NCBI RefSeq assembly: GCF_024436435.1
Contig: NZ_JAFMZP010000009.1
Location: forward strand, 62,001-126,000
Reading direction: 5' to 3'
Source of the DNA: Desertivirga xinjiangensis
Lineage (GTDB): Bacteria; Bacteroidota; Bacteroidia; Sphingobacteriales; Sphingobacteriaceae
DNA: 64,000 nucleotides
A program made the translations under genes and the position numbers. Position 1 is the first letter of the stretch. Each line of letters begins with the position of its first letter. Below the pieces are notes generated by a model, which ran no database searches, was not told where the DNA came from, and saw only the letters and a program-made list of their open reading frames with translations. Positions 1 to 64,000 of the stretch are shown here, piece after piece.

Positions 1-1592
1 ACGGGTCCATCCTTACTCAGATCATCATAACCTACACTTTGATATTTGACAAAGTTTGCGATGAATTTAGCCGCCAGGCTTTGGGCTTTTTCTGTATAAG
101 CCACCTTATCCTTCCAGGTATTGATAGGGTTCAACAAGATTGCAGGCACTTCAGGACAAGCTTCCGGAATCTCCGTCTTGAAGATGGGATGTGGATAAAA
201 GTTAATATTGTCAAGCTTGTTTTCCAGCACTGCTTTTATCATAGACCGGGTATAAGTTAGCTTTATCCTTTCTCCTGTACCATAGGCTCCACCAGTCCAG
301 CCAGTGTTGATCAACCAAACCTTCACCTTATTTTTCTCTATTTTTTCACCAAGCATTTCAGCATAGGTTACAGGGTGGAGCGGTAAAAAAGGCGCACCAA
401 AGCAAGTGCTGAAGGTAGATACAGGTTCTGTTATGCCTGCTTCTGTTCCGGCGATCTTAGCCGTATATCCGCTGAGGAAATGATACATTGCCTGCCTGGC
501 TGATAATCTTGAAATTGGCGGAAGTACTCCATATGCATCGCAGGTAAGGAAGAAAATGTTTTTTGGGTTATTACCAATGGATGGTTCTATTGCATTAGAA
601 ATATAATCCAGGGGATAACTTACCCGGGTGTTTTCTGTGATTTCTTTGCTTGCGAAGTTAATTTCATCACTGTCTTTTACAAAGACGGTATTTTCAACGA
701 GAGCTCCACTTCTGATAGCATTAAAGATCTGCGGTTCCTTTTCTTTGCTTAGGTCAATGCATTTGGCATAACATCCGCCTTCAAAATTGAAAATATTCTC
801 GTCGCTCCAGCCATGTTCATCATCGCCAATTAATTTACGATCGGGATCCGCACTTAAAGTAGTCTTTCCGGTTCCACTTAGACCAAAGAAAAGTGCGGTA
901 GTTCCGTCTTCTCCCATATTGGCGCTGCAATGCATACTCAGGATCTTTTTCTCGAAAGGCAGAGTAAAGTTGAGAACAGTAAACATGCCTTTCTTCATTT
1001 CACCCGTATATGCTGTACCGCCAATCAAGATGATCTTTTTAGAAAAGTTAATGATGGAGAAGTTTTCAGACCGGGTGTCATCCGTTTCCGGATCTGCTTT
1101 AAAGGACGGCGCCTGTATTATTGTCCATTCGGGTTTGAAGTCGGTCAACTCCTCTTCTTTTGGTCGTATGAACATATTGAAGCAGAATAAGTTGGCCCAG
1201 GGAGTGTCGTTTATTACTCTTACATTAACTTTGTTCTTTTGCCCGGCACATACCGATGCATCCCTCACCCAGATCTGTTTGTCTTTGAGATGTTTAGTGA
1301 TCTTTGTATAAAGCGAGTCAAAATACTTCGCTTCGATAGGGATATTAAAATCATTCCAGTGAACAGATGCATTTGTAAGCATATCATTCACTATAAATTT
1401 ATCCTTAGGAGAGCGCCCGGTAAATCTTCCGGTGTTGACCACAAGGGCGCCGGTATCATTGAGTTGAGCCTGGTTTAATTCAAGGCTTTGCTGAATAAGG
1501 CTTTCCGGGCTTAACTGATAATGGATTTCGCTTTCAGATTCGATATTCAGATAACTAAGATCCGGGATATTGCAGATGATAGAATTAGTCAT
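1..1592 (-). CDS. pckA: Phosphoenolpyruvate carboxykinase (ATP), 3' end cut by window
   Basis: Converts oxaloacetate and ATP to phosphoenolpyruvate, CO2 and ADP, the entry step of gluconeogenesis, in the cytosol. Reading the complement from the ATG at 1592 gives 530 open codons ending in D-G-P at the window edge; the family is about 535 residues, so only a few are missing. The P-loop GLSGTGKTT lies near residue 237, followed by GDDEHGWSDENIFNFEGG, the metal and nucleotide site. GRSPKDKF near the N terminus and NTGWTGGAYGTGERIK near the C terminus are also family hallmarks. It is not obviously co-transcribed with the gene at 1694-2611, which has its own spacing of about 100 bp. Identity is secure; the C terminus is unseen. 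Confidence 0.96.
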   Translation of the reverse strand, partial: MTNSIICNIPDLSYLNIESESEIHYQLSPESLIQQSLELNQAQLNDTGALVVNTGRFTGRSPKDKFIVNDMLTNASVHWNDFNIPIEAKYFDSLYTKITKHLKDKQIWVRDASVCAGQKNKVNVRVINDTPWANLFCFNMFIRPKEEELTDFKPEWTIIQAPSFKADPETDDTRSENFSIINFSKKIILIGGTAYTGEMKKGMFTVLNFTLPFEKKILSMHCSANMGEDGTTALFFGLSGTGKTTLSADPDRKLIGDDEHGWSDENIFNFEGGCYAKCIDLSKEKEPQIFNAIRSGALVENTVFVKDSDEINFASKEITENTRVSYPLDYISNAIEPSIGNNPKNIFFLTCDAYGVLPPISRLSARQAMYHFLSGYTAKIAGTEAGITEPVSTFSTCFGAPFLPLHPVTYAEMLGEKIEKNKVKVWLINTGWTGGAYGTGERIKLTYTRSMIKAVLENKLDNINFYPHPIFKTEIPEACPEVPAILLNPINTWKDKVAYTEKAQSLAAKFIANFVKYQSVGYDDLSKDGP

Positions 1593-1693
1593 GATTTTGG
1601 GCTTTATAGGCAATAGTCTTCCAATGACAATTTTGCCTTAGTTTTTTAATAAATAATGGGGAAAACCGGATCACGGAGATCCAGTGCTTTATT

Positions 1694-2611
1694 TTACTGG
1701 GAAATCTTTATTGTTGTATTCTCTTTAAAATACTTCATAATTACATCAGCGAAGGCTGCGGCAAATACAGGTCTTCCGGCAGGATCGCGCACGCCCTTGT
1801 AATTGCTTTCAATTTGCCATCCAAAAACATCAGGGTACTGCTCAGAAGTATATCTTCGGGTGTTATAGCCACCGTTAAAGTACTTCTCTCCATCTTCAAG
1901 TTCAGGTGTTTGTTTGCTTGGAATGGCAGGGGTGCCTTCTTTGCTGATCAAAGTGCCGAATGCATTTTTGCCGATCATTAGGTCTTTAAAATCAGTCTTC
2001 GGATTTAGCCTTAGAAGGTTGTTTACAGATGATCTCTTAGCCAGCTCTGACAGGTCTTTGTCGCTACTCAAATCAGGCAGTTCATTTCCATTTATGCCGT
2101 ATCCAAGCTCCAGTCTTTGATTGGGATGTCCATGACCGTGCAGATCAATATACATAGCACTACCATACTTTTTTACTGACTGTGCGAGAGCGGTGTCGAT
2201 ATAGTCGTGGAATTGCTTCCAGGGCTTTTCCATCAGCATGTTGCCGCAGGTCGCTGTTTCCATCTCGCGGTTCTGATCAATATTTTTCCTGGATAAGTGG
2301 CAAATTACAATGTATGGACTTAAGCCGTATTTGGATTTGAATGCTTTTTGTATTTCACGTGCAAGTTCGATAGTGCGTGTGTCTGTTACCGTAACAGCGC
2401 CTTTGCAGCTTCTTAAAGGAACGTCTGGCAGAAGATTGGTGCCTCCATGCGGCACGCTAAGAACAAGTGGGATATCACCAGCGATGAACTCGGTCCATTT
2501 TTCTTCGTCGAAGTAAGACTTGCCTGTTTCAAAGGTCTGGGAGAAGCTTTTGGTGACAAAAAAGACTAATAATAGAATTGAGAGTTTTAGATTCTTCATG
2601 TTTTTTAACAT
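1694..2611 (-). CDS. Exported N-formylglutamate amidohydrolase-like protein
   Basis: The 305-residue product begins with a hydrophobic signal peptide (residues about 5-25, cleavage after SFS) and so acts outside the cytoplasm. It then shows the N-formylglutamate amidohydrolase (FGase) family pattern: LSVPHGGT near residue 50, DTRTIELA, HLSRKNIDQNR, MYIDLHGHGHPNQRLELGYG and KYFNGGYNTRRY. Known family members remove N-formyl groups from glutamate in histidine breakdown, but those are usually cytosolic; the substrate here is unknown. The start may be the ATG at 2611 or the in-frame ATG at 2599, which gives a more typical signal peptide. It is a divergent paralogue of the lipoprotein at 16416-17423. 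No hut genes adjoin it. Confidence 0.85.
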   Translation of the reverse strand: MLKNMKNLKLSILLLVFFVTKSFSQTFETGKSYFDEEKWTEFIAGDIPLVLSVPHGGTNLLPDVPLRSCKGAVTVTDTRTIELAREIQKAFKSKYGLSPYIVICHLSRKNIDQNREMETATCGNMLMEKPWKQFHDYIDTALAQSVKKYGSAMYIDLHGHGHPNQRLELGYGINGNELPDLSSDKDLSELAKRSSVNNLLRLNPKTDFKDLMIGKNAFGTLISKEGTPAIPSKQTPELEDGEKYFNGGYNTRRYTSEQYPDVFGWQIESNYKGVRDPAGRPVFAAAFADVIMKYFKENTTIKISQ

Positions 2612-2832
2612 TAAGAGATAAATTATAATCCTTTGTGGATTTAGAGGATAGACATGGAATATGGAGCAGCGGACCGAAAAATCTTGTATTATTTATTTGA
2701 ATGTGAATAACACGAGTTTCTTACAAAATTTCATAATAATCCGGTCCTATATTCTTTTTGATCAGTCTTAATTACTGAATCCGGCCAAATCCAGCTTAAA
2801 TGAGCAGTTGTACGGTTTGAAATGATGATAAT

Positions 2833-5800
2833 ATGAAGAAAAAGTTATTATTAATTGTTGGAGCAGTTCTATTGGCTTCAGGTTTAAGCGCTCAATCAGT
2901 AGTGATTAATAAGCTTTACAATAACACCAGTACTGCAGATAATGGGAGCATTAATGGTCAGGGTGATGGAGTAGAGCTGCTAGTGCTTGAAGATTTTACT
3001 GACCTCAGAGGCGCTTTTATCAAAGACTTTTATAATATGGGCTCAGGCTCTTCTGCATTCGTTGAGGGAGCACAGTATCAATTTTCTCAGAACGCTTTGT
3101 GGAGCAATCTGAAAGCCGGAACTACAATTGTTTTGATTCGCCCGGCTATAGATCCAGCACCGCCCCCCGCTCTTGATGTGGATGCTAGCGATTTCACAAT
3201 ACAAACATCATTAACAAATGAGGATTACTTAGTGAAAATTACTACAAACAATACCTGGAACTTTAACCTTCAGGGTACAGATGGTGTGGTGTTGAAACGA
3301 GGTGATAGCCCAAATGGTTTCGACAACGTAATTCACTTTTTCTTCACAGGCTATGGTAGTAATGCTTCGTTAAAATCAACGATTGACGAATTTACGTTTC
3401 CGAAAATGCTAACAAATACCCTTCTAACGGGGACAACTTCATACAGTGGCTTTGCATACGCAAATAGCCCCACTGTCAGTCCATTAGATTATATGGGTAT
3501 AGATGACACCTCTAACGATATAATTGGATCATTCGTAAACAGCTCTTCAGAGACAAGGAGGCCTGCCTGGGGACTAGGAGAACCTGGAAACAACCGGGCT
3601 TTTATAGAAAAGCTGAGGGCTGCTCCGCGTACGCCGGAAGTTGTTGTTAACCGTGTTTATAATAGTGGGACTGCATTAAATGATGTGGTAGAACTATTGG
3701 TTCTGAGAGATCATATGGATATGCGCGGGATGTATATTAAAGACATTTCAGGCGGAACTATTTCGGGGACGACTTACAATGATACAGGTGGCAAGTACCA
3801 GTTTTCTGATTCCGATTTATGGAAGGATATCCGTAAGGGAACTACTATTGTATTAAGAACCGTCGCAGCCGGGGTAACGCAGGCCGGTGCGGATCTTGAC
3901 ACCGCAGGTCGTAAACTTGATCTCAATATCTTAAATCAAAGCTCTTCACCGTATTTGACATATATTTCCGGCTCCTTTAATCTCCAGAACTATGATTTTG
4001 TAACTTTAAAGAAGACAGGTTCAAATGGCGGCGCTGATGGGTTCGAAGGTAGTATCCATATTTTTGCCTTTGGTGTTCTGCCAGGCTACCGCAATGCCTA
4101 TGATGCCTTGCCTGAGCCTAAAATTGGGACTTCGGCGGCGCTTAGCAGTACTCAAGGTTATCAATACCCTGTAAATAATTCAGAAACTTATCTTGACTTT
4201 ATTGGCTTCGGAACTGACTATGTAGCTGATCAAATTAGTGCTGCTCCTCAATGGGGCAATGGACAGACTGGTAAAAATGCTGAGTTTATTGCATCGCTAA
4301 GGCCTGTGCCCCCGGTTGTACCAGAAGATGATGTAAAACCTATTGTTGCTATTAACAGGATTTTTAATAGTGGTTTAGCTTCGGGTGAAGAGGATGTAGT
4401 GGAGTTGCTGGTGATTAAGGATCATACTGACCTCCGAGGCGCTTTTTTTAAGGATATAAGCGGTGGTACGACTACATCGTACAGTTTCAATGATGGCGGA
4501 GGTAAATATAAATTTTCAGAAGACGACCTGTGGAGCGATCTGCGTACTGGTACAACAATAGTATTGAGGGGTGTAGCGTCTTCAGTTACAGAACCTGCTT
4601 ATGACGATGATCCTTCAGATTTTCGCCTGGATGTTAATTTACTATATAAGACTTCGTCAAAGTATTTAACTTATTTATCTGGAGAGTTTAATCTTCAAAA
4701 TCGCGATCTGGTTGTTCTTAAGCCAGCTACTTCGGTAGTGGATGGCTATTCGGGAGCTATTCACCTTTTTGCTAACGGAATCTCATCTACTGATTGGATT
4801 AATGCATTTAATGCTCTGCCTTCGCCAAAACTTGCCTCATCCTCTATTCTTAACGGAAACACTACTTCTACAGGTTACCAGTATGCTTTGAGCCCAACAC
4901 AAAGTGTTGCTGACTTTAATGGCATTGGAGCTAATTTCGTTGGAAACAGTACAACTACCGCTCCGGTTTGGGGAAATGGTCATCCAGGCACCAACGCAGA
5001 TTACATCACATCCTTGAGGCCAGTAATTCCAAATCAACCTGTTATCAAGTCGGGCCAGATCTTCTCTGTTCCGGAAAACAGTGTGGCCGGTACTGAGGTC
5101 GGTGAAGTTCTAGCAGGAATGCAGGTTGCGGGTACTTTTTCAAACTGGACAATATTATATGGGAATACCAATAATATGTTTAGCATTGATAAATCTACCG
5201 GTGTTATTACTGTCTCAGGAAGTGCATTGCCCGATTTTGAAACACGCCCTGTTTACTATCTAGCGCTCGAAGTCTATAATGGGACTATCCGGTCAAACAG
5301 AGCTCAGGTAACTGTGGAGATAGAAAACGTTGTTGAAATACCTGTGGCTCCTGTAATAGTTGGGGCAGTCGCTGGACGATTGAATGGCTTCAGACCCGAG
5401 ATTACTGGTAGAGCCGAGTTCAACAGTAGGGTAGCTTTATACATTGACGATGTACTTGTTGACGATAATATTATACCCGATTCATTGAATGCAGCCTGGA
5501 CTTACAGGGTTCTTACTCCTATGGCTCCGGGTATGCATACCTTTTACTTTACTGCTGTAGACACGTTAACAACAAACGCAGCAGTTCTTACAAGTGAAAC
5601 GACAAGTGTCACAATGGGCTTCCAGACAGCAGACATCATACCACATAATATTCTTACTCCGAATGGTGACGGAAAAAATGATAAGTGGATAGTTAAAAAT
5701 CTGGACTTATACCCGATTAACGAAGTGGTCATTTTTGATAAGTTAGGAAAAGTGGTTTATAATCAAAAATCTTATCAGCAGGATTGGGATGGAACATTTA

Positions 5801-5901
5801 ACGGACAACTTTTAAATGCAGGCACCTACTACTATGAGATAAATCTTGGTCCTGATCTCAAGCCTTTGAAAGGCTACTTAACTATTATAAGAAATAACTA
5901 A
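2833..5901 (+). CDS. Type B T9SS-secreted protein with three lamin-tail-like repeats, cadherin-like and Ig-like domains
   Basis: A 1022-residue cell-surface or secreted protein. A signal peptide (1-21, ending LSAQ) is followed by three long repeats starting near residues 22, 270 and 503. Each opens with an I/V-N-x-hydrophobic-Y/F-N strand, then VELLVL-x-D-x-D-RG and a TTIVL strand, and resembles lamin tail (LTD) folds. Residues about 737-833 look cadherin-like (VPENS, FSIDKSTGVITVSG), and about 838-932 Ig-like. Residues about 936-1022 are the gliding-motility type B sorting tail (ILTPNGDGKNDKW, VVIFDKLGKVVY, LNAGTYYYEI). The next gene is a PorP/SprF protein, the usual partner of type B tails. 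The specific ligand or role (adhesin, matrix protein) cannot be told from sequence. Confidence 0.85.
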   Translation: MKKKLLLIVGAVLLASGLSAQSVVINKLYNNTSTADNGSINGQGDGVELLVLEDFTDLRGAFIKDFYNMGSGSSAFVEGAQYQFSQNALWSNLKAGTTIVLIRPAIDPAPPPALDVDASDFTIQTSLTNEDYLVKITTNNTWNFNLQGTDGVVLKRGDSPNGFDNVIHFFFTGYGSNASLKSTIDEFTFPKMLTNTLLTGTTSYSGFAYANSPTVSPLDYMGIDDTSNDIIGSFVNSSSETRRPAWGLGEPGNNRAFIEKLRAAPRTPEVVVNRVYNSGTALNDVVELLVLRDHMDMRGMYIKDISGGTISGTTYNDTGGKYQFSDSDLWKDIRKGTTIVLRTVAAGVTQAGADLDTAGRKLDLNILNQSSSPYLTYISGSFNLQNYDFVTLKKTGSNGGADGFEGSIHIFAFGVLPGYRNAYDALPEPKIGTSAALSSTQGYQYPVNNSETYLDFIGFGTDYVADQISAAPQWGNGQTGKNAEFIASLRPVPPVVPEDDVKPIVAINRIFNSGLASGEEDVVELLVIKDHTDLRGAFFKDISGGTTTSYSFNDGGGKYKFSEDDLWSDLRTGTTIVLRGVASSVTEPAYDDDPSDFRLDVNLLYKTSSKYLTYLSGEFNLQNRDLVVLKPATSVVDGYSGAIHLFANGISSTDWINAFNALPSPKLASSSILNGNTTSTGYQYALSPTQSVADFNGIGANFVGNSTTTAPVWGNGHPGTNADYITSLRPVIPNQPVIKSGQIFSVPENSVAGTEVGEVLAGMQVAGTFSNWTILYGNTNNMFSIDKSTGVITVSGSALPDFETRPVYYLALEVYNGTIRSNRAQVTVEIENVVEIPVAPVIVGAVAGRLNGFRPEITGRAEFNSRVALYIDDVLVDDNIIPDSLNAAWTYRVLTPMAPGMHTFYFTAVDTLTTNAAVLTSETTSVTMGFQTADIIPHNILTPNGDGKNDKWIVKNLDLYPINEVVIFDKLGKVVYNQKSYQQDWDGTFNGQLLNAGTYYYEINLGPDLKPLKGYLTIIRNN

Positions 5902-5935
5902 GATGATGTTTAGATCTCAACCCTTGAAGGATACG

Positions 5936-6826
5936 ATGAAGTATAATAAAAAATCGATTTTCAAAACCCTGGTGTTAACCATTTCTGCATTGGTAGCCCA
6001 TCATGCGGATGCACAGGTTAGCCCGATGATATCTATGTATTACCAAAATCAATATCTTTCTAACCCGGCTTATGCAGGCTATGGAAAAGGATTGAATATA
6101 AACCTGGCATATAAGCAGCAACAAACGAAGGTTGAAGGAACTCCTGCTTCAAAAAACCTTTCTGCAGATTACAGAACTGGAAAAGTGGGGTTAGGTTTAG
6201 TTATTAACGGAGATCGCGACGGATTAATTGACATTTACAGATATGCAGGAACTTACGCCTATCATCTAAACGTTAATGATAAGCATCATGTTAGTTTTGG
6301 AGTGTCATTTGGCCTTACAACAGAAGGTGTAAATTCATCTCATATAATAGGTGACGAAGGCGATAATGAAGTGGCTTTATATAACGAACAAAAAGCATAT
6401 GCAGATGGTGATTTCGGAATAGCATATAGATTTACTAATCTCACAGTGCAGGGTGTTCTACCAAATCTTAGGCAGTTTTACTATGACGAAGTAGAAGGCA
6501 ATGTATATTCACCCTCGAAGTTTTTTACAGCGATAAGTTACAAGTTGAAAAGTTCTGTAGCAGAATTTGAACCTAAGGTAATTTACAGAGGAGTTCAAAA
6601 CTATGATAACATCTTAGACGTGGGACTTAATGCCGTTTTAAAGGATAAATTTAACTTCCTTGGAATGTACCATAGCTCCAGAAATGCCACTCTTGGTCTT
6701 GGATTTACACATGATAAGGCATATCAAATACAGATTGCTTATACATCTCCTTTTTCATCCAGTCTAAGAAAGTATTCAGATGGAAATATTGAATTGGGAG
6801 TAAAACTTAATTTTTTAAATAAATAA
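5936..6826 (+). CDS. PorP/SprF family outer-membrane protein
   Basis: A predicted outer-membrane beta-barrel of the PorP/SprF family, which helps specific T9SS cargo reach the surface. Features seen: signal peptide ending ADAQ, then the family start SPMISMYYQNQYLSNPAYAG, repeated amphipathic strands, and a C terminus GNIELGVKLNFLNK typical of a barrel end. I chose the ATG at 5936 because AAGGA sits just upstream and the signal peptide follows directly; the frame can be extended to an ATG at 5903, one base after the previous stop. It is clearly co-transcribed with the type B cargo gene before it, and a strong terminator follows at 6848-6875. Confidence 0.88.
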   Translation: MKYNKKSIFKTLVLTISALVAHHADAQVSPMISMYYQNQYLSNPAYAGYGKGLNINLAYKQQQTKVEGTPASKNLSADYRTGKVGLGLVINGDRDGLIDIYRYAGTYAYHLNVNDKHHVSFGVSFGLTTEGVNSSHIIGDEGDNEVALYNEQKAYADGDFGIAYRFTNLTVQGVLPNLRQFYYDEVEGNVYSPSKFFTAISYKLKSSVAEFEPKVIYRGVQNYDNILDVGLNAVLKDKFNFLGMYHSSRNATLGLGFTHDKAYQIQIAYTSPFSSSLRKYSDGNIELGVKLNFLNK

Positions 6827-6847
6827 TCAGTTTTTTTATTGTTGCAA

Positions 6848-6875
6848 AAAAAAATCCCATTAGTGGGATTTTTTT
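6848..6875 (+). terminator. Intrinsic terminator after the PorP/SprF gene
   Basis: ATCCCA and TGGGAT arms with a TTAG loop are flanked by runs of A and T, giving a stem of up to 12 bp followed by a T tract. It ends the two-gene type B cargo operon. Confidence 0.85.
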
Positions 6876-7137
6876 CGTTAAAGGGCGGGTTTGTGGGTAA
6901 ATTAGTTTGTGGTTTTTGAGGATTTATTATTAATTTGGCTATTTTTTTGATTTTTTTGATCGAATTAGTGTGAATTTATTTGTCTTTTTCAAAATTTCGC
7001 TTCTTTTTTTAAATTGTTTTTGTTTTGTTTCGTTTTTTCTATACTTTTAAGAAATGAATATTAAGATGAGGATATTCATAACGCTTCAGGGTTTTGATTA
7101 TAGCAAGTTTAGCCTTGCAATTTTAGTTTAGAAAAGG
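6876..7137 (+). promoter_or_regulatory. AT-rich intergenic leader upstream of the ECF sigma gene
   Basis: About 260 bp with no credible gene. It is very T-rich and must hold the promoter of the sigma gene, but I see no exact TAnnTTTG box with a spaced TTTG. AAAAGG directly precedes the ATG at 7138. Confidence 0.45.
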
Positions 7138-7731
7138 ATGGCGATTTATAATTTATTTGAGGAAAAGGTATTATTGGAGCAAATTTCAGGAGGGGATGAA
7201 GTGGCTTTTCGCAGAGTATTTGAGCTCTATAAAAAAACGATATTAACTTTCGTCGATAATTTCATCCATTCCAGTGAAGATGCAGAGGAAATTGTTCAGG
7301 AAACTTTTCTGATCTTATGGAATAACCGTCAGTCCTTAACCGGTATTGAACACCCGCGAAATTATATATACACAATTGCCCGAAACAAATGTTATGATTA
7401 CCTGGCAAAAATGGCTCGTAATCAAAAAGCTATGAGGCACGCCTGGGAGAATTCGCAGGAGGCCTTAAATGAAACTGAGCTTTTGCTTAATTCAAAAGAA
7501 AGTATTATGCTAATTAATCATGCGTTGCTTAAGCTTTCAGCTCAAAAACAATCTGTTTTTCGCATGAGTCGATATGATGATATGAGTCATGAGGAAATCG
7601 CATTAGCAACCGGACTTTCCAGAAGCAGGGTCAAAAATATCATTGTTGAAGTATTAAAGCATTTGAAGGTGCGTCTAAAACAAGCCTCAGTTCTATCGGT
7701 TTTATATTGCCTCTTTACCTTATTTAGATAA
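7138..7731 (+). CDS. ECF RNA polymerase sigma-70 factor (Bacteroidetes RpoE type)
   Basis: A 197-residue extracytoplasmic-function sigma factor. Region 2 spans about residues 20-90 (AFRRVFELY, EDAEEIVQETFLILW, NYIYTIARN) and region 4 about 120-178 (SAQKQSVFRMSRYDDMSHEEIA, then a helix-turn-helix TGLSRSRVKNII). It should direct RNA polymerase to the downstream SusCD locus once released by the FecR protein at 10051-11235. The sigma and FecR genes are normally adjacent in such systems; here a beta-helix protein gene lies between them. The hydrophobic C-terminal end (about 15 residues) is seen in many Bacteroidetes ECF factors. Confidence 0.93.
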   Translation: MAIYNLFEEKVLLEQISGGDEVAFRRVFELYKKTILTFVDNFIHSSEDAEEIVQETFLILWNNRQSLTGIEHPRNYIYTIARNKCYDYLAKMARNQKAMRHAWENSQEALNETELLLNSKESIMLINHALLKLSAQKQSVFRMSRYDDMSHEEIALATGLSRSRVKNIIVEVLKHLKVRLKQASVLSVLYCLFTLFR

Positions 7732-7861
7732 TTTGAGTAAATTTTACTAGTCCATGTTAAGGTTCTTCTACCCTTAAGTAAAAGAAAAATTAATTCGGTC
7801 CATGTTTTTGATAATGCAGTCTATAGAGTATTGCAGGTATTAAAAACAAAAACGGATTAAT

Positions 7862-9862
7862 ATGAGAAAACGCTTTACTTTATCAATTTTCACTTTTATT
7901 ATTTTAGCCTGTGTGAACACAGCAATTTCCTATTCAGTTCCAGCAGGAACAATTCGTTACGTTAAGGAGGTCGCCTCCGGCGCAGGTACTGGACTTGATT
8001 GGGGAAATGCTTCTGCGGATTTGCAAGCGATGATCAATATTTCTGCTGAAGGAGATCAGGTTTGGGTTGCTGCTGGAACCTATTATCCTACCGTCATGGC
8101 TGGAGATGGGACAGGGGCGCGAGACAAAGCATTTATGTTAAAAAAAGGAGTTGAAATTTATGGGGGGTTTGCCGGATCAGAGGCTTTGTTATCAGAACGG
8201 AATTTTGTCACCAACATTACAAAGTTGAGTGGCGACCTTGACAAATCTGGAACTTTTACTACAAGTGATTCTTATCATGTAGTTTTATCTTCAGGAGATG
8301 TGGGCTCAGCAAGGTTAGACGGCTTTACAATAACGGGGGGAAATGCTAGTTCTACCATAACGCCCAATACCATTACATATAATGGCAATGTTTTTCCCAA
8401 ATATGCAGGAGGCGGGATATACATTAGAAATAGCGATCCAACGATAAGCAATTTGATTGTTGTGGGTAACAGGTGTCTTAATTCTCCCTCGTTATCAAAT
8501 GGAGGAGGACTTTATATGTACAATAGTTCTTCTGTACTGACAAATATTATGGTATCTAACAATTCGGCTGGAAACAGCGGTGGAGGTTTATATCTTACTA
8601 CTAGTTCTGCAGCGGTGCTGAATAATGTCAGCTTTGAAAATAATAGATCAGGTTCTTCTGCAGGCGGAATGTATATTTATAATTCTAGTCCTTTAATAAC
8701 CAAGGCAATTTTTGCTAATAATGAAGCAGTCACAAACGGGGGTGCAATCTTTATATACGGGTCTAGTGCTACTAACGTATCCACTCCTGTAATACAAAAT
8801 GCCGTGTTTTATAATAATAAATCTTTAAACACAACAGCAGGAGATGATCCAGTGGGTGGCGGGGCTGTTTACTCTTCTTCCCGGGTTAATGCCATATTTA
8901 CAAATACCACATTTTATGGAAATACGTCAGCGTTGCAGGGCGGTGCGATTGTGTTAGGCTATTCATCATCGTATGTTCAAGTTAACAACAGTATATTTTA
9001 CTCGAATGTTAGTGGAGTAGATAATCATGATATTCATGCCGCAAGTCCATCTAATCTCACTTTAAACAATTCTCTCACCCAACAAACTGGTGTTTCTGGA
9101 TCAGATGGCAATATTGTTGGGCAGAACCCCAGTTTTATAAGTACTGACCCTTCAAATAGCAACTTTTTACGCCTTAGCGTTGCAGAAGGGGCAGTGAGTC
9201 CTGCGATCGATAAAGGGAGTGACAGTTATATTACAGGAATTACGACTGATCTTGCTGGTAATCCAAGAAAGCATGGTTCCGCTCCCGTGGATATGGGTGC
9301 TTATGAGAATCAAGATCCTTTGCCCACCACTATGCCTGTTGATCTTATCAGCTTTACGTCAAAAAAACAATCAACCTCTGCATTACTTTCCTGGAGTACA
9401 GCATCTGAAACTAACAATGATCGCTTTTTGCTGGAGCGTAGTGGCAACGGAACCCTATTTACCTACGTTACAGAAATAGCAGCGAAACCAGAGGTCACGG
9501 GTGTTAAAAATTATAGCTATATCGATTATTCTCCTGTTAATGGTGATAATTACTATCGTTTAACCCAGATAGATAAAAATGGAACCGCTACTGTTAAAGG
9601 CGTTGAGGTCATCAATTTTGCGTTGTTTACGGCAGAAATTAATGCATATCCTAATCCAACTTCAGACAAAATAGTTATAGCTCTGGGTGATTCTAAATAC
9701 GATAAAGCTGTAATATTTGATTCTAATGGTCGGGTATTGACTTCAAAAACAATCCAGCACTCAAATGTAGACTTCAATTTGACCACATATGCTAATGGTA
9801 TTTATTTTGTTGAGCTAACTGGTCCTTCCGGAAGGATAACAAAGAAGATCATCAGGAACTAA
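7862..9862 (+). CDS. Secreted parallel beta-helix protein with T9SS type A sorting tail
   Basis: A 666-residue exported protein. A signal peptide (about 1-25) is followed by a right-handed beta-helix (about 30-440) with recurring GGGIYIRNS, GGGLYMYNSS, GGGLYLTTSS and GGAIFIYGSS turns rich in N and S. Residues about 449-484 match the choice-of-anchor Q motif (AIDKGS, DLAGNPR, DMGAYEN). A fibronectin-III-like segment (about 495-585) and a type A sorting tail (YPNPTSDKIVI, FDSNGRVL, YANGIYFVEL) finish the protein. Beta-helices of this type are often polysaccharide-active or adhesive, but no catalytic residues can be assigned. It sits between the ECF sigma and FecR genes, with its own strong terminator at 9886-9930. 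Confidence 0.85.
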   Translation: MRKRFTLSIFTFIILACVNTAISYSVPAGTIRYVKEVASGAGTGLDWGNASADLQAMINISAEGDQVWVAAGTYYPTVMAGDGTGARDKAFMLKKGVEIYGGFAGSEALLSERNFVTNITKLSGDLDKSGTFTTSDSYHVVLSSGDVGSARLDGFTITGGNASSTITPNTITYNGNVFPKYAGGGIYIRNSDPTISNLIVVGNRCLNSPSLSNGGGLYMYNSSSVLTNIMVSNNSAGNSGGGLYLTTSSAAVLNNVSFENNRSGSSAGGMYIYNSSPLITKAIFANNEAVTNGGAIFIYGSSATNVSTPVIQNAVFYNNKSLNTTAGDDPVGGGAVYSSSRVNAIFTNTTFYGNTSALQGGAIVLGYSSSYVQVNNSIFYSNVSGVDNHDIHAASPSNLTLNNSLTQQTGVSGSDGNIVGQNPSFISTDPSNSNFLRLSVAEGAVSPAIDKGSDSYITGITTDLAGNPRKHGSAPVDMGAYENQDPLPTTMPVDLISFTSKKQSTSALLSWSTASETNNDRFLLERSGNGTLFTYVTEIAAKPEVTGVKNYSYIDYSPVNGDNYYRLTQIDKNGTATVKGVEVINFALFTAEINAYPNPTSDKIVIALGDSKYDKAVIFDSNGRVLTSKTIQHSNVDFNLTTYANGIYFVELTGPSGRITKKIIRN

Positions 9863-9885
9863 TTTGAGAACTCTCTATCGATTAG

Positions 9886-9930
9886 GCGGCATGCAAAAGG
9901 CGTTCAAGCTCGCTTTGCATGCCGCTTTTT
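9886..9930 (+). terminator. Strong intrinsic terminator between beta-helix and fecR genes
   Basis: Arms GCGGCATGCAAA (9886-9897) and TTTGCATGCCGC (9914-9925) form a perfect 12-bp stem followed by TTTTT. The longest fecR open frame begins at 9919, inside this hairpin, which rules that start out. Confidence 0.92.
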
Positions 9931-10050
9931 ACATTCATGCATATCATAGCTCATCCTGCTAGTTGTAATTGCAAAAAAAAAATTCATTTATTACGGTCCT
10001 CATTGCGTATTGGAAAGTCTATATTATATACCTTAACGAAAACGCAGGAT

Positions 10051-11235
10051 ATGTCAGCAGAACAGGAAAGGCTAAGATACCTTTTACAAAAATATACAGA
10101 CAGGACGTGTAGCTGGGAGGAACAACAGGAACTCTTCAGTTTGATTGACTTAGATGAAAATAAAACAGATCTCTATAGATTCATGGATGAGAAGTTTATT
10201 CTGAGTCATCAGGAGAAAGCTAAGAGAGAAGTTGACTGGGATTCGATGTTTGACGCCATAAAAGAGTCTTCGAACAAAGAGCGAAAAAAAGGCCTTGGTT
10301 TTTGGATCAGCATCGCAGCTGCGGTTCTCTTATTCGCCTCGTTTGGTGCCTTTTTTCTAATGAATTCCCTGAAGGTTCGCGAAATGGCTAAAGTAACTGA
10401 ACAACAAGATGTTGCACCGGGAGGAAACAAAGCTGAACTTATTCTGGCTGACGGCTCCAAAATTGCATTAGATGACGCACATACCGGAGAAATAGCCCGC
10501 CAATCAGGGATAGCAGTAACAAAAACTGCCGATGGCCAGATTGTCTACAACGTAGAGAATTCTGACAGCAATGAAACAGGATCAGATAAAGACCTTGTAT
10601 ATAATTCAATCAGAACACCTAGGGGCGGTAAATATCAGGTAGCCTTGCCGGATGGCAGTAATATCTGGTTAAACTCATCCTCATCATTGAAGTTTCCCAC
10701 TGCTTTCATTGGAAAGGAAAGACGTGTGATGTTAACGGGTGAAGCTTACTTTGAAATTGCGAAGAATAAGCAAAAGCCTTTCATTGTCCAGGCTGGAGAT
10801 GCGGAGATCAAAGTATTGGGTACTCATTTCAATGTTATGATGTATCCGGACGAAAAGTATGCAGAAACCACCTTGATAGAAGGTTCGGTGAGTTTTTCGA
10901 GAGATGGCTCTAATAATGTTCTTAAACCGGGCCAGCAGGCCAGATATTCACAGCAAACTGAGGGTTTTGAATTGGTGAAAGCAGATACTGAGCATGTTCT
11001 TTCATGGCATAACGGGTTGTTCGTTTTCAATAATACCGGTATAGAGGATATTATGAGGAATGTTCAGCGATGGTATGATGTTGATGTGATTTATCAGGGA
11101 TCCAAGCCTTCGCTATCTTTTACTGGGGTAATTCCAAGGGATGTATCAATTTCAAAAGTTTTAAATGTTTTGGAATCTACAGGAGGTGTTCAGTTCAAAA
11201 TTCAGGGGAAAACAATCATATGTTCAGGGAAATAG
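10051..11235 (+). CDS. FecR family anti-sigma factor
   Basis: A 394-residue inner-membrane anti-sigma regulator. The cytoplasmic N-terminal part (about 1-80) would hold the ECF factor, one transmembrane helix follows (about 83-104), and the periplasmic part has a FecR domain (IRTPRGGKYQVALPDGSNIW, GEAYFEI, FNVM, LIEGSV, LKPGQQA) and a C-terminal DUF4974 region (FNNTGIEDIMRNVQRWYDVDV, FTGVI). The ATG at 10051 has GCAGGAT directly before it and starts a typical FecR N terminus; the upstream in-frame ATG at 9919 lies in a terminator. It reads signals from the STN domain of the SusC protein encoded next and controls the sigma factor at 7138-7731. Confidence 0.93.
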   Translation: MSAEQERLRYLLQKYTDRTCSWEEQQELFSLIDLDENKTDLYRFMDEKFILSHQEKAKREVDWDSMFDAIKESSNKERKKGLGFWISIAAAVLLFASFGAFFLMNSLKVREMAKVTEQQDVAPGGNKAELILADGSKIALDDAHTGEIARQSGIAVTKTADGQIVYNVENSDSNETGSDKDLVYNSIRTPRGGKYQVALPDGSNIWLNSSSSLKFPTAFIGKERRVMLTGEAYFEIAKNKQKPFIVQAGDAEIKVLGTHFNVMMYPDEKYAETTLIEGSVSFSRDGSNNVLKPGQQARYSQQTEGFELVKADTEHVLSWHNGLFVFNNTGIEDIMRNVQRWYDVDVIYQGSKPSLSFTGVIPRDVSISKVLNVLESTGGVQFKIQGKTIICSGK

Positions 11236-11297
11236 TCGAATAAACAAAGGGCCTCATCAGGAGAACACGCTCAATATTATAGAAAGCTCAAAAAAAG

Positions 11298-11324
11298 CCT
11301 TTCCCGGATTGCGGCCGGGAAAGG
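11298..11324 (+). other. Intercistronic hairpin between fecR and susC
   Basis: Perfect 10-bp inverted repeat CCTTTCCCGG / CCGGGAAAGG with a 7-nt loop, followed by TAAAAATAGG rather than a true T tract. It may act as a partial terminator or as an mRNA stabiliser setting susC level apart from fecR. Confidence 0.6.
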
Positions 11325-11387
11325 TAAAAATAGGCTTCAGGATTCAATTAATTTAAGTCATTGTCTAAAACCTCATTATACAAATGT

Positions 11388-14300
11388 ATGAAAGATAAAA
11401 TACATTGTGGAATTCTTTCAATATCACAACCCCTCAAAGTTTTTAATAGTAAAACTGCGAAAAAAGTCTTTTTGATAATGAAGCTCGTTACCATTATTCT
11501 TTTAGTTGTTAATTTGCATGTAAGCGCAATTTCGCTCGGTCAGAATGTAAGCATCTCAGGTCGAAGCATGAGTTTAAAACAGGCTTTTGTGGAGCTGAGG
11601 GCTCAAACAGGTTACTTTTTTATCTATAACGATGAACTTGTGTCAAATGCGAAACCTGTGCAGATCGACCTTAAAAATGTCAATCTTGAAAAGGCCCTGC
11701 AGGAGTTATTTAAAGCACAGCCCTTCACTTATACGGTTAAGGATAAGATTATTATCGTTAAAGCAAAAGAGAGCCAGTATCCGGTATCATCAGAAGTTCA
11801 AAATCGTACAATAACCGGAACAGTATTGGATGCAGAAGATGGAACACCTTTACCAGGAGTATCGGTGAGGGTTAAGGGTAATGCTGTTGGTGCCGTAACT
11901 AATGTACAGGGTAACTTTTCACTTGTTATCAAGTCGACAGATCTTGTGCTGCAGTTAAATTATATCGGATATGCTGCAAAGGAAGTTTCCATTACTTCTG
12001 ATAGTAAGTATACGATTCGCTTATCCGTTGAAAGTAAACAGCTGAAAGAAGTGGTAATTGCCTTTGGAACTTCCACGAAACGTGAGCTTACAGGTGCAGT
12101 TACGGAGATCACTGCTAAAGATATTGAACAAAGGCCTATCAGTAACCTAAACTCCGCAATTGTTGGAGCAGCCCCCGGGGTACAAACTTCAGCCGGAAGT
12201 GGTCAACCGGGAGAGGGACCTGCTATTAGAATCAGAGGGTTTAGCTCTATCACTAATAGTAATGATCCCTTATACATCTTAGATGGCGCACCTTATGAAG
12301 GTGATATTAGTGATATTAATCCTGAGGATATAGAAAGCATAAACCTGTTAAAGGATGCCGCATCTACTGCTCTATACGGAGCAAGAGCTGCAAATGGTGT
12401 GGTGATGATCACCACTAAAAAAGGAAGAAAAGATAAGAACACTATTTCAGCGAAATTAACTCAGGCCGTATCAGAGCGCTCCCTGCCAAACTATGAAAGG
12501 GTTAACGCCTACGAATATTACCCCCTGATCTGGGAAAGTATTAGGAATGGATATATTAGCGATTATGGCTCAGGGTATGCTGCGAAAATCGATTCAATTA
12601 ATCTTGCAGCTAGCAATAATGTTAAAGGCTTACTAGGGTGGAATCCTTTCAATGTTGCAGATAATGAAATTGTATTACCTAATGGTACGATTAACCCTGA
12701 CGCTCGTTTGCTTTACCCTAATGATCTGAGTCTTAGAGATGCGATGCAGCGTACGGGTCTAAGATCAGATCTGTCTTTGAGTTTTAGCGGTGGAAATGTA
12801 AAGAACGATTACTACTTCTCGCTATCTTATCTTGATGAGCAAGGTTTTTCCATAGGGTCCGACTTTAAAAGATATTCAGGCCGCGTTAAGTTAAATTCTC
12901 AACCCAGACCTTGGTTATCAACAGGCTTAAGTATTACGGGTACATTCTCAGAGTCTGGCCGGGCAAATGAAAACAGTGGAATAAACGAGAATCCCTTCTA
13001 TGTTGATCTTTTAATGGCACCTATTTATCCTGTCTATCGCCATGATCCTTTTACCGGTGCTTATTTACTAGACGAGAACGGAATGAGGCAGTATGATGCC
13101 GGAGATTACCGGCCATTAATGACAGGTAGAAATATTCTGGCGGAAACAACATATAATATCAACAATATCCGCCGTAATGTGATGATCGCAAATTCAAATG
13201 TGGATGTTAAGTTTTTAAAAGATTTTAAGTTCAGTACAAACTTTAGCACAACGCTAAGTAATTATCGATCGGACGTTATTGATAATAGTTTTATTGGTGA
13301 TGCTCTTGGGCGGGGCAGAGCGTCTTTGACTAATAGATTGTATGCTTTTCTAAATTTCAATCAACTTTTGAACTACTCTAAAAAAATCGGAGATCATAGT
13401 TTTAAAGCACTTTTAGGGCATGAAAGCTACATGAACTATTTTGAAGATTTGCGTGCTTCTGCCACGTCAGAAGCAACCAGTGGAACAAATGCTTTGTCAA
13501 CCTATGCAATTGGAACCGGATACGGGGGGAATGACAGGGATTACAGGACAGAAGGTTATTTATCAAAAATAGATTATTCATACATGGGCAAGTATGTTGC
13601 ATCCGCCTCTTTTAGAAGAGACGGTTCCTCCAAATTTGCGAAAGAGAACCGTTGGGGGAATTTCTGGTCTGTGAGCGGTGCCTGGAATATTGATAAAGAG
13701 TCGTTCTTTAAGTTACCGGTTGTGGATTTGCTTAAATTACGGGCTTCATATGGTGAGGTCGGAAACGATAACGTTGGTGATTATTTTGCGTACCAGGGTT
13801 TATATACTCTGGGCTATAATAATGGTACTGAGCCAGGTGCTTTACTTACTTCTGTACAGGTGGATTCCTTACAGTGGGAGACAAATGTGAACATGGATGT
13901 AGCCCTTGATTTTGGGATACTCAAAAGCAGGATCAGTGGGTCTGTAGAGTATTTCCGTCGGCAGTCACAAAATCTCTTATTTGATATAGCTCTTCCATTA
14001 AGCACAGGGCTTACTACCCGTAATGATAACTTCGGTAGCATGCTTAACGAAGGGCTGGAAATACAATTAACAGGTCAAATCATAAAGAAAAAGAATCTTG
14101 GATGGACATCTTCTATCAACTGGACAAGCACCGCAAATAGAATCGTTTCTCTGCCTGATTCCTATAAAGGGTATATAAGCGGTAAAAGGCGATATGCCGA
14201 GGGCCGTTCAATATATGAATTTTGGTTACGTGACTGGAGAGGAGTTGATTCCCAAACAGGAGCAGATCTGTTTACTACTACAGACCAATGGGTGAGTCCG

Positions 14301-14849
14301 GTAATATCTTCTACAGGAGAAGTTCTTACATCGAGCTCTTCAAATGCCCGTTTTCGTTATGCAGGTAGTGCTATTCCTGATTTCTTCGGAAGTGTAAATA
14401 ATACATTCAGTTATAAAAATTTGTCATTGCAACTGATGTTTATTTACCAGGTTGGTGGTCTGGTTTATGATGATGATTACCAGACCCTGATGACCCGGGG
14501 AACTCTTGGAAGAGCTATGCACAGGGACGTGTTAACTCGATGGCAACAGCCTGGTGATATTACAGATGTACCAAGACTGGAACAAGGAAGCAGTGTTTTT
14601 GATAGCGACCGGTTCCTGATTGATGCATCGTATTTGAATTTCAGGACAGCTTCATTAACTTACAATCTACCCAAGAAGTTCTTAAAACGGTATAGTATTC
14701 CTACGGCTAAGGCCTATGTAAGTGGGGAAAACTTATTCATTACCTCCAAAAGGAAAGGACTAGACCCGACTCAGACTTATACAGGTACTTCTTCCTACAC
14801 TTATGCACCTGCCAGAGTAATCAGCCTTGGTATCAACTTTACGCTTTAA
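11388..14849 (+). CDS. SusC/RagA-family TonB-linked outer-membrane transporter with STN domain
   Basis: A 1153-residue TonB-dependent outer-membrane channel. In order: signal region (about 20-50), STN signalling domain (about 55-125, LKQAFVELRAQTGYFFIY), carboxypeptidase-regulatory-like domain (about 141-213, ITGTVLDAEDGTPLPGVSV), SusC start motif KEVVIAFGT, plug (about 235-345, IRIRGFSSITNSNDPLYILDG) and beta-barrel. The STN domain marks it as a transducer that signals to FecR. I chose the ATG at 11388; the frame extends to a TTG at 11361, but the typical SusC N terminus starts at the ATG. SusD follows after four bases. The substrate is unknown; downstream enzymes point to peptides or gamma-glutamyl compounds. 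Confidence 0.95.
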   Translation: MKDKIHCGILSISQPLKVFNSKTAKKVFLIMKLVTIILLVVNLHVSAISLGQNVSISGRSMSLKQAFVELRAQTGYFFIYNDELVSNAKPVQIDLKNVNLEKALQELFKAQPFTYTVKDKIIIVKAKESQYPVSSEVQNRTITGTVLDAEDGTPLPGVSVRVKGNAVGAVTNVQGNFSLVIKSTDLVLQLNYIGYAAKEVSITSDSKYTIRLSVESKQLKEVVIAFGTSTKRELTGAVTEITAKDIEQRPISNLNSAIVGAAPGVQTSAGSGQPGEGPAIRIRGFSSITNSNDPLYILDGAPYEGDISDINPEDIESINLLKDAASTALYGARAANGVVMITTKKGRKDKNTISAKLTQAVSERSLPNYERVNAYEYYPLIWESIRNGYISDYGSGYAAKIDSINLAASNNVKGLLGWNPFNVADNEIVLPNGTINPDARLLYPNDLSLRDAMQRTGLRSDLSLSFSGGNVKNDYYFSLSYLDEQGFSIGSDFKRYSGRVKLNSQPRPWLSTGLSITGTFSESGRANENSGINENPFYVDLLMAPIYPVYRHDPFTGAYLLDENGMRQYDAGDYRPLMTGRNILAETTYNINNIRRNVMIANSNVDVKFLKDFKFSTNFSTTLSNYRSDVIDNSFIGDALGRGRASLTNRLYAFLNFNQLLNYSKKIGDHSFKALLGHESYMNYFEDLRASATSEATSGTNALSTYAIGTGYGGNDRDYRTEGYLSKIDYSYMGKYVASASFRRDGSSKFAKENRWGNFWSVSGAWNIDKESFFKLPVVDLLKLRASYGEVGNDNVGDYFAYQGLYTLGYNNGTEPGALLTSVQVDSLQWETNVNMDVALDFGILKSRISGSVEYFRRQSQNLLFDIALPLSTGLTTRNDNFGSMLNEGLEIQLTGQIIKKKNLGWTSSINWTSTANRIVSLPDSYKGYISGKRRYAEGRSIYEFWLRDWRGVDSQTGADLFTTTDQWVSPVISSTGEVLTSSSSNARFRYAGSAIPDFFGSVNNTFSYKNLSLQLMFIYQVGGLVYDDDYQTLMTRGTLGRAMHRDVLTRWQQPGDITDVPRLEQGSSVFDSDRFLIDASYLNFRTASLTYNLPKKFLKRYSIPTAKAYVSGENLFITSKRKGLDPTQTYTGTSSYTYAPARVISLGINFTL

Positions 14850-14853
14850 TATT

Positions 14854-16359
14854 ATGAATAGTTATAAATATATTATTTGTGCTTTTTCATTTGTGTTGGT
14901 GATCTTTTCATCATGCAAGAAAGACTATTTAGATACCGCTCCTTCTAATGCTACATCGATAGATGAGCAGTTAAGTACAATTAAGGGTATAAACACTGCT
15001 CTTAACGGTATTTACAGGGGTATGTATATGCAATATTCTGATCAGGAGCAGGATGGGCATCCGGCAGTTATGATAAACATGGATTTTATGGGTGACGATG
15101 TGGTTCATTCCGCAATCGGGACTACATACTTCCGGGGTGCTTACCGTTGGATTGATCACCGGAGCGAAGCAACTGACCTTACCTATTTTGTCTGGAGATT
15201 TTACTACAGACTTATCGCCAATGCCAATATGATACTAGCTGCGGTTGATAAAGTAGACGCGACCGACGACCAGAAGAAGATGGTTATTGGTGAATGCCTG
15301 GCCATTCGGGCTTTCTCTCACTTTATGTTGGTACAATTATACTCGGCCCGTTATTATCCTGGTTTAAATCCTCAATGGGGCGTGCCGATTCAAACGGAGT
15401 TTACCCTAACACCTCAACCACGTGCAACGGTCGACCAGGTATATGCCCAGGTTAATAAAGACATCGATGCTGCTATAGAGAACTTAGCGGACGCTCCGGC
15501 GCCTATAAATAAAACACATATCAACATCAATGTTGCCAAAGGTATCAAGGCGAGGGTAGCGTTAACCATGTGGGATTGGGCTACTGCGGCGAAATATGCA
15601 AAGGAGGCCAGAGAAGGTTTGTCTTTGATGTCAAATGCAGACTATCTCAAGGGTTTTAACGATATAGATAATATAGAATGGATGTGGGGCGCCAACCAGC
15701 TTGCAGATCAGCTACCGACTTATGGTTCTTTTTATGCCTATATGTCGGCTAACTATAACTCCGTTCATACCCGTTCTAATCCTAAATTTATAAATTATGC
15801 ATTGTATGACGGGATCTCTCAATCTGATATTCGTCGGAAGCTATGGTGGGACGGCGAAGAAGCTACTGCTAAAGATTTTCCTGGAGTTATCAATGTGGCG
15901 ACTGGCTTGCCTGACGACTCACAATTAAGAGTACCCAAAATGCATCGTAAGTTCTTGGTTAAGGACCCGGCTGTAAGTGTTGGAGATATTCCGTACATGA
16001 GGGTTGCAGAGATGTATCTAATTGAGGCAGAAGCAAAGGCTCGTGGAGGATCTCTTAGGGACGCCTATCAGGCTTTATTGCCTCTGGCTGCAAACCGGGA
16101 TCCAGAATATGGGCAGAGCGTCAAATCTACAACCCTGGCTGCAATTATGCTTCAGAGGAGGATTGAACTCTGGGGAGAAGGTTTCCGTTTTCTTGATTTG
16201 AAGCGTACTTATAGTGATCTGTCGAGGTACGCAGCATCAGGCGCTATACCTGATTTGGTAAATTGGCGTGGGGTTGCTGCGGCTAGTCCGATGTGGACCT
16301 GGCGGATTCCGAGAAGAGAGATTAATGCAAATCCTTTGATCATACAGAATACGGATTAA
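14854..16359 (+). CDS. SusD/RagB-family nutrient-binding lipoprotein
   Basis: A 501-residue surface lipoprotein that forms the lid of the SusC channel. The lipobox ends FSSC (Cys near residue 22), followed by KKDYLDTAP, the common SusD start. TPR-like helices, IGECLAIRAFSHFMLVQLY, and the C-terminal RRIELWGEGFRFLDLKR motif are family hallmarks. The start is the ATG at 14854; the longer frame from a TTG at 14827 overlaps the end of susC. It is co-transcribed with susC and the amidohydrolase that follows. Confidence 0.95.
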   Translation: MNSYKYIICAFSFVLVIFSSCKKDYLDTAPSNATSIDEQLSTIKGINTALNGIYRGMYMQYSDQEQDGHPAVMINMDFMGDDVVHSAIGTTYFRGAYRWIDHRSEATDLTYFVWRFYYRLIANANMILAAVDKVDATDDQKKMVIGECLAIRAFSHFMLVQLYSARYYPGLNPQWGVPIQTEFTLTPQPRATVDQVYAQVNKDIDAAIENLADAPAPINKTHININVAKGIKARVALTMWDWATAAKYAKEAREGLSLMSNADYLKGFNDIDNIEWMWGANQLADQLPTYGSFYAYMSANYNSVHTRSNPKFINYALYDGISQSDIRRKLWWDGEEATAKDFPGVINVATGLPDDSQLRVPKMHRKFLVKDPAVSVGDIPYMRVAEMYLIEAEAKARGGSLRDAYQALLPLAANRDPEYGQSVKSTTLAAIMLQRRIELWGEGFRFLDLKRTYSDLSRYAASGAIPDLVNWRGVAAASPMWTWRIPRREINANPLIIQNTD

Positions 16360-16415
16360 GAATTCCAGTGAAAATTGAATATTAAACCGAAGATAAAATA
16401 TCGAAAATAAATACA

Positions 16416-17423
16416 ATGGTTAGAAAGTATAACTTCTTCTTTAGTCTCGTTTTGCTTGCCGTCGTCGCCTATTCCTGCAAAAAGAATATAGGAAACGAAT
16501 TTGATATCCGGGACCCAGAGTTGGAAATCATAGAATATGACAAATCCATCTATAAGAAAGGCAGCACCATTCATTTTCCCCTAGATTTTCCAGAGCAGAA
16601 TCTACCGGTGAATTATGTTGAGTTTCGGGTGGGCGATTTGAATTCACCTATTATCCTATCGTCTCCACATGATGGTACTCTTGCTCCAGATTCCATTGGA
16701 GGTAGGGATCATCCAACTGCAGAAGACGCTAGGGATACTCATACAACTCCTTTGGTTGAAAGAATTGCGGATACTCTGGAAGCAAGGACAGGAATGAGGC
16801 CACATATTATTGTCAATGTGTTATCAAGAAAAAAAATGGACCCAAACAGGTCGCGTGATGAAGCCTTTGTTAAGCACCCTGACGCGCTAGATGCATGGGA
16901 TGGTTATCAGAATTTTTTGAAAATTGCCCGTCAGATTGTGACAGACAATGTTGGCAAAGGCTTATATCTCGATATTCATGGACATGGGCATCCAAAAGAT
17001 AGAATCGAGGTTGGCTATCTCTTAACTCCAGCTGACTTAAATGATTCGCTATCAAATTTTTACCTGGATTTGAAGGCTGGAAAGTCCAGTATATTTGCTG
17101 TTGGAAAAGGATCTCTTGTCAAGTTTTCGGAACTCATACGTGGCGCATCTTCATTCGGCGCTTTGTTATGGGATGAAAAACATCCGGCTGTACCTAGCGA
17201 TCAACCTGGGAATCAATGGCCTGGCAGTGATGATTACTTCAATGGTGGGTATTGTACGCTCGCTTATGGCTCTTTACGTGGCGGTAATGTCTCTGCAATT
17301 CAGTTGGAAACTTCTTATAAAAATGAAAGAGATCCAGTTAAACATGCAACAGCTGGTGGTGCAATCGCCCGTGCAACTATCAACTATTTCAAACTCCATT
17401 ATGGAATGAATCTGCAGAAGTAA
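16416..17423 (+). CDS. N-formylglutamate amidohydrolase-like lipoprotein
   Basis: A 335-residue lipoprotein: the signal peptide ends in lipobox AYSC (Cys near residue 21), so it is membrane-anchored in the envelope, perhaps at the surface beside SusD. The catalytic part carries the FGase family pattern ILSSPHDGT, DTHTTPLVERIADTLE, VLSRKKMDPNRS, LYLDIHGHGHPKDRIEVGYL, PAVPS and YFNGGYCTLAYG. Family knowledge suggests amide hydrolysis on an acylated acidic amino acid, but the substrate here is inferred. It lies directly after susD and 17 bp before the M28 peptidase gene, so it belongs to the locus. It is a paralogue of the exported protein at 1694-2611, with the same motif order but much divergence. 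Confidence 0.88.
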   Translation: MVRKYNFFFSLVLLAVVAYSCKKNIGNEFDIRDPELEIIEYDKSIYKKGSTIHFPLDFPEQNLPVNYVEFRVGDLNSPIILSSPHDGTLAPDSIGGRDHPTAEDARDTHTTPLVERIADTLEARTGMRPHIIVNVLSRKKMDPNRSRDEAFVKHPDALDAWDGYQNFLKIARQIVTDNVGKGLYLDIHGHGHPKDRIEVGYLLTPADLNDSLSNFYLDLKAGKSSIFAVGKGSLVKFSELIRGASSFGALLWDEKHPAVPSDQPGNQWPGSDDYFNGGYCTLAYGSLRGGNVSAIQLETSYKNERDPVKHATAGGAIARATINYFKLHYGMNLQK

Positions 17424-17440
17424 TAAATCCACAAACACAC

Positions 17441-18958
17441 ATGAAAAAGATATTTTTACGGCTTTCCATCTCAGCCATCACCTTTACCGGCGCATTTGCT
17501 CAGCAAACACCTGACCCCGCCATTATCGCTAAAATCCGTCAGGAAGGATTGGAGCGCTCAAAGGTAATGGAACACGCCTTCTATCTTACCGATGTTAACG
17601 GCCCCCGTTTAGCTAATTCTCCAGGTGCAAGGCGCTCAGAACAATGGGCAGTAAACACCTTAAAAAGCTGGGGACTACAAAACGTCAACCTCGAGCTATG
17701 GGGAGAGTTCGGACAAGGCTGGGATATTCAGAGATGCTATGTAGCGATGAAGGCTCCTTATTACCAGCCTCTCATTGCAACCCCAAGAGCCTGGACTGGC
17801 AGTACAAAAGGGGAGATCTGTTCAGAAGTAGTCCTGGTAAAATACGACACTACCGAAATTAAACGTCTGGCCGGCAAATTAACCGGCAAAATAGTGATCT
17901 TCGATACGAAAGATACCATTGCCACTACATTTAAATCGGATGCTACACGCTTTACCGATGAGGAGTTGGCTGGCATTGAATCCTTACCTGTATTAAAAAA
18001 AATCAGTCCGGCTGTTACGGCTCGTATTAAAGCCCTTCGGGCCCGCGTAGGTGAGCTGCTTTTTGAGCAGAATGCAGCGCTCATATTAACTTTAGCACGT
18101 GGTAAGCATGGTACGGTGTTTAATGCCGCCAGTGCATCGTATGAAATGGATGCAAAACCTACGGTTGCAGAATTGGAAATGTCTGCTGAAAATTACCTTC
18201 GTATCGTTCGCCTGCTAAAGGCGCAAACTAAAGTCGAACTGGAAGCAGACATTAGAACAACGTTCTACAAAGAAGATCCTAAAGGATATAATGTTATAGC
18301 CGAAATTCCAGGAACAGATAAAAAGTTCAAAAATGAAGTGGTTATGTTGGGTGCCCATCTTGATTCGTGGCATGGCGCCACCGGCGCAACAGACAATGCT
18401 TCTGGCTGTGCGGTGATGATGGAAGCAATTCGTATCATCAAGGCGCTTAATTTGAACCCCCGCCGGACTATACGGCTTGCTTTGTGGACTTCCGAAGAGC
18501 AGGGACTGTGGGGCTCGAAAGGTTATGTGGCTAAGCACTACGGAGATGCAGCCACAATGAAGCTAAAACCTGAACAGAAAAATATTTCAGCTTATTACAA
18601 CCTCGACAATGGGGCTGGTAAAGTGAGAGGAATATACCTGCAGAACAACCTGGCAGTAAAACCTATTTTTCAGGAATGGCTTAAACCGTTTCATGACCTT
18701 GGAGCCACAGCGGTTCCGAATAGAAATACCGGCTCAACGGACCATATTTCTTTCGACGCGGTTGGAATTCCTGGATTCCAATTTATACAAGACAAATTGG
18801 AGTATTTCACCAGGACCCATCATAGCAACCAGGATAATTACGAAAGGTTGAATGAGGCTGACCTGAAACAAGCAGCTACGGTCATAGCAGCTTTTGTGTA
18901 TAACACAGCTCAGTTGGATCAAAAGCTTCCTCGTAAGCCATTGGCAGGTGCTCAATAA
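17441..18958 (+). CDS. Exported M28-family zinc metallopeptidase
   Basis: A 505-residue exported aminopeptidase- or carboxypeptidase-type enzyme with a signal peptide (1-20, ending AFA). The M28 two-zinc centre is visible: H306 and D308 in GAHLDSWHG, D318 in TDNASG, the E352-E353 pair in TSEEQG, D388 or nearby in YNLDNG, and H461 in THHSNQD. An insert of about 150 residues before the catalytic core is likely a PA-type domain. M28 includes both aminopeptidases and glutamate carboxypeptidases; sequence alone does not decide. It is 17 bp after the amidohydrolase gene and 53 bp before ggt, consistent with peptide trimming in the periplasm. Confidence 0.92.
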   Translation: MKKIFLRLSISAITFTGAFAQQTPDPAIIAKIRQEGLERSKVMEHAFYLTDVNGPRLANSPGARRSEQWAVNTLKSWGLQNVNLELWGEFGQGWDIQRCYVAMKAPYYQPLIATPRAWTGSTKGEICSEVVLVKYDTTEIKRLAGKLTGKIVIFDTKDTIATTFKSDATRFTDEELAGIESLPVLKKISPAVTARIKALRARVGELLFEQNAALILTLARGKHGTVFNAASASYEMDAKPTVAELEMSAENYLRIVRLLKAQTKVELEADIRTTFYKEDPKGYNVIAEIPGTDKKFKNEVVMLGAHLDSWHGATGATDNASGCAVMMEAIRIIKALNLNPRRTIRLALWTSEEQGLWGSKGYVAKHYGDAATMKLKPEQKNISAYYNLDNGAGKVRGIYLQNNLAVKPIFQEWLKPFHDLGATAVPNRNTGSTDHISFDAVGIPGFQFIQDKLEYFTRTHHSNQDNYERLNEADLKQAATVIAAFVYNTAQLDQKLPRKPLAGAQ

Positions 18959-19011
18959 GAATTTAATAATAAACACATAACACAATCCATTAACCAACAC
19001 AATACCAATCA

Positions 19012-20697
19012 ATGAAATATATCTATACTTCTATTGCTTCGATTTTTCTGTTCGTTCAGTTGACATCGGCACAGCAAGTTAATCAACAGGAATATTATAA
19101 GAAGGGGATGGTCGTTTCGGCTCATCCGGAAGCGTCGAAGGTTGGACTCGAAATATTGAAAAAGGGAGGCAACGCTATTGATGCTGCAGTAGCTGTTCAG
19201 TTTGCGTTAGCCGTGGTCTATCCCAACGCTGGCAATATAGGCGGTGGCGGCTTTATGGTCTATCGTAGTGCCAAGGGAGAAATCGCTTCTTTGGATTACC
19301 GTGAAAAGGCTCCAGGTTTGGCCAGCAGAGATATGTACCTCGATTCTACAGGTAATCCTATCATCAAAAAAAGTCTGTTAGGTCACATGGCTGCAGGTGT
19401 ACCGGGTACTGTGGACGGTATGGTAAAGGCTCACAAAAAATACGGAAAGCTTAACTGGAAAGAAGTTGTTCAGCCTTCCGTTGATCTTGCAGCAAAAGGA
19501 TTTCCTATTACAAAAAAGCAATCCGGGGAGCTTAACCGAATTAAGGCGACTTTCCTTAGATACAACCCGGCGGGCGTGGCATTTGTTAAACAAGATGGAC
19601 AATGGAAAGAAGGCGACCTGTTAATTCAAAAGGAACTGGCACATACTTTCGAGCTCATTCGTGATAAAGGTCGCGCAGGCTTCTACGATGGAGAGGTTGC
19701 AGATTATATGGTCAAAGAAATGAACCGCGGAGAGGGGATAATCAGCAAAAAAGACCTGGCAGATTATGATTCAAAATGGAGAACACCAATCACGGGTAAT
19801 TACAAGAACTACAAAATAATCACCATGCCGCCATCGTCCAGCGGCGGTATCGCTCTAGTACAGTTATTACATTCTGTTGAACCCTTTCCTATGAAAAAAT
19901 GGGGACACAACCAGGATTCTACCATTCGTTTGATCGTTGAAGCAGAACGCAGGGTGTATGCCGATCGGGCAACGCATTTGGGGGATCCGGACTTTTATAA
20001 GGTTCCTCAGAAGCAGCTTCTTGATCCGCAATACCAGCGGCAAAGAATGAGCGACCTTGACTGGAACCGTGCAACTCCTAGCTCTGAAATTTCTGCAGGT
20101 AAGCTGGCTCCGAAAGAAAGCGAAGAAACTACTCATTACTCTATAGTAGATAAAGACGGTAATGCTGTTTCTATAACTACCACCTTAAATAGTGCTTATG
20201 GAGCTATGGTTGTTGTTCAGGGTGCAGGTTTCATTTTGAATAATGAAATGGACGATTTTTCAGTGAAGCCAGGAAGTCCTAATAAGTATGGATTAGTAGG
20301 TGGTGAAGCAAACTCTATTGCTCCAGGAAAACGTATGTTGAGTTCAATGACTCCGACAATTATAGAAGATAAGGGAAAATTATTTATGGTGGTTGGTACT
20401 CCCGGCGGCTCAACTATCATTACTTCTGTATTTCAGACTATACTTAACGTGATCGAATTTGGGCAGTCAATGCAGGAAGCCGTAACATCAAAACGTTTTC
20501 ATCACCAGTGGCTGCCTGATGAAGTAAATCCTGAAACTGGTGCGTTTAGTGATGCTATTCAGCAGAAACTTACAGAAAAAGGATACAAACTAGCTCCCCG
20601 CACCTCTATCGGCCGGGTAGATGCTATTTTAAACACAAGCAAAGGTTATCAGGGTGGCGCAGATCCACGCGGAGATGATACAGCAATGGGATGGTAA
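19012..20697 (+). CDS. ggt: Gamma-glutamyltransferase
   Basis: A periplasmic Ntn-hydrolase that cleaves gamma-glutamyl bonds (glutathione, gamma-glutamyl peptides), releasing glutamate or transferring it. The 561-residue precursor has a signal peptide ending TSAQ. It shows GGNAIDAAVAV, NAGNIGGGGFMVY and REKAPGLASRDMYLD in the large subunit. The self-cleavage site precedes T373 in ETTHYSIVDKDGNAV, making T373 the N-terminal nucleophile of the small subunit. NEMDDFSVKPG and GTPGGSTIITSVFQ complete the active site. It ends 27 bp before the symporter start. The gene fixes the glutamate theme of the locus. Identity is secure. Confidence 0.96.
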   Translation: MKYIYTSIASIFLFVQLTSAQQVNQQEYYKKGMVVSAHPEASKVGLEILKKGGNAIDAAVAVQFALAVVYPNAGNIGGGGFMVYRSAKGEIASLDYREKAPGLASRDMYLDSTGNPIIKKSLLGHMAAGVPGTVDGMVKAHKKYGKLNWKEVVQPSVDLAAKGFPITKKQSGELNRIKATFLRYNPAGVAFVKQDGQWKEGDLLIQKELAHTFELIRDKGRAGFYDGEVADYMVKEMNRGEGIISKKDLADYDSKWRTPITGNYKNYKIITMPPSSSGGIALVQLLHSVEPFPMKKWGHNQDSTIRLIVEAERRVYADRATHLGDPDFYKVPQKQLLDPQYQRQRMSDLDWNRATPSSEISAGKLAPKESEETTHYSIVDKDGNAVSITTTLNSAYGAMVVVQGAGFILNNEMDDFSVKPGSPNKYGLVGGEANSIAPGKRMLSSMTPTIIEDKGKLFMVVGTPGGSTIITSVFQTILNVIEFGQSMQEAVTSKRFHHQWLPDEVNPETGAFSDAIQQKLTEKGYKLAPRTSIGRVDAILNTSKGYQGGADPRGDDTAMGW

Positions 20698-20724
20698 TTG
20701 GATAAGCGTTACAAATTGATAGAT

Positions 20725-22131
20725 ATGAATGTAAAGAACACCGGGTATCTTTGTCTGGCAACAACTCTGCTGGCCGCTATCGTTTTTATCTTAAATAGCT
20801 ATGCTATAATTCCGGTGCCAGAGCAGTACCTGTTCTTTTCGCGATGGCTGGCTATTGCTTCGCTGATCTTGTTTGGGCTGAAGAAACGAACTTTAACTTC
20901 CTGGATCCTGATCTCCATGGTTGTGGGGACGGAGATTGGTCACGACTTTCCAGGCGTTGCCATGCATCTTCAGGTTTTAAGTAAGGTCTTCCTAAAAATG
21001 ATAAAGACCATTGTCGCTCCTTTATTATTCGGAACACTGGTTTATGGAATAGCAGGACATTCTGATTTGAAACAGGTAGGCCGTATGGGATGGAAGTCAT
21101 TGCTGTACTTTGAGGTAGTGACGACAATTGCTTTGTTTATAGGATTAGCTGCCATCAATATTTCCCAGGCTGGTAAAGGTATCGTGCAGCCACAGGGTTT
21201 TCATGAAGAGTTGCCTGATGTGCCGGCTCAAACGCTTAACGATATAATACTTCATATCTTCCCTGAAAACATTGCTAAGTCTGTTGCGGAAGGGCAGGTT
21301 CTTCAGGTGGTTATTTTCAGCATTATTTTCGGAATAGGCCTAGCCATGGTTAAACAGGATAAGAGAGCGCCGATGCTAAAGTTCACCGAAAGCTTATCTG
21401 AGGTGATGTTTAAGTTCACTAACCTGGTAATGTATTTTGCTCCAATTGGAGTGGGGGCTGCTATTGCTTATACCGTTGGACATATGGGTTTGGGTATCCT
21501 TATGAACCTGGTTCAGTTACTAGCCACTTTGTATCTCGGACTCATCGTGTTTATCCTGGTTGTGTTACTGCCTATCGCATTGATTGTAGGTGTTCCGGTA
21601 AGGAAATTTATGAAGGCCATAGCTGAACCTATTTCAATAGCTTTTGCAACCACCAGCTCGGAAGCTGCTTTGCCGGGAGCAATGGAAGCATTGGAAAAAC
21701 TGGGTGTACCCCGTAAGATAGTAGCTTTTGTAATGCCGACTGGTTACAGTTTCAATCTGGATGGGACAACTCTGTATCTTTCCATGGCTGCAGTGTTTGT
21801 GGCTCAGGCTGCGGGTGTCCCATTGTCTTTCGGTCAGCAGCTACTTATAGTCTTCACACTGATGTTAACCAGTAAAGGAGTTGCGGGAGTACCCAGAGCT
21901 TCTTTGGTAATTCTTTTGGGTACCGCTGCTTCATTCGGTTTACCATCATGGCCTATATTCATAATTCTTGGTATTGATGAACTCATGGACATGGCCCGCA
22001 CGACAGTAAATGTAATAGGTAATTGTCTGGCTACAGTAGTTATTGCTAAGTGGGAAGGTGAATTTAAGCCTGAAGATGAAGGCTTGCAGCCTGAGGAATA
22101 CCGGATGCTCGATGAAGCTATTGCCGAATAG
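20725..22131 (+). CDS. Dicarboxylate/amino acid:cation symporter (DAACS family, GltP/DctA-like)
   Basis: A 468-residue inner-membrane transporter that brings in glutamate, aspartate or C4-dicarboxylates with H+ or Na+. The serine-rich re-entrant loop TTSSEAALPGAMEALEKLG, the transport-core motif PTGYSFNLDGTTLYLSMAA and the second hairpin SKGVAGVPRASLVILL are clear. NLDGT is found in both GltP and DctA groups, so the substrate stays open. The start is the ATG at 20725; the frame extends to a TTG at 20698 directly at the ggt stop. As the last gene of the locus it would import the glutamate released by GGT and the other exported enzymes. Confidence 0.93.
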   Translation: MNVKNTGYLCLATTLLAAIVFILNSYAIIPVPEQYLFFSRWLAIASLILFGLKKRTLTSWILISMVVGTEIGHDFPGVAMHLQVLSKVFLKMIKTIVAPLLFGTLVYGIAGHSDLKQVGRMGWKSLLYFEVVTTIALFIGLAAINISQAGKGIVQPQGFHEELPDVPAQTLNDIILHIFPENIAKSVAEGQVLQVVIFSIIFGIGLAMVKQDKRAPMLKFTESLSEVMFKFTNLVMYFAPIGVGAAIAYTVGHMGLGILMNLVQLLATLYLGLIVFILVVLLPIALIVGVPVRKFMKAIAEPISIAFATTSSEAALPGAMEALEKLGVPRKIVAFVMPTGYSFNLDGTTLYLSMAAVFVAQAAGVPLSFGQQLLIVFTLMLTSKGVAGVPRASLVILLGTAASFGLPSWPIFIILGIDELMDMARTTVNVIGNCLATVVIAKWEGEFKPEDEGLQPEEYRMLDEAIAE

Positions 22132-22151
22132 TTTATAATTCTCTTTACATC

Positions 22152-22190
22152 AGCCATCCTGTGTAATAAACGCAGGATGGCTTTATATTA
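22152..22190. terminator. Bidirectional terminator between symporter and lipoprotein genes
   Basis: AGCCATCCTGTG (22152-22163) pairs with CGCAGGATGGCT (22171-22182) in a 12-bp stem with one G-U pair, followed by TTATATTATATT. It separates the convergent genes ending at 22131 and 22201. Confidence 0.8.
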
Positions 22191-22200
22191 TATTAAAATT

Positions 22201-22734
22201 TTATCTTGGTTTAACTTCAGTTTCTCCGTCATCAGTTTTTTCTTTGGTGTCCGGAGTTTTCATTTTGGACTCATCGTCGTCAACTTTTAGTTTCGAATCG
22301 CCATCCTTCACTTTCATATCTTCGCCGTCAATCTTGATCTTTTCATCACCAGATTTGATTTTGATCTCGTCGCCATCGCGCTTTATTTTCGTTTCGTCCA
22401 GCTTCCATGTTCCTTCGGTTTGCACAAGGGCATTATTCACCAATAGACCTGTAGGGCCATAAAGGGTATCGCTGGTACTTGCATCAACAAATAATAGATC
22501 TGATTCGATAGGCTGTCTGGTGTCTGAATAGATATATGAATTGGTTTCAGTATCCTTAACTATGGATGCTGCCTCACCTGTACTGAGTTTTACATAGGAA
22601 GTGTTCGACACTGTTGAGGCATCTGTAGCATCGGTACCGGCTGTGTCAGAACCTGCATTCTCATTACTGGTACTGTTACATGCAAAGAAAGCGGGCAAGG
22701 CCGCCAAGAGTAAAAATCTGTGGTAAACTTTCAT
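22201..22734 (-). CDS. Putative lipoprotein with C-terminal octapeptide repeats
   Basis: A 177-residue product. The lipobox ends FFAC (Cys 19), then a Ser/Thr/Asp/Ala-rich linker (20-45) and a small beta-rich region (about 46-115). Residues 120-175 are seven tandem eight-residue units: DGDEIKIK, SGDEKIKI, DGEDMKVK, DGDSKLKV, DDDESKMK, TPDTKEKT, DDGETEVK. The pattern of acidic turn then alternating K and hydrophobic residues suggests a stacked beta structure with strong charge. I do not recognise the family and assign no function. It is a single-gene unit, convergent with the glutamate locus and divergent from rplC. Confidence 0.8.
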   Translation of the reverse strand: MKVYHRFLLLAALPAFFACNSTSNENAGSDTAGTDATDASTVSNTSYVKLSTGEAASIVKDTETNSYIYSDTRQPIESDLLFVDASTSDTLYGPTGLLVNNALVQTEGTWKLDETKIKRDGDEIKIKSGDEKIKIDGEDMKVKDGDSKLKVDDDESKMKTPDTKEKTDDGETEVKPR

Positions 22735-23082
22735 ATTTAAATTTTTTTTGGTTGAGATGATTAACAGTTATAAAGCTGTGAAAGTTTTAACCAGCAGATT
22801 CTCACAGCAGGAGCGGGGGCTGCCAGAGGATTTTCTCACTGGTAATAATGATATAGAAAACTAATAAAAAATACCAGGCACAAGCCCAATCTAACCTTCA
22901 ACAACGGGTAGACGAATTAAAAAGCTATTCTAAAATTGCTCTTTCTGAACATGATTGGCTTGTTTGTCTCAGTATCCCGGTAAAAACTCGCACTGCGACT
23001 GTTTGATATTCAGATACTGGGAAAATAAATCGAAGGGAAAAATCCAGAGAAAATAATTCTAAAAAAAATAACTCGCTCACTA
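22735..23082. other. Intergenic region without recognisable gene
   Basis: About 350 bp between the divergent lipoprotein and rplC genes. No rpsJ, tRNA or convincing open frame is present. TC(T/C)CAGTATC near 22970 is repeated inverted near 23010 with a 35-nt loop, too weak to name. Confidence 0.6.
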
Positions 23083-23113
23083 TTTGATATTTAATGTATT
23101 GTTTTTATCTTTG
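23083..23113 (+). promoter_or_regulatory. Promoter of the ribosomal protein cluster (rplC)
   Basis: TTTG at 23083-23086 and TATCTTTG at 23106-23113, spaced by exactly 19 bp, match the Bacteroidetes -33/-7 consensus TTTG-N19-TAnnTTTG perfectly. This gives a leader of about 70 nt for rplC. Confidence 0.88.
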
Positions 23114-23189
23114 CCGTCCCTTTCGAGGGGATAACTATGCCTTGAGCGGAGCCCTACTGCTTCGATGGGCAAAAACGATTAAAAAGAAA
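23114..23189 (+). promoter_or_regulatory. Structured rplC mRNA leader
   Basis: The leader opens with a UUCG-capped hairpin, CCCT-TTCG-AGGG (23118-23129), then a GCCC / GGGC pair around 23152-23169. In other bacteria the S10 operon leader is a target for feedback by L4, encoded here by the second gene; that role is inference. Confidence 0.5.
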
Positions 23190-23807
23190 ATGTCAGGAAT
23201 TATTGGAAAAAAAGTAGGAATGACCAGCATTTTCGATGCCGAGGGACGTAATATCCCATGTACGGTAATCGAAGCTGGCCCTTGCGTTGTAACGCAGGTT
23301 CGTACCACTGAGAAGGATGGGTACGAAGCAGTTCAGTTAGCTTTCGACGAAAAGAAAGAGAAAAACACTACTGAACAATTAAAAGGCCATTTCGCTAAAG
23401 CGAACACAACTCCAAAACGCAAGTTAGTAGAGTTTAAAACGTTTGAAGACGAGAAAAGTTTGGGCGACACAGTTACTGTAGACCTGTTTGCAGAAGGCGA
23501 CTTCGTTGATGTTGTTGGTACTTCTAAAGGTAAAGGTTTCCAGGGTGTTGTTAAACGTCACGGATTCGGCGGTGTGGGTGGTCAAACTCACGGTCAGCAC
23601 AACAGAATGCGTGCTCCGGGTTCATTAGGTGCATCTTCATGGCCTTCAAAAGTATTCAAAGGAATGCGTATGGCGGGTCGTACAGGTGGTGCTCGTGTTA
23701 AAGTTCAGAATCTTCAGATCCTGAAAGTTTATGCTGAGCAAAATTTATTAGTAGTTAGCGGTTCAATCCCGGGAGCTAAAGGTTCTTACGTAATCGTTGA
23801 TAAATAA
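23190..23807 (+). CDS. rplC: 50S ribosomal protein L3
   Basis: An early-assembly 23S rRNA-binding protein near the peptidyl transferase centre. The 205-residue product starts [15 protein letters not shown] at the ATG at 23190; the longer open frame from 23094 runs back through the promoter and is rejected. [20 protein letters not shown] and the tip loop [21 protein letters not shown] are the family signature. It is the first gene of the cluster here: rpsJ, usually just upstream, is absent. Confidence 0.97.
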
Positions 23808-23808
23808 G

Positions 23809-24438
23809 ATGGAAGTTAATGTAGTAAGTATTTCAGGTAAAGAAACAGGTGCCAAGGTGCAACTTCCTGAAACGATTTTCGGTTTAGAACCAAACGATCA
23901 CGCAATCTACTTAGACGTTAAACAATACCTTGCCAATCAACGTCAGGGTACACACAAGTCTAAGCAACGTAACGAGATTGCCGGATCCACCCGCAAATTA
24001 TACAAACAAAAAGGAACAGGCGGAGCACGTGCTGGTAACATTAAATCGCCTTTATTCAATGGTGGTGGTCGTGTTTTCGGTCCTCAGCCTCGTGACTATA
24101 GTTTTAAGCTAAATAAAAAGTTAAAGCAACTGGCTCGTAAGTCAGCTTTATCTTACAAGGCAAAAGATAACAACATTGTAGTTTTAGAAGACTTCACATT
24201 CGATGCGGTAAAAACTAAAAACTACGCTAAGCTTGTTGCAGACTTAAACGTTGCTAACGAGAAGACTTTATTGGTGTTACCGGCTGCTAATAATAATGTT
24301 TATTTATCAAGCAGAAATCTTAAGAAAGCGAAAGTGATCACTGCCGATCAGTTAAATACTTATGATGTATTGAACGCTGGCAAGCTTTTGTTAACTGCAG
24401 GTTCTGTTAAAACATTGGAGGAGGCGTTTGCCAAGTAA
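23809..24438 (+). CDS. rplD: 50S ribosomal protein L4
   Basis: A 209-residue large-subunit protein lining the exit tunnel, and in E. coli the autoregulator of the S10 operon. The Arg/Gly-rich extended loop ([30 protein letters not shown]) is present. The start is the ATG at 23809, one base after the rplC stop; the frame's TTG at 23797 lies inside rplC. The next gene follows after one base. Confidence 0.97.
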
Positions 24439-24439
24439 T

Positions 24440-24730
24440 ATGGAAATTTTAAAGAAACCTATTTTAACAGAAAAGGCATCCCTGCTTACTGAAAAGTTAA
24501 ACAGATATGCGTTCCAAGTAGATCCAAGAGCCAATAAATTACAGATCAAATCTGCAATTGAACAAATGTATGGTGTAAGCATTCAAGCTGTAAACACCAT
24601 AGTGGTAAATGGTAAAGCAAAAAGCCGTCACACTAAAGCAGGTTTTGTATCTGGCCGTACAGCTAAATACAAGAAAGCTATTGTTACGCTTAAAGATGGT
24701 GAAATTATAGACTTTTACAGCACTATATAA
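24440..24730 (+). CDS. rplW: 50S ribosomal protein L23
   Basis: A 96-residue protein at the tunnel exit, the docking site for trigger factor and SRP. It starts MEILKKPILTEKA at the ATG at 24440; an upstream TTG at 24428 overlaps rplD. PILTEKA, the YAFQVDPRANKLQIKSAIEQ core and VNTIVVNGKAKSR are typical. Confidence 0.96.
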   Translation: MEILKKPILTEKASLLTEKLNRYAFQVDPRANKLQIKSAIEQMYGVSIQAVNTIVVNGKAKSRHTKAGFVSGRTAKYKKAIVTLKDGEIIDFYSTI

Positions 24731-24736
24731 ATAGAC

Positions 24737-25561
24737 ATGGCAGTTAGAAGATTTAAACCAGTTACCCCAGGTACGCGTTTCCGTGTTGGAGGCGACTATT
24801 CTGATGTTACTACAAACGTTCCTGAAAAATCGTTAGTAGTTTCTATTAAGAAATCTGGTGGTAGAAATAACACTGGTAAAATGACTATGCGTTATCTCGG
24901 TGGGGGACATAAAAAGTCATACCGATTGATTGATTTTAAACGCGATAAAAAAGATATCCCCGCAACAGTTGCCACAATTGAATACGATCCAAACCGTACA
25001 GCTCGTATAGCATTGCTAAACTATGCTGACGGTGAGAAACGTTACATTATTGCTCCTGAAGGATTACAAGTTGGACAAACTGTAGTTTCAGGTGATGCTG
25101 TAGCTCCTGAAGTAGGAAACACTCTTCCATTAAAGAGCATTCCACTGGGTTCTATCATCCATAACATTGAATTAAATCCTGGACAAGGTGCTTCTATCGC
25201 ACGTAGTGCAGGTACTTACGCTCAGCTTTCAGCTCGCGACGGTAAATACGCTATTATTAAATTGCCTTCAGGCGAGACCCGTATGATCCTGGCTACTTGC
25301 CTTGCTACCATTGGTTCTGTTTCTAATGCAGAGAAAGCTAATGAAGTGTTAGGTAAAGCTGGTAGAAAACGCTGGTTAGGACGCCGTCCACGAGTTCGTG
25401 GTGTTGCCATGAACCCGGTAGATCACCCTATGGGTGGTGGTGAAGGTAGATCTTCTGGAGGTCACCCTCGTTCAAGAAAAGGTTTACTTGCTAAAGGGTA
25501 CAAAACCCGTAACAAGAAAAAAACCTCAAATCGTTACATCATTGAAGGGAGGAAAAAATAA
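24737..25561 (+). CDS. rplB: 50S ribosomal protein L2
   Basis: A 274-residue universally conserved protein needed for subunit association and the peptidyl transferase site. It begins [15 protein letters not shown]. The C-terminal signature [20 protein letters not shown] holds the essential histidine (MNPVDHP). Its TAA overlaps the ATG of rpsS by one base, implying translational coupling. Confidence 0.98.
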
Positions 25562-25827
25562 TGGCACGTTCGATTAAAAAAGGCCCTTATATCGACCACA
25601 ACTTAGAGAAGAAAGTGGTTGCTTTAAATGAAACCAGCAAGAAATCTGTTATCAAAACTTGGTCTCGCAGATCAATGATTTCTCCTGATTTCGTAGGACA
25701 TACATTTGCCGTTCATAACGGAAATAAATTTATTCCAGTTTATGTAACTGAGAATATGGTTGGTCACAAATTGGGAGAATTTGCTCCGACCAGAACATTT
25801 AGAGGTCACGCTGAAAAGAAAAAATAA
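25561..25827 (+). CDS. rpsS: 30S ribosomal protein S19
   Basis: An 88-residue protein of the 30S head, complexing with S13 near the A site. [19 protein letters not shown] and [20 protein letters not shown] followed by [12 protein letters not shown] are full-length family motifs. Overlaps the rplB stop. Confidence 0.98.
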
Positions 25828-25830
25828 GCC

Positions 25831-26184
25831 ATGGAAGCAGTAGCAAAATTAAATAATTGCCCTACCTCACCTCGTAAAATGAGACTGGTTGTTGACCTGA
25901 TCCGTGGTGAGCGTGTAGAGAAAGCGTTATACATTTTAAAGTATACAAATAAAGAAGCTGCACAAAGAGTTGAGAAACTATTGTTGTCAGCAATTAAAAA
26001 CTGGGAGTCTAAAAACGAAGGACAACGCCCCGAAGAAAGCGAACTGTTTGTGAAAACAGTTATGGTTGACGGAGGTCGTCAGTTAAAAAGGTTAAGACCA
26101 GCTCCTCAGGGTCGTGGATACAGAATTCGTAAGCGTTCAAACCACGTAACATTGGTAGTTGATAGTAAGACTCTTCAAAACTAA
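25831..26184 (+). CDS. rplV: 50S ribosomal protein L22
   Basis: A 117-residue protein whose long beta-hairpin lines the exit tunnel. [14 protein letters not shown], the AIKNWESKN helix and the loop [20 protein letters not shown] are clear. It lies three bases after rpsS and nine before rpsC. Confidence 0.97.
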
Positions 26185-26192
26185 TTAAGGAA

Positions 26193-27068
26193 ATGGGACA
26201 AAAAGCACATCCAATAGGTAACCGTTTAGGAATCATCAAAGGTTGGGATTCTAACTGGTTCGGTGGCAACAACTACTCCGATAAATTAGTTGAAGACGAA
26301 AAAATCCGTAAATACTTGTCAGTTCGTATTTCTAAAGGTGGTATCGCTAAATTAGTTATCGAACGTACATTAAAACGTATTACTGTAACAATCCATACTG
26401 CCCGTCCGGGTATCGTTATCGGTAAAGGTGGTCAGGAAGTTGATAAGATCAAAGAAGAGTTAAAGAAATTGACTAAAAAGGATGTTCAAATTAACATCTT
26501 CGAGATCAAACGTCCGGAACTTGATGCACAGCTTGTAGCTGAAAGCATTGCAAAACAGTTAGAAGCTCGTATTTCTTTCCGTCGTGCCATGAAAACTACT
26601 ATCGCCTCTACTATGCGTATGGGTGCTGAAGGTATCAAAGTAATGTGTTCTGGTCGATTAGGTGGAGCTGAAATGGCTCGTACTGAACAGTACAAAGAAG
26701 GAAGAATTCCTTTGCATACTTTCCGTGCAGATATCGACTACGCTCTAGGTGAAGCATTGACTACTTATGGAAAAATAGGTGTTAAAGTGTGGATCTGCAA
26801 AGGCGAGGTTTATGGTAAACGTGATCTTTCCCCTAACATCGGCCAAACTTCTAATACAAGAGGTAGAAACGAAGGCGCTGCCGGATTCGGTGGCGAAAGA
26901 GGTGGAAATGACAGACGCGGTGGCGGCGACAGAAGAGGTGGTGACAATCGCGGTGGAAACCGTGGAGGTCAGAACCGCGGAGGTCAGGGCGGTCAGAACC
27001 GTGGCGGTCAGGGTGGTGGCCAGAATCGCGGCGGTAACGCAGGCGGTGGCTTCAGAGGAAAGAAATAA
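26193..27068 (+). CDS. rpsC: 30S ribosomal protein S3 with long Arg/Gly-rich tail
   Basis: A 291-residue protein forming the mRNA entry tunnel and helicase with S4 and S5. The N-terminal domain ([14 protein letters not shown]), KH domain ([18 protein letters not shown], about 65-95) and C-terminal domain (GCRMGAEG-like [19 protein letters not shown]) are standard to about residue 210. From about 216 to the end is an unusual tail rich in R, G, N and Q with repeated NRGG and RRGG. This makes it about 60-80 residues longer than short forms such as that of E. coli (about 230). The base composition turns GC-rich there. Confidence 0.96.
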
Positions 27069-27109
27069 TTTAATTTTTAGACATCGTTTTACGATAAAAA
27101 GATACTAAA

Positions 27110-27532
27110 ATGTTACAGCCAAAAAGAACGAAGTTCAGAAAGATGCAGAAAGGAAAGATGAAAGGTTTAGCCACTCGTGGTGCTGAACTTTCATTCGGAT
27201 CTTTCGGTATAAAATCACTGGAACCAGCATGGATTACCAGCCGCCAGATTGAAGCTGCACGTATCGCCGTTACACGTTTCATGAAACGTGAAGGTCAGGT
27301 GTGGATTCGTATATTCCCGGACAAACCAGTTACCAAAAAACCAGCCGAAGTACGTATGGGTAAAGGTAAAGGTGCTCCTGAATACTGGGTAGCTGTTGTG
27401 CGCCCTGGAAGAATGATTTTTGAAGCTGAAGGTGTGCCTTTAGAAGTTGCTAAAGAGGCATTACGTTTAGCCGCTCAGAAGTTGCCGGTTCAAACTAAAT
27501 TCGTTATACGTAGAGATTACGTAGAAGCATAA
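27110..27532 (+). CDS. rplP: 50S ribosomal protein L16
   Basis: A 140-residue protein next to the A-site tRNA and the peptidyl transferase centre. [59 protein letters not shown] and [12 protein letters not shown] are the full family signature. It is followed by a 92-bp palindromic interruption before rpmC, unusual because the two are normally contiguous. Confidence 0.98.
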
Positions 27533-27537
27533 TTTGA

Positions 27538-27603
27538 GTTATAAGTTTTAAGTTGTAAGTTTTAAGTAGAAATGCCTGGGACGTACAACTTAAAACCTAC
27601 AAC
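27538..27603. repeat. AT-rich palindromic repeat between rplP and rpmC
   Basis: A 23-bp unit (27538-27560) ending AGTTTTAAGTTGTAAGT recurs at 29662-29684 with one mismatch. Within this copy GTTGTAAGTTTTAAGT (27552-27567) pairs with ACTTAAAACCTACAAC (27588-27603), a 16-bp stem with one mismatch and a 20-nt loop. Confidence 0.75.
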
Positions 27604-27624
27604 AACGTAGAACTTAAAAGAAAG

Positions 27625-27852
27625 ATGAAAAACTCAGAAATTTTAGAGCTATCCACAGAAGAGATCGTTGCAAGGGTTAACGAGGAAAAAGCAAGCTTAA
27701 CTAAACTTAAATTTGCGCATGCAGTTTCTGCAATTGAAAATCCTTCCCGCATCAACAAGATCAGAAAAGATATTGCTCGTTTAAACACAGAATTGACTAA
27801 GCGCAAAGCGGCATCTGCTGCAGAGTCAGAGTCCGCTTCTGAAACTGAATAA
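27625..27852 (+). CDS. rpmC: 50S ribosomal protein L29
   Basis: A 75-residue helical protein near the tunnel exit, beside L23. [21 protein letters not shown] and the second helix [20 protein letters not shown] are typical. A short Ser/Glu/Ala tail ([14 protein letters not shown]) extends beyond the usual 60-70 residues. Confidence 0.95.
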
Positions 27853-27860
27853 TTGTAGAA

Positions 27861-28115
27861 ATGGAAAGACAATTAAGAAAAACCCGTATTGGGTTGGTAG
27901 TAAGCAACAAGATGGATAAGTCTGTCGTAGTTGCTGTAGAAAGGAAAGTAAAGCACCCTATCTATGGAAAATTCGTGAAGAAAACTACCAAATTTATGGC
28001 TCATGACGAGACTAACACTTGCGGTATCGGAGATACAGTGTTGATCATGGAAACTCGTCCGCTGAGTAAAACTAAAAACTGGAGATTAGTTCAAATTTTA
28101 GAGAGGGCTAAGTAA
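27861..28115 (+). CDS. rpsQ: 30S ribosomal protein S17
   Basis: An 84-residue OB-fold primary 16S rRNA-binding protein. [35 protein letters not shown] and the [20 protein letters not shown] motif are complete. One base separates it from rplN. Confidence 0.97.
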
Positions 28116-28116
28116 C

Positions 28117-28485
28117 ATGGTACAACAGGAATCAAGACTGAATGTTGCTGACAACAGCGGAGCTAAAGAAGTTTTAGTGATCCGTGTTCTGGGCGGTACT
28201 GCTAAAAGATATGCATCTGTAGGTGACAAGATCGTTGTTACCGTTAAAAGTGCTATCCCTTCTGGTAACGTTAAAAAAGGTACTGTTTCTAAAGCAGTAG
28301 TTGTTAGAACTAAAAAAGAAGTAAGACGTAAAGACGGATCCTATATCCGCTTTGACGATAACGCAGCCGTATTGTTAAACAACCAGGACGAGCCACGTGG
28401 TACACGTATCTTTGGCCCGGTAGCTCGTGAGTTGCGTGAGAAACAATTCATGAAAATTGTATCATTAGCACCGGAGGTATTGTAA
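28117..28485 (+). CDS. rplN: 50S ribosomal protein L14
   Basis: A 122-residue protein at the intersubunit bridge. [20 protein letters not shown], the basic [19 protein letters not shown] segment, and [13 protein letters not shown] give a full-length match. One base before rplX. Confidence 0.98.
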
Positions 28486-28486
28486 A

Positions 28487-28828
28487 ATGGGAAATATTAA
28501 AAATACACAAGCCAAACTTAAGATCCGTAAAGGTGATTTAGTGCAGGTAATTGCAGGTGATTCTAAAGGTAAACAAGGTAAGGTTTTAGAAGTAGTTCTA
28601 AAAACTAACAGAGTTGTAGTTGAAGGTGCAAATCTTGTATCCCGTCATACAAAACCGAATGCTGCTAACCCTAATGGTGGCATCATTAAAAAAGAGGCGC
28701 CTATCCATATTTCTAATTTAGCATTTGTAGATCCTAAATCAGGTAAACCTACTCGTGTTGGCAGGAAATTGAATAGCGAAGGTAAATTAGTTCGCGTGGC
28801 AAAAAAATCTGGGGAGGAAATTAAGTAA
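28487..28828 (+). CDS. rplX: 50S ribosomal protein L24
   Basis: A 113-residue assembly-initiating 23S-binding protein with an N-terminal KOW motif ([20 protein letters not shown]). The long loop [20 protein letters not shown] and the C-terminal [14 protein letters not shown] are typical. The stop overlaps the ATG of rplE (TAATG). Confidence 0.97.
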
Positions 28829-29394
28829 TGACTTACGTACCAAGATTAAAATCGAAATATAAGGAGGAAATCCGTACTGCTCTGAAAGATAAGTTTCAGT
28901 ATAAAAGCGTAATGCAGGTTCCTAAATTGGAGAAAATTGCTATCAACCAGGGTGTTGGTTCTGCAACTACTGATAAAAAACAGATTGAAACTGCAATTAA
29001 CGAGTTAACCACTATTACTGGTCAGCAAGCTGTTGCTTCGAAATCTAAAAAAGATATCTCTAACTTTAAATTACGTAAAGGAATGCCTATTGGTGTTCGT
29101 GTAACTTTACGTGACAACCAAATGTATGAGTTTCTTGACCGTTTGATCGCTGTTGCTTTACCTCGTATCCGTGATTTCAAAGGTATCAATGATAAGGGTT
29201 TTGATGGCCACGGAAACTATACTTTAGGTATCTCCGAGCAAATCATTTTCCCTGAGATCAATATTGACAAGATCAATAAGATCATGGGTATGGATATCAC
29301 ATTTGTAACTTCAGCAACAAACGATGTTGAAGCGCTTGAATTGTTAAAGCAATTTGGTTTACCATTTAAAAATCAAACAGTAAATAATGGCTAA
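28828..29394 (+). CDS. rplE: 50S ribosomal protein L5
   Basis: A 188-residue 5S rRNA-binding protein contacting P-site t[55 protein letters not shown] and [20 protein letters not shown] are full signature segments. The gene's end overlaps the start of rpsN by eight bases. Confidence 0.98.
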
Positions 29395-29656
29395 GGAAGG
29401 TGTAAAAGCACGTGAAGTTAAACGTGCGAAATTAGTTGCTAAATACGCTGAGAAAAGAGCTGCTTTGAAAGCTGCCGGTGATTTCGAAGCTTTAGATAAA
29501 CTGCCTAAGAATGCTTCTCCGGTTCGTTTGCACAACCGTTGCAAATTAACTGGTCGTCCTCGTGGATATATGCGTCAGTTTGGTATTTCACGTGTAACTT
29601 TCCGTGAGATGGCTCTTGCTGGTAAGATTCCGGGAGTGAAGAAAGCAAGCTGGTAA
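29387..29656 (+). CDS. rpsN: 30S ribosomal protein S14 (zinc-free form)
   Basis: An 89-residue 30S head protein. [20 protein letters not shown] and [20 protein letters not shown] are conserved. The length near 89 and lack of the paired CxxC motifs mark the zinc-independent long form. Overlaps rplE; a 195-bp interruption follows before rpsH. Confidence 0.97.
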
Positions 29657-29661
29657 AAAAA

Positions 29662-29777
29662 GTTATGAGTTTTAAGTTGTAAGTCGTACGTTTGTGCCTC
29701 TTTAACGGAAAACTATTAAGTTGTAAGTTTTTGTTTTAAGTGATATTCTATTACTTAAAGCTTAATACTTGCAACTT
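29662..29777. repeat. Second AT-rich palindromic repeat, between rpsN and rpsH
   Basis: 29662-29684 repeats the 23-bp unit found at 27538-27560. A further copy of the core AAGTTGTAAGT begins at 29718 and, with TTAAGT ending at 29741, faces an inverted counterpart at 29753-29777 (ACTTAA...ACTTGCAACTT). The region is nearly all A and T and codes for nothing. Confidence 0.7.
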
Positions 29778-29796
29778 ATTACTATAAAAATTAACC

Positions 29797-29838
29797 GATG
29801 GAAGGTCGTCCCTGTGCTCAGGGAAGGAAACCACCATC
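29797..29838 (+). promoter_or_regulatory. Structured leader upstream of rpsH
   Basis: GATGG (29797-29801) can pair with CCATC (29834-29838), enclosing a second hairpin TCCCTG-TGCT-CAGGGA (29809-29824). It ends 13 bases before the rpsH ATG. S8 regulates this operon half through an mRNA site in E. coli, so an S8-related role is possible but unproven. Confidence 0.5.
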
Positions 29839-29851
29839 ATAACAAACAATA

Positions 29852-30250
29852 ATGAATACAGATCCAATAGCAGATTATCTTACAAGAGTAAGGAATGCCA
29901 TCAAGGCCAACCATAGGGTTGTCGAAATTCCTGCATCAAACCTCAAAAAGGAAATCACAAAAGTTCTTTTTGATAAAGGTTACATCGCGAACTACAAGTT
30001 TGACGATAACAATGTTCAAGGCACAATCAAGATTGCTTTGAAATATCATCCGATAACCAGAGTTCCTGCTATTCGCACCATTACACGTGTGAGTAAACCC
30101 GGTTTGAGAAAGTATGCAGGTGTTGAAAAAATGCCACGTGTATTAAATGGTTTAGGGATCGCTATCCTTTCTACTTCTAAAGGTGTAATGACCGACAAAG
30201 AAGCTAAGAACTTGAACATTGGTGGCGAAGTTTTATGTTACGTTTATTAA
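29852..30250 (+). CDS. rpsH: 30S ribosomal protein S8
   Basis: A 132-residue primary 16S rRNA-binding protein. DPIADYLTRVRNAIKANH, KVLFDKGYIANYKF, ITRVSKPGLRKY and the C-terminal STSKGVMTDKEAKNLNIGGE loop are conserved. It restarts the cluster after the repeat-bearing interruption and has its own structured leader. Confidence 0.97.
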   Translation: MNTDPIADYLTRVRNAIKANHRVVEIPASNLKKEITKVLFDKGYIANYKFDDNNVQGTIKIALKYHPITRVPAIRTITRVSKPGLRKYAGVEKMPRVLNGLGIAILSTSKGVMTDKEAKNLNIGGEVLCYVY

Positions 30251-30264
30251 TCGAAGATTAAACA

Positions 30265-30822
30265 ATGTCAAGAGTAGGAAAAGCACCAATCGCAATCCCC
30301 GCTGGAGTTACAGTTTCAGTTTCTGCTGATAACGTGGTAACAGTTAAGGGACCAAAAGGAGAATTGACTCAGCTAGTTGATTCTGATATTACTATTGCCC
30401 AGGAAGACGGAAACGTTACTGTACAACGTCCATCAGAGCAAAAACGTCACAAAGCATTACATGGTTTATACCGTGCTTTGATCAATAATATGGTTAAAGG
30501 CGTTACAGAAGGTTATAAAGTAGAGCAGGAATTAGTTGGTGTGGGTTACCGTGCTACTAATACAGGAAATACATTAGACCTTGTTCTTGGTTATTCTCAC
30601 CATTATGTATTTGAGTTACCTAAAGAAATTAAGGTTGCTACAACAGCAGAAAAAGGTAAGAACCCAACTATTATATTAGAAAGTATCGACAAACAATTAT
30701 TAGGACAGGTAGCAGCGAAAATTCGTTCGTTACGTGCTCCAGAGCCTTACAAAGGTAAAGGTATCAAGTTTGTCGGTGAAGTGTTAAGAAGAAAAGCTGG
30801 TAAATCGGCATCTAAAAAATAA
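30265..30822 (+). CDS. rplF: 50S ribosomal protein L6
   Basis: A 185-residue, two-domain protein near the sarcin-ricin loop. [15 protein letters not shown] at the N terminus, [15 protein letters not shown] in the middle and [20 protein letters not shown] at the end are full family motifs. Followed by rplR after five bases. Confidence 0.98.
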
Positions 30823-30827
30823 TCATC

Positions 30828-31181
30828 ATGGCAGGAGTAAAATTATCTCGCAGAGAGCGAATTAAAAAAGGAATCAGAAAAAGATTAACCGGTTCTGCTG
30901 AGCGTCCACGTTTATCTGTTTACAGAAGTAACAAGGGTATCTATGCTCAAATCATCGATGATACAACCGGTAAAACTTTAGTTTCATCTTCATCTCTATC
31001 TAAAGATTTTGAAGCAAGTGGAACCAAATCGGATCAGTCAAAAGCTGTCGGTAAAGCGGTAGCTGAAAAAGCTGTCGCTGCAGGAATTAGCTCAGTAGTA
31101 TTTGACAGAAATGGTTACTTATACCATGGACGTATTAAATCTCTGGCTGAAGGTGCACGTGAAGGCGGTCTTAACTTTTAA
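30828..31181 (+). CDS. rplR: 50S ribosomal protein L18
   Basis: A 117-residue 5S rRNA-binding protein. [38 protein letters not shown] and the C-terminal [20 protein letters not shown] with EGGLNF are the signature. Confidence 0.97.
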
Positions 31182-31196
31182 CACTAGAAACAGAAG

Positions 31197-31715
31197 ATGT
31201 CAACAATCAATATAAAAAGAGTAAAATCAAGCGAGATTGAATTAAAAGATCGCTTAGTTAGCATCCAGCGTGTTGCCAAAGTTACCAAAGGCGGACGTAC
31301 CTTCAGTTTCTCAGCTATCGTTGTGGTGGGTGATGAAAACGGAGTTGTAGGTTATGGCTTAGGGAAAGCAAAAGAAGTAACTGAGGCAATCGCTAAAGGT
31401 ATCGACGATGCCAAAAAAAACCTGGTAAAAGTTCCGGTAATTAACGGTACTGTACCTCACGAACAATACGGAAAATTCTCCGGTGGTTTCGTTTTCATTA
31501 AACCTGCTGCAAATGGTACTGGTGTTATCGCCGGTGGTGCGATGCGTGCAGTATTGGAAAGTGCCGGTGTACATAACGTATTGGCTAAATCAAAAGGTTC
31601 ATCTAACCCACACAACGTGGTTAAAGCAACAGTTTCTGCATTGTCGCAAATGCGTGATGCTTACACTGTAGCTCAGCACCGTGGTGTAGATCTTAATAAA
31701 GTTTTTAACGGATAA
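31197..31715 (+). CDS. rpsE: 30S ribosomal protein S5
   Basis: A 172-residue protein of the mRNA entry site and decoding fidelity centre. [20 protein letters not shown] with [19 protein letters not shown] (double-stranded RNA-binding domain) and the second domain [19 protein letters not shown] are complete. Confidence 0.98.
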
Positions 31716-31720
31716 GTACG

Positions 31721-31900
31721 ATGGCGAAGATCAGAATAACTCAGATAAAAAGCGTTATCGACAGAAGCGAGCGCCAGAAGAGAACTGTACAGGCATTAGG
31801 TTTAAAAAAAATAAACCATACTGTAGAGGTGGAAGCTACCCCGGCTATCATCGGGATGGTGAGAAAAGTTAATCATTTAGTAGCAGTAGAAAGTATTTAA
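31721..31900 (+). CDS. rpmD: 50S ribosomal protein L30
   Basis: A 59-residue protein. The frame reads MAKIRITQIKSVIDRSERQK, then RTVQALGLKKINHTVEV, and ends MVRKVNHLVAVESI. Length and pattern match bacterial L30, and the position between rpsE and rplO is the normal one. It lies five bases after rpsE and two before rplO. Confidence 0.96.
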   Translation: MAKIRITQIKSVIDRSERQKRTVQALGLKKINHTVEVEATPAIIGMVRKVNHLVAVESI

Positions 31901-31902
31901 TC

Positions 31903-32349
31903 ATGAACTTAAGTAATTTAAAACCTGCAGAGGGTTCAACCAAAAATAAAAAGCGTATTGGACGCGGTACAGGTTCTGGCCGTGGTGGTACTTCAACGCG
32001 CGGTCACAAAGGTGCCGGATCCAGGTCTGGTAACTCTACTAAGATAGGATTCGAAGGCGGTCAGATGCCTTTGCAACGCCGTATTCCTAAAGTTGGTTTC
32101 AAAAGCATCAACCGTGTAGAATACGTAGGTGTTAATCTTGATGTATTACAGGGTCTGGTAGAAAAGTTTAACTTAACTACTGTGAACTTTGATACTTTAA
32201 AAGAGCACGGCTTAGTTTCTAAGAACGACCTTGTTAAAATTTTAGGCAGGGGCGAATTAAAAGCTAAGGTAGAGGTTACAGCTCATGCTTTTACTGCAAC
32301 TGCGCAAAAAGCAATTGAGGCTGCCGGTGGTGCAATTGTAAAATTATAA
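31903..32349 (+). CDS. rplO: 50S ribosomal protein L15
   Basis: A 148-residue late-assembly protein. MNLSNLKPAEGSTKNKKRIG, the glycine-rich RGTGSGRGGTSTRGHKGAGS and GFEGGQMPLQRRIPKVGF are diagnostic. Three bases precede secY. Confidence 0.97.
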   Translation: MNLSNLKPAEGSTKNKKRIGRGTGSGRGGTSTRGHKGAGSRSGNSTKIGFEGGQMPLQRRIPKVGFKSINRVEYVGVNLDVLQGLVEKFNLTTVNFDTLKEHGLVSKNDLVKILGRGELKAKVEVTAHAFTATAQKAIEAAGGAIVKL

Positions 32350-32352
32350 TTA

Positions 32353-33684
32353 ATGAAGAAGCTGTTCACTACTCTTTCAAATATCTGGAAGATAGAGGAT
32401 TTAAGAGTGCGTATTTTAAACACACTCTTATTTCTTTTAATTTACCGTATAGGCTCATTTATCGTCTTGCCTGGTGTTAGTCCCGTAGCTCTTCAAAACC
32501 AGGAGAAAGAAGGATTGCTAGGCTTATTAAATATGTTTGCAGGAGGTTCATTCTCCCGTGCATCGATTTTCGCGTTAGGAGTTATGCCTTATATTTCTGC
32601 ATCCATCGTGGTTCAGTTATTGGGGATAGCTATTCCGTATTTCCAGAAGATGCAGAAAGAAGGTGAAAGCGGCAGGAAAAAACTAAGCCAGTTAACAAGA
32701 TACCTGACAGTGATCATCACTTTGGTACAGGCTACGGCGTATGCCCGTACGCAGATAGAACCAGATGCAAGGTTTATGCCTGATCCCTGGTTTACTATTT
32801 CTTCGATGGTGATACTTACAGCAGGCACTTTATTTGTAATGTGGCTTGGTGAAAAGATCACTGATAAGGGAATTGGTAATGGTATTTCTCTTATTATCAT
32901 GGCCGGTATTATTGCACAGCTGCCCTCTGGTCTGATGTCTGAATTTCAGTCACGTATCGGCGGTAACGGTGGTATTATTGCTTTCACTGTTGAATTAATA
33001 GCTCTTTTCTTTGTAGTAGTTTTTACTATCCTTATCGTTCAGGGCGTTCGGAAGATCCCTGTTCAATATGCAAAGAAGATTGTAGGGAACAAACAATATG
33101 GCGGGGTCCGTCAGTATATTCCTTTGAAGGTTAATGCTGCCGGTGTTATGCCTATCATTTTTGCTCAGGCAATTATGTTCATTCCGCTTTCTGTTGGCCA
33201 ATTTTTTCCTAATGCACAGGGCTCATTTTTAACTGCTTTAAGCAACTACACTTCATGGCAGTATAACTTGATTTTTGCGCTTTTAATTATTGCATTTACA
33301 TTCTTTTATACGGCGATTACAGTTAACCCGGTGCAGATGTCGGATGATATGAAGAAGAACGGTGGCTTTATCCCTGGCGTTAAGCCTGGTGCAACTACTG
33401 GCGAATATATTGATGCTGTAATATCGAAAATAACTTTACCAGGTTCGGTATTCCTGGCTATCATTGCTATTCTTCCTTCGCTGGCGAGCATTCTGGGCGT
33501 CAATACGAATTTTGCACATTTTTATGGTGGTACTTCTCTGCTGATCCTGGTGGGTGTTGTACTTGATACTTTGCAGCAAATTGAGAGTCACCTGTTAATG
33601 CGTCATTACGATGGTTTGATGAAAACCGGAAGATTGAAGGGCCGTACTGCTGTTTCATCTGGAGCTGCAGGCCCGGTTATCTAA
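32353..33684 (+). CDS. secY: Preprotein translocase subunit SecY
   Basis: The 443-residue channel of the Sec translocon, with ten predicted membrane helices. LNTLLFLLIYRIGSFIVLPG in helix 1, FALGVMPYISASIVVQLL (plug and helix 2 region), QKEGESGRKKLSQLTRY, and KNGGFIPGVKPG near helix 8-9 are typical. Standard position after rplO. Confidence 0.98.
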   Translation: MKKLFTTLSNIWKIEDLRVRILNTLLFLLIYRIGSFIVLPGVSPVALQNQEKEGLLGLLNMFAGGSFSRASIFALGVMPYISASIVVQLLGIAIPYFQKMQKEGESGRKKLSQLTRYLTVIITLVQATAYARTQIEPDARFMPDPWFTISSMVILTAGTLFVMWLGEKITDKGIGNGISLIIMAGIIAQLPSGLMSEFQSRIGGNGGIIAFTVELIALFFVVVFTILIVQGVRKIPVQYAKKIVGNKQYGGVRQYIPLKVNAAGVMPIIFAQAIMFIPLSVGQFFPNAQGSFLTALSNYTSWQYNLIFALLIIAFTFFYTAITVNPVQMSDDMKKNGGFIPGVKPGATTGEYIDAVISKITLPGSVFLAIIAILPSLASILGVNTNFAHFYGGTSLLILVGVVLDTLQQIESHLLMRHYDGLMKTGRLKGRTAVSSGAAGPVI

Positions 33685-33688
33685 GATT

Positions 33689-34474
33689 ATGCCTAAAGTC
33701 TATTATAAGACCTCTGAAGATATTGAGCTAATAAGGAAAAGCTCCTTATTAGTTTCTAAAACTTTAGCTGAAGTTGCTAAGATTATCAAGCCCGGTGTGA
33801 AAACAATCGAGCTTGATAAACTAGCAGAAACTTTTATCAGAGACAACGGCGGAGTACCAGCATTTCTGAACTACAACGGATTTCCTTATTCTTTGTGTAT
33901 TTCTCCTAATGATCAGGTCGTTCACGGTTTTCCCGGCTCGCAGGAGCTGAAGGAGGGCGACATCATCTCAGTTGATTGCGGTGTAATCCTAAATAAGTTC
34001 TTCGGTGATTCAGCATTTACGTTTGCTGTAGGAGAGATCGATACTGAAACTCAGAAATTACTCGATGTGACCCGGCAATGCCTTGACAAAGCTGTTGAAA
34101 AGGCTGTTGCAGGGTTGAGGATTGGTGACATTAGTTTTGCTGTTCAGGACCACGCGGAAACGAACGGATTTGGTGTTGTTCGTGAGCTTGTTGGGCATGG
34201 AGTAGGTGTTAAGCTCCATGAAAAGCCGGAGGTGCCTAACTACGGTAAACGTGGAGCTGGGATGAAATTAGAAGAAGGAATGGTGCTGGCAATTGAGCCC
34301 ATGATCAACCAGGGACGCGCAGGTGTGAAGTTCTGGAAAGATGGCTGGACAGTAAGTACTATAGACGGAAAACCTTCCGCGCACTTTGAACATACTGTTG
34401 CTGTAAAAAAAGGGAAGGCAGACGTTTTATCAACTTTCGATCTTATTGAAGAAGTTTTAAAACAAAAAAATTAA
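33689..34474 (+). CDS. map: Type I methionine aminopeptidase
   Basis: Removes the initiator methionine from nascent proteins. The 261-residue product has all five metal ligands: D96 in SVDCG, D107 in FFGDSA, H170 in LVGHGVG, E203 in AIEPM and E234 in AHFEHT. It has no zinc-finger N-terminal extension. Four bases follow secY; infA has its own -7-like element after it. Confidence 0.97.
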   Translation: MPKVYYKTSEDIELIRKSSLLVSKTLAEVAKIIKPGVKTIELDKLAETFIRDNGGVPAFLNYNGFPYSLCISPNDQVVHGFPGSQELKEGDIISVDCGVILNKFFGDSAFTFAVGEIDTETQKLLDVTRQCLDKAVEKAVAGLRIGDISFAVQDHAETNGFGVVRELVGHGVGVKLHEKPEVPNYGKRGAGMKLEEGMVLAIEPMINQGRAGVKFWKDGWTVSTIDGKPSAHFEHTVAVKKGKADVLSTFDLIEEVLKQKN

Positions 34475-34492
34475 ATATTAAAATTTTTTATT

Positions 34493-34500
34493 TAATTTTG
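34493..34500 (+). promoter_or_regulatory. Putative infA promoter -7 element
   Basis: TAATTTTG fits the TAnnTTTG consensus and lies about 45 bp before the infA ATG. No TTTG is found 19 bp upstream, so the -33 part is weak. Confidence 0.5.
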
Positions 34501-34504
34501 CATC

Positions 34505-34518
34505 CCCGAATTGTCGGG
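34505..34518 (+). other. 5' hairpin of the infA leader
   Basis: CCCGA-ATTG-TCGGG forms a 5-bp hairpin that would sit at the very 5' end of a transcript from the -7 element at 34493-34500. Confidence 0.5.
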
Positions 34519-34544
34519 CGTAATTAAATAGAAATCAATAAAAT

Positions 34545-34763
34545 ATGGCTAAACAAGCCTCTATTGAACAAGACGGAATCATAAAGGAAGCATTGTCAAA
34601 CGCGATGTTTCGTGTAGAATTGGAGAACGGGCATGAAATAATTGCTCATATTTCCGGGAAAATGCGAATGCATTACATTAAGATTTTACCTGGTGATAAG
34701 GTGAAGTTGGAAATGTCCCCTTATGATCTTACAAAAGGCAGAATAACTTATAGATATAAATAA
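34545..34763 (+). CDS. infA: Translation initiation factor IF-1
   Basis: A 72-residue OB-fold factor that blocks the A site during initiation. [40 protein letters not shown] and the end [20 protein letters not shown] are complete. Its position between map and rpmJ is standard. Confidence 0.97.
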
Positions 34764-34772
34764 GATGAACCG

Positions 34773-34808
34773 CGCATGATCCCAAATATCATTTGATATT
34801 TTCATGCG
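34773..34808 (+). other. Intercistronic hairpin between infA and rpmJ
   Basis: CGCATGA (34773-34779) pairs with TCATGCG (34802-34808), and inside it AAATATCA pairs with TGATATTT, giving 15 bp with a small bulge. No T tract follows, so it is more likely an mRNA stability or leader element than a terminator. Confidence 0.55.
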
Positions 34809-34845
34809 AGCTCCATCTGGAATTTTAAAAATAAATTACTTACAG

Positions 34846-34962
34846 ATGAAAGTTAGAGCATCCATAAAAAAGCGTAGCGCTGATTGCAAAATAATCCGCC
34901 GTAAAGGCAAGCTTTACGTAATTAACAAGAAAAATCCTAAGTACAAACAACGTCAGGGATAA
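34846..34962 (+). CDS. rpmJ: 50S ribosomal protein L36 (zinc-free form)
   Basis: A 38-residue protein reading [20 protein letters not shown], then [18 protein letters not shown]. Only one cysteine remains of the usual zinc set, so this is a zinc-independent L36. Located between infA and rpsM as usual. Confidence 0.96.
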
Positions 34963-34977
34963 TCATTAAATAGAAAT

Positions 34978-35355
34978 ATGGCAAGGATATCAGGTATTGA
35001 TTTACCAAGAAACAAAAGAGGAGAGATCGGACTTACTTACATTTTCGGTATCGGCAGGGCTACAGCTCAGAGCATTTTAGACCAGGCTGGAATCGACCGG
35101 AATATAAAAGTACAAGACTGGACCGATGATCAATTGGCAGCCATCCGTACTATCATCAATGATGATGTTAAGGTTGAAGGCGCTTTGCGTTCTGAAATTC
35201 AATTAAACATTAAACGTTTAATGGATATCGGATGTTACCGTGGTCTTCGTCACCGTAAAGGTTTACCTGTACGCGGACAAAGAACTAAGAATAACACTCG
35301 TACTCGTAAGGGTAAGCGTAAAACAGTTGCTAACAAGAAGAAGGCTACTAAATAA
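34978..35355 (+). CDS. rpsM: 30S ribosomal protein S13
   Basis: A 125-residue 30S head protein contacting P-site t[35 protein letters not shown] and the C-terminal [20 protein letters not shown] with NNTRTRKG are full signatures. Confidence 0.98.
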
Positions 35356-35368
35356 TACCAAATAAGTA

Positions 35369-35758
35369 ATGGCTAAGACTAAAAAAGTAACGAAAAAGCG
35401 TATTGTTGTAATTGAACCTGTTGGTCAGGCGCACATTAACGCTACTTTCAATAACATCATTATTACCTTAACAAATTCTCAGGGACAAGCAATTTCCTGG
35501 TCTTCTGCCGGTAAAATGGGTTTCAAAGGTTCAAAAAAGAATACTCCATATGCAGCAGGTCAGGCGGCTTCCGATTGCGGAAAAGTAGCTTTTGATCTTG
35601 GATTGCGTAAAGTAGAGGTGTTTGTTAAAGGTCCGGGTGCAGGACGTGAGTCTGCAATTCGTACACTACAAACAGCAGGTATCGAAGTAACTACTATTAA
35701 AGATATTACTCCGCTTCCTCACAACGGCTGCCGTCCTCCAAAAAGAAGAAGAGTTTAA
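35369..35758 (+). CDS. rpsK: 30S ribosomal protein S11
   Basis: A 129-residue platform protein. [40 protein letters not shown] and the end [16 protein letters not shown] are diagnostic. Confidence 0.98.
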
Positions 35759-35810
35759 TTGTGTCGTATCAATTAAACGATAAGGAATTAATTAATTAAA
35801 GATAAGATTC

Positions 35811-35827
35811 GATAGCTATAGGCTATC
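35811..35827 (+). other. Hairpin in the rpsD leader
   Basis: GATAGC-TATAG-GCTATC, a 6-bp stem 22 bases before the rpsD ATG, within an otherwise AT-rich 90-bp gap. It could be an S4-linked control element; evidence is positional only. Confidence 0.4.
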
Positions 35828-35848
35828 AGATACTTTAAACAGACAAAA

Positions 35849-36457
35849 ATGGCAAGATATACTGGCCCAAAATCGAAAATAGCCCGTAAATTCAGAGAAC
35901 CAATTTTCGGTCCTGATAAGGCTTTAGAAAGAAAAAATTATCCTCCTGGAATGCACGGGGCATCTAAGCGTCGTGGAAAGCAGTCTGAGTACGCTATCCA
36001 GTTGATGGAAAAACAAAAAGTAAAATATACTTACGGAGTTTTGGAGCGTCAGTTCGAAAACTTATTCCATACTGCTTCTTCAAAGGAAGGTATCACTGGT
36101 GAGAACCTTTTGAAGTTGTTAGAAGCACGTTTAGATAATGCTGTTTACCGCTTAGGCATCGCTCCTACACGTTCAGGAGCTCGTCAGCTGGTTAGTCACA
36201 AGCATATCACTGTAAACGGCGAAGTTGTAAATATTCCTTCTTATTCTTTACGTGCAGGAGATGTTATCGCTGTAAGAGAACGCTCTCAAACGCTTGAGGC
36301 CGTTACTAACTCGGTTTCTGCCAGAAGAATAAACAAACATACATGGTTAGAGTGGGATCCAAATAATTTTACAGGTAAATTCCTGAATTATCCTAACCGC
36401 GATGAGATTCCTGAAAATATTAAGGAAAACCTTATCGTCGAGTTATACTCTAAGTAA
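35849..36457 (+). CDS. rpsD: 30S ribosomal protein S4 (zinc-free form)
   Basis: A 202-residue primary assembly protein of the 30S body. [40 protein letters not shown], then the S4 RNA-binding domain [30 protein letters not shown]. The N-terminal four-cysteine zinc motif is absent. Confidence 0.98.
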
Positions 36458-36465
36458 CATATTAA

Positions 36466-36487
36466 AGCTGCTCCTTAAGGGGCAGCT
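36466..36487 (+). other. Hairpin between rpsD and rpoA
   Basis: AGCTGCTCC-TTAA-GGGGCAGCT, a 9-bp stem with one G-U pair, 9 bases after the rpsD stop. It is not followed by a T tract and may set rpoA expression or stabilise mRNA ends. Confidence 0.55.
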
Positions 36488-36518
36488 ATTACAGTTTAAA
36501 AACAATAACTGAACATAA

Positions 36519-37511
36519 ATGGCAATATTAGCATTTCAAAAACCTGATAAAGTTATCATGCAGAAATCTACGGATTTCGACGGTACGTTTGAATTTCGTC
36601 CGTTGGAGCCAGGTTTCGGTGTTACCATAGGTAATGCTTTACGTCGTATTTTATTGTCTTCATTAGAAGGCTTTGCAATCACGTCTGTACGTCTTTCAGG
36701 TGTTTCTCATGAATTTTCTACTATCAAAGGGGTAGCTGAAGATGTTACAGAGATCATCCTGAACTTAAAACAAGTTCGTTTTCAAAAAACTGGCGAATCA
36801 GGTGATTCTGAAAAGATTTTTGTAATCATTAATGGTCAGGAGCAGTTTAAAGCCGGAGATATCACTAAATTCTCCAACAATTTTACTGTTCTGAATCCTG
36901 ATTTGGTTCTTTGCAACATGGAATCTTCAGTTACTTTAGAAGTAGAGTTAACTGTTAATAAAGGACGTGGGTATATTGCTGCTGATGAGAATAAGAATGC
37001 TGATGCTCCTGTTGGTGTAATTGCGATCGATTCGATCTATACTCCAATCAAGAACGTTAAATATACAATTGAGAACTATCGTGTAGAACAAAAAACTGAC
37101 TATGAAAAGTTAGTTCTTGACATCACTACTGATGGATCAATCCACCCGGAAGATGCTTTGAAAGAAGCAGCAAAGATTCTTATCCACCACTTCCTGTTAT
37201 TCTCTGATGAGAATATCATGTTAGAGGCTCAGGCTAAAGAAGAAACTAAGGAAGTCGACGAGGAGATCCTGCATATGCGTAAGATCCTTAAAACTGAATT
37301 GGTTGATCTTGACCTTTCTGTTCGTGCACTAAACTGTCTTAAGGCTGCAGATATCCGCACTTTGGCTGATTTGGTATCTTACGATGTTGCTGATATGCTT
37401 AAATTCAGAAACTTTGGTAAGAAGTCACTGACTGAGATTCAGGATCTGGTTAAATCAAAAGGCTTATCTTTTGGTATGAACCTTTCTAAATACAAATTAG
37501 AAGAAGAATAA
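36519..37511 (+). CDS. rpoA: RNA polymerase subunit alpha
   Basis: The 330-residue scaffold subunit. The N-terminal domain (about 1-235) carries [20 protein letters not shown] and [20 protein letters not shown]; the C-terminal domain (about 255-325) carries [20 protein letters not shown] and [20 protein letters not shown]. Standard position before rplQ. Confidence 0.98.
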
Positions 37512-37553
37512 TTGTTCCCGGTGCTTAGGCCCCGGTTATCATAATTATAAGCG

Positions 37554-37602
37554 ACATGTTTGTAATTCCCTCCTGCTAGAAGTGGAGACGGTATAAGCAT
37601 GT
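37554..37602 (+). promoter_or_regulatory. Structured leader between rpoA and rplQ
   Basis: ACATGTTTGTA pairs with TATAAGCATGT (11 bp with two G-U pairs), enclosing a CTCC / GGAG inner stem. It ends about 15 bases before the rplQ ATG. Possibly a ribosomal protein leader; function unproven. Confidence 0.45.
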
Positions 37603-37615
37603 AAAACAAAATAAA

Positions 37616-38152
37616 ATGAGACACGGAAAAAAAGTTAACCATTTAAGCCGTACTGATAGCCACCGCAAAGCAATGCTGGCTAATATGGCTTCTTCGCTTA
37701 TTCAACACAAGCGTATTACTACAACATTGGCTAAAGCTAAAGCTTTAAGAACGTATGTTGAGCCTCTTATTACAAAGTCGAAAAGTGATACTACTCACTC
37801 TCGTCGTGTGGTATTTAGTTATCTTCAGAATAAAGAAGTTATTACTGAGTTATTCCGCGATGTAGCTGAGAAGGTCGCTAATCGTCCAGGTGGTTATACT
37901 CGTATCATCAAGTTACCTAATCGTCCTGGTGATAATGCTGAAATGGCTTTGATCGAGCTTGTGGATTATAACACTACTTACAATACTAAGGAAGTTGCTG
38001 CTCAACCTGAAAAGAAAGCGACTCGTCGTCGTGGATCGGGTAAAGGTAAAAGTGCTGAGGCTGCTGCTGTGGCAGCTCCAGTGGCTGAAGAAGCCGCAGC
38101 TCCTGCGGAAGAGGCGTCTACAGATGCTCCTGCTGACGATAAAGCTGAATAA
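37616..38152 (+). CDS. rplQ: 50S ribosomal protein L17 with Ala/Glu-rich tail
   Basis: A 178-residue tunnel-exit protein. [40 protein letters not shown] and [20 protein letters not shown] form the normal domain (to about 125). The remaining 50 residues are a low-complexity basic then Ala/Glu-rich tail ([19 protein letters not shown]), longer than in E. coli (127 residues in total). Last gene of the cluster. Confidence 0.97.
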
Positions 38153-38155
38153 TTT

Positions 38156-38210
38156 TCAGATTACAACAAAAAAGCCCTGCAATTTGCGGGGCTTTTTTGT
38201 TGTAATCTGA
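38156..38210. terminator. Strong bidirectional terminator after rplQ
   Basis: A 25-bp stem (38156-38180 with 38186-38210) with one G-U pair, core AAAAAAGCCCTGC / GCGGGGCTTTTTT, AATTT loop. It closes the ribosomal cluster and, from the other strand, the nucleotidyltransferase gene. Confidence 0.93.
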
Positions 38211-38217
38211 ATTTTGA

Positions 38218-39117
38218 TTACCAAAGTTTTGCGGGGTAAGTTCCATTCTCAACTAATGCAGATAGACTCTCCTGAACGATAGGTTTATCTTCCTTATAGG
38301 TTACTCCAAACCATTTAGAGGCAGTCGGGATAACTTTAAATTGAGCTTCGCCTGTTTTTACCAGTTCCTCCGCCATTAATGGAATAAAGAATTCAGCTTT
38401 TGGATTGTTTTCATTAGCTTCTACAAAGCGTTTGAACATCGGTTCTGCTTGTTTGAAGATCGCTGGTGTAAAGCCCCAGAAATTCATTGAAGCGCGGGCA
38501 TCATCGTGTAAAGGAGTGGTTGTGCCATTCTCGTCTTCATAAACGATAACTCCATCTTTTTCGTAAACTTTTGTGCGCTCGTTAATTTCTTCCAGATTTC
38601 CGTCTGCAGACACTTTACAGATACCACGCGAAACTGAACCATATTCCGATAATGTTTTGTCTACCTGGTATCCCATTAATGAATAGTAGTCATCTCTCAC
38701 CTCGGACGTAAGGAATTCAGCCATTTTCTGGAATGCCTCATAACCATAGAAATCATCTGCATTAATAACGCAAAACGGCTCATTGATCTGATTACCTGCT
38801 TCCAAAACAGCATGGCCGGTTCCCCAGGGCTTTTGACGTTCAATGGTTTTATCTATACCATATTTGCTAAGGTCATAACTTTGAAATACAAAATCGATTT
38901 CAATTTTTCCTTCTAGTTTAGGAGCGAATATCGCTTTGAAGCTATCTAAGAATTCTTCTCTGATGATAAAAGTTACCTTGCCAAATCCGGCACGTATGGC
39001 GTCATAGATTGAATAATCAATTATGGTTTCACCATTTGGGCCGAAGCCGTCAACTTGTTTCATGCTGCCGTATCGGCTAGCCATACCTGCAGCTAATATT
39101 AATAGGGTGGGTTTCAT
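38218..39117 (-). CDS. Sugar-phosphate nucleotidyltransferase family protein
   Basis: A 299-residue cytosolic enzyme of the NTP-transferase fold that activates a sugar phosphate as an NDP-sugar. The N-terminal nucleotide loop LILAAGMASRYGSMKQVDGF (about 5-24) and the metal-binding NADDFYG (near 119-125) are visible, along with PWGTGHAVL. The exact sugar and nucleotide cannot be told from sequence; UDP-glucose-type enzymes are closest in layout. Single gene bounded by terminators at both ends. Confidence 0.85.
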   Translation of the reverse strand: MKPTLLILAAGMASRYGSMKQVDGFGPNGETIIDYSIYDAIRAGFGKVTFIIREEFLDSFKAIFAPKLEGKIEIDFVFQSYDLSKYGIDKTIERQKPWGTGHAVLEAGNQINEPFCVINADDFYGYEAFQKMAEFLTSEVRDDYYSLMGYQVDKTLSEYGSVSRGICKVSADGNLEEINERTKVYEKDGVIVYEDENGTTTPLHDDARASMNFWGFTPAIFKQAEPMFKRFVEANENNPKAEFFIPLMAEELVKTGEAQFKVIPTASKWFGVTYKEDKPIVQESLSALVENGTYPAKLW

Positions 39118-39210
39118 GCAGTAAAAATAAAAAATGGATTGTTAATTAATAATTATCAAGAATAAACTTTGTTATAATTAATTTACAGCGATATTGTTTT
39201 GAGATAGACA

Positions 39211-39253
39211 AAATAAAAAGGCAGCCGAGGGGATTCATGCTGCCTTTTTATTT
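39211..39253. terminator. Terminator between M42 peptidase and nucleotidyltransferase genes
   Basis: AAATAAAAAGGCAGC pairs perfectly with GCTGCCTTTTTATTT (15 bp), 13-nt loop. On the minus strand it lies just after the M42 gene stop at 39296. Confidence 0.9.
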
Positions 39254-39295
39254 TTAAGAGTCCTATGTTATATCAACGACTCCTATTTTGATTTA

Positions 39296-40402
39296 TTATT
39301 TTATATATCTGAAATCCTGACCTGTTTCAAGTTTTAAAAGCGATTCATAAATAAGCCTTATAACATTATCTACATCCTCTTTGTGAACCATTTCAACCGT
39401 GGTGTGCATATAGCGAAGAGGTAATGAGATTAGTGCCGAAACTACTCCATCGTTCGAATAGGCAAATGCGTCAGTGTCTGTTCCTGTCCAACGAGATGAA
39501 GCCTGGCGTTGAAAAGGTATTGTAGCATCCTCTGCCGCTTTAATAAGGAGTTTATTGAGATTAGTATGCACCGACGGAGCATACGAAACAACAGGCCCTT
39601 TACCGGCCGTCAGATCGCCCTGTACAATCTTATTGATCATTGGCGTTTGGGTGTCGTGGGTCACATCGGTGATAATGGCTACATTCGGTTTAATTCGGTT
39701 GGCAATCATCTCAGCGCCTCGTAAGCCTACCTCTTCCTGAACAGCATTAACGATATATAATCCGAAAGGAAGAGTTTTGTTATTTTCCTTTAATAAGCGA
39801 GCGACTTCTGCAATCATAAAACCACCCACACGATTATCAAGGGCTCGCCCTACATAGTAGCGGTCGTTGAGTACCATAAACTCGTCTTCGTAGGTAATAA
39901 CACAGCCTACATGGACACCTAATGCCTCAACTTCTTCTTTCGTATTACATCCGCAATCAAGGAAAATATTTTTAAGTGTTGGTGCTTCTTCTTTTTCTCC
40001 ATTTCTGGTATGGATTGCCGGCCAGCCAAACACTGCTTTTACAATTCCTTTATCGGTATGTATATTTACTCTTTTGGATGGAGCAATCTGATGATCTGAG
40101 CCGCCATTCCGGATAACGTAAATTAGTCCGTCTTTCGTGATGTAATTTACAAACCAGGATATTTCGTCGGAATGTGCTTCAATTACAACTTTATACTCTG
40201 CTTTCGGGTTGATCACTCCAACAGCTGTCCCATAATTATCTACATAGTGTTCATCAATATATGGTTTAATATAATCCAGCCATAAACGCTGACCCTCCCA
40301 CTCGAACCCCGTAGGGGAAGGGTTGTTGATGTACGTTTCGAGGAATTTAAGTGATTCTTCCGTTACTACTTGCACGTGCTTATTCTCTGTATTTTCTGCC
40401 AT
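39296..40402 (-). CDS. M42-family aminopeptidase (FrvX/glutamyl aminopeptidase type)
   Basis: A 368-residue cytosolic two-metal aminopeptidase, usually a large tetrahedral oligomer. Ligand regions: EAHSDEISWFV (His 76 region), GRALDNRVGGF (bridging Asp), NAVQEEVGLRGA (catalytic Glu pair), ITDVTHDT and the C-terminal RYMHTTVEMVHKEDV. M42 enzymes cleave acidic, neutral or blocked N-terminal residues; specificity is not evident. No signal peptide, so it could serve cytosolic peptide turnover. Confidence 0.9.
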   Translation of the reverse strand: MAENTENKHVQVVTEESLKFLETYINNPSPTGFEWEGQRLWLDYIKPYIDEHYVDNYGTAVGVINPKAEYKVVIEAHSDEISWFVNYITKDGLIYVIRNGGSDHQIAPSKRVNIHTDKGIVKAVFGWPAIHTRNGEKEEAPTLKNIFLDCGCNTKEEVEALGVHVGCVITYEDEFMVLNDRYYVGRALDNRVGGFMIAEVARLLKENNKTLPFGLYIVNAVQEEVGLRGAEMIANRIKPNVAIITDVTHDTQTPMINKIVQGDLTAGKGPVVSYAPSVHTNLNKLLIKAAEDATIPFQRQASSRWTGTDTDAFAYSNDGVVSALISLPLRYMHTTVEMVHKEDVDNVIRLIYESLLKLETGQDFRYIK

Positions 40403-40481
40403 TATTATTTATGTTTCTAGCGAAATGTAAGAAATCTTGTATCAATAAATATAAAAAATGAAAAAAGTTTGGATAGGGATG

Positions 40482-40895
40482 CTAATCTTTAAATAGAAGT
40501 TCCATGATTACAAAATCATACCCATCCTTAAAAAAACGCACTGAGGTCTCATTAAACCCAAACTTTTGATAAAAGCTTGAAGCATTTGTTCTTGCATTGC
40601 ACCATACTCTTGTGAAACCTTGTTGCTTCGCCTCATCAATAACAAACCTCAACAACTGGCTTCCGTACCCTTTTCCCTGAAACTCATCCAGAGTAGCAAA
40701 TTTCCGGAACTGTAGATTTTCCCCTTCAGAAAATAAAGAAACCACGCTTATCAATTTTCCGTTTTCGTACAAGCCAAGGTGCATGCCGTTTTCATCATCC
40801 GGTAACTTGATAGCATCGAAATCCATTTCGGGGTACATTACCTGGTGGCGTATTGGCCATACGATATAAGGAGGAATTTGCTCTATTACCGCCAT
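40482..40895 (-). CDS. GNAT-family N-acetyltransferase
   Basis: A 137-residue protein with the acetyl-CoA pyrophosphate loop QGKGYGSQLLRFVIDEAKQQ (motif A, about residues 73-92) and the later NASSFYQKFGF (motif B). Substrate unknown. It starts two bases after the truA stop on the same strand, so the two are almost certainly co-transcribed. Confidence 0.88.
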   Translation of the reverse strand: MAVIEQIPPYIVWPIRHQVMYPEMDFDAIKLPDDENGMHLGLYENGKLISVVSLFSEGENLQFRKFATLDEFQGKGYGSQLLRFVIDEAKQQGFTRVWCNARTNASSFYQKFGFNETSVRFFKDGYDFVIMELLFKD

Positions 40896-40897
40896 TG

Positions 40898-41656
40898 TTA
40901 GATATAGGGATATTGTATTTTAGTTAAATATAGTCCGCAAGCTGGAACAGAGGTTCCTGCGTTTGAGCGATCTTTGCTTTGGATGATTTGATGTATAGCC
41001 TCTGCCCGAAGTTTATGTCTGCCGATCTCTACCAATGTTCCAACAATAGCTCTTACCATATTTCGCAAAAAGCGGTCCGCAGAAATAACAAAAATTAATC
41101 CATCTTCGTTTTTTTGCCATTCTGCATTTTCTATCTTACAATTGTTAGTGAATACCTGGGTGTTCGACTTGCTAAAACAGCTAAAATCAGTATAATCTAA
41201 TAAATATGATGCGGCCTTGGTCATTTCCGCAACATCTAATGATTCTTTTACCAGCCAGGAAAAGTTATGCTTGAAAGGGTCTTTATGGTGATGAATAAAG
41301 TATTGATACGATCGCTGGGTAGCATCAAAGCGTGCATGTGCATCATCGTTTACTCTGATAATACGTTTTACTGCAATGTCGTAAGGCAGAAGTGCATTCA
41401 GGCTTGTTAGATACCGGGCTTCAAGACTGTCGCGACCTACATCAGGTCCAACACAATCAAAATGTGCAAAAAATTGACTGGCATGGACACCTGTATCGGT
41501 CCGACCGCAACCGACAGTTTCTATCTTTTGCCTGAACAGTGTAGACAGGGCTTTTTCCAATATTTCCTGTACTGAAACGGCATTGGGCTGAATTTGCCAT
41601 CCATGATATACTGTCCCTTTGTAAGCTAGTTCAAGAAAATAACGTTGTCTGTGCAT
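40898..41656 (-). CDS. truA: tRNA pseudouridine synthase A
   Basis: Makes pseudouridine at positions 38-40 of the tRNA anticodon arm. The 252-residue protein begins MHRQRYFLELAYKGTVYHGW, holds catalytic D54 in GCGRTDTGVHASQ, and ends with the FLRNMVRAIVGTLVEIG segment. I use the ATG at 41656; the frame extends to a TTG at 41665 that falls in a TATTTTTG promoter-like box. Confidence 0.95.
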   Translation of the reverse strand: MHRQRYFLELAYKGTVYHGWQIQPNAVSVQEILEKALSTLFRQKIETVGCGRTDTGVHASQFFAHFDCVGPDVGRDSLEARYLTSLNALLPYDIAVKRIIRVNDDAHARFDATQRSYQYFIHHHKDPFKHNFSWLVKESLDVAEMTKAASYLLDYTDFSCFSKSNTQVFTNNCKIENAEWQKNEDGLIFVISADRFLRNMVRAIVGTLVEIGRHKLRAEAIHQIIQSKDRSNAGTSVPACGLYLTKIQYPYI

Positions 41657-41662
41657 CACGCG

Positions 41663-41670
41663 CAAAAATA
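41663..41670 (-). promoter_or_regulatory. Possible truA promoter -7 element
   Basis: On the minus strand TATTTTTG fits TAnnTTTG and lies only six bases before the truA ATG, which would leave little or no leader. No good -33 element was found. Confidence 0.35.
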
Positions 41671-41710
41671 CTTATACCCCGGTAATTTTAGCATGGCTCA
41701 AACACTTTTC

Positions 41711-41718
41711 TATATTTG
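41711..41718 (+). promoter_or_regulatory. DUF4293 gene promoter -7 element
   Basis: TATATTTG, a full TAnnTTTG match, 19 bp before the ATG at 41738. The -33 region reads TTTTAG rather than TTTG. Confidence 0.5.
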
Positions 41719-41737
41719 CAGTGTTTAAATCACAACT

Positions 41738-42205
41738 ATGATTCAGCGCATACAAACTCTCTGGTTATTTCTTGCAACTACTGCATTATTAGCCCTTTTC
41801 TTATTTCCTTACATCCAGTTTACGGATGCCACTGGTGTCGCTAAGGCGATTAAAATTACCGGTCTTTACCATTATACAGGTACTGATGTTGTTCTTGACG
41901 ATTCTTTTACTGTTTTGACGATCGCAACAGTGCTTGTGGCGTTATTGCCGTTGATCATTGTCTTTTTTTATGCGAATAGAAAAAAACAACTTACTTTTTC
42001 CTATCTCACAATCGTGGTTATTCTTGTGTATACTTTTTGGCTGGTACAAACTGCGAAGTCGGTAATCGAAGATATTCAGCTAGAGTTTCAGAATTATGGA
42101 ATTGGCGTAATGTTACCGTCAGTAGCAATTTTATTCGTGGTGTTGGCTATCCGGGGTATTCGTCGCGACGAAAAACTAGTAAAATCTGCAGATAGATTGC
42201 GTTAA
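41738..42205 (+). CDS. DUF4293 family membrane protein
   Basis: A 155-residue protein of unknown function found across Bacteroidetes. It starts MIQRIQTLWLFLATTALLAL, the family's usual opening, and has four predicted membrane helices (about 8-27, 63-81, 89-107, 124-143). It is transcribed divergently from truA across an 81-bp gap. Confidence 0.85.
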   Translation: MIQRIQTLWLFLATTALLALFLFPYIQFTDATGVAKAIKITGLYHYTGTDVVLDDSFTVLTIATVLVALLPLIIVFFYANRKKQLTFSYLTIVVILVYTFWLVQTAKSVIEDIQLEFQNYGIGVMLPSVAILFVVLAIRGIRRDEKLVKSADRLR

Positions 42206-42245
42206 ACGACGAAGATCATTTAATAGGGAATAAGTATTTTCCAAA

Positions 42246-42266
42246 TTGCGATTAAATATATCGCAA
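42246..42266 (+). other. Inverted repeat just before the ATG at 42268
   Basis: TTGCGAT-N7-ATCGCAA, a perfect 7-bp palindrome ending two bases before the start codon. It could hide the ribosome binding region or bind a dimeric regulator. Confidence 0.45.
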
Positions 42267-42267
42267 A

Positions 42268-43377
42268 ATGAAAAAAATAATTTTAATTCTTTTGCTGTTT
42301 ACCTGGTCTACAGCAAAGTCTCAGCTTATTTCATTTAATTTCACAGGGGCTGCAGGAAATGAAAAAACCTATAGTTCAAGACTGAACGACCCCAACCTCA
42401 GCCCCTCCCAAATTACGCGCAGCGCGAGTATGATGAGAAAGCCTGGTGTCAACAGTTTTAATTCTAGTGCATGGGCGGAGCAAATAACTCCCGATCTCGG
42501 TAGATACATCGAGTTTACAGTCAGTCCTCTGGCTGGCAAAAAAGTCACTGTTACAGAAATAACCTGTAAGCACCAGCGTTCGGAAGGCGGCCCGCTCGCG
42601 TTTTCTGTTAGATCCAATGTCGACTCGTATAGCAAGGATATTTCTAGTTTCATGGCGGAAAACAACGAAAATGTTCAAACAACCGTGATCGATCTGTCTG
42701 CTGAAAGCAGTCTTCAAAACCGATCAGCAGCAATTACATTCAGGATCTATGGGTACCGAGCTGGGAGGGCAAGTGGTACGTGGGGACTTGGTGCTGCTGA
42801 AGGTGATCATCTGATAGTGAACGGTGCTTCGGGTACACTTCCTGTCGTTATCTCATCTTTCCATTCTGATGTTTTCAGTGAACATATTCAGCTAAACTGG
42901 ATAACGGAATCGGAACATAACTCCAGCCATTTTAATATCTACAAATCCGCCGACGGAAGATCGTTCGCTTTCAAAGGGCGGATAGACGCTGCAGGCTCTT
43001 CAACTTCTGCCAGAAAGTATACATTTAATGATTATGACCCAGCTTCGGGAATTAACTATTATAAGCTTGTTGAGGTCGATCAAAATGGCGAGAACTATGA
43101 CTTCGGCATAATTGCTGCCAAAATTAAGTTTTCCCCATCCTTGAGTTTAGTCTCATCGACTCAAGATGCTGTTGAGATTCTTATTAGATCAAATTCGGCA
43201 TCACGGGGTGAACTAACAATTGCGGACGTACACGGACGTCAATTGGCGAGCGCCACCCTGTCATTACTCAATGGCAGTAACCGGGTAATGTTGCCATTAA
43301 AAGCTAATAAAATGCTATTGATCGCACGTTTTGAAAGTCCCGAAGGTGTGATTAGTAAAAAGTTCATCAAGAATTAA
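42268..43377 (+). CDS. Secreted protein with T9SS type A-like sorting tail
   Basis: A 369-residue exported protein. A signal peptide (about 1-19, ending AKS) is followed by an unrecognised beta-rich domain (about 20-190), a fibronectin-III-like segment (about 195-285, with IQLNWITESEHNSSHFNIYK and GINYYKLVEVDQNGE) and a C-terminal sorting-like tail (about 295-369, ending SKKFIKN). The tail is less canonical than that of the beta-helix protein: it lacks a clear YPNP motif. Function unknown. No PorP/SprF partner adjoins it, as expected for a type A substrate. Confidence 0.78.
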   Translation: MKKIILILLLFTWSTAKSQLISFNFTGAAGNEKTYSSRLNDPNLSPSQITRSASMMRKPGVNSFNSSAWAEQITPDLGRYIEFTVSPLAGKKVTVTEITCKHQRSEGGPLAFSVRSNVDSYSKDISSFMAENNENVQTTVIDLSAESSLQNRSAAITFRIYGYRAGRASGTWGLGAAEGDHLIVNGASGTLPVVISSFHSDVFSEHIQLNWITESEHNSSHFNIYKSADGRSFAFKGRIDAAGSSTSARKYTFNDYDPASGINYYKLVEVDQNGENYDFGIIAAKIKFSPSLSLVSSTQDAVEILIRSNSASRGELTIADVHGRQLASATLSLLNGSNRVMLPLKANKMLLIARFESPEGVISKKFIKN

Positions 43378-43456
43378 TTTGAATCTTGACTTTTGTCACC
43401 TTAGCGTTTTAAATTTACCGAAATTCCTGGTAAGACATAATTTCGGAAATAAACTG

Positions 43457-43464
43457 TATCTTTG
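43457..43464 (+). promoter_or_regulatory. DEAD-box helicase gene promoter -7 element
   Basis: TATCTTTG, a full TAnnTTTG match, 39 bp before the ATG at 43504. No clear TTTG 19 bp upstream. Confidence 0.55.
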
Positions 43465-43470
43465 CGCCGA

Positions 43471-43488
43471 CCCGGCAATAAAGCCGGG
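43471..43488 (+). other. 5' hairpin of the DEAD-box helicase leader
   Basis: CCCGGC-AATAAA-GCCGGG, a perfect 6-bp GC stem that would begin at or next to the transcript's first base, given the -7 element ending at 43464. Possible RNA stability or cold-response element. Confidence 0.6.
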
Positions 43489-43503
43489 TGATTTATTATT
43501 ATC

Positions 43504-45282
43504 ATGAACCCATTTAGTGAACTGGGTATCCGTCATGATATTGTTAATGCCATATCTGATCTGGGATTTTCCAATCCCACGCCAATCCAGGAACAAGCAA
43601 TCCCGGTATTACTTTCAGGCAGCAACGATTTTGTCGGATTAGCTCAAACAGGAACCGGTAAGACGGCAGCATTTGGCCTGCCTTTATTAGAATTACTGGA
43701 CTTTGAAGAAAATTATCCACAGGCACTGGTTTTGTGCCCAACCCGTGAACTTTGTTTACAGATTACTAACGATCTGAACAATTATTCAAAAAATGTTAAA
43801 AATGTAAATGTAGTTGCCGTTTATGGAGGCGCCAGTATTTCTGACCAGTTGCGTCAGATAAAACGTGGTGTCCAGATTGTAGTGGCAACTCCAGGACGTA
43901 TGCTTGATATTATCAATCGTAAAGCAATTGATTTTTCTCAGGTACAGTACGTGGTTTTAGATGAAGCGGATGAAATGCTTAATATGGGCTTTCAGGAAGA
44001 CATCGACCAGATTTTATCAACAACGCCGGATGATAAAAAAACATGGTTGTTTTCTGCAACAATGCCTGCAGAGGTGCGCAGAATTGCGAAAAAGTACATG
44101 GACAATCCCCATGAACTTACCATGGGCTCCAAAAATACGGGAAACGCCAACATCGATCACGAGTATTACGTAGTTCGTGCCCGGGACAAGTATGCTGCGT
44201 TTAAACGTATTGTTGATTTTAACCCTGAAATTTTTGGTATTGTATTCTGTCGGACCAAAATAGAAACTCAGGAAATTGCTGAGTCCTTAATTAAGGACGG
44301 GTACAATGCTGATTCTTTGCATGGTGACCTTTCTCAGCAGCAACGTGACAAGGTAATGAAACGTTACCGTGAGCGAAGTTTGCAACTACTTATTGCTACT
44401 GATGTTGCAGCCAGGGGTATCGATGTTAATGATGTTACTCATGTAATTAACTACTCATTGCCTGACGAAATTGAGAACTATACGCACCGGAGTGGTCGTA
44501 CAGCTCGTGCGGGCAAGACCGGGGTTTCCATTTCCATCATCAATTCAAAAGAACTTGGAAAGATCAGGCAGATTGAACGTGTAATCGGAAAGCAATTTGT
44601 AAAAACGGAAATCCCTAATGGGTTTGATGTATGTGAGAAGCAGTTATTTGCGCTGGTTCATAAAGTGCATAACGTTGAAGTAAACGAGGAACAGATCGAG
44701 CAGTATATTCCGCGTATTATGGACGAATTCAAAGATCTTAGCAAAGAAGATATAATCAAGCGCTTCGCTTCACTTGAATTTAACCGCTTCCTGGAGTATT
44801 ACAAAAATGCACCAGACCTAAATGCTCCTGCACACGAAGATCGCGGCGAACGTTCAGATCGCTTTGGACGGGGAGGAAGCAGAGGTGACTATACTCGCTT
44901 GTTTGTAAATCTTGGATCTGTTGATGAGTTCACAAGAGGAGATATGCTTGGATTTATCTGTAACACAGCTAAAATCAGCGGAAAGTCCATTGGGAAGATA
45001 GATTTAAAAGGTGTTTATACCTTCTTTGAAGTTGAAAATGCAGTTGCCGAAACTGTACAGCAAAACTTTAAAGGCGCTGAATATAATGGTCGTAGTGTAC
45101 GCATTGAAGTTGCTGGTGATCGTGATAGCGGTGGAAGCCGCGGCGGTCGGGAAAGAAGCGGCGGCAGACGCGAAGGCGGCTATGGCGGCGGTCGTAGCGG
45201 TGGCGGATTTCGTGATTACTCAGGTAAAAAAAGAGAAGATCGTAGTGGCGAAAGAAGCGGTGAACGCAGAAGACGTTTCTAA
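43504..45282 (+). CDS. deaD: DEAD-box RNA helicase (CsdA/DeaD-like) with Arg/Gly-rich tail
   Basis: A 592-residue ATP-dependent RNA helicase for ribosome assembly and mRNA remodelling, often cold-linked. Motifs in order: Q motif (NPTPIQEQAIP), motif I AQTGTGKT, PTRELCLQ, TPGRMLD, VLDEADEML, SAT, HGDLSQQQRD, TDVAARGIDV and HRSGRTARAGK. A DbpA-type RNA-binding domain lies about 455-535 (YTRLFVNLGSVDEFTRGDML), and the last 50 residues are rich in R, G, S and E. Symbol given by family resemblance. Confidence 0.93.
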   Translation: MNPFSELGIRHDIVNAISDLGFSNPTPIQEQAIPVLLSGSNDFVGLAQTGTGKTAAFGLPLLELLDFEENYPQALVLCPTRELCLQITNDLNNYSKNVKNVNVVAVYGGASISDQLRQIKRGVQIVVATPGRMLDIINRKAIDFSQVQYVVLDEADEMLNMGFQEDIDQILSTTPDDKKTWLFSATMPAEVRRIAKKYMDNPHELTMGSKNTGNANIDHEYYVVRARDKYAAFKRIVDFNPEIFGIVFCRTKIETQEIAESLIKDGYNADSLHGDLSQQQRDKVMKRYRERSLQLLIATDVAARGIDVNDVTHVINYSLPDEIENYTHRSGRTARAGKTGVSISIINSKELGKIRQIERVIGKQFVKTEIPNGFDVCEKQLFALVHKVHNVEVNEEQIEQYIPRIMDEFKDLSKEDIIKRFASLEFNRFLEYYKNAPDLNAPAHEDRGERSDRFGRGGSRGDYTRLFVNLGSVDEFTRGDMLGFICNTAKISGKSIGKIDLKGVYTFFEVENAVAETVQQNFKGAEYNGRSVRIEVAGDRDSGGSRGGRERSGGRREGGYGGGRSGGGFRDYSGKKREDRSGERSGERRRRF

Positions 45283-45285
45283 TAT

Positions 45286-45325
45286 TTAACAAAAAATGCC
45301 CGGAATTCCGGGCATTTTTTGTTAA
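45286..45325. terminator. Perfect 40-nt palindromic terminator
   Basis: TTAACAAAAAATGCCCGGAA and its exact complement form one palindrome with A/T flanks. It serves the helicase on the plus strand and the small gene ending at 45322 on the minus strand, whose stop codon lies inside it. Confidence 0.93.
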
Positions 45326-45627
45326 TCAAGATAAACCCTTCGAGCATCTTTGTTAATGTAATATTTGCGTTGGTGTTTATCGATGTAAACCGTTTCTCCG
45401 TTCGGGCCCTTAACATCTTTAAGTGATTTATCTTTAACCTTAGCCGCGGCTTTTGCACCCACTTCTCCAGTCTTTTTACCGGCTTTTTTTACAGCTTTAC
45501 CTGTAGCCTTGCCAGCTTGTTTAACCTCTTGTCCAAAGGTGGTGGTATCCTTCTTTTCCTGGCTATATGATTCGTTTGCCACTCCCAGCAGCAAAGTAAC
45601 AATTAATGTGCCTATTATTTTTCTCAT
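45322..45627 (-). CDS. Small exported Lys/Ala-rich protein
   Basis: A 101-residue product with a signal peptide (about 1-22, ending SYS). The middle (about 33-70) is a Lys/Ala/Gly-rich, likely helical segment (KATGKAVKKAGKKTGEVGAK). The C-terminal 29 residues hold a motif GPNGETVYIDKHQRKYYINK then RRVYLD. The same motif ends the neighbouring gene 12 bp upstream on the same strand. I do not recognise the family; the motif may be a small beta module. The two genes are likely one operon. Confidence 0.75.
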   Translation of the reverse strand: MRKIIGTLIVTLLLGVANESYSQEKKDTTTFGQEVKQAGKATGKAVKKAGKKTGEVGAKAAAKVKDKSLKDVKGPNGETVYIDKHQRKYYINKDARRVYLD

Positions 45628-45639
45628 CGACGATAGATG

Positions 45640-45924
45640 TTATACTGTTTCAAGATAAACTCTTTTACCTGTTTCGTTTTCATAAAACTGACGATCGTAC
45701 ATGTCGAGATAGACAGGCTCGCCATGGGGGCCCTCAACATGGTGCATAATTCGCGCTTTTAACCGGTGGCTATAATCCATTATGCGGTTTCCAAGTCTCC
45801 TTGCAGAGTTTGTGACGCCATCAGTTAATCTTGATCCGTCTTTTCTTTTATAAGTAGTTATTATGGCTGTTGCCGCAGCTGCTCCGGCAACAATGCCTAA
45901 AATGGCCATATTTTTCATTTCCAT
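45640..45924 (-). CDS. Small membrane-anchored protein sharing a C-terminal motif with its neighbour
   Basis: A 94-residue product starting MEMKNMAILGIVAGAAAATA, with one N-terminal membrane helix (about 5-24), a basic stretch (YKRKDGS, SARRLGNRIMDYSHRLKARI) and a C-terminal GPHGEPVYLDMYDRQFYENE then KRVYLETV. The start is the ATG at 45924; an upstream TTG at 45951 only lengthens the frame. The C-terminal motif matches the gene at 45322-45627. Unknown function; the helix and positive middle suggest membrane or envelope location. Confidence 0.72.
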   Translation of the reverse strand: MEMKNMAILGIVAGAAAATAIITTYKRKDGSRLTDGVTNSARRLGNRIMDYSHRLKARIMHHVEGPHGEPVYLDMYDRQFYENETGKRVYLETV

Positions 45925-45997
45925 AGTTGATTTATTGTCAATTATAGACAAGCGATTAATGTGCCAAAAAAGAAAGCCGAATAAGTTTAACGAACGG

Positions 45998-47002
45998 TTA
46001 AGATAATTGTTCTGAAAGCAGTTTCATCTCTATATGGGGAGAATGCTTTTCATATAACACTGCATATACTGCCCTGCAAATAGGCATGTTCACTTTGTAG
46101 GTCTTATTAATCTGATGCAGGCCATTCGCTGCATAATAACCCTCAGCGATCATGTTCATTTCCAGTTGTGCTGATTTTACAGTATAGCCTTTGCCGATCA
46201 TGTTGCCAAACATTCTGTTTCTGCTGAACTGCGAATAGGCCGTAACCAGTAGATCGCCCAGATATGCAGATTCTTTTATATCTCTGTCTATAGGATGAAC
46301 AGCGTCAACAAAACGTTTTATTTCTCTTATGGCATTCGAAATAAGTACTGATTGGAAGTTGTCTCCATAACCAACACCATGGCATATGCCGCTCGCAACC
46401 GCATAAATATTTTTAAGTACTGCAGCATATTCAGTTCCATAGATATCATCTGATATATTGGTCTTAATATATCTTGTGTTCAGAAGTCCGGCGAAACAAG
46501 ATGCAAGCTCGTTGCTCGGAGATGCAATAGTAAGATAAGAAAGTTTTTCAAGCGCCACTTCTTCTGCATGGCAAGGCCCGCTCATTACAACGATATCTTC
46601 CAGTGGAATATGATACTTGTAATGCATAAATTCCCCTATGATCAGGTTTTCATCGGGAACAAAACCTTTGATGGCCGATATTATTTTTTTTCCTTTAAGA
46701 GCATCAGGATGAATAGTCCCGAGAGCATCTTTCAAAAATGCAGCGGGAATGTTCAATAAAATTATTTCAGCCTTGGAAACAATTTCCGCGAGGTCATGGC
46801 TAATATTCTGCGGCAAGACACTGATTTCAACTGAGCTCAAGTAGTTCGGATTATGGCGATATTTTCGGATGTGATCTATTGCTTCTGTATTTCGCATCCA
46901 CCAGTATATCTCTTTGGGGGTGCGGTTATCCGCCAGCATTTTAATATTTGCTGTAGCCCAGCTTCCTCCTCCAATAACTGCTATTTTAGCCACTCTATCC
47001 AT
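45998..47002 (-). CDS. gpsA: Glycerol-3-phosphate dehydrogenase (NAD(P)+)
   Basis: Reduces dihydroxyacetone phosphate to sn-glycerol 3-phosphate for phospholipid synthesis. The 334-residue protein has an N-terminal Rossmann loop IAVIGGGSWATA (about 7-18), the mid motif VMSGPCHAEEVA, and the catalytic-lysine segment YGTEYAAVLKNIYAVASGIC. The usual GxGxWGT is slightly changed to GGGSWAT. The start is the ATG at 47002, not the TTG at 47026. Confidence 0.92.
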   Translation of the reverse strand: MDRVAKIAVIGGGSWATANIKMLADNRTPKEIYWWMRNTEAIDHIRKYRHNPNYLSSVEISVLPQNISHDLAEIVSKAEIILLNIPAAFLKDALGTIHPDALKGKKIISAIKGFVPDENLIIGEFMHYKYHIPLEDIVVMSGPCHAEEVALEKLSYLTIASPSNELASCFAGLLNTRYIKTNISDDIYGTEYAAVLKNIYAVASGICHGVGYGDNFQSVLISNAIREIKRFVDAVHPIDRDIKESAYLGDLLVTAYSQFSRNRMFGNMIGKGYTVKSAQLEMNMIAEGYYAANGLHQINKTYKVNMPICRAVYAVLYEKHSPHIEMKLLSEQLS

Positions 47003-47139
47003 GCAGAAAAAACTATTTGGAGGCAAGTTTACTAATTTATTAAGTGATTACAGCTTCTTAATACAATAAATGTCAATTTCCTTTTCGCAATGTCACATAC
47101 TGTTCTTTTTGCGTAAAATTGCAATTCATCCCGCATTTG

Positions 47140-47757
47140 ATGTATCTAGTTAGAACACCTTTTTTTCTGCGCTGGCTTTATCCGTCACTTACCTGGCGAA
47201 AGAATAAACGCTCCTGGCATATTTATATCACTTTTGATGATGGACCTATACCTCATGTAACGCCATTTGTACTGGAGACCTTAAAAAGGTACAATGCTAA
47301 GGCGACATTTTTCTGCATTGGAGACAATATCAGGAAGCATCCCGGAATATTTGAGGAAATAAAGACGGAGGGACATGCAATAGGTAATCATACCTTCAAT
47401 CATTTAAAAGGTTGGAAAACAGATACCGCACATTATATAGATAATTATCTTAAGTGCGATAAGTTAATGCACTCACACCTCTTTCGGCCGCCTTACGGTC
47501 GAATTAAAAGGAATCAGATCTCAAAGCTGAAAGAGTTGAGTCCTGACTTGCAAATCATTATGTGGGATGTGTTAAGCGGTGATTTTGACCCCAATCTATC
47601 GCCTGAGAAATGTCTTAGTAACGTTTTAAAATATACACGTCCCGGCTCAATAATTGTGTTTCATGATAGTTTAAAAGCTTTCGATCGGTTGGAATATGTG
47701 TTGCCCCGTGCTCTGGAGAAATGGAATCTCGAAGGTTATGAATTTGAGTTACTATAG
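47140..47757 (+). CDS. Polysaccharide deacetylase (NodB homology) family protein
   Basis: A 205-residue predicted metal-dependent carbohydrate esterase. Motif 1 TFDDGP (31-36) with catalytic and metal aspartates, motif 2 HTFNH (H84, H88), motif 3 RPPYGR, and motif 4 WDVLSGDFD are all present. It lacks a cleavable signal peptide; a hydrophobic N-terminal stretch may anchor it. The target could be peptidoglycan or another N-acetylated glycan. The start is the ATG at 47140; the TTG at 47119 is rejected. Confidence 0.9.
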   Translation: MYLVRTPFFLRWLYPSLTWRKNKRSWHIYITFDDGPIPHVTPFVLETLKRYNAKATFFCIGDNIRKHPGIFEEIKTEGHAIGNHTFNHLKGWKTDTAHYIDNYLKCDKLMHSHLFRPPYGRIKRNQISKLKELSPDLQIIMWDVLSGDFDPNLSPEKCLSNVLKYTRPGSIIVFHDSLKAFDRLEYVLPRALEKWNLEGYEFELL

Positions 47758-47884
47758 ATTAGAACTTTTCTAAATAAAAATTGACATGATTTAGGCAATA
47801 TCTATTCGTCATTTTTCGTAATTTCGCGGGAATCAGCCTTATTAGGTTGGTTTCTAAGTTTTAACAAATAAAAATCAATTACCA

Positions 47885-50152
47885 ATGGCATTTGATATAG
47901 AAATGATCCAAAAGGTCTACAGTAATCTGGCTGGTCGCGTAGAAGCTGCAAGAAAAACTGTAGGCAAACCTTTAACTTTAACAGAGAAGATCCTTTATTC
48001 CCATTTATGGGCGGGAGAAGCTACTGAAGCTTATCAAAGAGGCGCTTCTTATGTAGATTTCGCCCCAGACCGCGTTGCCATGCAGGATGCAACAGCGCAG
48101 ATGGCTTTATTGCAATTTATGCAGGCGGGTCGCCCTCAGGTTGCTGTACCTTCAACAGTACACTGTGACCACCTAATTCAGGCAAAAGTTGGGGCGGTTG
48201 AAGATTTAAGTGTAGCAAACTCAACAAATAAAGAAGTTTACGACTTCCTTTCATCTGTTTCTAATAAGTATGGAATAGGATTCTGGAAACCGGGTGCAGG
48301 TATCATCCACCAGGTTGTTCTTGAGAACTATGCATTTCCTGGAGGTATGATGATTGGGACGGATTCTCATACTCCAAATGCCGGGGGGTTAGGAATGATC
48401 GCCATTGGTGTGGGTGGAGCTGACGCTTGTGATGTAATGGCTGGTTTTGCCTGGGAGCTTAAATTTCCAAAATTGATTGGTGTTAAACTAACCGGCAAGC
48501 TTTCAGGTTGGGCATCTGCGAAGGATGTTATCCTTAAGGTGGCTGGTATCTTAACCGTAAAAGGTGGTACAGGAGCTATCGTTGAGTACTTTGGTGAAGG
48601 AGCCCGCTCTCTTTCAGCTACAGGAAAGGCAACCATCTGTAACATGGGTGCTGAAATTGGAGCTACTACCTCAGTATTCGGTTATGATGAGAAAGCAGAA
48701 ACTTATTTGCGTGGTACAGAAAGAGCTGATATTGCTGATCTCGCTAATCAGGTTAAACAGCATTTAACTGGCGATGATGAAGTGTATGCAAATCCTGAGC
48801 AATATTTTGACCAGGTTATTGAAATTAACCTTTCAGAACTTGAACCACATATAAACGGTCCATTTACACCCGACTTGGCATGGCCGCTTTCTAAATTCGC
48901 TGCTGCTGTCAGAGAAAACAACTGGCCTGCGAAATTAGATGTTGGCTTGATCGGTTCTTGTACTAACTCTTCTTATGAAGATATTACACGTGCAGCTTCT
49001 CTTGCACAGCAAGCTGTTGATAAAAACTTAAAAGCAAAATCGGAATACACCGTAACTCCAGGGTCTGAACTGGTTCGTTACACTGTTGAGCGCGATGGTT
49101 ATTTGAACACTTTTGATCAGATCGGTGGAGTGGTTTTGGCAAATGCCTGTGGTCCATGTATCGGTCAGTGGGCTCGTCATACCGACGATCCAACCCGTAA
49201 AAACTCCATTATCACTTCTTTTAACAGAAACTTCGCTAAGCGTCAGGATGGAAACCCTAATACTCACGCCTTCGTTGCTTCTCCGGAAATCGTAACAGCA
49301 CTTGCTATTGCCGGAGATTTAACCTTTAACCCTATGACTGACACTTTAATTAATGAAAGTGGTCAGGCCGTGAAATTAGACGAACCACAAGGTCTCGAAA
49401 TGCCAGTAAAAGGATATGCTGTGGAAGATGCAGGTTATCAGGCACCAGCTGTCGACGGGAGCAAAGTTGAAGTAATTGTTGATGAAAAATCAAGCCGTTT
49501 ACAGTTGCTAGAGTCTTTCCCTGTTTGGGAAGGCACAGATCTCCATGGTCTTCGTCTCCTTATCAAAGCTAAGGGTAAGTGTACAACTGACCATATTTCA
49601 ATGGCTGGCCCATGGTTGAAATTCCGCGGACACATTGACAATATTTCCAACAACATGTTGATTGGTGCTATCAATTACTTTAATGATACTGCGGACTCAG
49701 TAAAAAACCAGCTAAATGGGGAGTACGGACCAGTTCCTGCGACTCAACGTGCCTATAAAGCAGCTGGTATCGGAACTATAGTGGTCGGTGACGAAAATTA
49801 CGGTGAAGGTTCATCCCGCGAACATGCAGCTATGGAGCCGCGGCATTTAGGTGTTAGGGTAATATTAGTGAAATCTTTCGCCCGTATCCATGAAACAAAC
49901 CTTAAGAAGCAAGGTATGTTGGGAATTACCTTTGCTGATGTTAACGATTATAACAAGGTTCAGGAAGATGACGTGATCGATGTATTGGGTCTGACTGAAT
50001 TCGCTCCTGGTAAACAACTAACAGTTGTTTTACATCATGCGGATGGTACTCAGGATTCATTCCCTGTGAACCACACTTATAATGAGCAACAAATTGAGTG
50101 GTTTAAAGCTGGTGCTGCTTTAAACATCATCAAATTGAAACAACAGGCGTAA
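47885..50152 (+). CDS. acnA: Aconitate hydratase
   Basis: The TCA-cycle enzyme converting citrate to isocitrate through a [4Fe-4S] cluster. The 755-residue protein resembles the mitochondrial type. Cluster ligands are C359 (GSCTNSS) and C422/C425 (ACGPCIG). The C-terminal swivel domain has GRGSSREH-type motif [20 protein letters not shown]. It has no close operon partner; sucD, another TCA gene, faces it on the other strand. Gene symbol by size class; some databases use acn or acnB for other types. Confidence 0.95.
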
Positions 50153-50171
50153 CGCTTGTCGCTTCGCTAAT

Positions 50172-50214
50172 AAAAGAAAGGGCTCTGTTCTAAAGAAACG
50201 GAGCCCTTTCTTTT
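50172..50214 (+). terminator. Terminator after aconitase
   Basis: AAAAGAAAGGGCTC (50172-50185) pairs with GAGCCCTTTCTTTT (50201-50214), a 14-bp stem ending in a T tract. Confidence 0.9.
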
Positions 50215-50223
50215 TAGGGCAAA

Positions 50224-50251
50224 AAAAACCTGACCGCAAAGCCAGGTTTTT
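50224..50251 (-). terminator. Terminator after sucD
   Basis: AAAAACCTG / CAGGTTTTT, 9 bp with a 10-nt loop, placed 20 bases beyond the sucD stop on the minus strand. Confidence 0.8.
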
Positions 50252-50270
50252 CATATATAGATCTTTTGAT

Positions 50271-51152
50271 TTATGCTAATACTTTGCTGAGCTCTTCGGC
50301 CATTGCAGCACCGATTTCAGCCGGTGATTCAACCACGCGGATTCCGCATTCTGCCATGATCCGCATTTTAGCTGCAGCAGTATCATCTGCTCCGCCCACG
50401 ATTGCTCCGGCGTGTCCCATACGGCGTCCGGGAGGAGCTGTCTGACCCGCGATGAAACCAACTACTGGCTTTGTTCCGTTTTCTTTGATCCAATGAGCTG
50501 CTTCAGCTTCCATTCCTCCGCCGATTTCACCAATCATAATGATACCTTTGGTCTCCGGATCGTTCATTAGCAATTTAACAGCTTCAACAGTTGGTGTTCC
50601 GATGATAGGGTCACCACCAATTCCAATAGCTGTAGTAATACCCAAGCCGGCTTTAACTACCTGATCAACCGCTTCATATGTTAAAGTTCCTGATTTGGAT
50701 ACAACACCAACATTTCCTTTTTTGAAAATGAAGCCTGGCATGATGCCGATTTTCGCTTCGTCTGCAGTGATAATACCAGGGCAGTTAGGGCCAATTAAAC
50801 GGCAATCTCTGTCTTTAATGTATTCTTTAACCAGGATCATATCCTTTGTCGGGATACCTTCAGTAATACAAACAATAACTTTGATGCCAGCTTCGGCTGC
50901 TTCCAGGATTGCATCTGCAGCGAATGCAGGAGGTACGAAAATGATAGAAACATCAGCGCCGGTTTGTTCAACAGCGTCTTTCACAGTGTTGAATACAGGT
51001 CTGTCTAAGTGAGATTGACCACCTTTTCCTGGTGTTACCCCACCCACTACTTGCGTTCCGTACTCAATCATTTGCGACGCATGATAAGTACCTTCGTTGC
51101 CGGTAAAACCTTGAACGATTACTTTTGAATCTTTATTTACTAATACACTCAT
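50271..51152 (-). CDS. sucD: Succinate-CoA ligase, alpha subunit
   Basis: Forms succinate and ATP or GTP from succinyl-CoA together with SucB-type beta subunit SucC. The 293-residue protein starts [20 protein letters not shown], binds CoA through [10 protein letters not shown] and a Rossmann region, and carries the phosphohistidine in [12 protein letters not shown]. The start is the ATG at 51152; a 16-codon upstream extension would cross the -7 element at 51174-51181. sucC is not adjacent in this window. Confidence 0.96.
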
Positions 51153-51173
51153 TGATCGGTTTTTAAAGTTGTG

Positions 51174-51181
51174 CAAACTTA
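51174..51181 (-). promoter_or_regulatory. sucD promoter -7 element
   Basis: Minus-strand TAAGTTTG matches TAnnTTTG and lies 21 bases before the sucD ATG. An ATTG about 16 bases upstream could serve as a weak -33. Confidence 0.5.
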
Positions 51182-51303
51182 GATAATTTTTACAAATCAA
51201 TTTTAGGAAATCCGAGAAAAAGAAAAAAATATCAGTGTTTCAATAGCGAATGAGAACAATTTACATTCAAATGAAATCCGGTACCCTTGATAGTTGACAG
51301 GTA

Positions 51304-53076
51304 TCAGATATTACTTTTTTCAATTCCTGAGGAATTAAACTGCAGGTCGTATAGTCGTTTATAATAACCATTAAGTTTTAGCAGATCCTGATGGCTTCCC
51401 GACTCTTTGATTTCACCATGATCCAAAACAATGATCTTATCTGCATTTTGTATGGTCGACAGCCTGTGGGCAATGACAATAGAGGTGCGGCCATGCATAA
51501 GCTTTTGTATTGCCAGCTGAATTAAATGCTCTGTTTCTGTATCAACTGACGACGTTGCCTCGTCTAAAACCAGTATTTTAGGATCGTAAACCAGTGCCCG
51601 CACAAATGAGAGTAATTGGGCTTGTCCGGAGGATAACGTTGCTCCACGTTCCATGACATCATAATCATACCCTCCAGGGAGTCTTTTGATAAAATCTTCT
51701 GCGCCTGCATCTCTTGCGGCAGCCTTAATAGCTTCCAGACTGATAGCCGGGTTATTTAAGCTGATATTATTCGCGATGGAGTCTGAAAAGAGAAACACAT
51801 CCTGAATCACCGTCCCAATTTGGGAACGTAGAAAATCGAGTTTGTACTCCCGGATATCTTTTCCGTCAATCTTTATACTGCCCTTATTGATCTGATAAAA
51901 TCTATTTAGGAGATTTATGACCGATGATTTTCCTGCTCCCGTGGCGCCAACCAAGGCGAGAGTTTCCCCGGGATTTACATTAAAGCTGATCCCTTTCAAC
52001 ACCCAGTCTTCTTCATTGTATGCAAACCATACATTCTCAAATTCGATTCTTCCGTGAACCTTGTCACAGCTTAATGTTCCATGATCTTCCTCTACTTCCG
52101 GCGTGTCAAGCACTGTGAAAATTCTGTCTGCTCCAACCATTCCCATCTGAAGTGTATTGAATTTATCGGCAAGCTCCCGGATTGGACGAAACATCATGTT
52201 GATATACATAATGAATGCAACCACTACGCCGGGAGAAGTATGATGTTCGATGACTGATTTCGATCCATACCATACAAGTAAGCCGATGGAAAGAGCAGAA
52301 ATTATCTCTACCACCGGAAAGAAGATAGAATAATACCAATTGGAGCGTATATGTGCATCCCGGTGCTGCGCATTTATTTTAGTAAACTTCTCCATTTCCT
52401 GGTCCTCCCGTGCAAAATACTGGATGATATTCATGCCTGTAATGTGTTCCTGCAGAAATGTGTTTAATTGTGAAACCTGGGTTCTCACTTCCTGGAAGGC
52501 AGCTTTAATTGATTCTTTGAAGATATAGGTAGCAGCTATCAAAAGAGGCATAGGTATTAGAACAACAAGCGAAAGCCGCCAGTCCGTATAAAACATGAAA
52601 GCCATAATAGCAATGAGTTGAAGAATATCTCCAACTATCACGATCAAGCCTTCCGAAAATATATCAGCAATTGTTTCAAGGTCAGAAACTGTGCGTGTAA
52701 TTAGTTGTCCGATAGGCGTTTTGTCGAAATATTTGAGCTTTAATTTACTAATATGGTTAAAAACGTTGATCCGCAGATCCCTGATAGTTGATTGGCCGAG
52801 TACATTTGTGAAAAAGGTGAGATAGTACTGCATCCCTGTTTGGATAAACAGTAGCGCCAGCATGATAGCTGTCATCATGATCAGTCCGCTCTTATCTTCA
52901 CCCAGGATGTAATTGTCCAGAGCATATTCTATTAGAAAAGGCCTGAGAGGAGCCAGAGGTGCAATAGTGATAGTCAGAACAAGAGACCAGAAAAAGACCC
53001 GCCTGTACGGTTTAACATACTGAAAGATTCTTTTTAACAAGTTTATATCATACGCTTTGCCTGCAACCTTAGCCAT
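51304..53076 (-). CDS. ABC transporter, fused permease and ATP-binding protein (MsbA-like)
   Basis: A 590-residue half-transporter exporter. Six membrane helices lie in about 25-310, and the ATPase in about 340-580: Walker A GATGAGKS (377-384), a signature loop LSSGQAQ instead of the usual LSGGQ, Walker B ILVLDEATSSVD and H-loop AHRLS. Likely works as a homodimer to move lipid or a drug-like substrate across the inner membrane; the substrate is not evident. Single gene, 150 bp from sucD. Confidence 0.93.
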   Translation of the reverse strand: MAKVAGKAYDINLLKRIFQYVKPYRRVFFWSLVLTITIAPLAPLRPFLIEYALDNYILGEDKSGLIMMTAIMLALLFIQTGMQYYLTFFTNVLGQSTIRDLRINVFNHISKLKLKYFDKTPIGQLITRTVSDLETIADIFSEGLIVIVGDILQLIAIMAFMFYTDWRLSLVVLIPMPLLIAATYIFKESIKAAFQEVRTQVSQLNTFLQEHITGMNIIQYFAREDQEMEKFTKINAQHRDAHIRSNWYYSIFFPVVEIISALSIGLLVWYGSKSVIEHHTSPGVVVAFIMYINMMFRPIRELADKFNTLQMGMVGADRIFTVLDTPEVEEDHGTLSCDKVHGRIEFENVWFAYNEEDWVLKGISFNVNPGETLALVGATGAGKSSVINLLNRFYQINKGSIKIDGKDIREYKLDFLRSQIGTVIQDVFLFSDSIANNISLNNPAISLEAIKAAARDAGAEDFIKRLPGGYDYDVMERGATLSSGQAQLLSFVRALVYDPKILVLDEATSSVDTETEHLIQLAIQKLMHGRTSIVIAHRLSTIQNADKIIVLDHGEIKESGSHQDLLKLNGYYKRLYDLQFNSSGIEKSNI

Positions 53077-53268
53077 CCTGATAGTTTAATGCACTGCGAA
53101 ATTACATATTATTATCTAGCTACCCTTGTAACTCTTTGACGGTTCGCCGACAATTTTTTTTGCAGGTAGAACAACTTTCACTTAACTTCAGCGTTTTAAA
53201 CTTTGTCGCAGAAAAAGCTGGCTAGGGTTTTTTTGTAAAAGGATTTGTATATTTTTACATAGGCCAGT

Positions 53269-53276
53269 TATCTTTG
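53269..53276 (+). promoter_or_regulatory. Promoter -7 element of the small membrane protein gene
   Basis: TATCTTTG, a full TAnnTTTG match; TTTG at 53244-53247 lies 21 bp upstream. The frame's TTG at 53274 is part of this box, so translation must begin at the ATG at 53295. Confidence 0.55.
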
Positions 53277-53294
53277 TTTGCAGAAAAAAAAATT

Positions 53295-53624
53295 ATGAGT
53301 AGGGCAGTTGCTAATAAACTCTTCAGCGTTGTATTTTTAATAGTCTTCTTTGGCAAGATGGCTATTACTATTGCCCCGTTGATTGTAGCCCATTTTAACT
53401 CGGAGTCTGTTAATGCGGCGATCATGCAACTGGAGATCGAGCATAATTCAAAGCCTACCGATGTGAAGGAGATCTCGGTCAAAGAGTATTTAACCATTAC
53501 CAGCTATTCCCTGGCAATTCAAGGTCCGGAGATTCTTTTAGAGACTACTGCTGGTAATGACGATCACGCGAAACACATACAAGCCTTCTATCCCTCTGTC
53601 CCCACTCCGCCTCCGAACGTTTAA
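53295..53624 (+). CDS. Hypothetical small exported or membrane-anchored protein
   Basis: A 109-residue product starting MSRAVANKLFSVVFLIVFFG, with one N-terminal hydrophobic segment (about 9-31) that could be an anchor. The rest is a mixed acidic domain ending in a proline-rich tail (SVPTPPPNV). I recognise no family. It lies 87 bp before the SulP transporter and on the same strand, so the two may be linked. A short leader and own promoter are visible. Confidence 0.65.
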   Translation: MSRAVANKLFSVVFLIVFFGKMAITIAPLIVAHFNSESVNAAIMQLEIEHNSKPTDVKEISVKEYLTITSYSLAIQGPEILLETTAGNDDHAKHIQAFYPSVPTPPPNV

Positions 53625-53711
53625 TCAATTTCCCTTTTCTCTTATATCCGTCTAAATATTAGACTGGACGAGGATTTTTATGAGTAATTGACAAAAATAA
53701 ACGTATTGTAT

Positions 53712-55328
53712 ATGGCAGCTAAAAATGTGTCTGCATCAACTGATTTCAAAAAATATTTTTCGCCAGCCAATTTAAAAAAAGATTTACCATCTAGTATTGT
53801 GGTTTTTCTTGTGGCTTTACCCCTGTGTTTGGGTATCGCATTAGCATCCGGAGCTCCACTTTTTGCTGGACTTCTTACCGGAATATTGGGTGGCATAGTA
53901 ACTGCATCAATAAGTGGCTCGCAGTTAAGTGTAAGTGGGCCGGCAGCTGGTCTTACGGTGATAGTTTTTGGAGCTATAGCCAAATTAGGCGCGTACGAGA
54001 CGTTTCTATTGGCAATATTATTGGCCGGGGTGCTTCAGATCTTACTTGGAATTATCAAAGCTGGAACAATAGCTAGTTATTTCCCGTCTTCGGTTATCGA
54101 GGGCATGCTGGCGGCAATTGGTATCATTTTGATTCTAAAACAGATACCGCATGCAGTAGGCTATGATGCCTCTTATGAGGGAGACGAAAGCTTCAGTTCT
54201 GGCGGCTCTGAGAATACTTTTTCAGCGATCACTACTGCTTTAAGCAAGATTAGTTACGGTGCTGTAATTATTAGCTCTGTATCTTTGTTAGTATTGATTT
54301 ACTGGCCAAAGTTTAAAAAACTGAGTGCCGTACCTGCGCCCCTGCTCGTGGTTGCGATAGGTATACTTTTTGCTTTTGTATTTAAAGGCACTGGCTTCGA
54401 AATAAAGGCTGAACATCTGGTACAGATTCCCGTAGTGAATTCTTTTTCTGAATTCAAAGATCTGTTTATCTCTCCTGACTTTTCACAGATTGCCAATCCG
54501 GACGTATGGGTGGTAGCTGGTACTATAGCTGTAGTAGCCAGTCTTGAAACCTTATTGAGTGTTGAGGCTGTAGATAAGATCGATCCTTATAAAAGGGTTT
54601 CACCTACCAACAGGGAATTGGTAGCTCAAGGCGTCGGAAATATGACAAGTGGTCTTTTAGGTGGCTTGCCAATGACAGCTGTGATTGTACGTTCATCTGC
54701 GAATGTGAACTCAGGTGGAAAGACTAAAGTAAGTGCGATATTTCACGGTCTTTGGTTATTGCTTTCTCTGTTACTGATTCCCGGACTGCTCAATAGTATT
54801 CCATTGTCCTGTCTGGCAGCAATCCTCTTAATGACGGGATATAAACTAGCTAAAATCGATCTTTTCAAAAAAATGTGGAAAGAAGGTAAAGGTCAGTTTA
54901 TTCCATTTGCCGCCACTATATTAGCGGTGGTGTTTACCGATTTGTTAAAAGGTGTCGCTATCGGTATGATGATCGGTGTATTCTATATACTAAGAAATAA
55001 TCTCCGTAATCCATACTTTTACACTATTGAGAGGAATGGCGATAAGAAGCTCATTACAATTAAACTTGCTGAGGAAGTTTCTTTTCTTAATAAAGCCGCA
55101 ATTCAGTATACCTTAAACCATTTGCCAAACGAAACAAATATTGTGATTGACGGAACAAACTCAAGATACATTGATTCGGATGTTCTGGAAATTATCCATA
55201 ATTTCAAACACAATGCCTATAGTAAGGGCATAATCGTTCAGTTAGTAAATGTGAAGCACAGATATGATGTGCCCCAATTAAAGGACCTGATTTTAAAACC
55301 TGAAAAGGTTGAACAAGTTACTTCTTAA
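53712..55328 (+). CDS. SulP-family inorganic anion transporter (likely bicarbonate or sulfate)
   Basis: A 538-residue membrane transporter. The N-terminal part begins MAAKNVSASTDFKKYFSPAN and has 12-14 hydrophobic segments with LPLCLGIALASGAPLFAGLL and QLSVSGPAAGLTVIVFGAIA, both SulP hallmarks. The C terminus (about 440-538) is STAS-like (NIVIDGTNSRYIDSDVLEII). The carbonic anhydrase gene 19 bp downstream favours bicarbonate or linked pH and CO2 control. The start is the ATG at 53712; the frame's TTG at 53688 is not favoured. Confidence 0.92.
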   Translation: MAAKNVSASTDFKKYFSPANLKKDLPSSIVVFLVALPLCLGIALASGAPLFAGLLTGILGGIVTASISGSQLSVSGPAAGLTVIVFGAIAKLGAYETFLLAILLAGVLQILLGIIKAGTIASYFPSSVIEGMLAAIGIILILKQIPHAVGYDASYEGDESFSSGGSENTFSAITTALSKISYGAVIISSVSLLVLIYWPKFKKLSAVPAPLLVVAIGILFAFVFKGTGFEIKAEHLVQIPVVNSFSEFKDLFISPDFSQIANPDVWVVAGTIAVVASLETLLSVEAVDKIDPYKRVSPTNRELVAQGVGNMTSGLLGGLPMTAVIVRSSANVNSGGKTKVSAIFHGLWLLLSLLLIPGLLNSIPLSCLAAILLMTGYKLAKIDLFKKMWKEGKGQFIPFAATILAVVFTDLLKGVAIGMMIGVFYILRNNLRNPYFYTIERNGDKKLITIKLAEEVSFLNKAAIQYTLNHLPNETNIVIDGTNSRYIDSDVLEIIHNFKHNAYSKGIIVQLVNVKHRYDVPQLKDLILKPEKVEQVTS

Positions 55329-55347
55329 CAATAAAATGTAGACTCAA

Positions 55348-56016
55348 ATGACTGAAGATATAAAAAACGAAACTAACCATACATACCAGCAATTACTAGA
55401 AGGAAACAGAACCTTTGTTGCAGAGCAGTTGTCAACTGATCCTGACTATTTTACCACGCTAGCTTCCGGACAAAAGCCTGAAGTATTATGGATCGGTTGC
55501 TCTGATAGCCGTGTGCCGGCTAACCAGGTTACCAACACTAAGCCCGGAGAGGTATTTGTGCATCGTAATATCGCTAATGTATGTGTGCATTCAGACATGA
55601 ATATGCTAAGCGTGCTTGATTATTCTGTGAATGTTCTGAAGGTGAAACATGTAATCGTTGCAGGGCATTATGGTTGTGGAGGAGTTGCTGCCGCTATGAG
55701 CAATAAACAGTATGGATTAATTGACAACTGGCTGCGTCACATAAAAGACGTTTATCGCTTACATGCACACGAACTGGATCTGATAACAGATGATCAAAAG
55801 AGAACTGACAGGCTGGTTGAGCTTAACACCATCGAACAGGTGTTTAATTTGTGTAAAACAACTATCATACAAAATGCATGGAAAGAGAGAGATGATCTTC
55901 AGGTGCATGGATGGGTTATTGATATCCGGACAGGCCTGTTAAAGGATCTTAAAGTTAGCTGCAGCAATTCCGATAATCTGGGAAAAGTGTTTGCCTTAGA
56001 TACTTCAGTAAAGTAA
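55348..56016 (+). CDS. Beta-class carbonic anhydrase
   Basis: Interconverts CO2 and bicarbonate. The 222-residue cytosolic enzyme has the zinc ligands C51, H107 and C110 and the D53-R55 pair (CSDSRVPA, AGHYGCGG). It lies 19 bp after the SulP gene, so the pair is one operon and forms a transporter-enzyme unit like bicarbonate uptake modules elsewhere. Confidence 0.95.
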   Translation: MTEDIKNETNHTYQQLLEGNRTFVAEQLSTDPDYFTTLASGQKPEVLWIGCSDSRVPANQVTNTKPGEVFVHRNIANVCVHSDMNMLSVLDYSVNVLKVKHVIVAGHYGCGGVAAAMSNKQYGLIDNWLRHIKDVYRLHAHELDLITDDQKRTDRLVELNTIEQVFNLCKTTIIQNAWKERDDLQVHGWVIDIRTGLLKDLKVSCSNSDNLGKVFALDTSVK

Positions 56017-56035
56017 TTGAAAGACAGCTGTTACA

Positions 56036-56068
56036 AAAAAGCTCCGGAATATTGTTCCGGAGCTTTTT
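56036..56068. terminator. Terminator between carbonic anhydrase and gcvP
   Basis: AAAAAGCTCCGGAA / TTCCGGAGCTTTTT, a perfect 14-bp stem with a 5-nt loop, usable on both strands by the convergent genes. Confidence 0.93.
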
Positions 56069-56072
56069 GCTT

Positions 56073-58949
56073 TTATGCCTCCTGGTAGTCCTCAATAGGA
56101 GGACATGAGCATATAAATGTTCGGTCACCATAAGTGTCGTTCACGCGGCCAACAGATGGCCAGAACTTATTTTCGGCAACATAAGTAAGCGGGAATGCAG
56201 CCTGTTCTCTGCCATAAGGCTTATTCCACTCTGATCCAGTTACTACAGCAGCAGTGTGAGGCGCATTTTTCAGCGGATTATTATTTCTGTCTGAAGCTCC
56301 GCTTTCGATCGCTGCAATTTCTTTACGTATAGCGATCAGGGCATCGCAAAACCGGTCTAATTCATGTTTAGGTTCTGATTCAGTAGGCTCAACCATTAAT
56401 GTCCCTGCAACAGGGAATGATACGGTCGGCGCATGAAAACCATAGTCCATTAAACGTTTTGCAATGTCTGTAACTTCTATACCTGAACTCTTGAAAGAAC
56501 GGCAATCAAGGATCATCTCATGAGCACAGCGACCATTACTTCCAGTATAAAGTACAGGATAATGAGTCTCCAGGCGTGACTTTATATAGTTTGCGTTTAA
56601 AATAGCGTACCGGGTAGCATTGGTTAAACCTTCGCTGCCCATCATTGCGATATAGGCATGAGAGATCAGCAATATAGAGGCAGAACCCCAGGGTGCTGAA
56701 GAAACCGCATGGATAGACTTGCCATTTTCAATATCTACAAGCGGATGTCCTGGGAGGTATGGTGCCAAATGCTTAGCTACACCAATAGGGCCCATACCTG
56801 GTCCTCCACCACCGTGTGGGATACAGAATGTTTTATGGAGGTTCAAATGGCATACATCAGCACCGATAGACGCCGGACTGGTTAAGCCAACCTGAGCGTT
56901 CATATTGGCCCCGTCCATGTAAACCTGCCCGCCATTCTCGTGAATGATCTGACATATTTCAATGATGGATTCTTCAAACACTCCATGTGTAGAAGGGTAA
57001 GTAACCATCAGGCAGGATAGGTCATGTTTATGCTCCTGAGCTTTGTTTCTCAGGTCCTCAACGTCAATGTTTCCATTTTCGTCACATTTTACTACCACAA
57101 TTTTCATTCCCGCCATAGCTGCAGAAGCAGGGTTAGTGCCATGAGCGGAAGCGGGGATAAGCGCAATATTTCTGTGTCCCTCGTTCCTGTCCATGTGAAA
57201 CGCTCTGATCACCATCAATCCGGCATACTCTCCCTGAGCGCCTGAATTAGGCTGGAAGCTCATTGTTGAAAAGCCGGTTATCTCGCTTAACCACTTATTT
57301 AACTCATCAATCACCTGCATATAGCCGCCAACCTGATCGGAGGGAGCAAATGGATGGATCTTACTGTAATGGTTCCAGGTAACCGGAATCATTTCAGTAG
57401 TCGCATTTAGTTTCATCGTACACGACCCTAATGGAATCATAGAATGGCAAAGCGACAAGTCCTTTGCCTCCAGTGATTTAATATAACGCAGCATCTCATG
57501 TTCTGAATGATGTGTGTTAAAGACGGGGTGTGTTAAGAAATCTGTAGTACGGATAAGTTCTGTGGGAATACTTGTTTTTATGGATGCCTTTAGCTCATCG
57601 ATGTTTAGATCATTTAAGGTTTTAGCCTTAAGCCGGGCGAAAACTCTGATGATAGTTTTGATGTCTTCAAGGTTAGTTGTCTCATCGATCGCTATGCTAA
57701 CACTTGAACCCTTATAGTATAGGTTGATTTCTTCATTTATAGCCAGCCCATTCAGCGGTTTTGCTAAGTCACCGAGCTCAAATTTTAAGGTGTCAAAGAA
57801 CGCCTCGTTCTCCTGTTTGTATCCAAGTGATTTCAAAGAGTCGGACAATAGAACTGCCAATCCATGTACACGTTGAGCAATCTTAATTAATCCTTCCTGT
57901 CCGTGATAAGCAGCGTACATGCCGGCCATGATGGCCAGGAGTGCCTGCGCCGTGCAAATATTTGATGTTGCTTTGTCCCTGCGTATATGTTGTTCACGGG
58001 TTTGCAAGGCCATCCGCAAGGCATAGTTTCCGGCAGCATCTATTGTAACGCCTATGATCCTACCGGGAATAGAGCGCTTATATTCTTCCTTGGTGGCGAA
58101 GAACGCAGCATGAGGCCCACCGAAACCCATTGGAATTCCGAATCGCTGCGTATTGCCTACAACTACATCTGCACCCCATTCTCCCGGAGGAGTAAGAATG
58201 GCAAGACTCAAGATATCAGCAACGACAGTAAGCTTTATCCCTTTTGCGTGTGCTTTCTCAGCAAACTCTTTATAATCGTAAACAGCACCATCTCCGGCAG
58301 GGTATTGAACAATTGCGCCGAACATGTCTTCTGTAAGAACAGCCGTTTGATGATTCCCAATCTCCAGGTGAATTCCATAAGGCGCCGACCGGGTCTTTAA
58401 GATATCAATGGTTTGGGGGAACAGTTCTTCCGAAACGAAAAAAGTTCTGGCCTGCTGGTTTTTTCGCAGGCTGAACTGCATAAACATGGCTTCTGCTGCG
58501 GCTGTACCTTCGTCAAGTAATGATGCATTAGCTATTTCCATCCCGGTAAGGTCAATTACCATTGTCTGGAAATTAAGCAAGGCCTGCAATCTGCCCTGGG
58601 AAATTTCAGCCTGATATGGTGTGTACTGAGTATACCATCCCGGATTCTCAAAAATATTCCTGAGAATAACAGGAGGAGTGATGGTATCGTAATATCCCTT
58701 TCCTATGTGAGACTTGAATACTTTGTTTTTAAGTGAAACTTGTTTAAGTCTCTTTAAGTAATCATATTCACTCTCAGGTTTTGGGAGGTTAAGTGGCTTC
58801 TGCAGGCGAATTTTTTCCGGGATAGTTTGCTCCACTAATTGCTGCAACGAGCTTACACCAATCGTCTTAAGCATAGCCGCCGTTTCTTGATGGTCGGGCG
58901 CTATATGCCTTAACTCAAACTTCTCCTGGAAATCAATATTTAAGTTCAT
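56073..58949 (-). CDS. gcvP: Glycine dehydrogenase (decarboxylating), P protein
   Basis: The pyridoxal-phosphate-dependent decarboxylase of the glycine cleavage system. The 958-residue single chain joins both halves that are separate in some bacteria. [20 protein letters not shown] in the first half and the PLP lysine in [20 protein letters not shown] in the second are clear; [11 protein letters not shown] is also present. The start is the ATG at 58949; the TTG at 58976 lies in a promoter-like box. gcvT and gcvH are not near. No glycine riboswitch was seen upstream. Confidence 0.96.
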
Positions 58950-58969
58950 TGAAATGAGTATAAAAAGAA

Positions 58970-58994
58970 GCCGCAAAAGTACTGATTTTGCGGC
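58970..58994 (-). promoter_or_regulatory. Inverted repeat between pdxJ and gcvP overlapping a -7 box
   Basis: GCCGCAAAA-N7-TTTTGCGGC, a perfect 9-bp palindrome. The minus strand reads TACTTTTG (58981-58974) within it, a TAnnTTTG -7 match for gcvP. It is followed by TTCTTTTT, so it could also be the pdxJ terminator; both uses are possible. Confidence 0.55.
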
Positions 58995-59051
58995 CTATTA
59001 TCAATTCAAATAGAAGTCGATTGGTAGATTTTATGTAAAGTTCAGACAGGT

Positions 59052-59774
59052 CTATAGATTTCCTAACCGTCTTAAATACATCTGAATAGTATTGGCTAAA
59101 CCACTATATAATGCATCGCTAATAAGGGCATGCCCTATACTGACTTCCAGCAGTCCCGGAATATTATCAGCAAAGTATTTTAAGTTATGTAAATCCAGAT
59201 CATGCCCGGCATTCAAACCAAGTCCTGCCTGGCGTGCAACTTCAGCAGCTTCAATATAAGGCGCGATAGCCAGTTCTTTGTTATGTAAGTATTGATGAGC
59301 ATAGGCCTCTGTGTATAACTCCACACGGTCTGTCCCTGTTGTAGCAGCAGCTTCTACCATTTTGGGATCTGGATCGACAAAAATAGATACCCGTATCCCG
59401 GCGTCTTTGAATTGAGGAATAACATCTTTCAAATAGTCCTGGTATTTTATAGTGTCCCAACCATGATTCGAGGTTAACTGTCCGAGAGCATCCGGAACCA
59501 ATGTTACCTGAGCTGGCTTATTTGCCAGAACCAAGTCTACGAATTTATGCTCCTGACAATTTCCTTCTATATTAAATTCTGTAGTAATTGCCGCTTTAAG
59601 CTCATAAACATCCTGGTATCGGATATGACGTTCATCCGGGCGCGGGTGCACCGTTATTCCCTCGGCTCCGAAATGTTCACAAGATAAAGCTGCTTTAATC
59701 AAATCGGGATTGTTTCCTCCCCGGGAATTCCTAAGGGTTGCAATCTTATTTATGTTTACAGATAGTTTAGTCAT
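59052..59774 (-). CDS. pdxJ: Pyridoxine 5'-phosphate synthase
   Basis: Joins 3-amino-2-oxopropyl phosphate and deoxyxylulose phosphate to make pyridoxine phosphate. The 240-residue TIM barrel starts [20 protein letters not shown], has [20 protein letters not shown] (catalytic His and substrate-binding Arg) and ends in [15 protein letters not shown] and the [10 protein letters not shown] segment. ATG at 59774 is favoured over the TTG at 59780. Its product is the cofactor of GcvP next door, but they are not obviously one operon. Confidence 0.95.
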
Positions 59775-59787
59775 GTTCAAAAATAAG

Positions 59788-59812
59788 AAAACCCCGTTTT
59801 TGCCGGGGTTTT
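59788..59812 (-). terminator. Terminator after ahcY
   Basis: AAAACCCCG / CGGGGTTTT, 9 bp with a 7-nt loop, 12 bases past the ahcY stop on the minus strand and just before pdxJ. Confidence 0.85.
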
Positions 59813-59823
59813 GCCTGAATTAT

Positions 59824-61140
59824 TTAGTATCTGTAGCTATCCGATTTAAACGGCCCTTCAACAGCAACACCGATATATTCTGCCTGGTGCTCGTCTAATA
59901 CGTCTAATTCCACACCTATTTTAGCAAGGTGCAGACGGGCAACTTTTTCATCCAGATGTTTAGGTAGGGTGTAAACCTTATTCTCGTATTTGTCTGTGTT
60001 TGTCCAAAGCTCCAGCTGCGCAAGCGTTTGGTTTGTAAACGAGTTAGACATTACAAATGAAGGATGTCCTGTAGCGCAACCTAAGTTTACCAAACGGCCT
60101 TCAGCTAAAATGATTACATCTTTGCCGTCAATGGTGTATTTGTCGACTTGTGGCTTGATCTCAATCTTGGTATTGCCATAATTTTGGTTTAACCAGGCCA
60201 TGTCAATTTCATTGTCGAAGTGGCCAATGTTACAAACAATGGCTTTATCTTTAAGCGACCTGAAGTGTTCGCCGCGAACGATGTCGCAGTTTCCTGTAGC
60301 TGTAACGATAATATCTGCCTCCTTCACCGCGTTTGAAAATTTCTTCACTTCGAATCCTTCCATAGCAGCCTGTAGTGCACAGATCGGATCTATTTCCGTA
60401 ACAATTACGCGGACACCGGCATTACGAAGCGAATCTGCAGATCCTTTTCCCACATCGCCAAATCCTGCTACCACAGCTACTTTACCAGCCATCATGACAT
60501 CTGTTGCACGGCGTATAGCGTCTACCAATGATTCGCGGCAGCCATATTTGTTGTCAAATTTCGATTTGGTAACCGAATCGTTTACATTAATTGCAGGGAG
60601 ATGGAGAGTTCCATTCTTCATGCGCTCGTACAGACGGTGAACTCCGGTGGTAGTTTCTTCCGATAAGCCTCTGATCCCTGCAATCAATTCAGGGTATATA
60701 TCAAAAACCATATTGGTTAGGTCACCTCCATCGTCCAAGATCATATTTAGTGGCTGACGCTCTTCACCAAAATGTAAAGTCTGTTCAATACACCAGTCAA
60801 ACTCCTGCTCATTCATGCCTTTCCATGCATAAACCGAAATGCCAGCGGCGGCAATTGCTGCAGCTGCATGGTCTTGCGTAGAAAAGATATTACAGGATGA
60901 CCATGTAACTTCGGCGCCAAGCGCAGTTAATGTTTCTATCAATACCGCTGTTTGGATGGTCATATGTAAGCATCCTGCAATGCGGGCTCCCTGTAAAGGT
61001 TTCGACGCTCCAAATTCAGCCCGTAAGGCCATTAAGCCAGGCATTTCAGCCTCTGCTAGTTCAATTTCTTTGCGTCCCCACTCTGCAAGGGAAATGTCTT
61101 TCACTTTGTAAGGAATGTAAGTTGTCTCTACTGATGACAT
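59824..61140 (-). CDS. ahcY: Adenosylhomocysteinase
   Basis: Hydrolyses S-adenosylhomocysteine to adenosine and homocysteine, keeping methylation going. The 438-residue NAD-dependent enzyme has [40 protein letters not shown], the NAD loop [20 protein letters not shown] and the C-terminal end FKSDSYRY. A -7 element lies 23 bases upstream. No SAH riboswitch was recognised. Confidence 0.97.
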
Positions 61141-61162
61141 AGTTGTTTTTTTTTAATGTTTA

Positions 61163-61170
61163 CAAAAGTA
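61163..61170 (-). promoter_or_regulatory. ahcY promoter -7 element
   Basis: Minus-strand TACTTTTG matches TAnnTTTG; an ATTG lies about 20 bp upstream of it as a likely -33. Confidence 0.55.
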
Positions 61171-61276
61171 CCGGATTGCCGGATGAATATCAATATCTTA
61201 TCTTTACGAATGACGTAACAATTGAAATGTGACAAATCATTGATGCCCTATATTTTTAGCTTTGCTTACAGAGCGT

Positions 61277-61284
61277 TAATTTTG
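61277..61284 (+). promoter_or_regulatory. Bacilliredoxin gene promoter -7 element
   Basis: TAATTTTG fits TAnnTTTG; the -33 position 19 bp upstream (61254-61257) reads TTTT. AAAGGAT precedes the ATG at 61320. Confidence 0.5.
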
Positions 61285-61319
61285 CAAGACGGTTTATACG
61301 AAAAAAATTTTAAAAGGAT

Positions 61320-61730
61320 ATGTACCCAGAATATTTAGTAGCCCCAATGAGGGAGGAGCTGACAAAAGTTGGTTTTCAGGATTTAAAAACTCCTGAAGAA
61401 GTGGAAGCAGCGATAAAAGCTGAAGGCACCGTGTTTGTGGTGGTAAATTCGGTATGTGGTTGTGCGGCAGCTAATGCGCGTCCTGCGGCAAAAGCAGCAG
61501 TTCAAAATGATAAGCATCCTGACAGATTTATAACTGTTTTTGCTGGTGTTGAAAAACCTGCTGTTGATGCAGCCAGGAATTTTATGCTTCCTTACCCTCC
61601 ATCTTCACCTTCAATGGCTTTGTTTAAAGATGGAAAACTGGTTCATATGATTGAACGTCACCAGATCGAAGGTCGTCCGGCTCAGATGATTGCCGATAAT
61701 TTAATTGGTGCCTTTGAGCAGTATTGCTAA
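61320..61730 (+). CDS. BrxA/BrxB-family bacilliredoxin-like protein
   Basis: A 136-residue thioredoxin-fold protein of the YphP/YqiW group. The CGC motif in VVNSVCGCAAANARPA is diagnostic. In Firmicutes these reduce bacillithiol-mixed disulfides; in Bacteroidetes a similar low-molecular-weight thiol role is plausible but not shown here. Single gene with its own promoter and terminator. Confidence 0.92.
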   Translation: MYPEYLVAPMREELTKVGFQDLKTPEEVEAAIKAEGTVFVVVNSVCGCAAANARPAAKAAVQNDKHPDRFITVFAGVEKPAVDAARNFMLPYPPSSPSMALFKDGKLVHMIERHQIEGRPAQMIADNLIGAFEQYC

Positions 61731-61743
61731 TAAGATATACACG

Positions 61744-61769
61744 AAAAATCCGGCTTCTGCCGGATTTTT
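61744..61769. terminator. Terminator between bacilliredoxin and cdaA genes
   Basis: AAAAATCCGGC-TTCT-GCCGGATTTTT, a perfect 11-bp stem with a 4-nt loop, usable on both strands. Confidence 0.93.
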
Positions 61770-61781
61770 TTTGCATCGGGC

Positions 61782-62573
61782 TTAGATGTCAGCCATGAGT
61801 AGCTTTTCCAGATCTTCTGCATTCAAATTCATCTTTACCCTGCCTTGCTTGGCATAGGAAATGGTCCCTGTTTCTTCAGAAACAATTACTGCAACTGCAT
61901 CACTCATTTCAGAAATTCCAATGCCTGCACGGTGTCTCAGTCCAAAATGCGGCGGAAGCTTTTCATTATCTGTCAGAGGCAGGATACAACTGGCGCACCT
62001 TATTTTACCGTCAGAAATAACCACAGCGCCATCATGAAGGGGGCTGTTCTTCTGAAAAATACTTTCAATAAGTCTTTTTGAGATTAAGGCATCCATTGGT
62101 TCGCCGCTGTTTTGATAATATTGTTCATCAAAATATTTTGCGAATACTATCAAGGCGCCTGTACGGGTAACTTGCATGTATTTACATGCATCAATAATAG
62201 GCTTCAACGATATTGCACTATTTTGCTCCACTTCCTTTTTGCTGGCAAAAAATGTTTTCCAAAGCCGGTTTCTATGCAGTGAGGCATTTTTCCCTATCAG
62301 CAGTAAAAATCGCCGGATCTCCTGCTGAAAAACTATTATTAGAGCTAGGACGCCTACACTGACAAAGCCGCCAAGAAGCTGACTCAGCAAGTGCATCTCC
62401 AATTGTTTAGTTACAAGAAATACCAGATAAATGATGATAAGGCCGAGCAGGATATTAAGGGCAATCGTTCCCCTGATGAGATTGTAGACATAGTATATTA
62501 TAAATGCTACCAGAATGATATCTACAAAATCCAAGAAACGCAGGTGCAGGAAACTCAGGTCAAATCCCTTCAT
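61782..62573 (-). CDS. cdaA: Diadenylate cyclase CdaA
   Basis: Makes the second messenger c-di-AMP from two ATP. The 263-residue membrane enzyme has three N-terminal helices (about 12-78) and a DAC domain (about 95-235) with DGA in SPLHDGAVVISDG and RHR in FGLRHRAGIGISE. It follows folP by 42 bp on the same strand, the usual Bacteroidetes pairing. The CdaR/GlmM neighbours of Firmicutes are absent. Confidence 0.95.
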   Translation of the reverse strand: MKGFDLSFLHLRFLDFVDIILVAFIIYYVYNLIRGTIALNILLGLIIIYLVFLVTKQLEMHLLSQLLGGFVSVGVLALIIVFQQEIRRFLLLIGKNASLHRNRLWKTFFASKKEVEQNSAISLKPIIDACKYMQVTRTGALIVFAKYFDEQYYQNSGEPMDALISKRLIESIFQKNSPLHDGAVVISDGKIRCASCILPLTDNEKLPPHFGLRHRAGIGISEMSDAVAVIVSEETGTISYAKQGRVKMNLNAEDLEKLLMADI

Positions 62574-62615
62574 GAGCTGAATTTAGGAATTTTTTTGAAA
62601 AAGCTAATTAAATGC

Positions 62616-63476
62616 TCAATTATTAGCTACTCGTTCTACCAGTTTCACCGCCTCGACGGCGGCTCTTACATCATGCACCCTTAAAATATCGACTCCTTTC
62701 ATTAAAGCAATAGTGTTTAATACCGTTGTTCCATTTAATGCATCTTCACTTTTTATGTTCAAGGTTTTCCAGATCGTTGACTTTCTCGATAATCCTGCCA
62801 GCAAGGGTAGCCCTGTCATTTGAAATAGCTCGAACTTTTTTAACAGTTCGAAATTTTGCTCTATTGTCTTGGCGAAACCGAAACCCGGGTCAATAATGAT
62901 ATCTTTTACACCGGCTTCTGTCAGAAGTTTGATCTTTAATGAAAAATACTGCATCATTTCTCCAAAGATATCCTCATAAACGGCCATTTTATTCATGCTC
63001 TGCGGAGTTCCCTTCATATGCATTAAAATGTAAGGAACATCAAAGTGTGCTGCGGTCTTGGCCATCTTTGAATCCAATTCACCGCCTGAAATGTCGTTGA
63101 TAATATCTGCACCTTCATTTATGGCAGCTGCCGCAACCCCCGACCTGAAAGTATCAATCGAGAGAACAGCGTCGGGAAATTCTTTTCTGATTGAGGTTAT
63201 AGCAGGTATCAATCTTGTTTTTTCTTCTTGTTCAGTAATATCATCAGCTCCCGGCCTGGAAGAATATGCACCCAGATCAAGAAAATCAGCGCCTTCATTC
63301 AGCATTTCCTCTGCCGCCTTCATTGCCAGTTCAGCCGAGCCGAACCTGTTCCCTGAATAAAATGAATCCGGAGTGATATTTATGATTCCCATTACTTTCG
63401 GTACGGAAAAATCTATTAGCCTGCCACCAGCATTGATAGTTTTCTTTTGATTAAAAACTGTATTTTTATCGCTCAT
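62616..63476 (-). CDS. folP: Dihydropteroate synthase
   Basis: Joins p-aminobenzoate to the pterin precursor in folate synthesis; the target of sulfonamides. The 286-residue TIM barrel has VMGIINITPDSFYSGNRF, DLGAYSSRPGAD (the family's DIGGESTRPG with changes), NDISGGELD and IIDPGFGFAKTIEQN. It is the first gene of the folP-cdaA operon and is divergent from the DUF1599 gene across 52 bp. Confidence 0.96.
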   Translation of the reverse strand: MSDKNTVFNQKKTINAGGRLIDFSVPKVMGIINITPDSFYSGNRFGSAELAMKAAEEMLNEGADFLDLGAYSSRPGADDITEQEEKTRLIPAITSIRKEFPDAVLSIDTFRSGVAAAAINEGADIINDISGGELDSKMAKTAAHFDVPYILMHMKGTPQSMNKMAVYEDIFGEMMQYFSLKIKLLTEAGVKDIIIDPGFGFAKTIEQNFELLKKFELFQMTGLPLLAGLSRKSTIWKTLNIKSEDALNGTTVLNTIALMKGVDILRVHDVRAAVEAVKLVERVANN

Positions 63477-63528
63477 AAACCAACAAAATACTGGTTTATT
63501 TGGAGCTTAATCAAATAATTAATACGTT

Positions 63529-64000
63529 TTGACAAATAATACTTCAGAAGAATACGACGCAGTGATAAAAGTCTGCAGAGATCTTTTTATCAGAAAAACA
63601 AAAGATTACGGAACAGCATGGCGTATCCTTCGTCCAAGTTCCATTACTGATCAGATATTTATTAAAGCGCAACGTATTCGTACGCTCGAAGAAAAGAAAG
63701 TGTCCAAAGTAGGGGAGAGTATCACTTCTGAATATATTGGTATCATCAATTACTGTGTGATTGCGATGATACAATTGGAGTTAGACGGGAACAGTCCTTT
63801 CGAAATTCCTGCAGAACAAGTGGAAGTATGGTACGATGAAAGAATACGGGAGACCAAAGAACTGATGTTTGCAAAGAATCACGATTACGGTGAAGCCTGG
63901 CGTGATATGAGAATAAGTTCTTTAACTGATCTTATTTTAATGAAAGTGCTTCGTGTAAAACAAATTGAAGATAACGATGGAGCGACATTGGTTTCCGAAG
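63529..64000 (+). CDS. DUF1599 (nucleotide-modification-associated) protein, 3' end cut by window
   Basis: An open frame of 157 codons that runs off the window. It reads TNNTSEEYDAVIKVCRDLF and two internal repeats, KTKDYGTAWRILRPSSITDQ and NHDYGEAWRDMRISSLTDLI, typical of DUF1599. No ATG is available before residue about 79, so a TTG at 63529 is the likely start, giving the family's usual N terminus; a GTG at 63562 is the alternative. Function unknown. Divergent from folP. Confidence 0.85.
   Translation, partial: MTNNTSEEYDAVIKVCRDLFIRKTKDYGTAWRILRPSSITDQIFIKAQRIRTLEEKKVSKVGESITSEYIGIINYCVIAMIQLELDGNSPFEIPAEQVEVWYDERIRETKELMFAKNHDYGEAWRDMRISSLTDLILMKVLRVKQIEDNDGATLVSE

What the first reader, a model, noticed from the sequence alone, without database searches (positions are those of the whole stretch)
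45322..45924. Adjacent small genes share a novel C-terminal motif
Both products end in GP(N/H)GE-x-VY(I/L)D-x3-R-x-(F/Y)Y-x-N-x4-RVYL, while their N termini differ (signal peptide and Lys/Ala helix against membrane helix and basic linker). The motif has the spacing of a short beta-sheet module and could be an undescribed envelope domain fixed by tandem duplication.
Basis: seen in the sequence. Interest (0 to 1): 0.55.

Follow-up and report, generated by a model that had tools for sequence, protein, structure and literature searches.

The report
Paired small envelope proteins sharing module
Two neighbouring small bacterial genes, born of an old duplication, make an apparently exported and an apparently membrane-anchored protein that end in the same small folded module, a distant relative of a module named from algal viruses, with its electric charge reversed in one of the two.

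Summary
P0001 (A; 45322-45627, -) and P0002 (B; 45640-45924, -) share the C-terminal motif, and the similarity runs ungapped over 66 residues, into the helix before it. It is not confined to this pair: a motif model matches 103 of 201 genomes of the host's family. AlphaFold2 gives both a helix followed by a four-strand meander (pLDDT 72-90 over the module).

The module is not wholly new. Profile comparison, bridging proteins and fold search link it to Pfam PF08789 (PBCV_basic_adap), although both window proteins miss that family's cut-off and lack its GG turn. PF08789 proteins of another bacterial family have A's plan: signal-peptide-like start, Lys/Ala stalk, terminal module.

A and B are old paralogues (reciprocally monophyletic) in a slot between gpsA and a DEAD-box helicase gene. 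A alone usually fills the slot; the adjacent pair is a minority state. The module is neutral or basic in 17 of 17 A and acidic in 11 of 11 B.

Best reading: gpsA-linked envelope adaptors, partner unknown. New variant of a known kind.

The parts
45322..45627 (-). Gene A (P0001, 101 aa): signal-peptide-like N terminus, Lys/Ala helix, C-terminal module
45322..45408 (-). Module of A (residues 74-101, plus stop codon)
   Evidence: HMM match
45640..45924 (-). Gene B (P0002, 94 aa; start may be the ATG at 45918): hydrophobic N-terminal segment, helix, C-terminal module
45640..45732 (-). Module of B (residues 65-94, plus stop codon)
   Evidence: HMM match
45998..47002 (-). Upstream neighbour gpsA (NAD-dependent glycerol-3-phosphate dehydrogenase), 73 nt before B
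43504..45282 (+). Convergent neighbour: DEAD-box RNA helicase with DbpA RNA-binding domain
45288..45323 (.). Perfect 36-bp palindrome between the convergent genes, a possible two-way terminator
   Evidence: not listed by the terminator scan

Best explanation
The two genes are old paralogues that end in a divergent form of the PBCV_basic_adap-type beta-meander module. A is exported to the periplasm; its cationic Lys/Ala helix is a stalk and its basic module a docking cap. B carries the same cap, charge-reversed, on a helix held to the inner membrane by its N-terminal segment. Both lie behind gpsA, which makes the glycerol-3-phosphate used for phospholipids, so the likeliest role is an envelope adaptor whose dosage follows membrane building. 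Shown by computation: A-B homology, the conserved slot, the charge split, the predicted fold, the profile link to PF08789. Inferred: export, anchoring, co-transcription with gpsA. Conjecture: the adaptor role and an anionic envelope partner for A.
For: A-B: 66 ungapped residues; family profiles, probability 98.8 over 91 columns. A (17) and B (11) are each one side of a branch, support 100/99. Slot: gpsA lies upstream of A in 38 of 48 A loci of named genomes, gap 26-75 nt in 34 of the 37 measured; gpsA is the next gene upstream of B in 9 of 11 B genomes. PF08789: hhalign of 17 A modules against 17 modules found with PF08789: probability 97.2, score 41.25, maximum 22.3 in 200 column shuffles. 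The protein of genome G259 is found by both models: motif HMM E 4.6e-9, PF08789 21.8 bits, over the cut-off. Named PBCV basic adaptor proteins are among the top 50 viral fold matches for both models. 15 of 15 printed f26 PF08789 proteins have the plan of A. Charge split.
Against: No window protein reaches the PF08789 cut-off. Single-sequence scores against a PF08789-derived HMM are weak (P0001 E 0.35) and 4 shuffled decoys have E below 1. The B link is weaker (probability 65.9, score 20.16 against a shuffled maximum of 16.8). No fold match has E<=0.001, and the B model was built mostly on A rows. A without B and B without A both occur; no B-type module was seen by a pattern search in the flanks of the 48 named A loci. 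PF08789 loci with flanks of 1.5 kb show no gpsA, so the gpsA link is not general to the module. Export and topology were judged by eye and hydropathy only; flanking charges of B do not fix its orientation. No functional data were found.
Confidence: 0.6

Rival explanations
1. A and B are a charge-complementary pair: the acidic cap of B on the inner membrane binds the basic cap of A in the periplasm, making a tether.
For: Charges are opposite in 17 of 17 A and 11 of 11 B; the genes are adjacent in 5 genomes.
Against: Either gene occurs without the other; the orientation of B is undecided, and a cytoplasmic cap could not meet A.
Confidence: 0.12
2. The module is a bacterial WW-type domain that binds a proline-rich or other peptide.
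For: Weak Pfam WW matches in 5 of 27 modules, best E 0.059; one WW_1 match at 0.028; small meander with an aromatic pair.
Against: 13.1 bits against a cut-off of 26.9; no Trp in either window module; the PF08789 link is stronger. WW chains were not listed, which excludes nothing.
Confidence: 0.06
3. Similarity to PF08789 is convergence of a short, low-complexity turn-rich hairpin, and the module is an independent invention in this lineage.
For: Window modules miss the PF08789 cut-off; only about 27 columns compared; weak single-sequence scores.
Against: 0 of 200 shuffles as high for A and for B; a protein found by both models; shared protein plan; fold matches.
Confidence: 0.18
4. A is a hydrophilin or LEA-like stress protein whose Lys/Ala helix does the work; the module is only a stabilising end cap.
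For: Lys/Ala/Gly-rich helix of variable length; long Lys/Ala stretches in f26 relatives.
Against: Within A the module columns include the invariant positions P75, G77 and Y81, while helix length varies widely, which points to the module as the constrained part.
Confidence: 0.2

Closest known systems
Pfam PF08789 PBCV_basic_adap (PBCV-specific basic adaptor domain)
   Same: Ungapped register from NG through VY and YY to the final Y(I/L), C-terminal position, short; viral members turn up in the fold search; PF08789 proteins of f26 share signal-peptide-like start and Lys/Ala stalk.
   Different: GG turn replaced by IDKHQR or LDMYDR; scores below the Pfam cut-off; B module acidic.
Pfam PF12732 YtxH-like
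   Same: P0002 residues 8-58: hydrophobic segment plus helix, 15.5 bits.
   Different: Cut-off is 37.5 bits; only 2 of 11 B proteins match at E<=1; the match does not reach the module.
Pfam PF00397 WW
   Same: Aromatic pair in a small beta meander; weak matches.
   Different: No Trp in the window modules, far below the cut-off.

Membership tests
PF08789 PBCV_basic_adap | Pfam gathering score of 20.4 bits | tested here: not met
   No PF08789 match in either full window protein at E<=10; 3 of 27 modules match, best E 0.012; none in the own genome at E<=0.1.
PF08789 PBCV_basic_adap | GG turn before the YY strand, as in the bacterial members matched here | tested here: not met
   IDKHQR in A and LDMYDR in B against xGPxGG-like turns.
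PF08789 PBCV_basic_adap | Profile-level similarity in register | tested here: met
   A: probability 97.2; B: 65.9; 0 of 200 shuffles as high in each.
PF08789 PBCV_basic_adap | Fold of the viral members | tested here: inconclusive
   Named members at ranks 2, 8, 26 and 5, Foldseek probability 0.85-0.94, no E<=0.001.
PF08789 PBCV_basic_adap | Basic module (from the family's name) | tested here: inconclusive
   P0001 +2, P0002 -3.
PF12732 YtxH | Pfam gathering score of 37.5 bits | tested here: not met
   15.5 bits for P0002.
PF00397 WW | Pfam gathering score of 26.9 bits | tested here: not met
   13.1 bits for the A module.
PF00397 WW | WW fold | tested here: inconclusive
   Not listed, which cannot exclude it.
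LEA / hydrophilin | Protects proteins or membranes in desiccation or salt stress (recalled) | not testable with these tools
   Only composition was seen.

The most novel reading that the evidence does not exclude
An old duplication split a basic adaptor module into two charge-opposite caps, one on a periplasmic stalk and one on the inner membrane; expressed with gpsA, they form a tether that couples phospholipid supply to the spacing or attachment of the cell envelope in Sphingobacteriaceae.
Probability: 0.1. Interest if true: 0.65.

Novelty: new variant of a known kind. Interest (0 to 1): 0.35.

Why it matters
It ties a small module, present in about half of the sampled genomes of one bacterial family, to a module named from chlorella viruses for which my literature searches found no tested function. 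The constant gpsA neighbourhood, the strict charge split between paralogues and the small size make the pair a simple test case for what this kind of module binds.

Tried and rejected
WW membership: below cut-off. YtxH membership of B: below cut-off. NCBIfam: 3 weak matches for A, none for B. PHROGs: one weak match of unknown function for A, none for B. Solved structures by sequence: best E 0.066, to a 13-residue stretch. PDB fold search: best E 0.98. Second structural look: best 6hcz_A at Z 5.7, rmsd 2.7, 57 aligned, within the range the tool calls common; neither a WW nor a PF08789 chain is named in its 13 rows. Phage records: no match to one family-A relative. Promoter scan: 8 sites against a shuffled mean of 5.5, none between gpsA and B. 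Orientation of B from flanking charge: N flank 0 to +2, C flank -1 to +3, undecided. Recent duplication or wholesale gene conversion: against it stand the tree (but 16 of 25 inner branches are unresolved) and within-genome module identities of 25-39% in 4 of 7 genomes, 50-57% in 3.

Literature searches: PBCV-specific basic adaptor (12), WW domain/bacteria/Bacteroidetes (13, listing only), PF08789 (30), PBCV_basic_adap (33), basic adaptor domain (34), Chlorella virus/A278L/basic adaptor (54), YtxH/general stress/Bacteroidetes (71), PBCV-1/basic adaptor/2-cysteine (72). One paper with the domain, PMC3281028; I saw one passage of it. The library lacks most subscription journals.

Rows left out before counts: A3 holds 10 of the 11 B modules (L036 left out by me). 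The PF08789-like set was picked by a pattern that demands GG, so L085, L086, L104, L107 and L110 dropped out and identical modules were merged to 23; for I removed the rows found with the motif model (L072, L074, L075, L077, L080, L082), leaving 17. The charge count of 23 does include those 6. Model A4 uses 36 of the 45 proteins.

Full report
What is there. On the minus strand lie B (P0002, 45640-45924) and, 12 nt further on, A (P0001, 45322-45627). Upstream on the same strand, 73 nt before B, is gpsA (Pfam NAD_Gly3P_dh N and C domains, E 6.1e-30 and 1.4e-45); downstream and convergent is a DEAD-box helicase gene with a DbpA RNA-binding domain (names also). A perfect 36-bp palindrome lies between the convergent genes (45288-45323).

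Is the motif real? Yes. A and B align over 66 residues without gaps (29%, E 2e-12), including the helix before the motif. In the own genome P0001 finds only itself and P0002. Profiles of the two families align with probability 98.8 over 91 columns. Coding selection: dN 0.24-0.30; dS saturated in 3 of 4 comparisons, 1.7 in one.

How widespread? Of 37 host-family genomes among the relatives searched, my reading of the rows and frames gives A in 17 and an intact B in 11, both in 7. Left out of the 11 are G010 (degenerate module), G031 (B-like start without module) and G023 (stop codon). A module HMM matches 103 of 201 genomes of the family, 14 of 25 genera, at E<=1e-4; 13 of the 103 show two matches, and in 6 of these the two lie next to each other. 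Across the phylum it matches 16 of 395 genomes at E<=0.01, 7 of them outside the host's family. A single-protein scan of named genomes gave 48 loci, most labelled Mucilaginibacter or Pedobacter. I place the host in or near Sphingobacteriaceae because contigs of two unnamed relatives have the lengths of named Arcticibacter and Mucilaginibacter contigs.

What is the module? The A model has a helix 33-65 and strands 67-73, 79-82, 88-91 and 97-99; block means over residues 71-101 are 82-90. The B model has a helix 35-55 and strands 58-64, 70-73, 79-82 and 88-90; block means over residues 61-94 are 72-88. Whole-chain confidence is low (mean pLDDT 63.7 and 62.0), so only the module is usable. The B alignment held nine family-A rows, so the B model is not independent.

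Relation to PF08789. The module HMM also found proteins that join the A/B start (GPNGE) to a GG-YYINKNG core (L072, L074, L075, L080, L082). Of six such proteins given to Pfam (these five and L077, some as fragments), five match PF08789 at E 0.00062-0.18, none over the cut-off; L080 does not match. In the genome search the G259 protein (L072/L099) is over the cut-off at 21.8 bits, and its motif-HMM E is 4.6e-9. PF08789 hits 24 of 395 phylum genomes at E<=0.01, 22 over the cut-off, none in the host's family in that sample; but among 60 relatives it hits 4, two over the cut-off, one of them (G005) in the host's family. Of the 24, 16 are in one family, f26; 15 of their proteins were printed and all 15 have a signal-peptide-like start, a Lys/Ala-rich stretch and the module at or near the C terminus. 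At least two hits (L107, L110) do not look like the module. With modules from the PF08789 searches alone, hhalign gives A 97.2 (score 41.25; 200 column shuffles: mean 8.9, maximum 22.3) and B 65.9 (score 20.16; mean 7.7, maximum 16.8). Single-sequence HMM scores overlap with shuffled decoys: P0001 E 0.35, best decoy 0.53. Foldseek on viral models lists named PBCV basic adaptor proteins at ranks 2, 8 and 26 for A and 5 for B, none with E<=0.001. I judge common descent likely (about 0.8), but the window proteins fail the family's own test and are not filed as members. PMC3281028 (one passage) lists the chlorella-virus kinases A278L and A282L, annotated with this domain, in a table of DNA-associated virion proteins; that says nothing certain about function here.

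History. On 28 rows A and B each form one side of a branch (100/99); 16 of 25 inner branches are unresolved. B directly upstream of A is seen in G000, G001, G003, G022 and G027; in G021 and G026 A lies elsewhere; G002, G012, G013 and G034 have B without A. gpsA is the next listed gene upstream of B in 9 of 11 B genomes, not in G003 or G013. Among 48 A loci of named genomes gpsA lies upstream in 38 and the DEAD-box gene is in the flanks in 36; the gpsA-A gap is 26-75 nt in 34 of 37 measured. A pattern search of those 48 loci found 45 A proteins and no B. So the slot is old and usually holds A; the adjacent pair is kept in a minority. gpsA was not found in the 1.5-kb flanks of L083-L111, the PF08789-search loci.

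Charge. K+R-D-E from the motif to the C terminus is 0 to +8 in 17 of 17 A and -3 to -5 in 11 of 11 B; in 23 PF08789-like modules, six of them found with the motif model and counted over a slightly different stretch, it is +2 to +8. The parts before the motif are neutral or basic in both families (0 to +15).

How it may work. A: export, cationic stalk, basic cap docking on an anionic envelope surface. B: the same cap, acidic, near the inner membrane. The gpsA neighbourhood suggests, but does not show, a link to phospholipid supply. Direct A-B contact is possible but cannot be obligatory. The partner is unknown.

Verdict. 'Envelope module, tandem duplication' is largely right; 'undescribed' is half right: it is an uncatalogued, charge-split branch related to PF08789.

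Noticed in passing
L090-L109 (f26 genomes): PF08789 modules sit at the end of proteins with long Lys/Ala-rich stretches, reminiscent of the helical spacer of TolA (recalled resemblance).
   Followed up: partly
L164 4608-4880 (-), L165 2369-2641 (-), L043: B-like genes in decay: degenerate module in G010, no recognisable module in G031, a stop codon in G023.
   Followed up: partly
L088: A PF08789 module ends a 328-aa frame whose middle looks like a non-specific DNA/RNA endonuclease (by recognition, not searched).
   Followed up: no
L136: A family-A gene in a MAG labelled Chitinophagaceae, without gpsA or the DEAD-box gene in its 3-kb flanks.
   Followed up: no
window 45288-45323: Perfect 36-bp palindrome between convergent genes, overlapping two bases of A's stop codon; the terminator scan did not list it.
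   Followed up: yes
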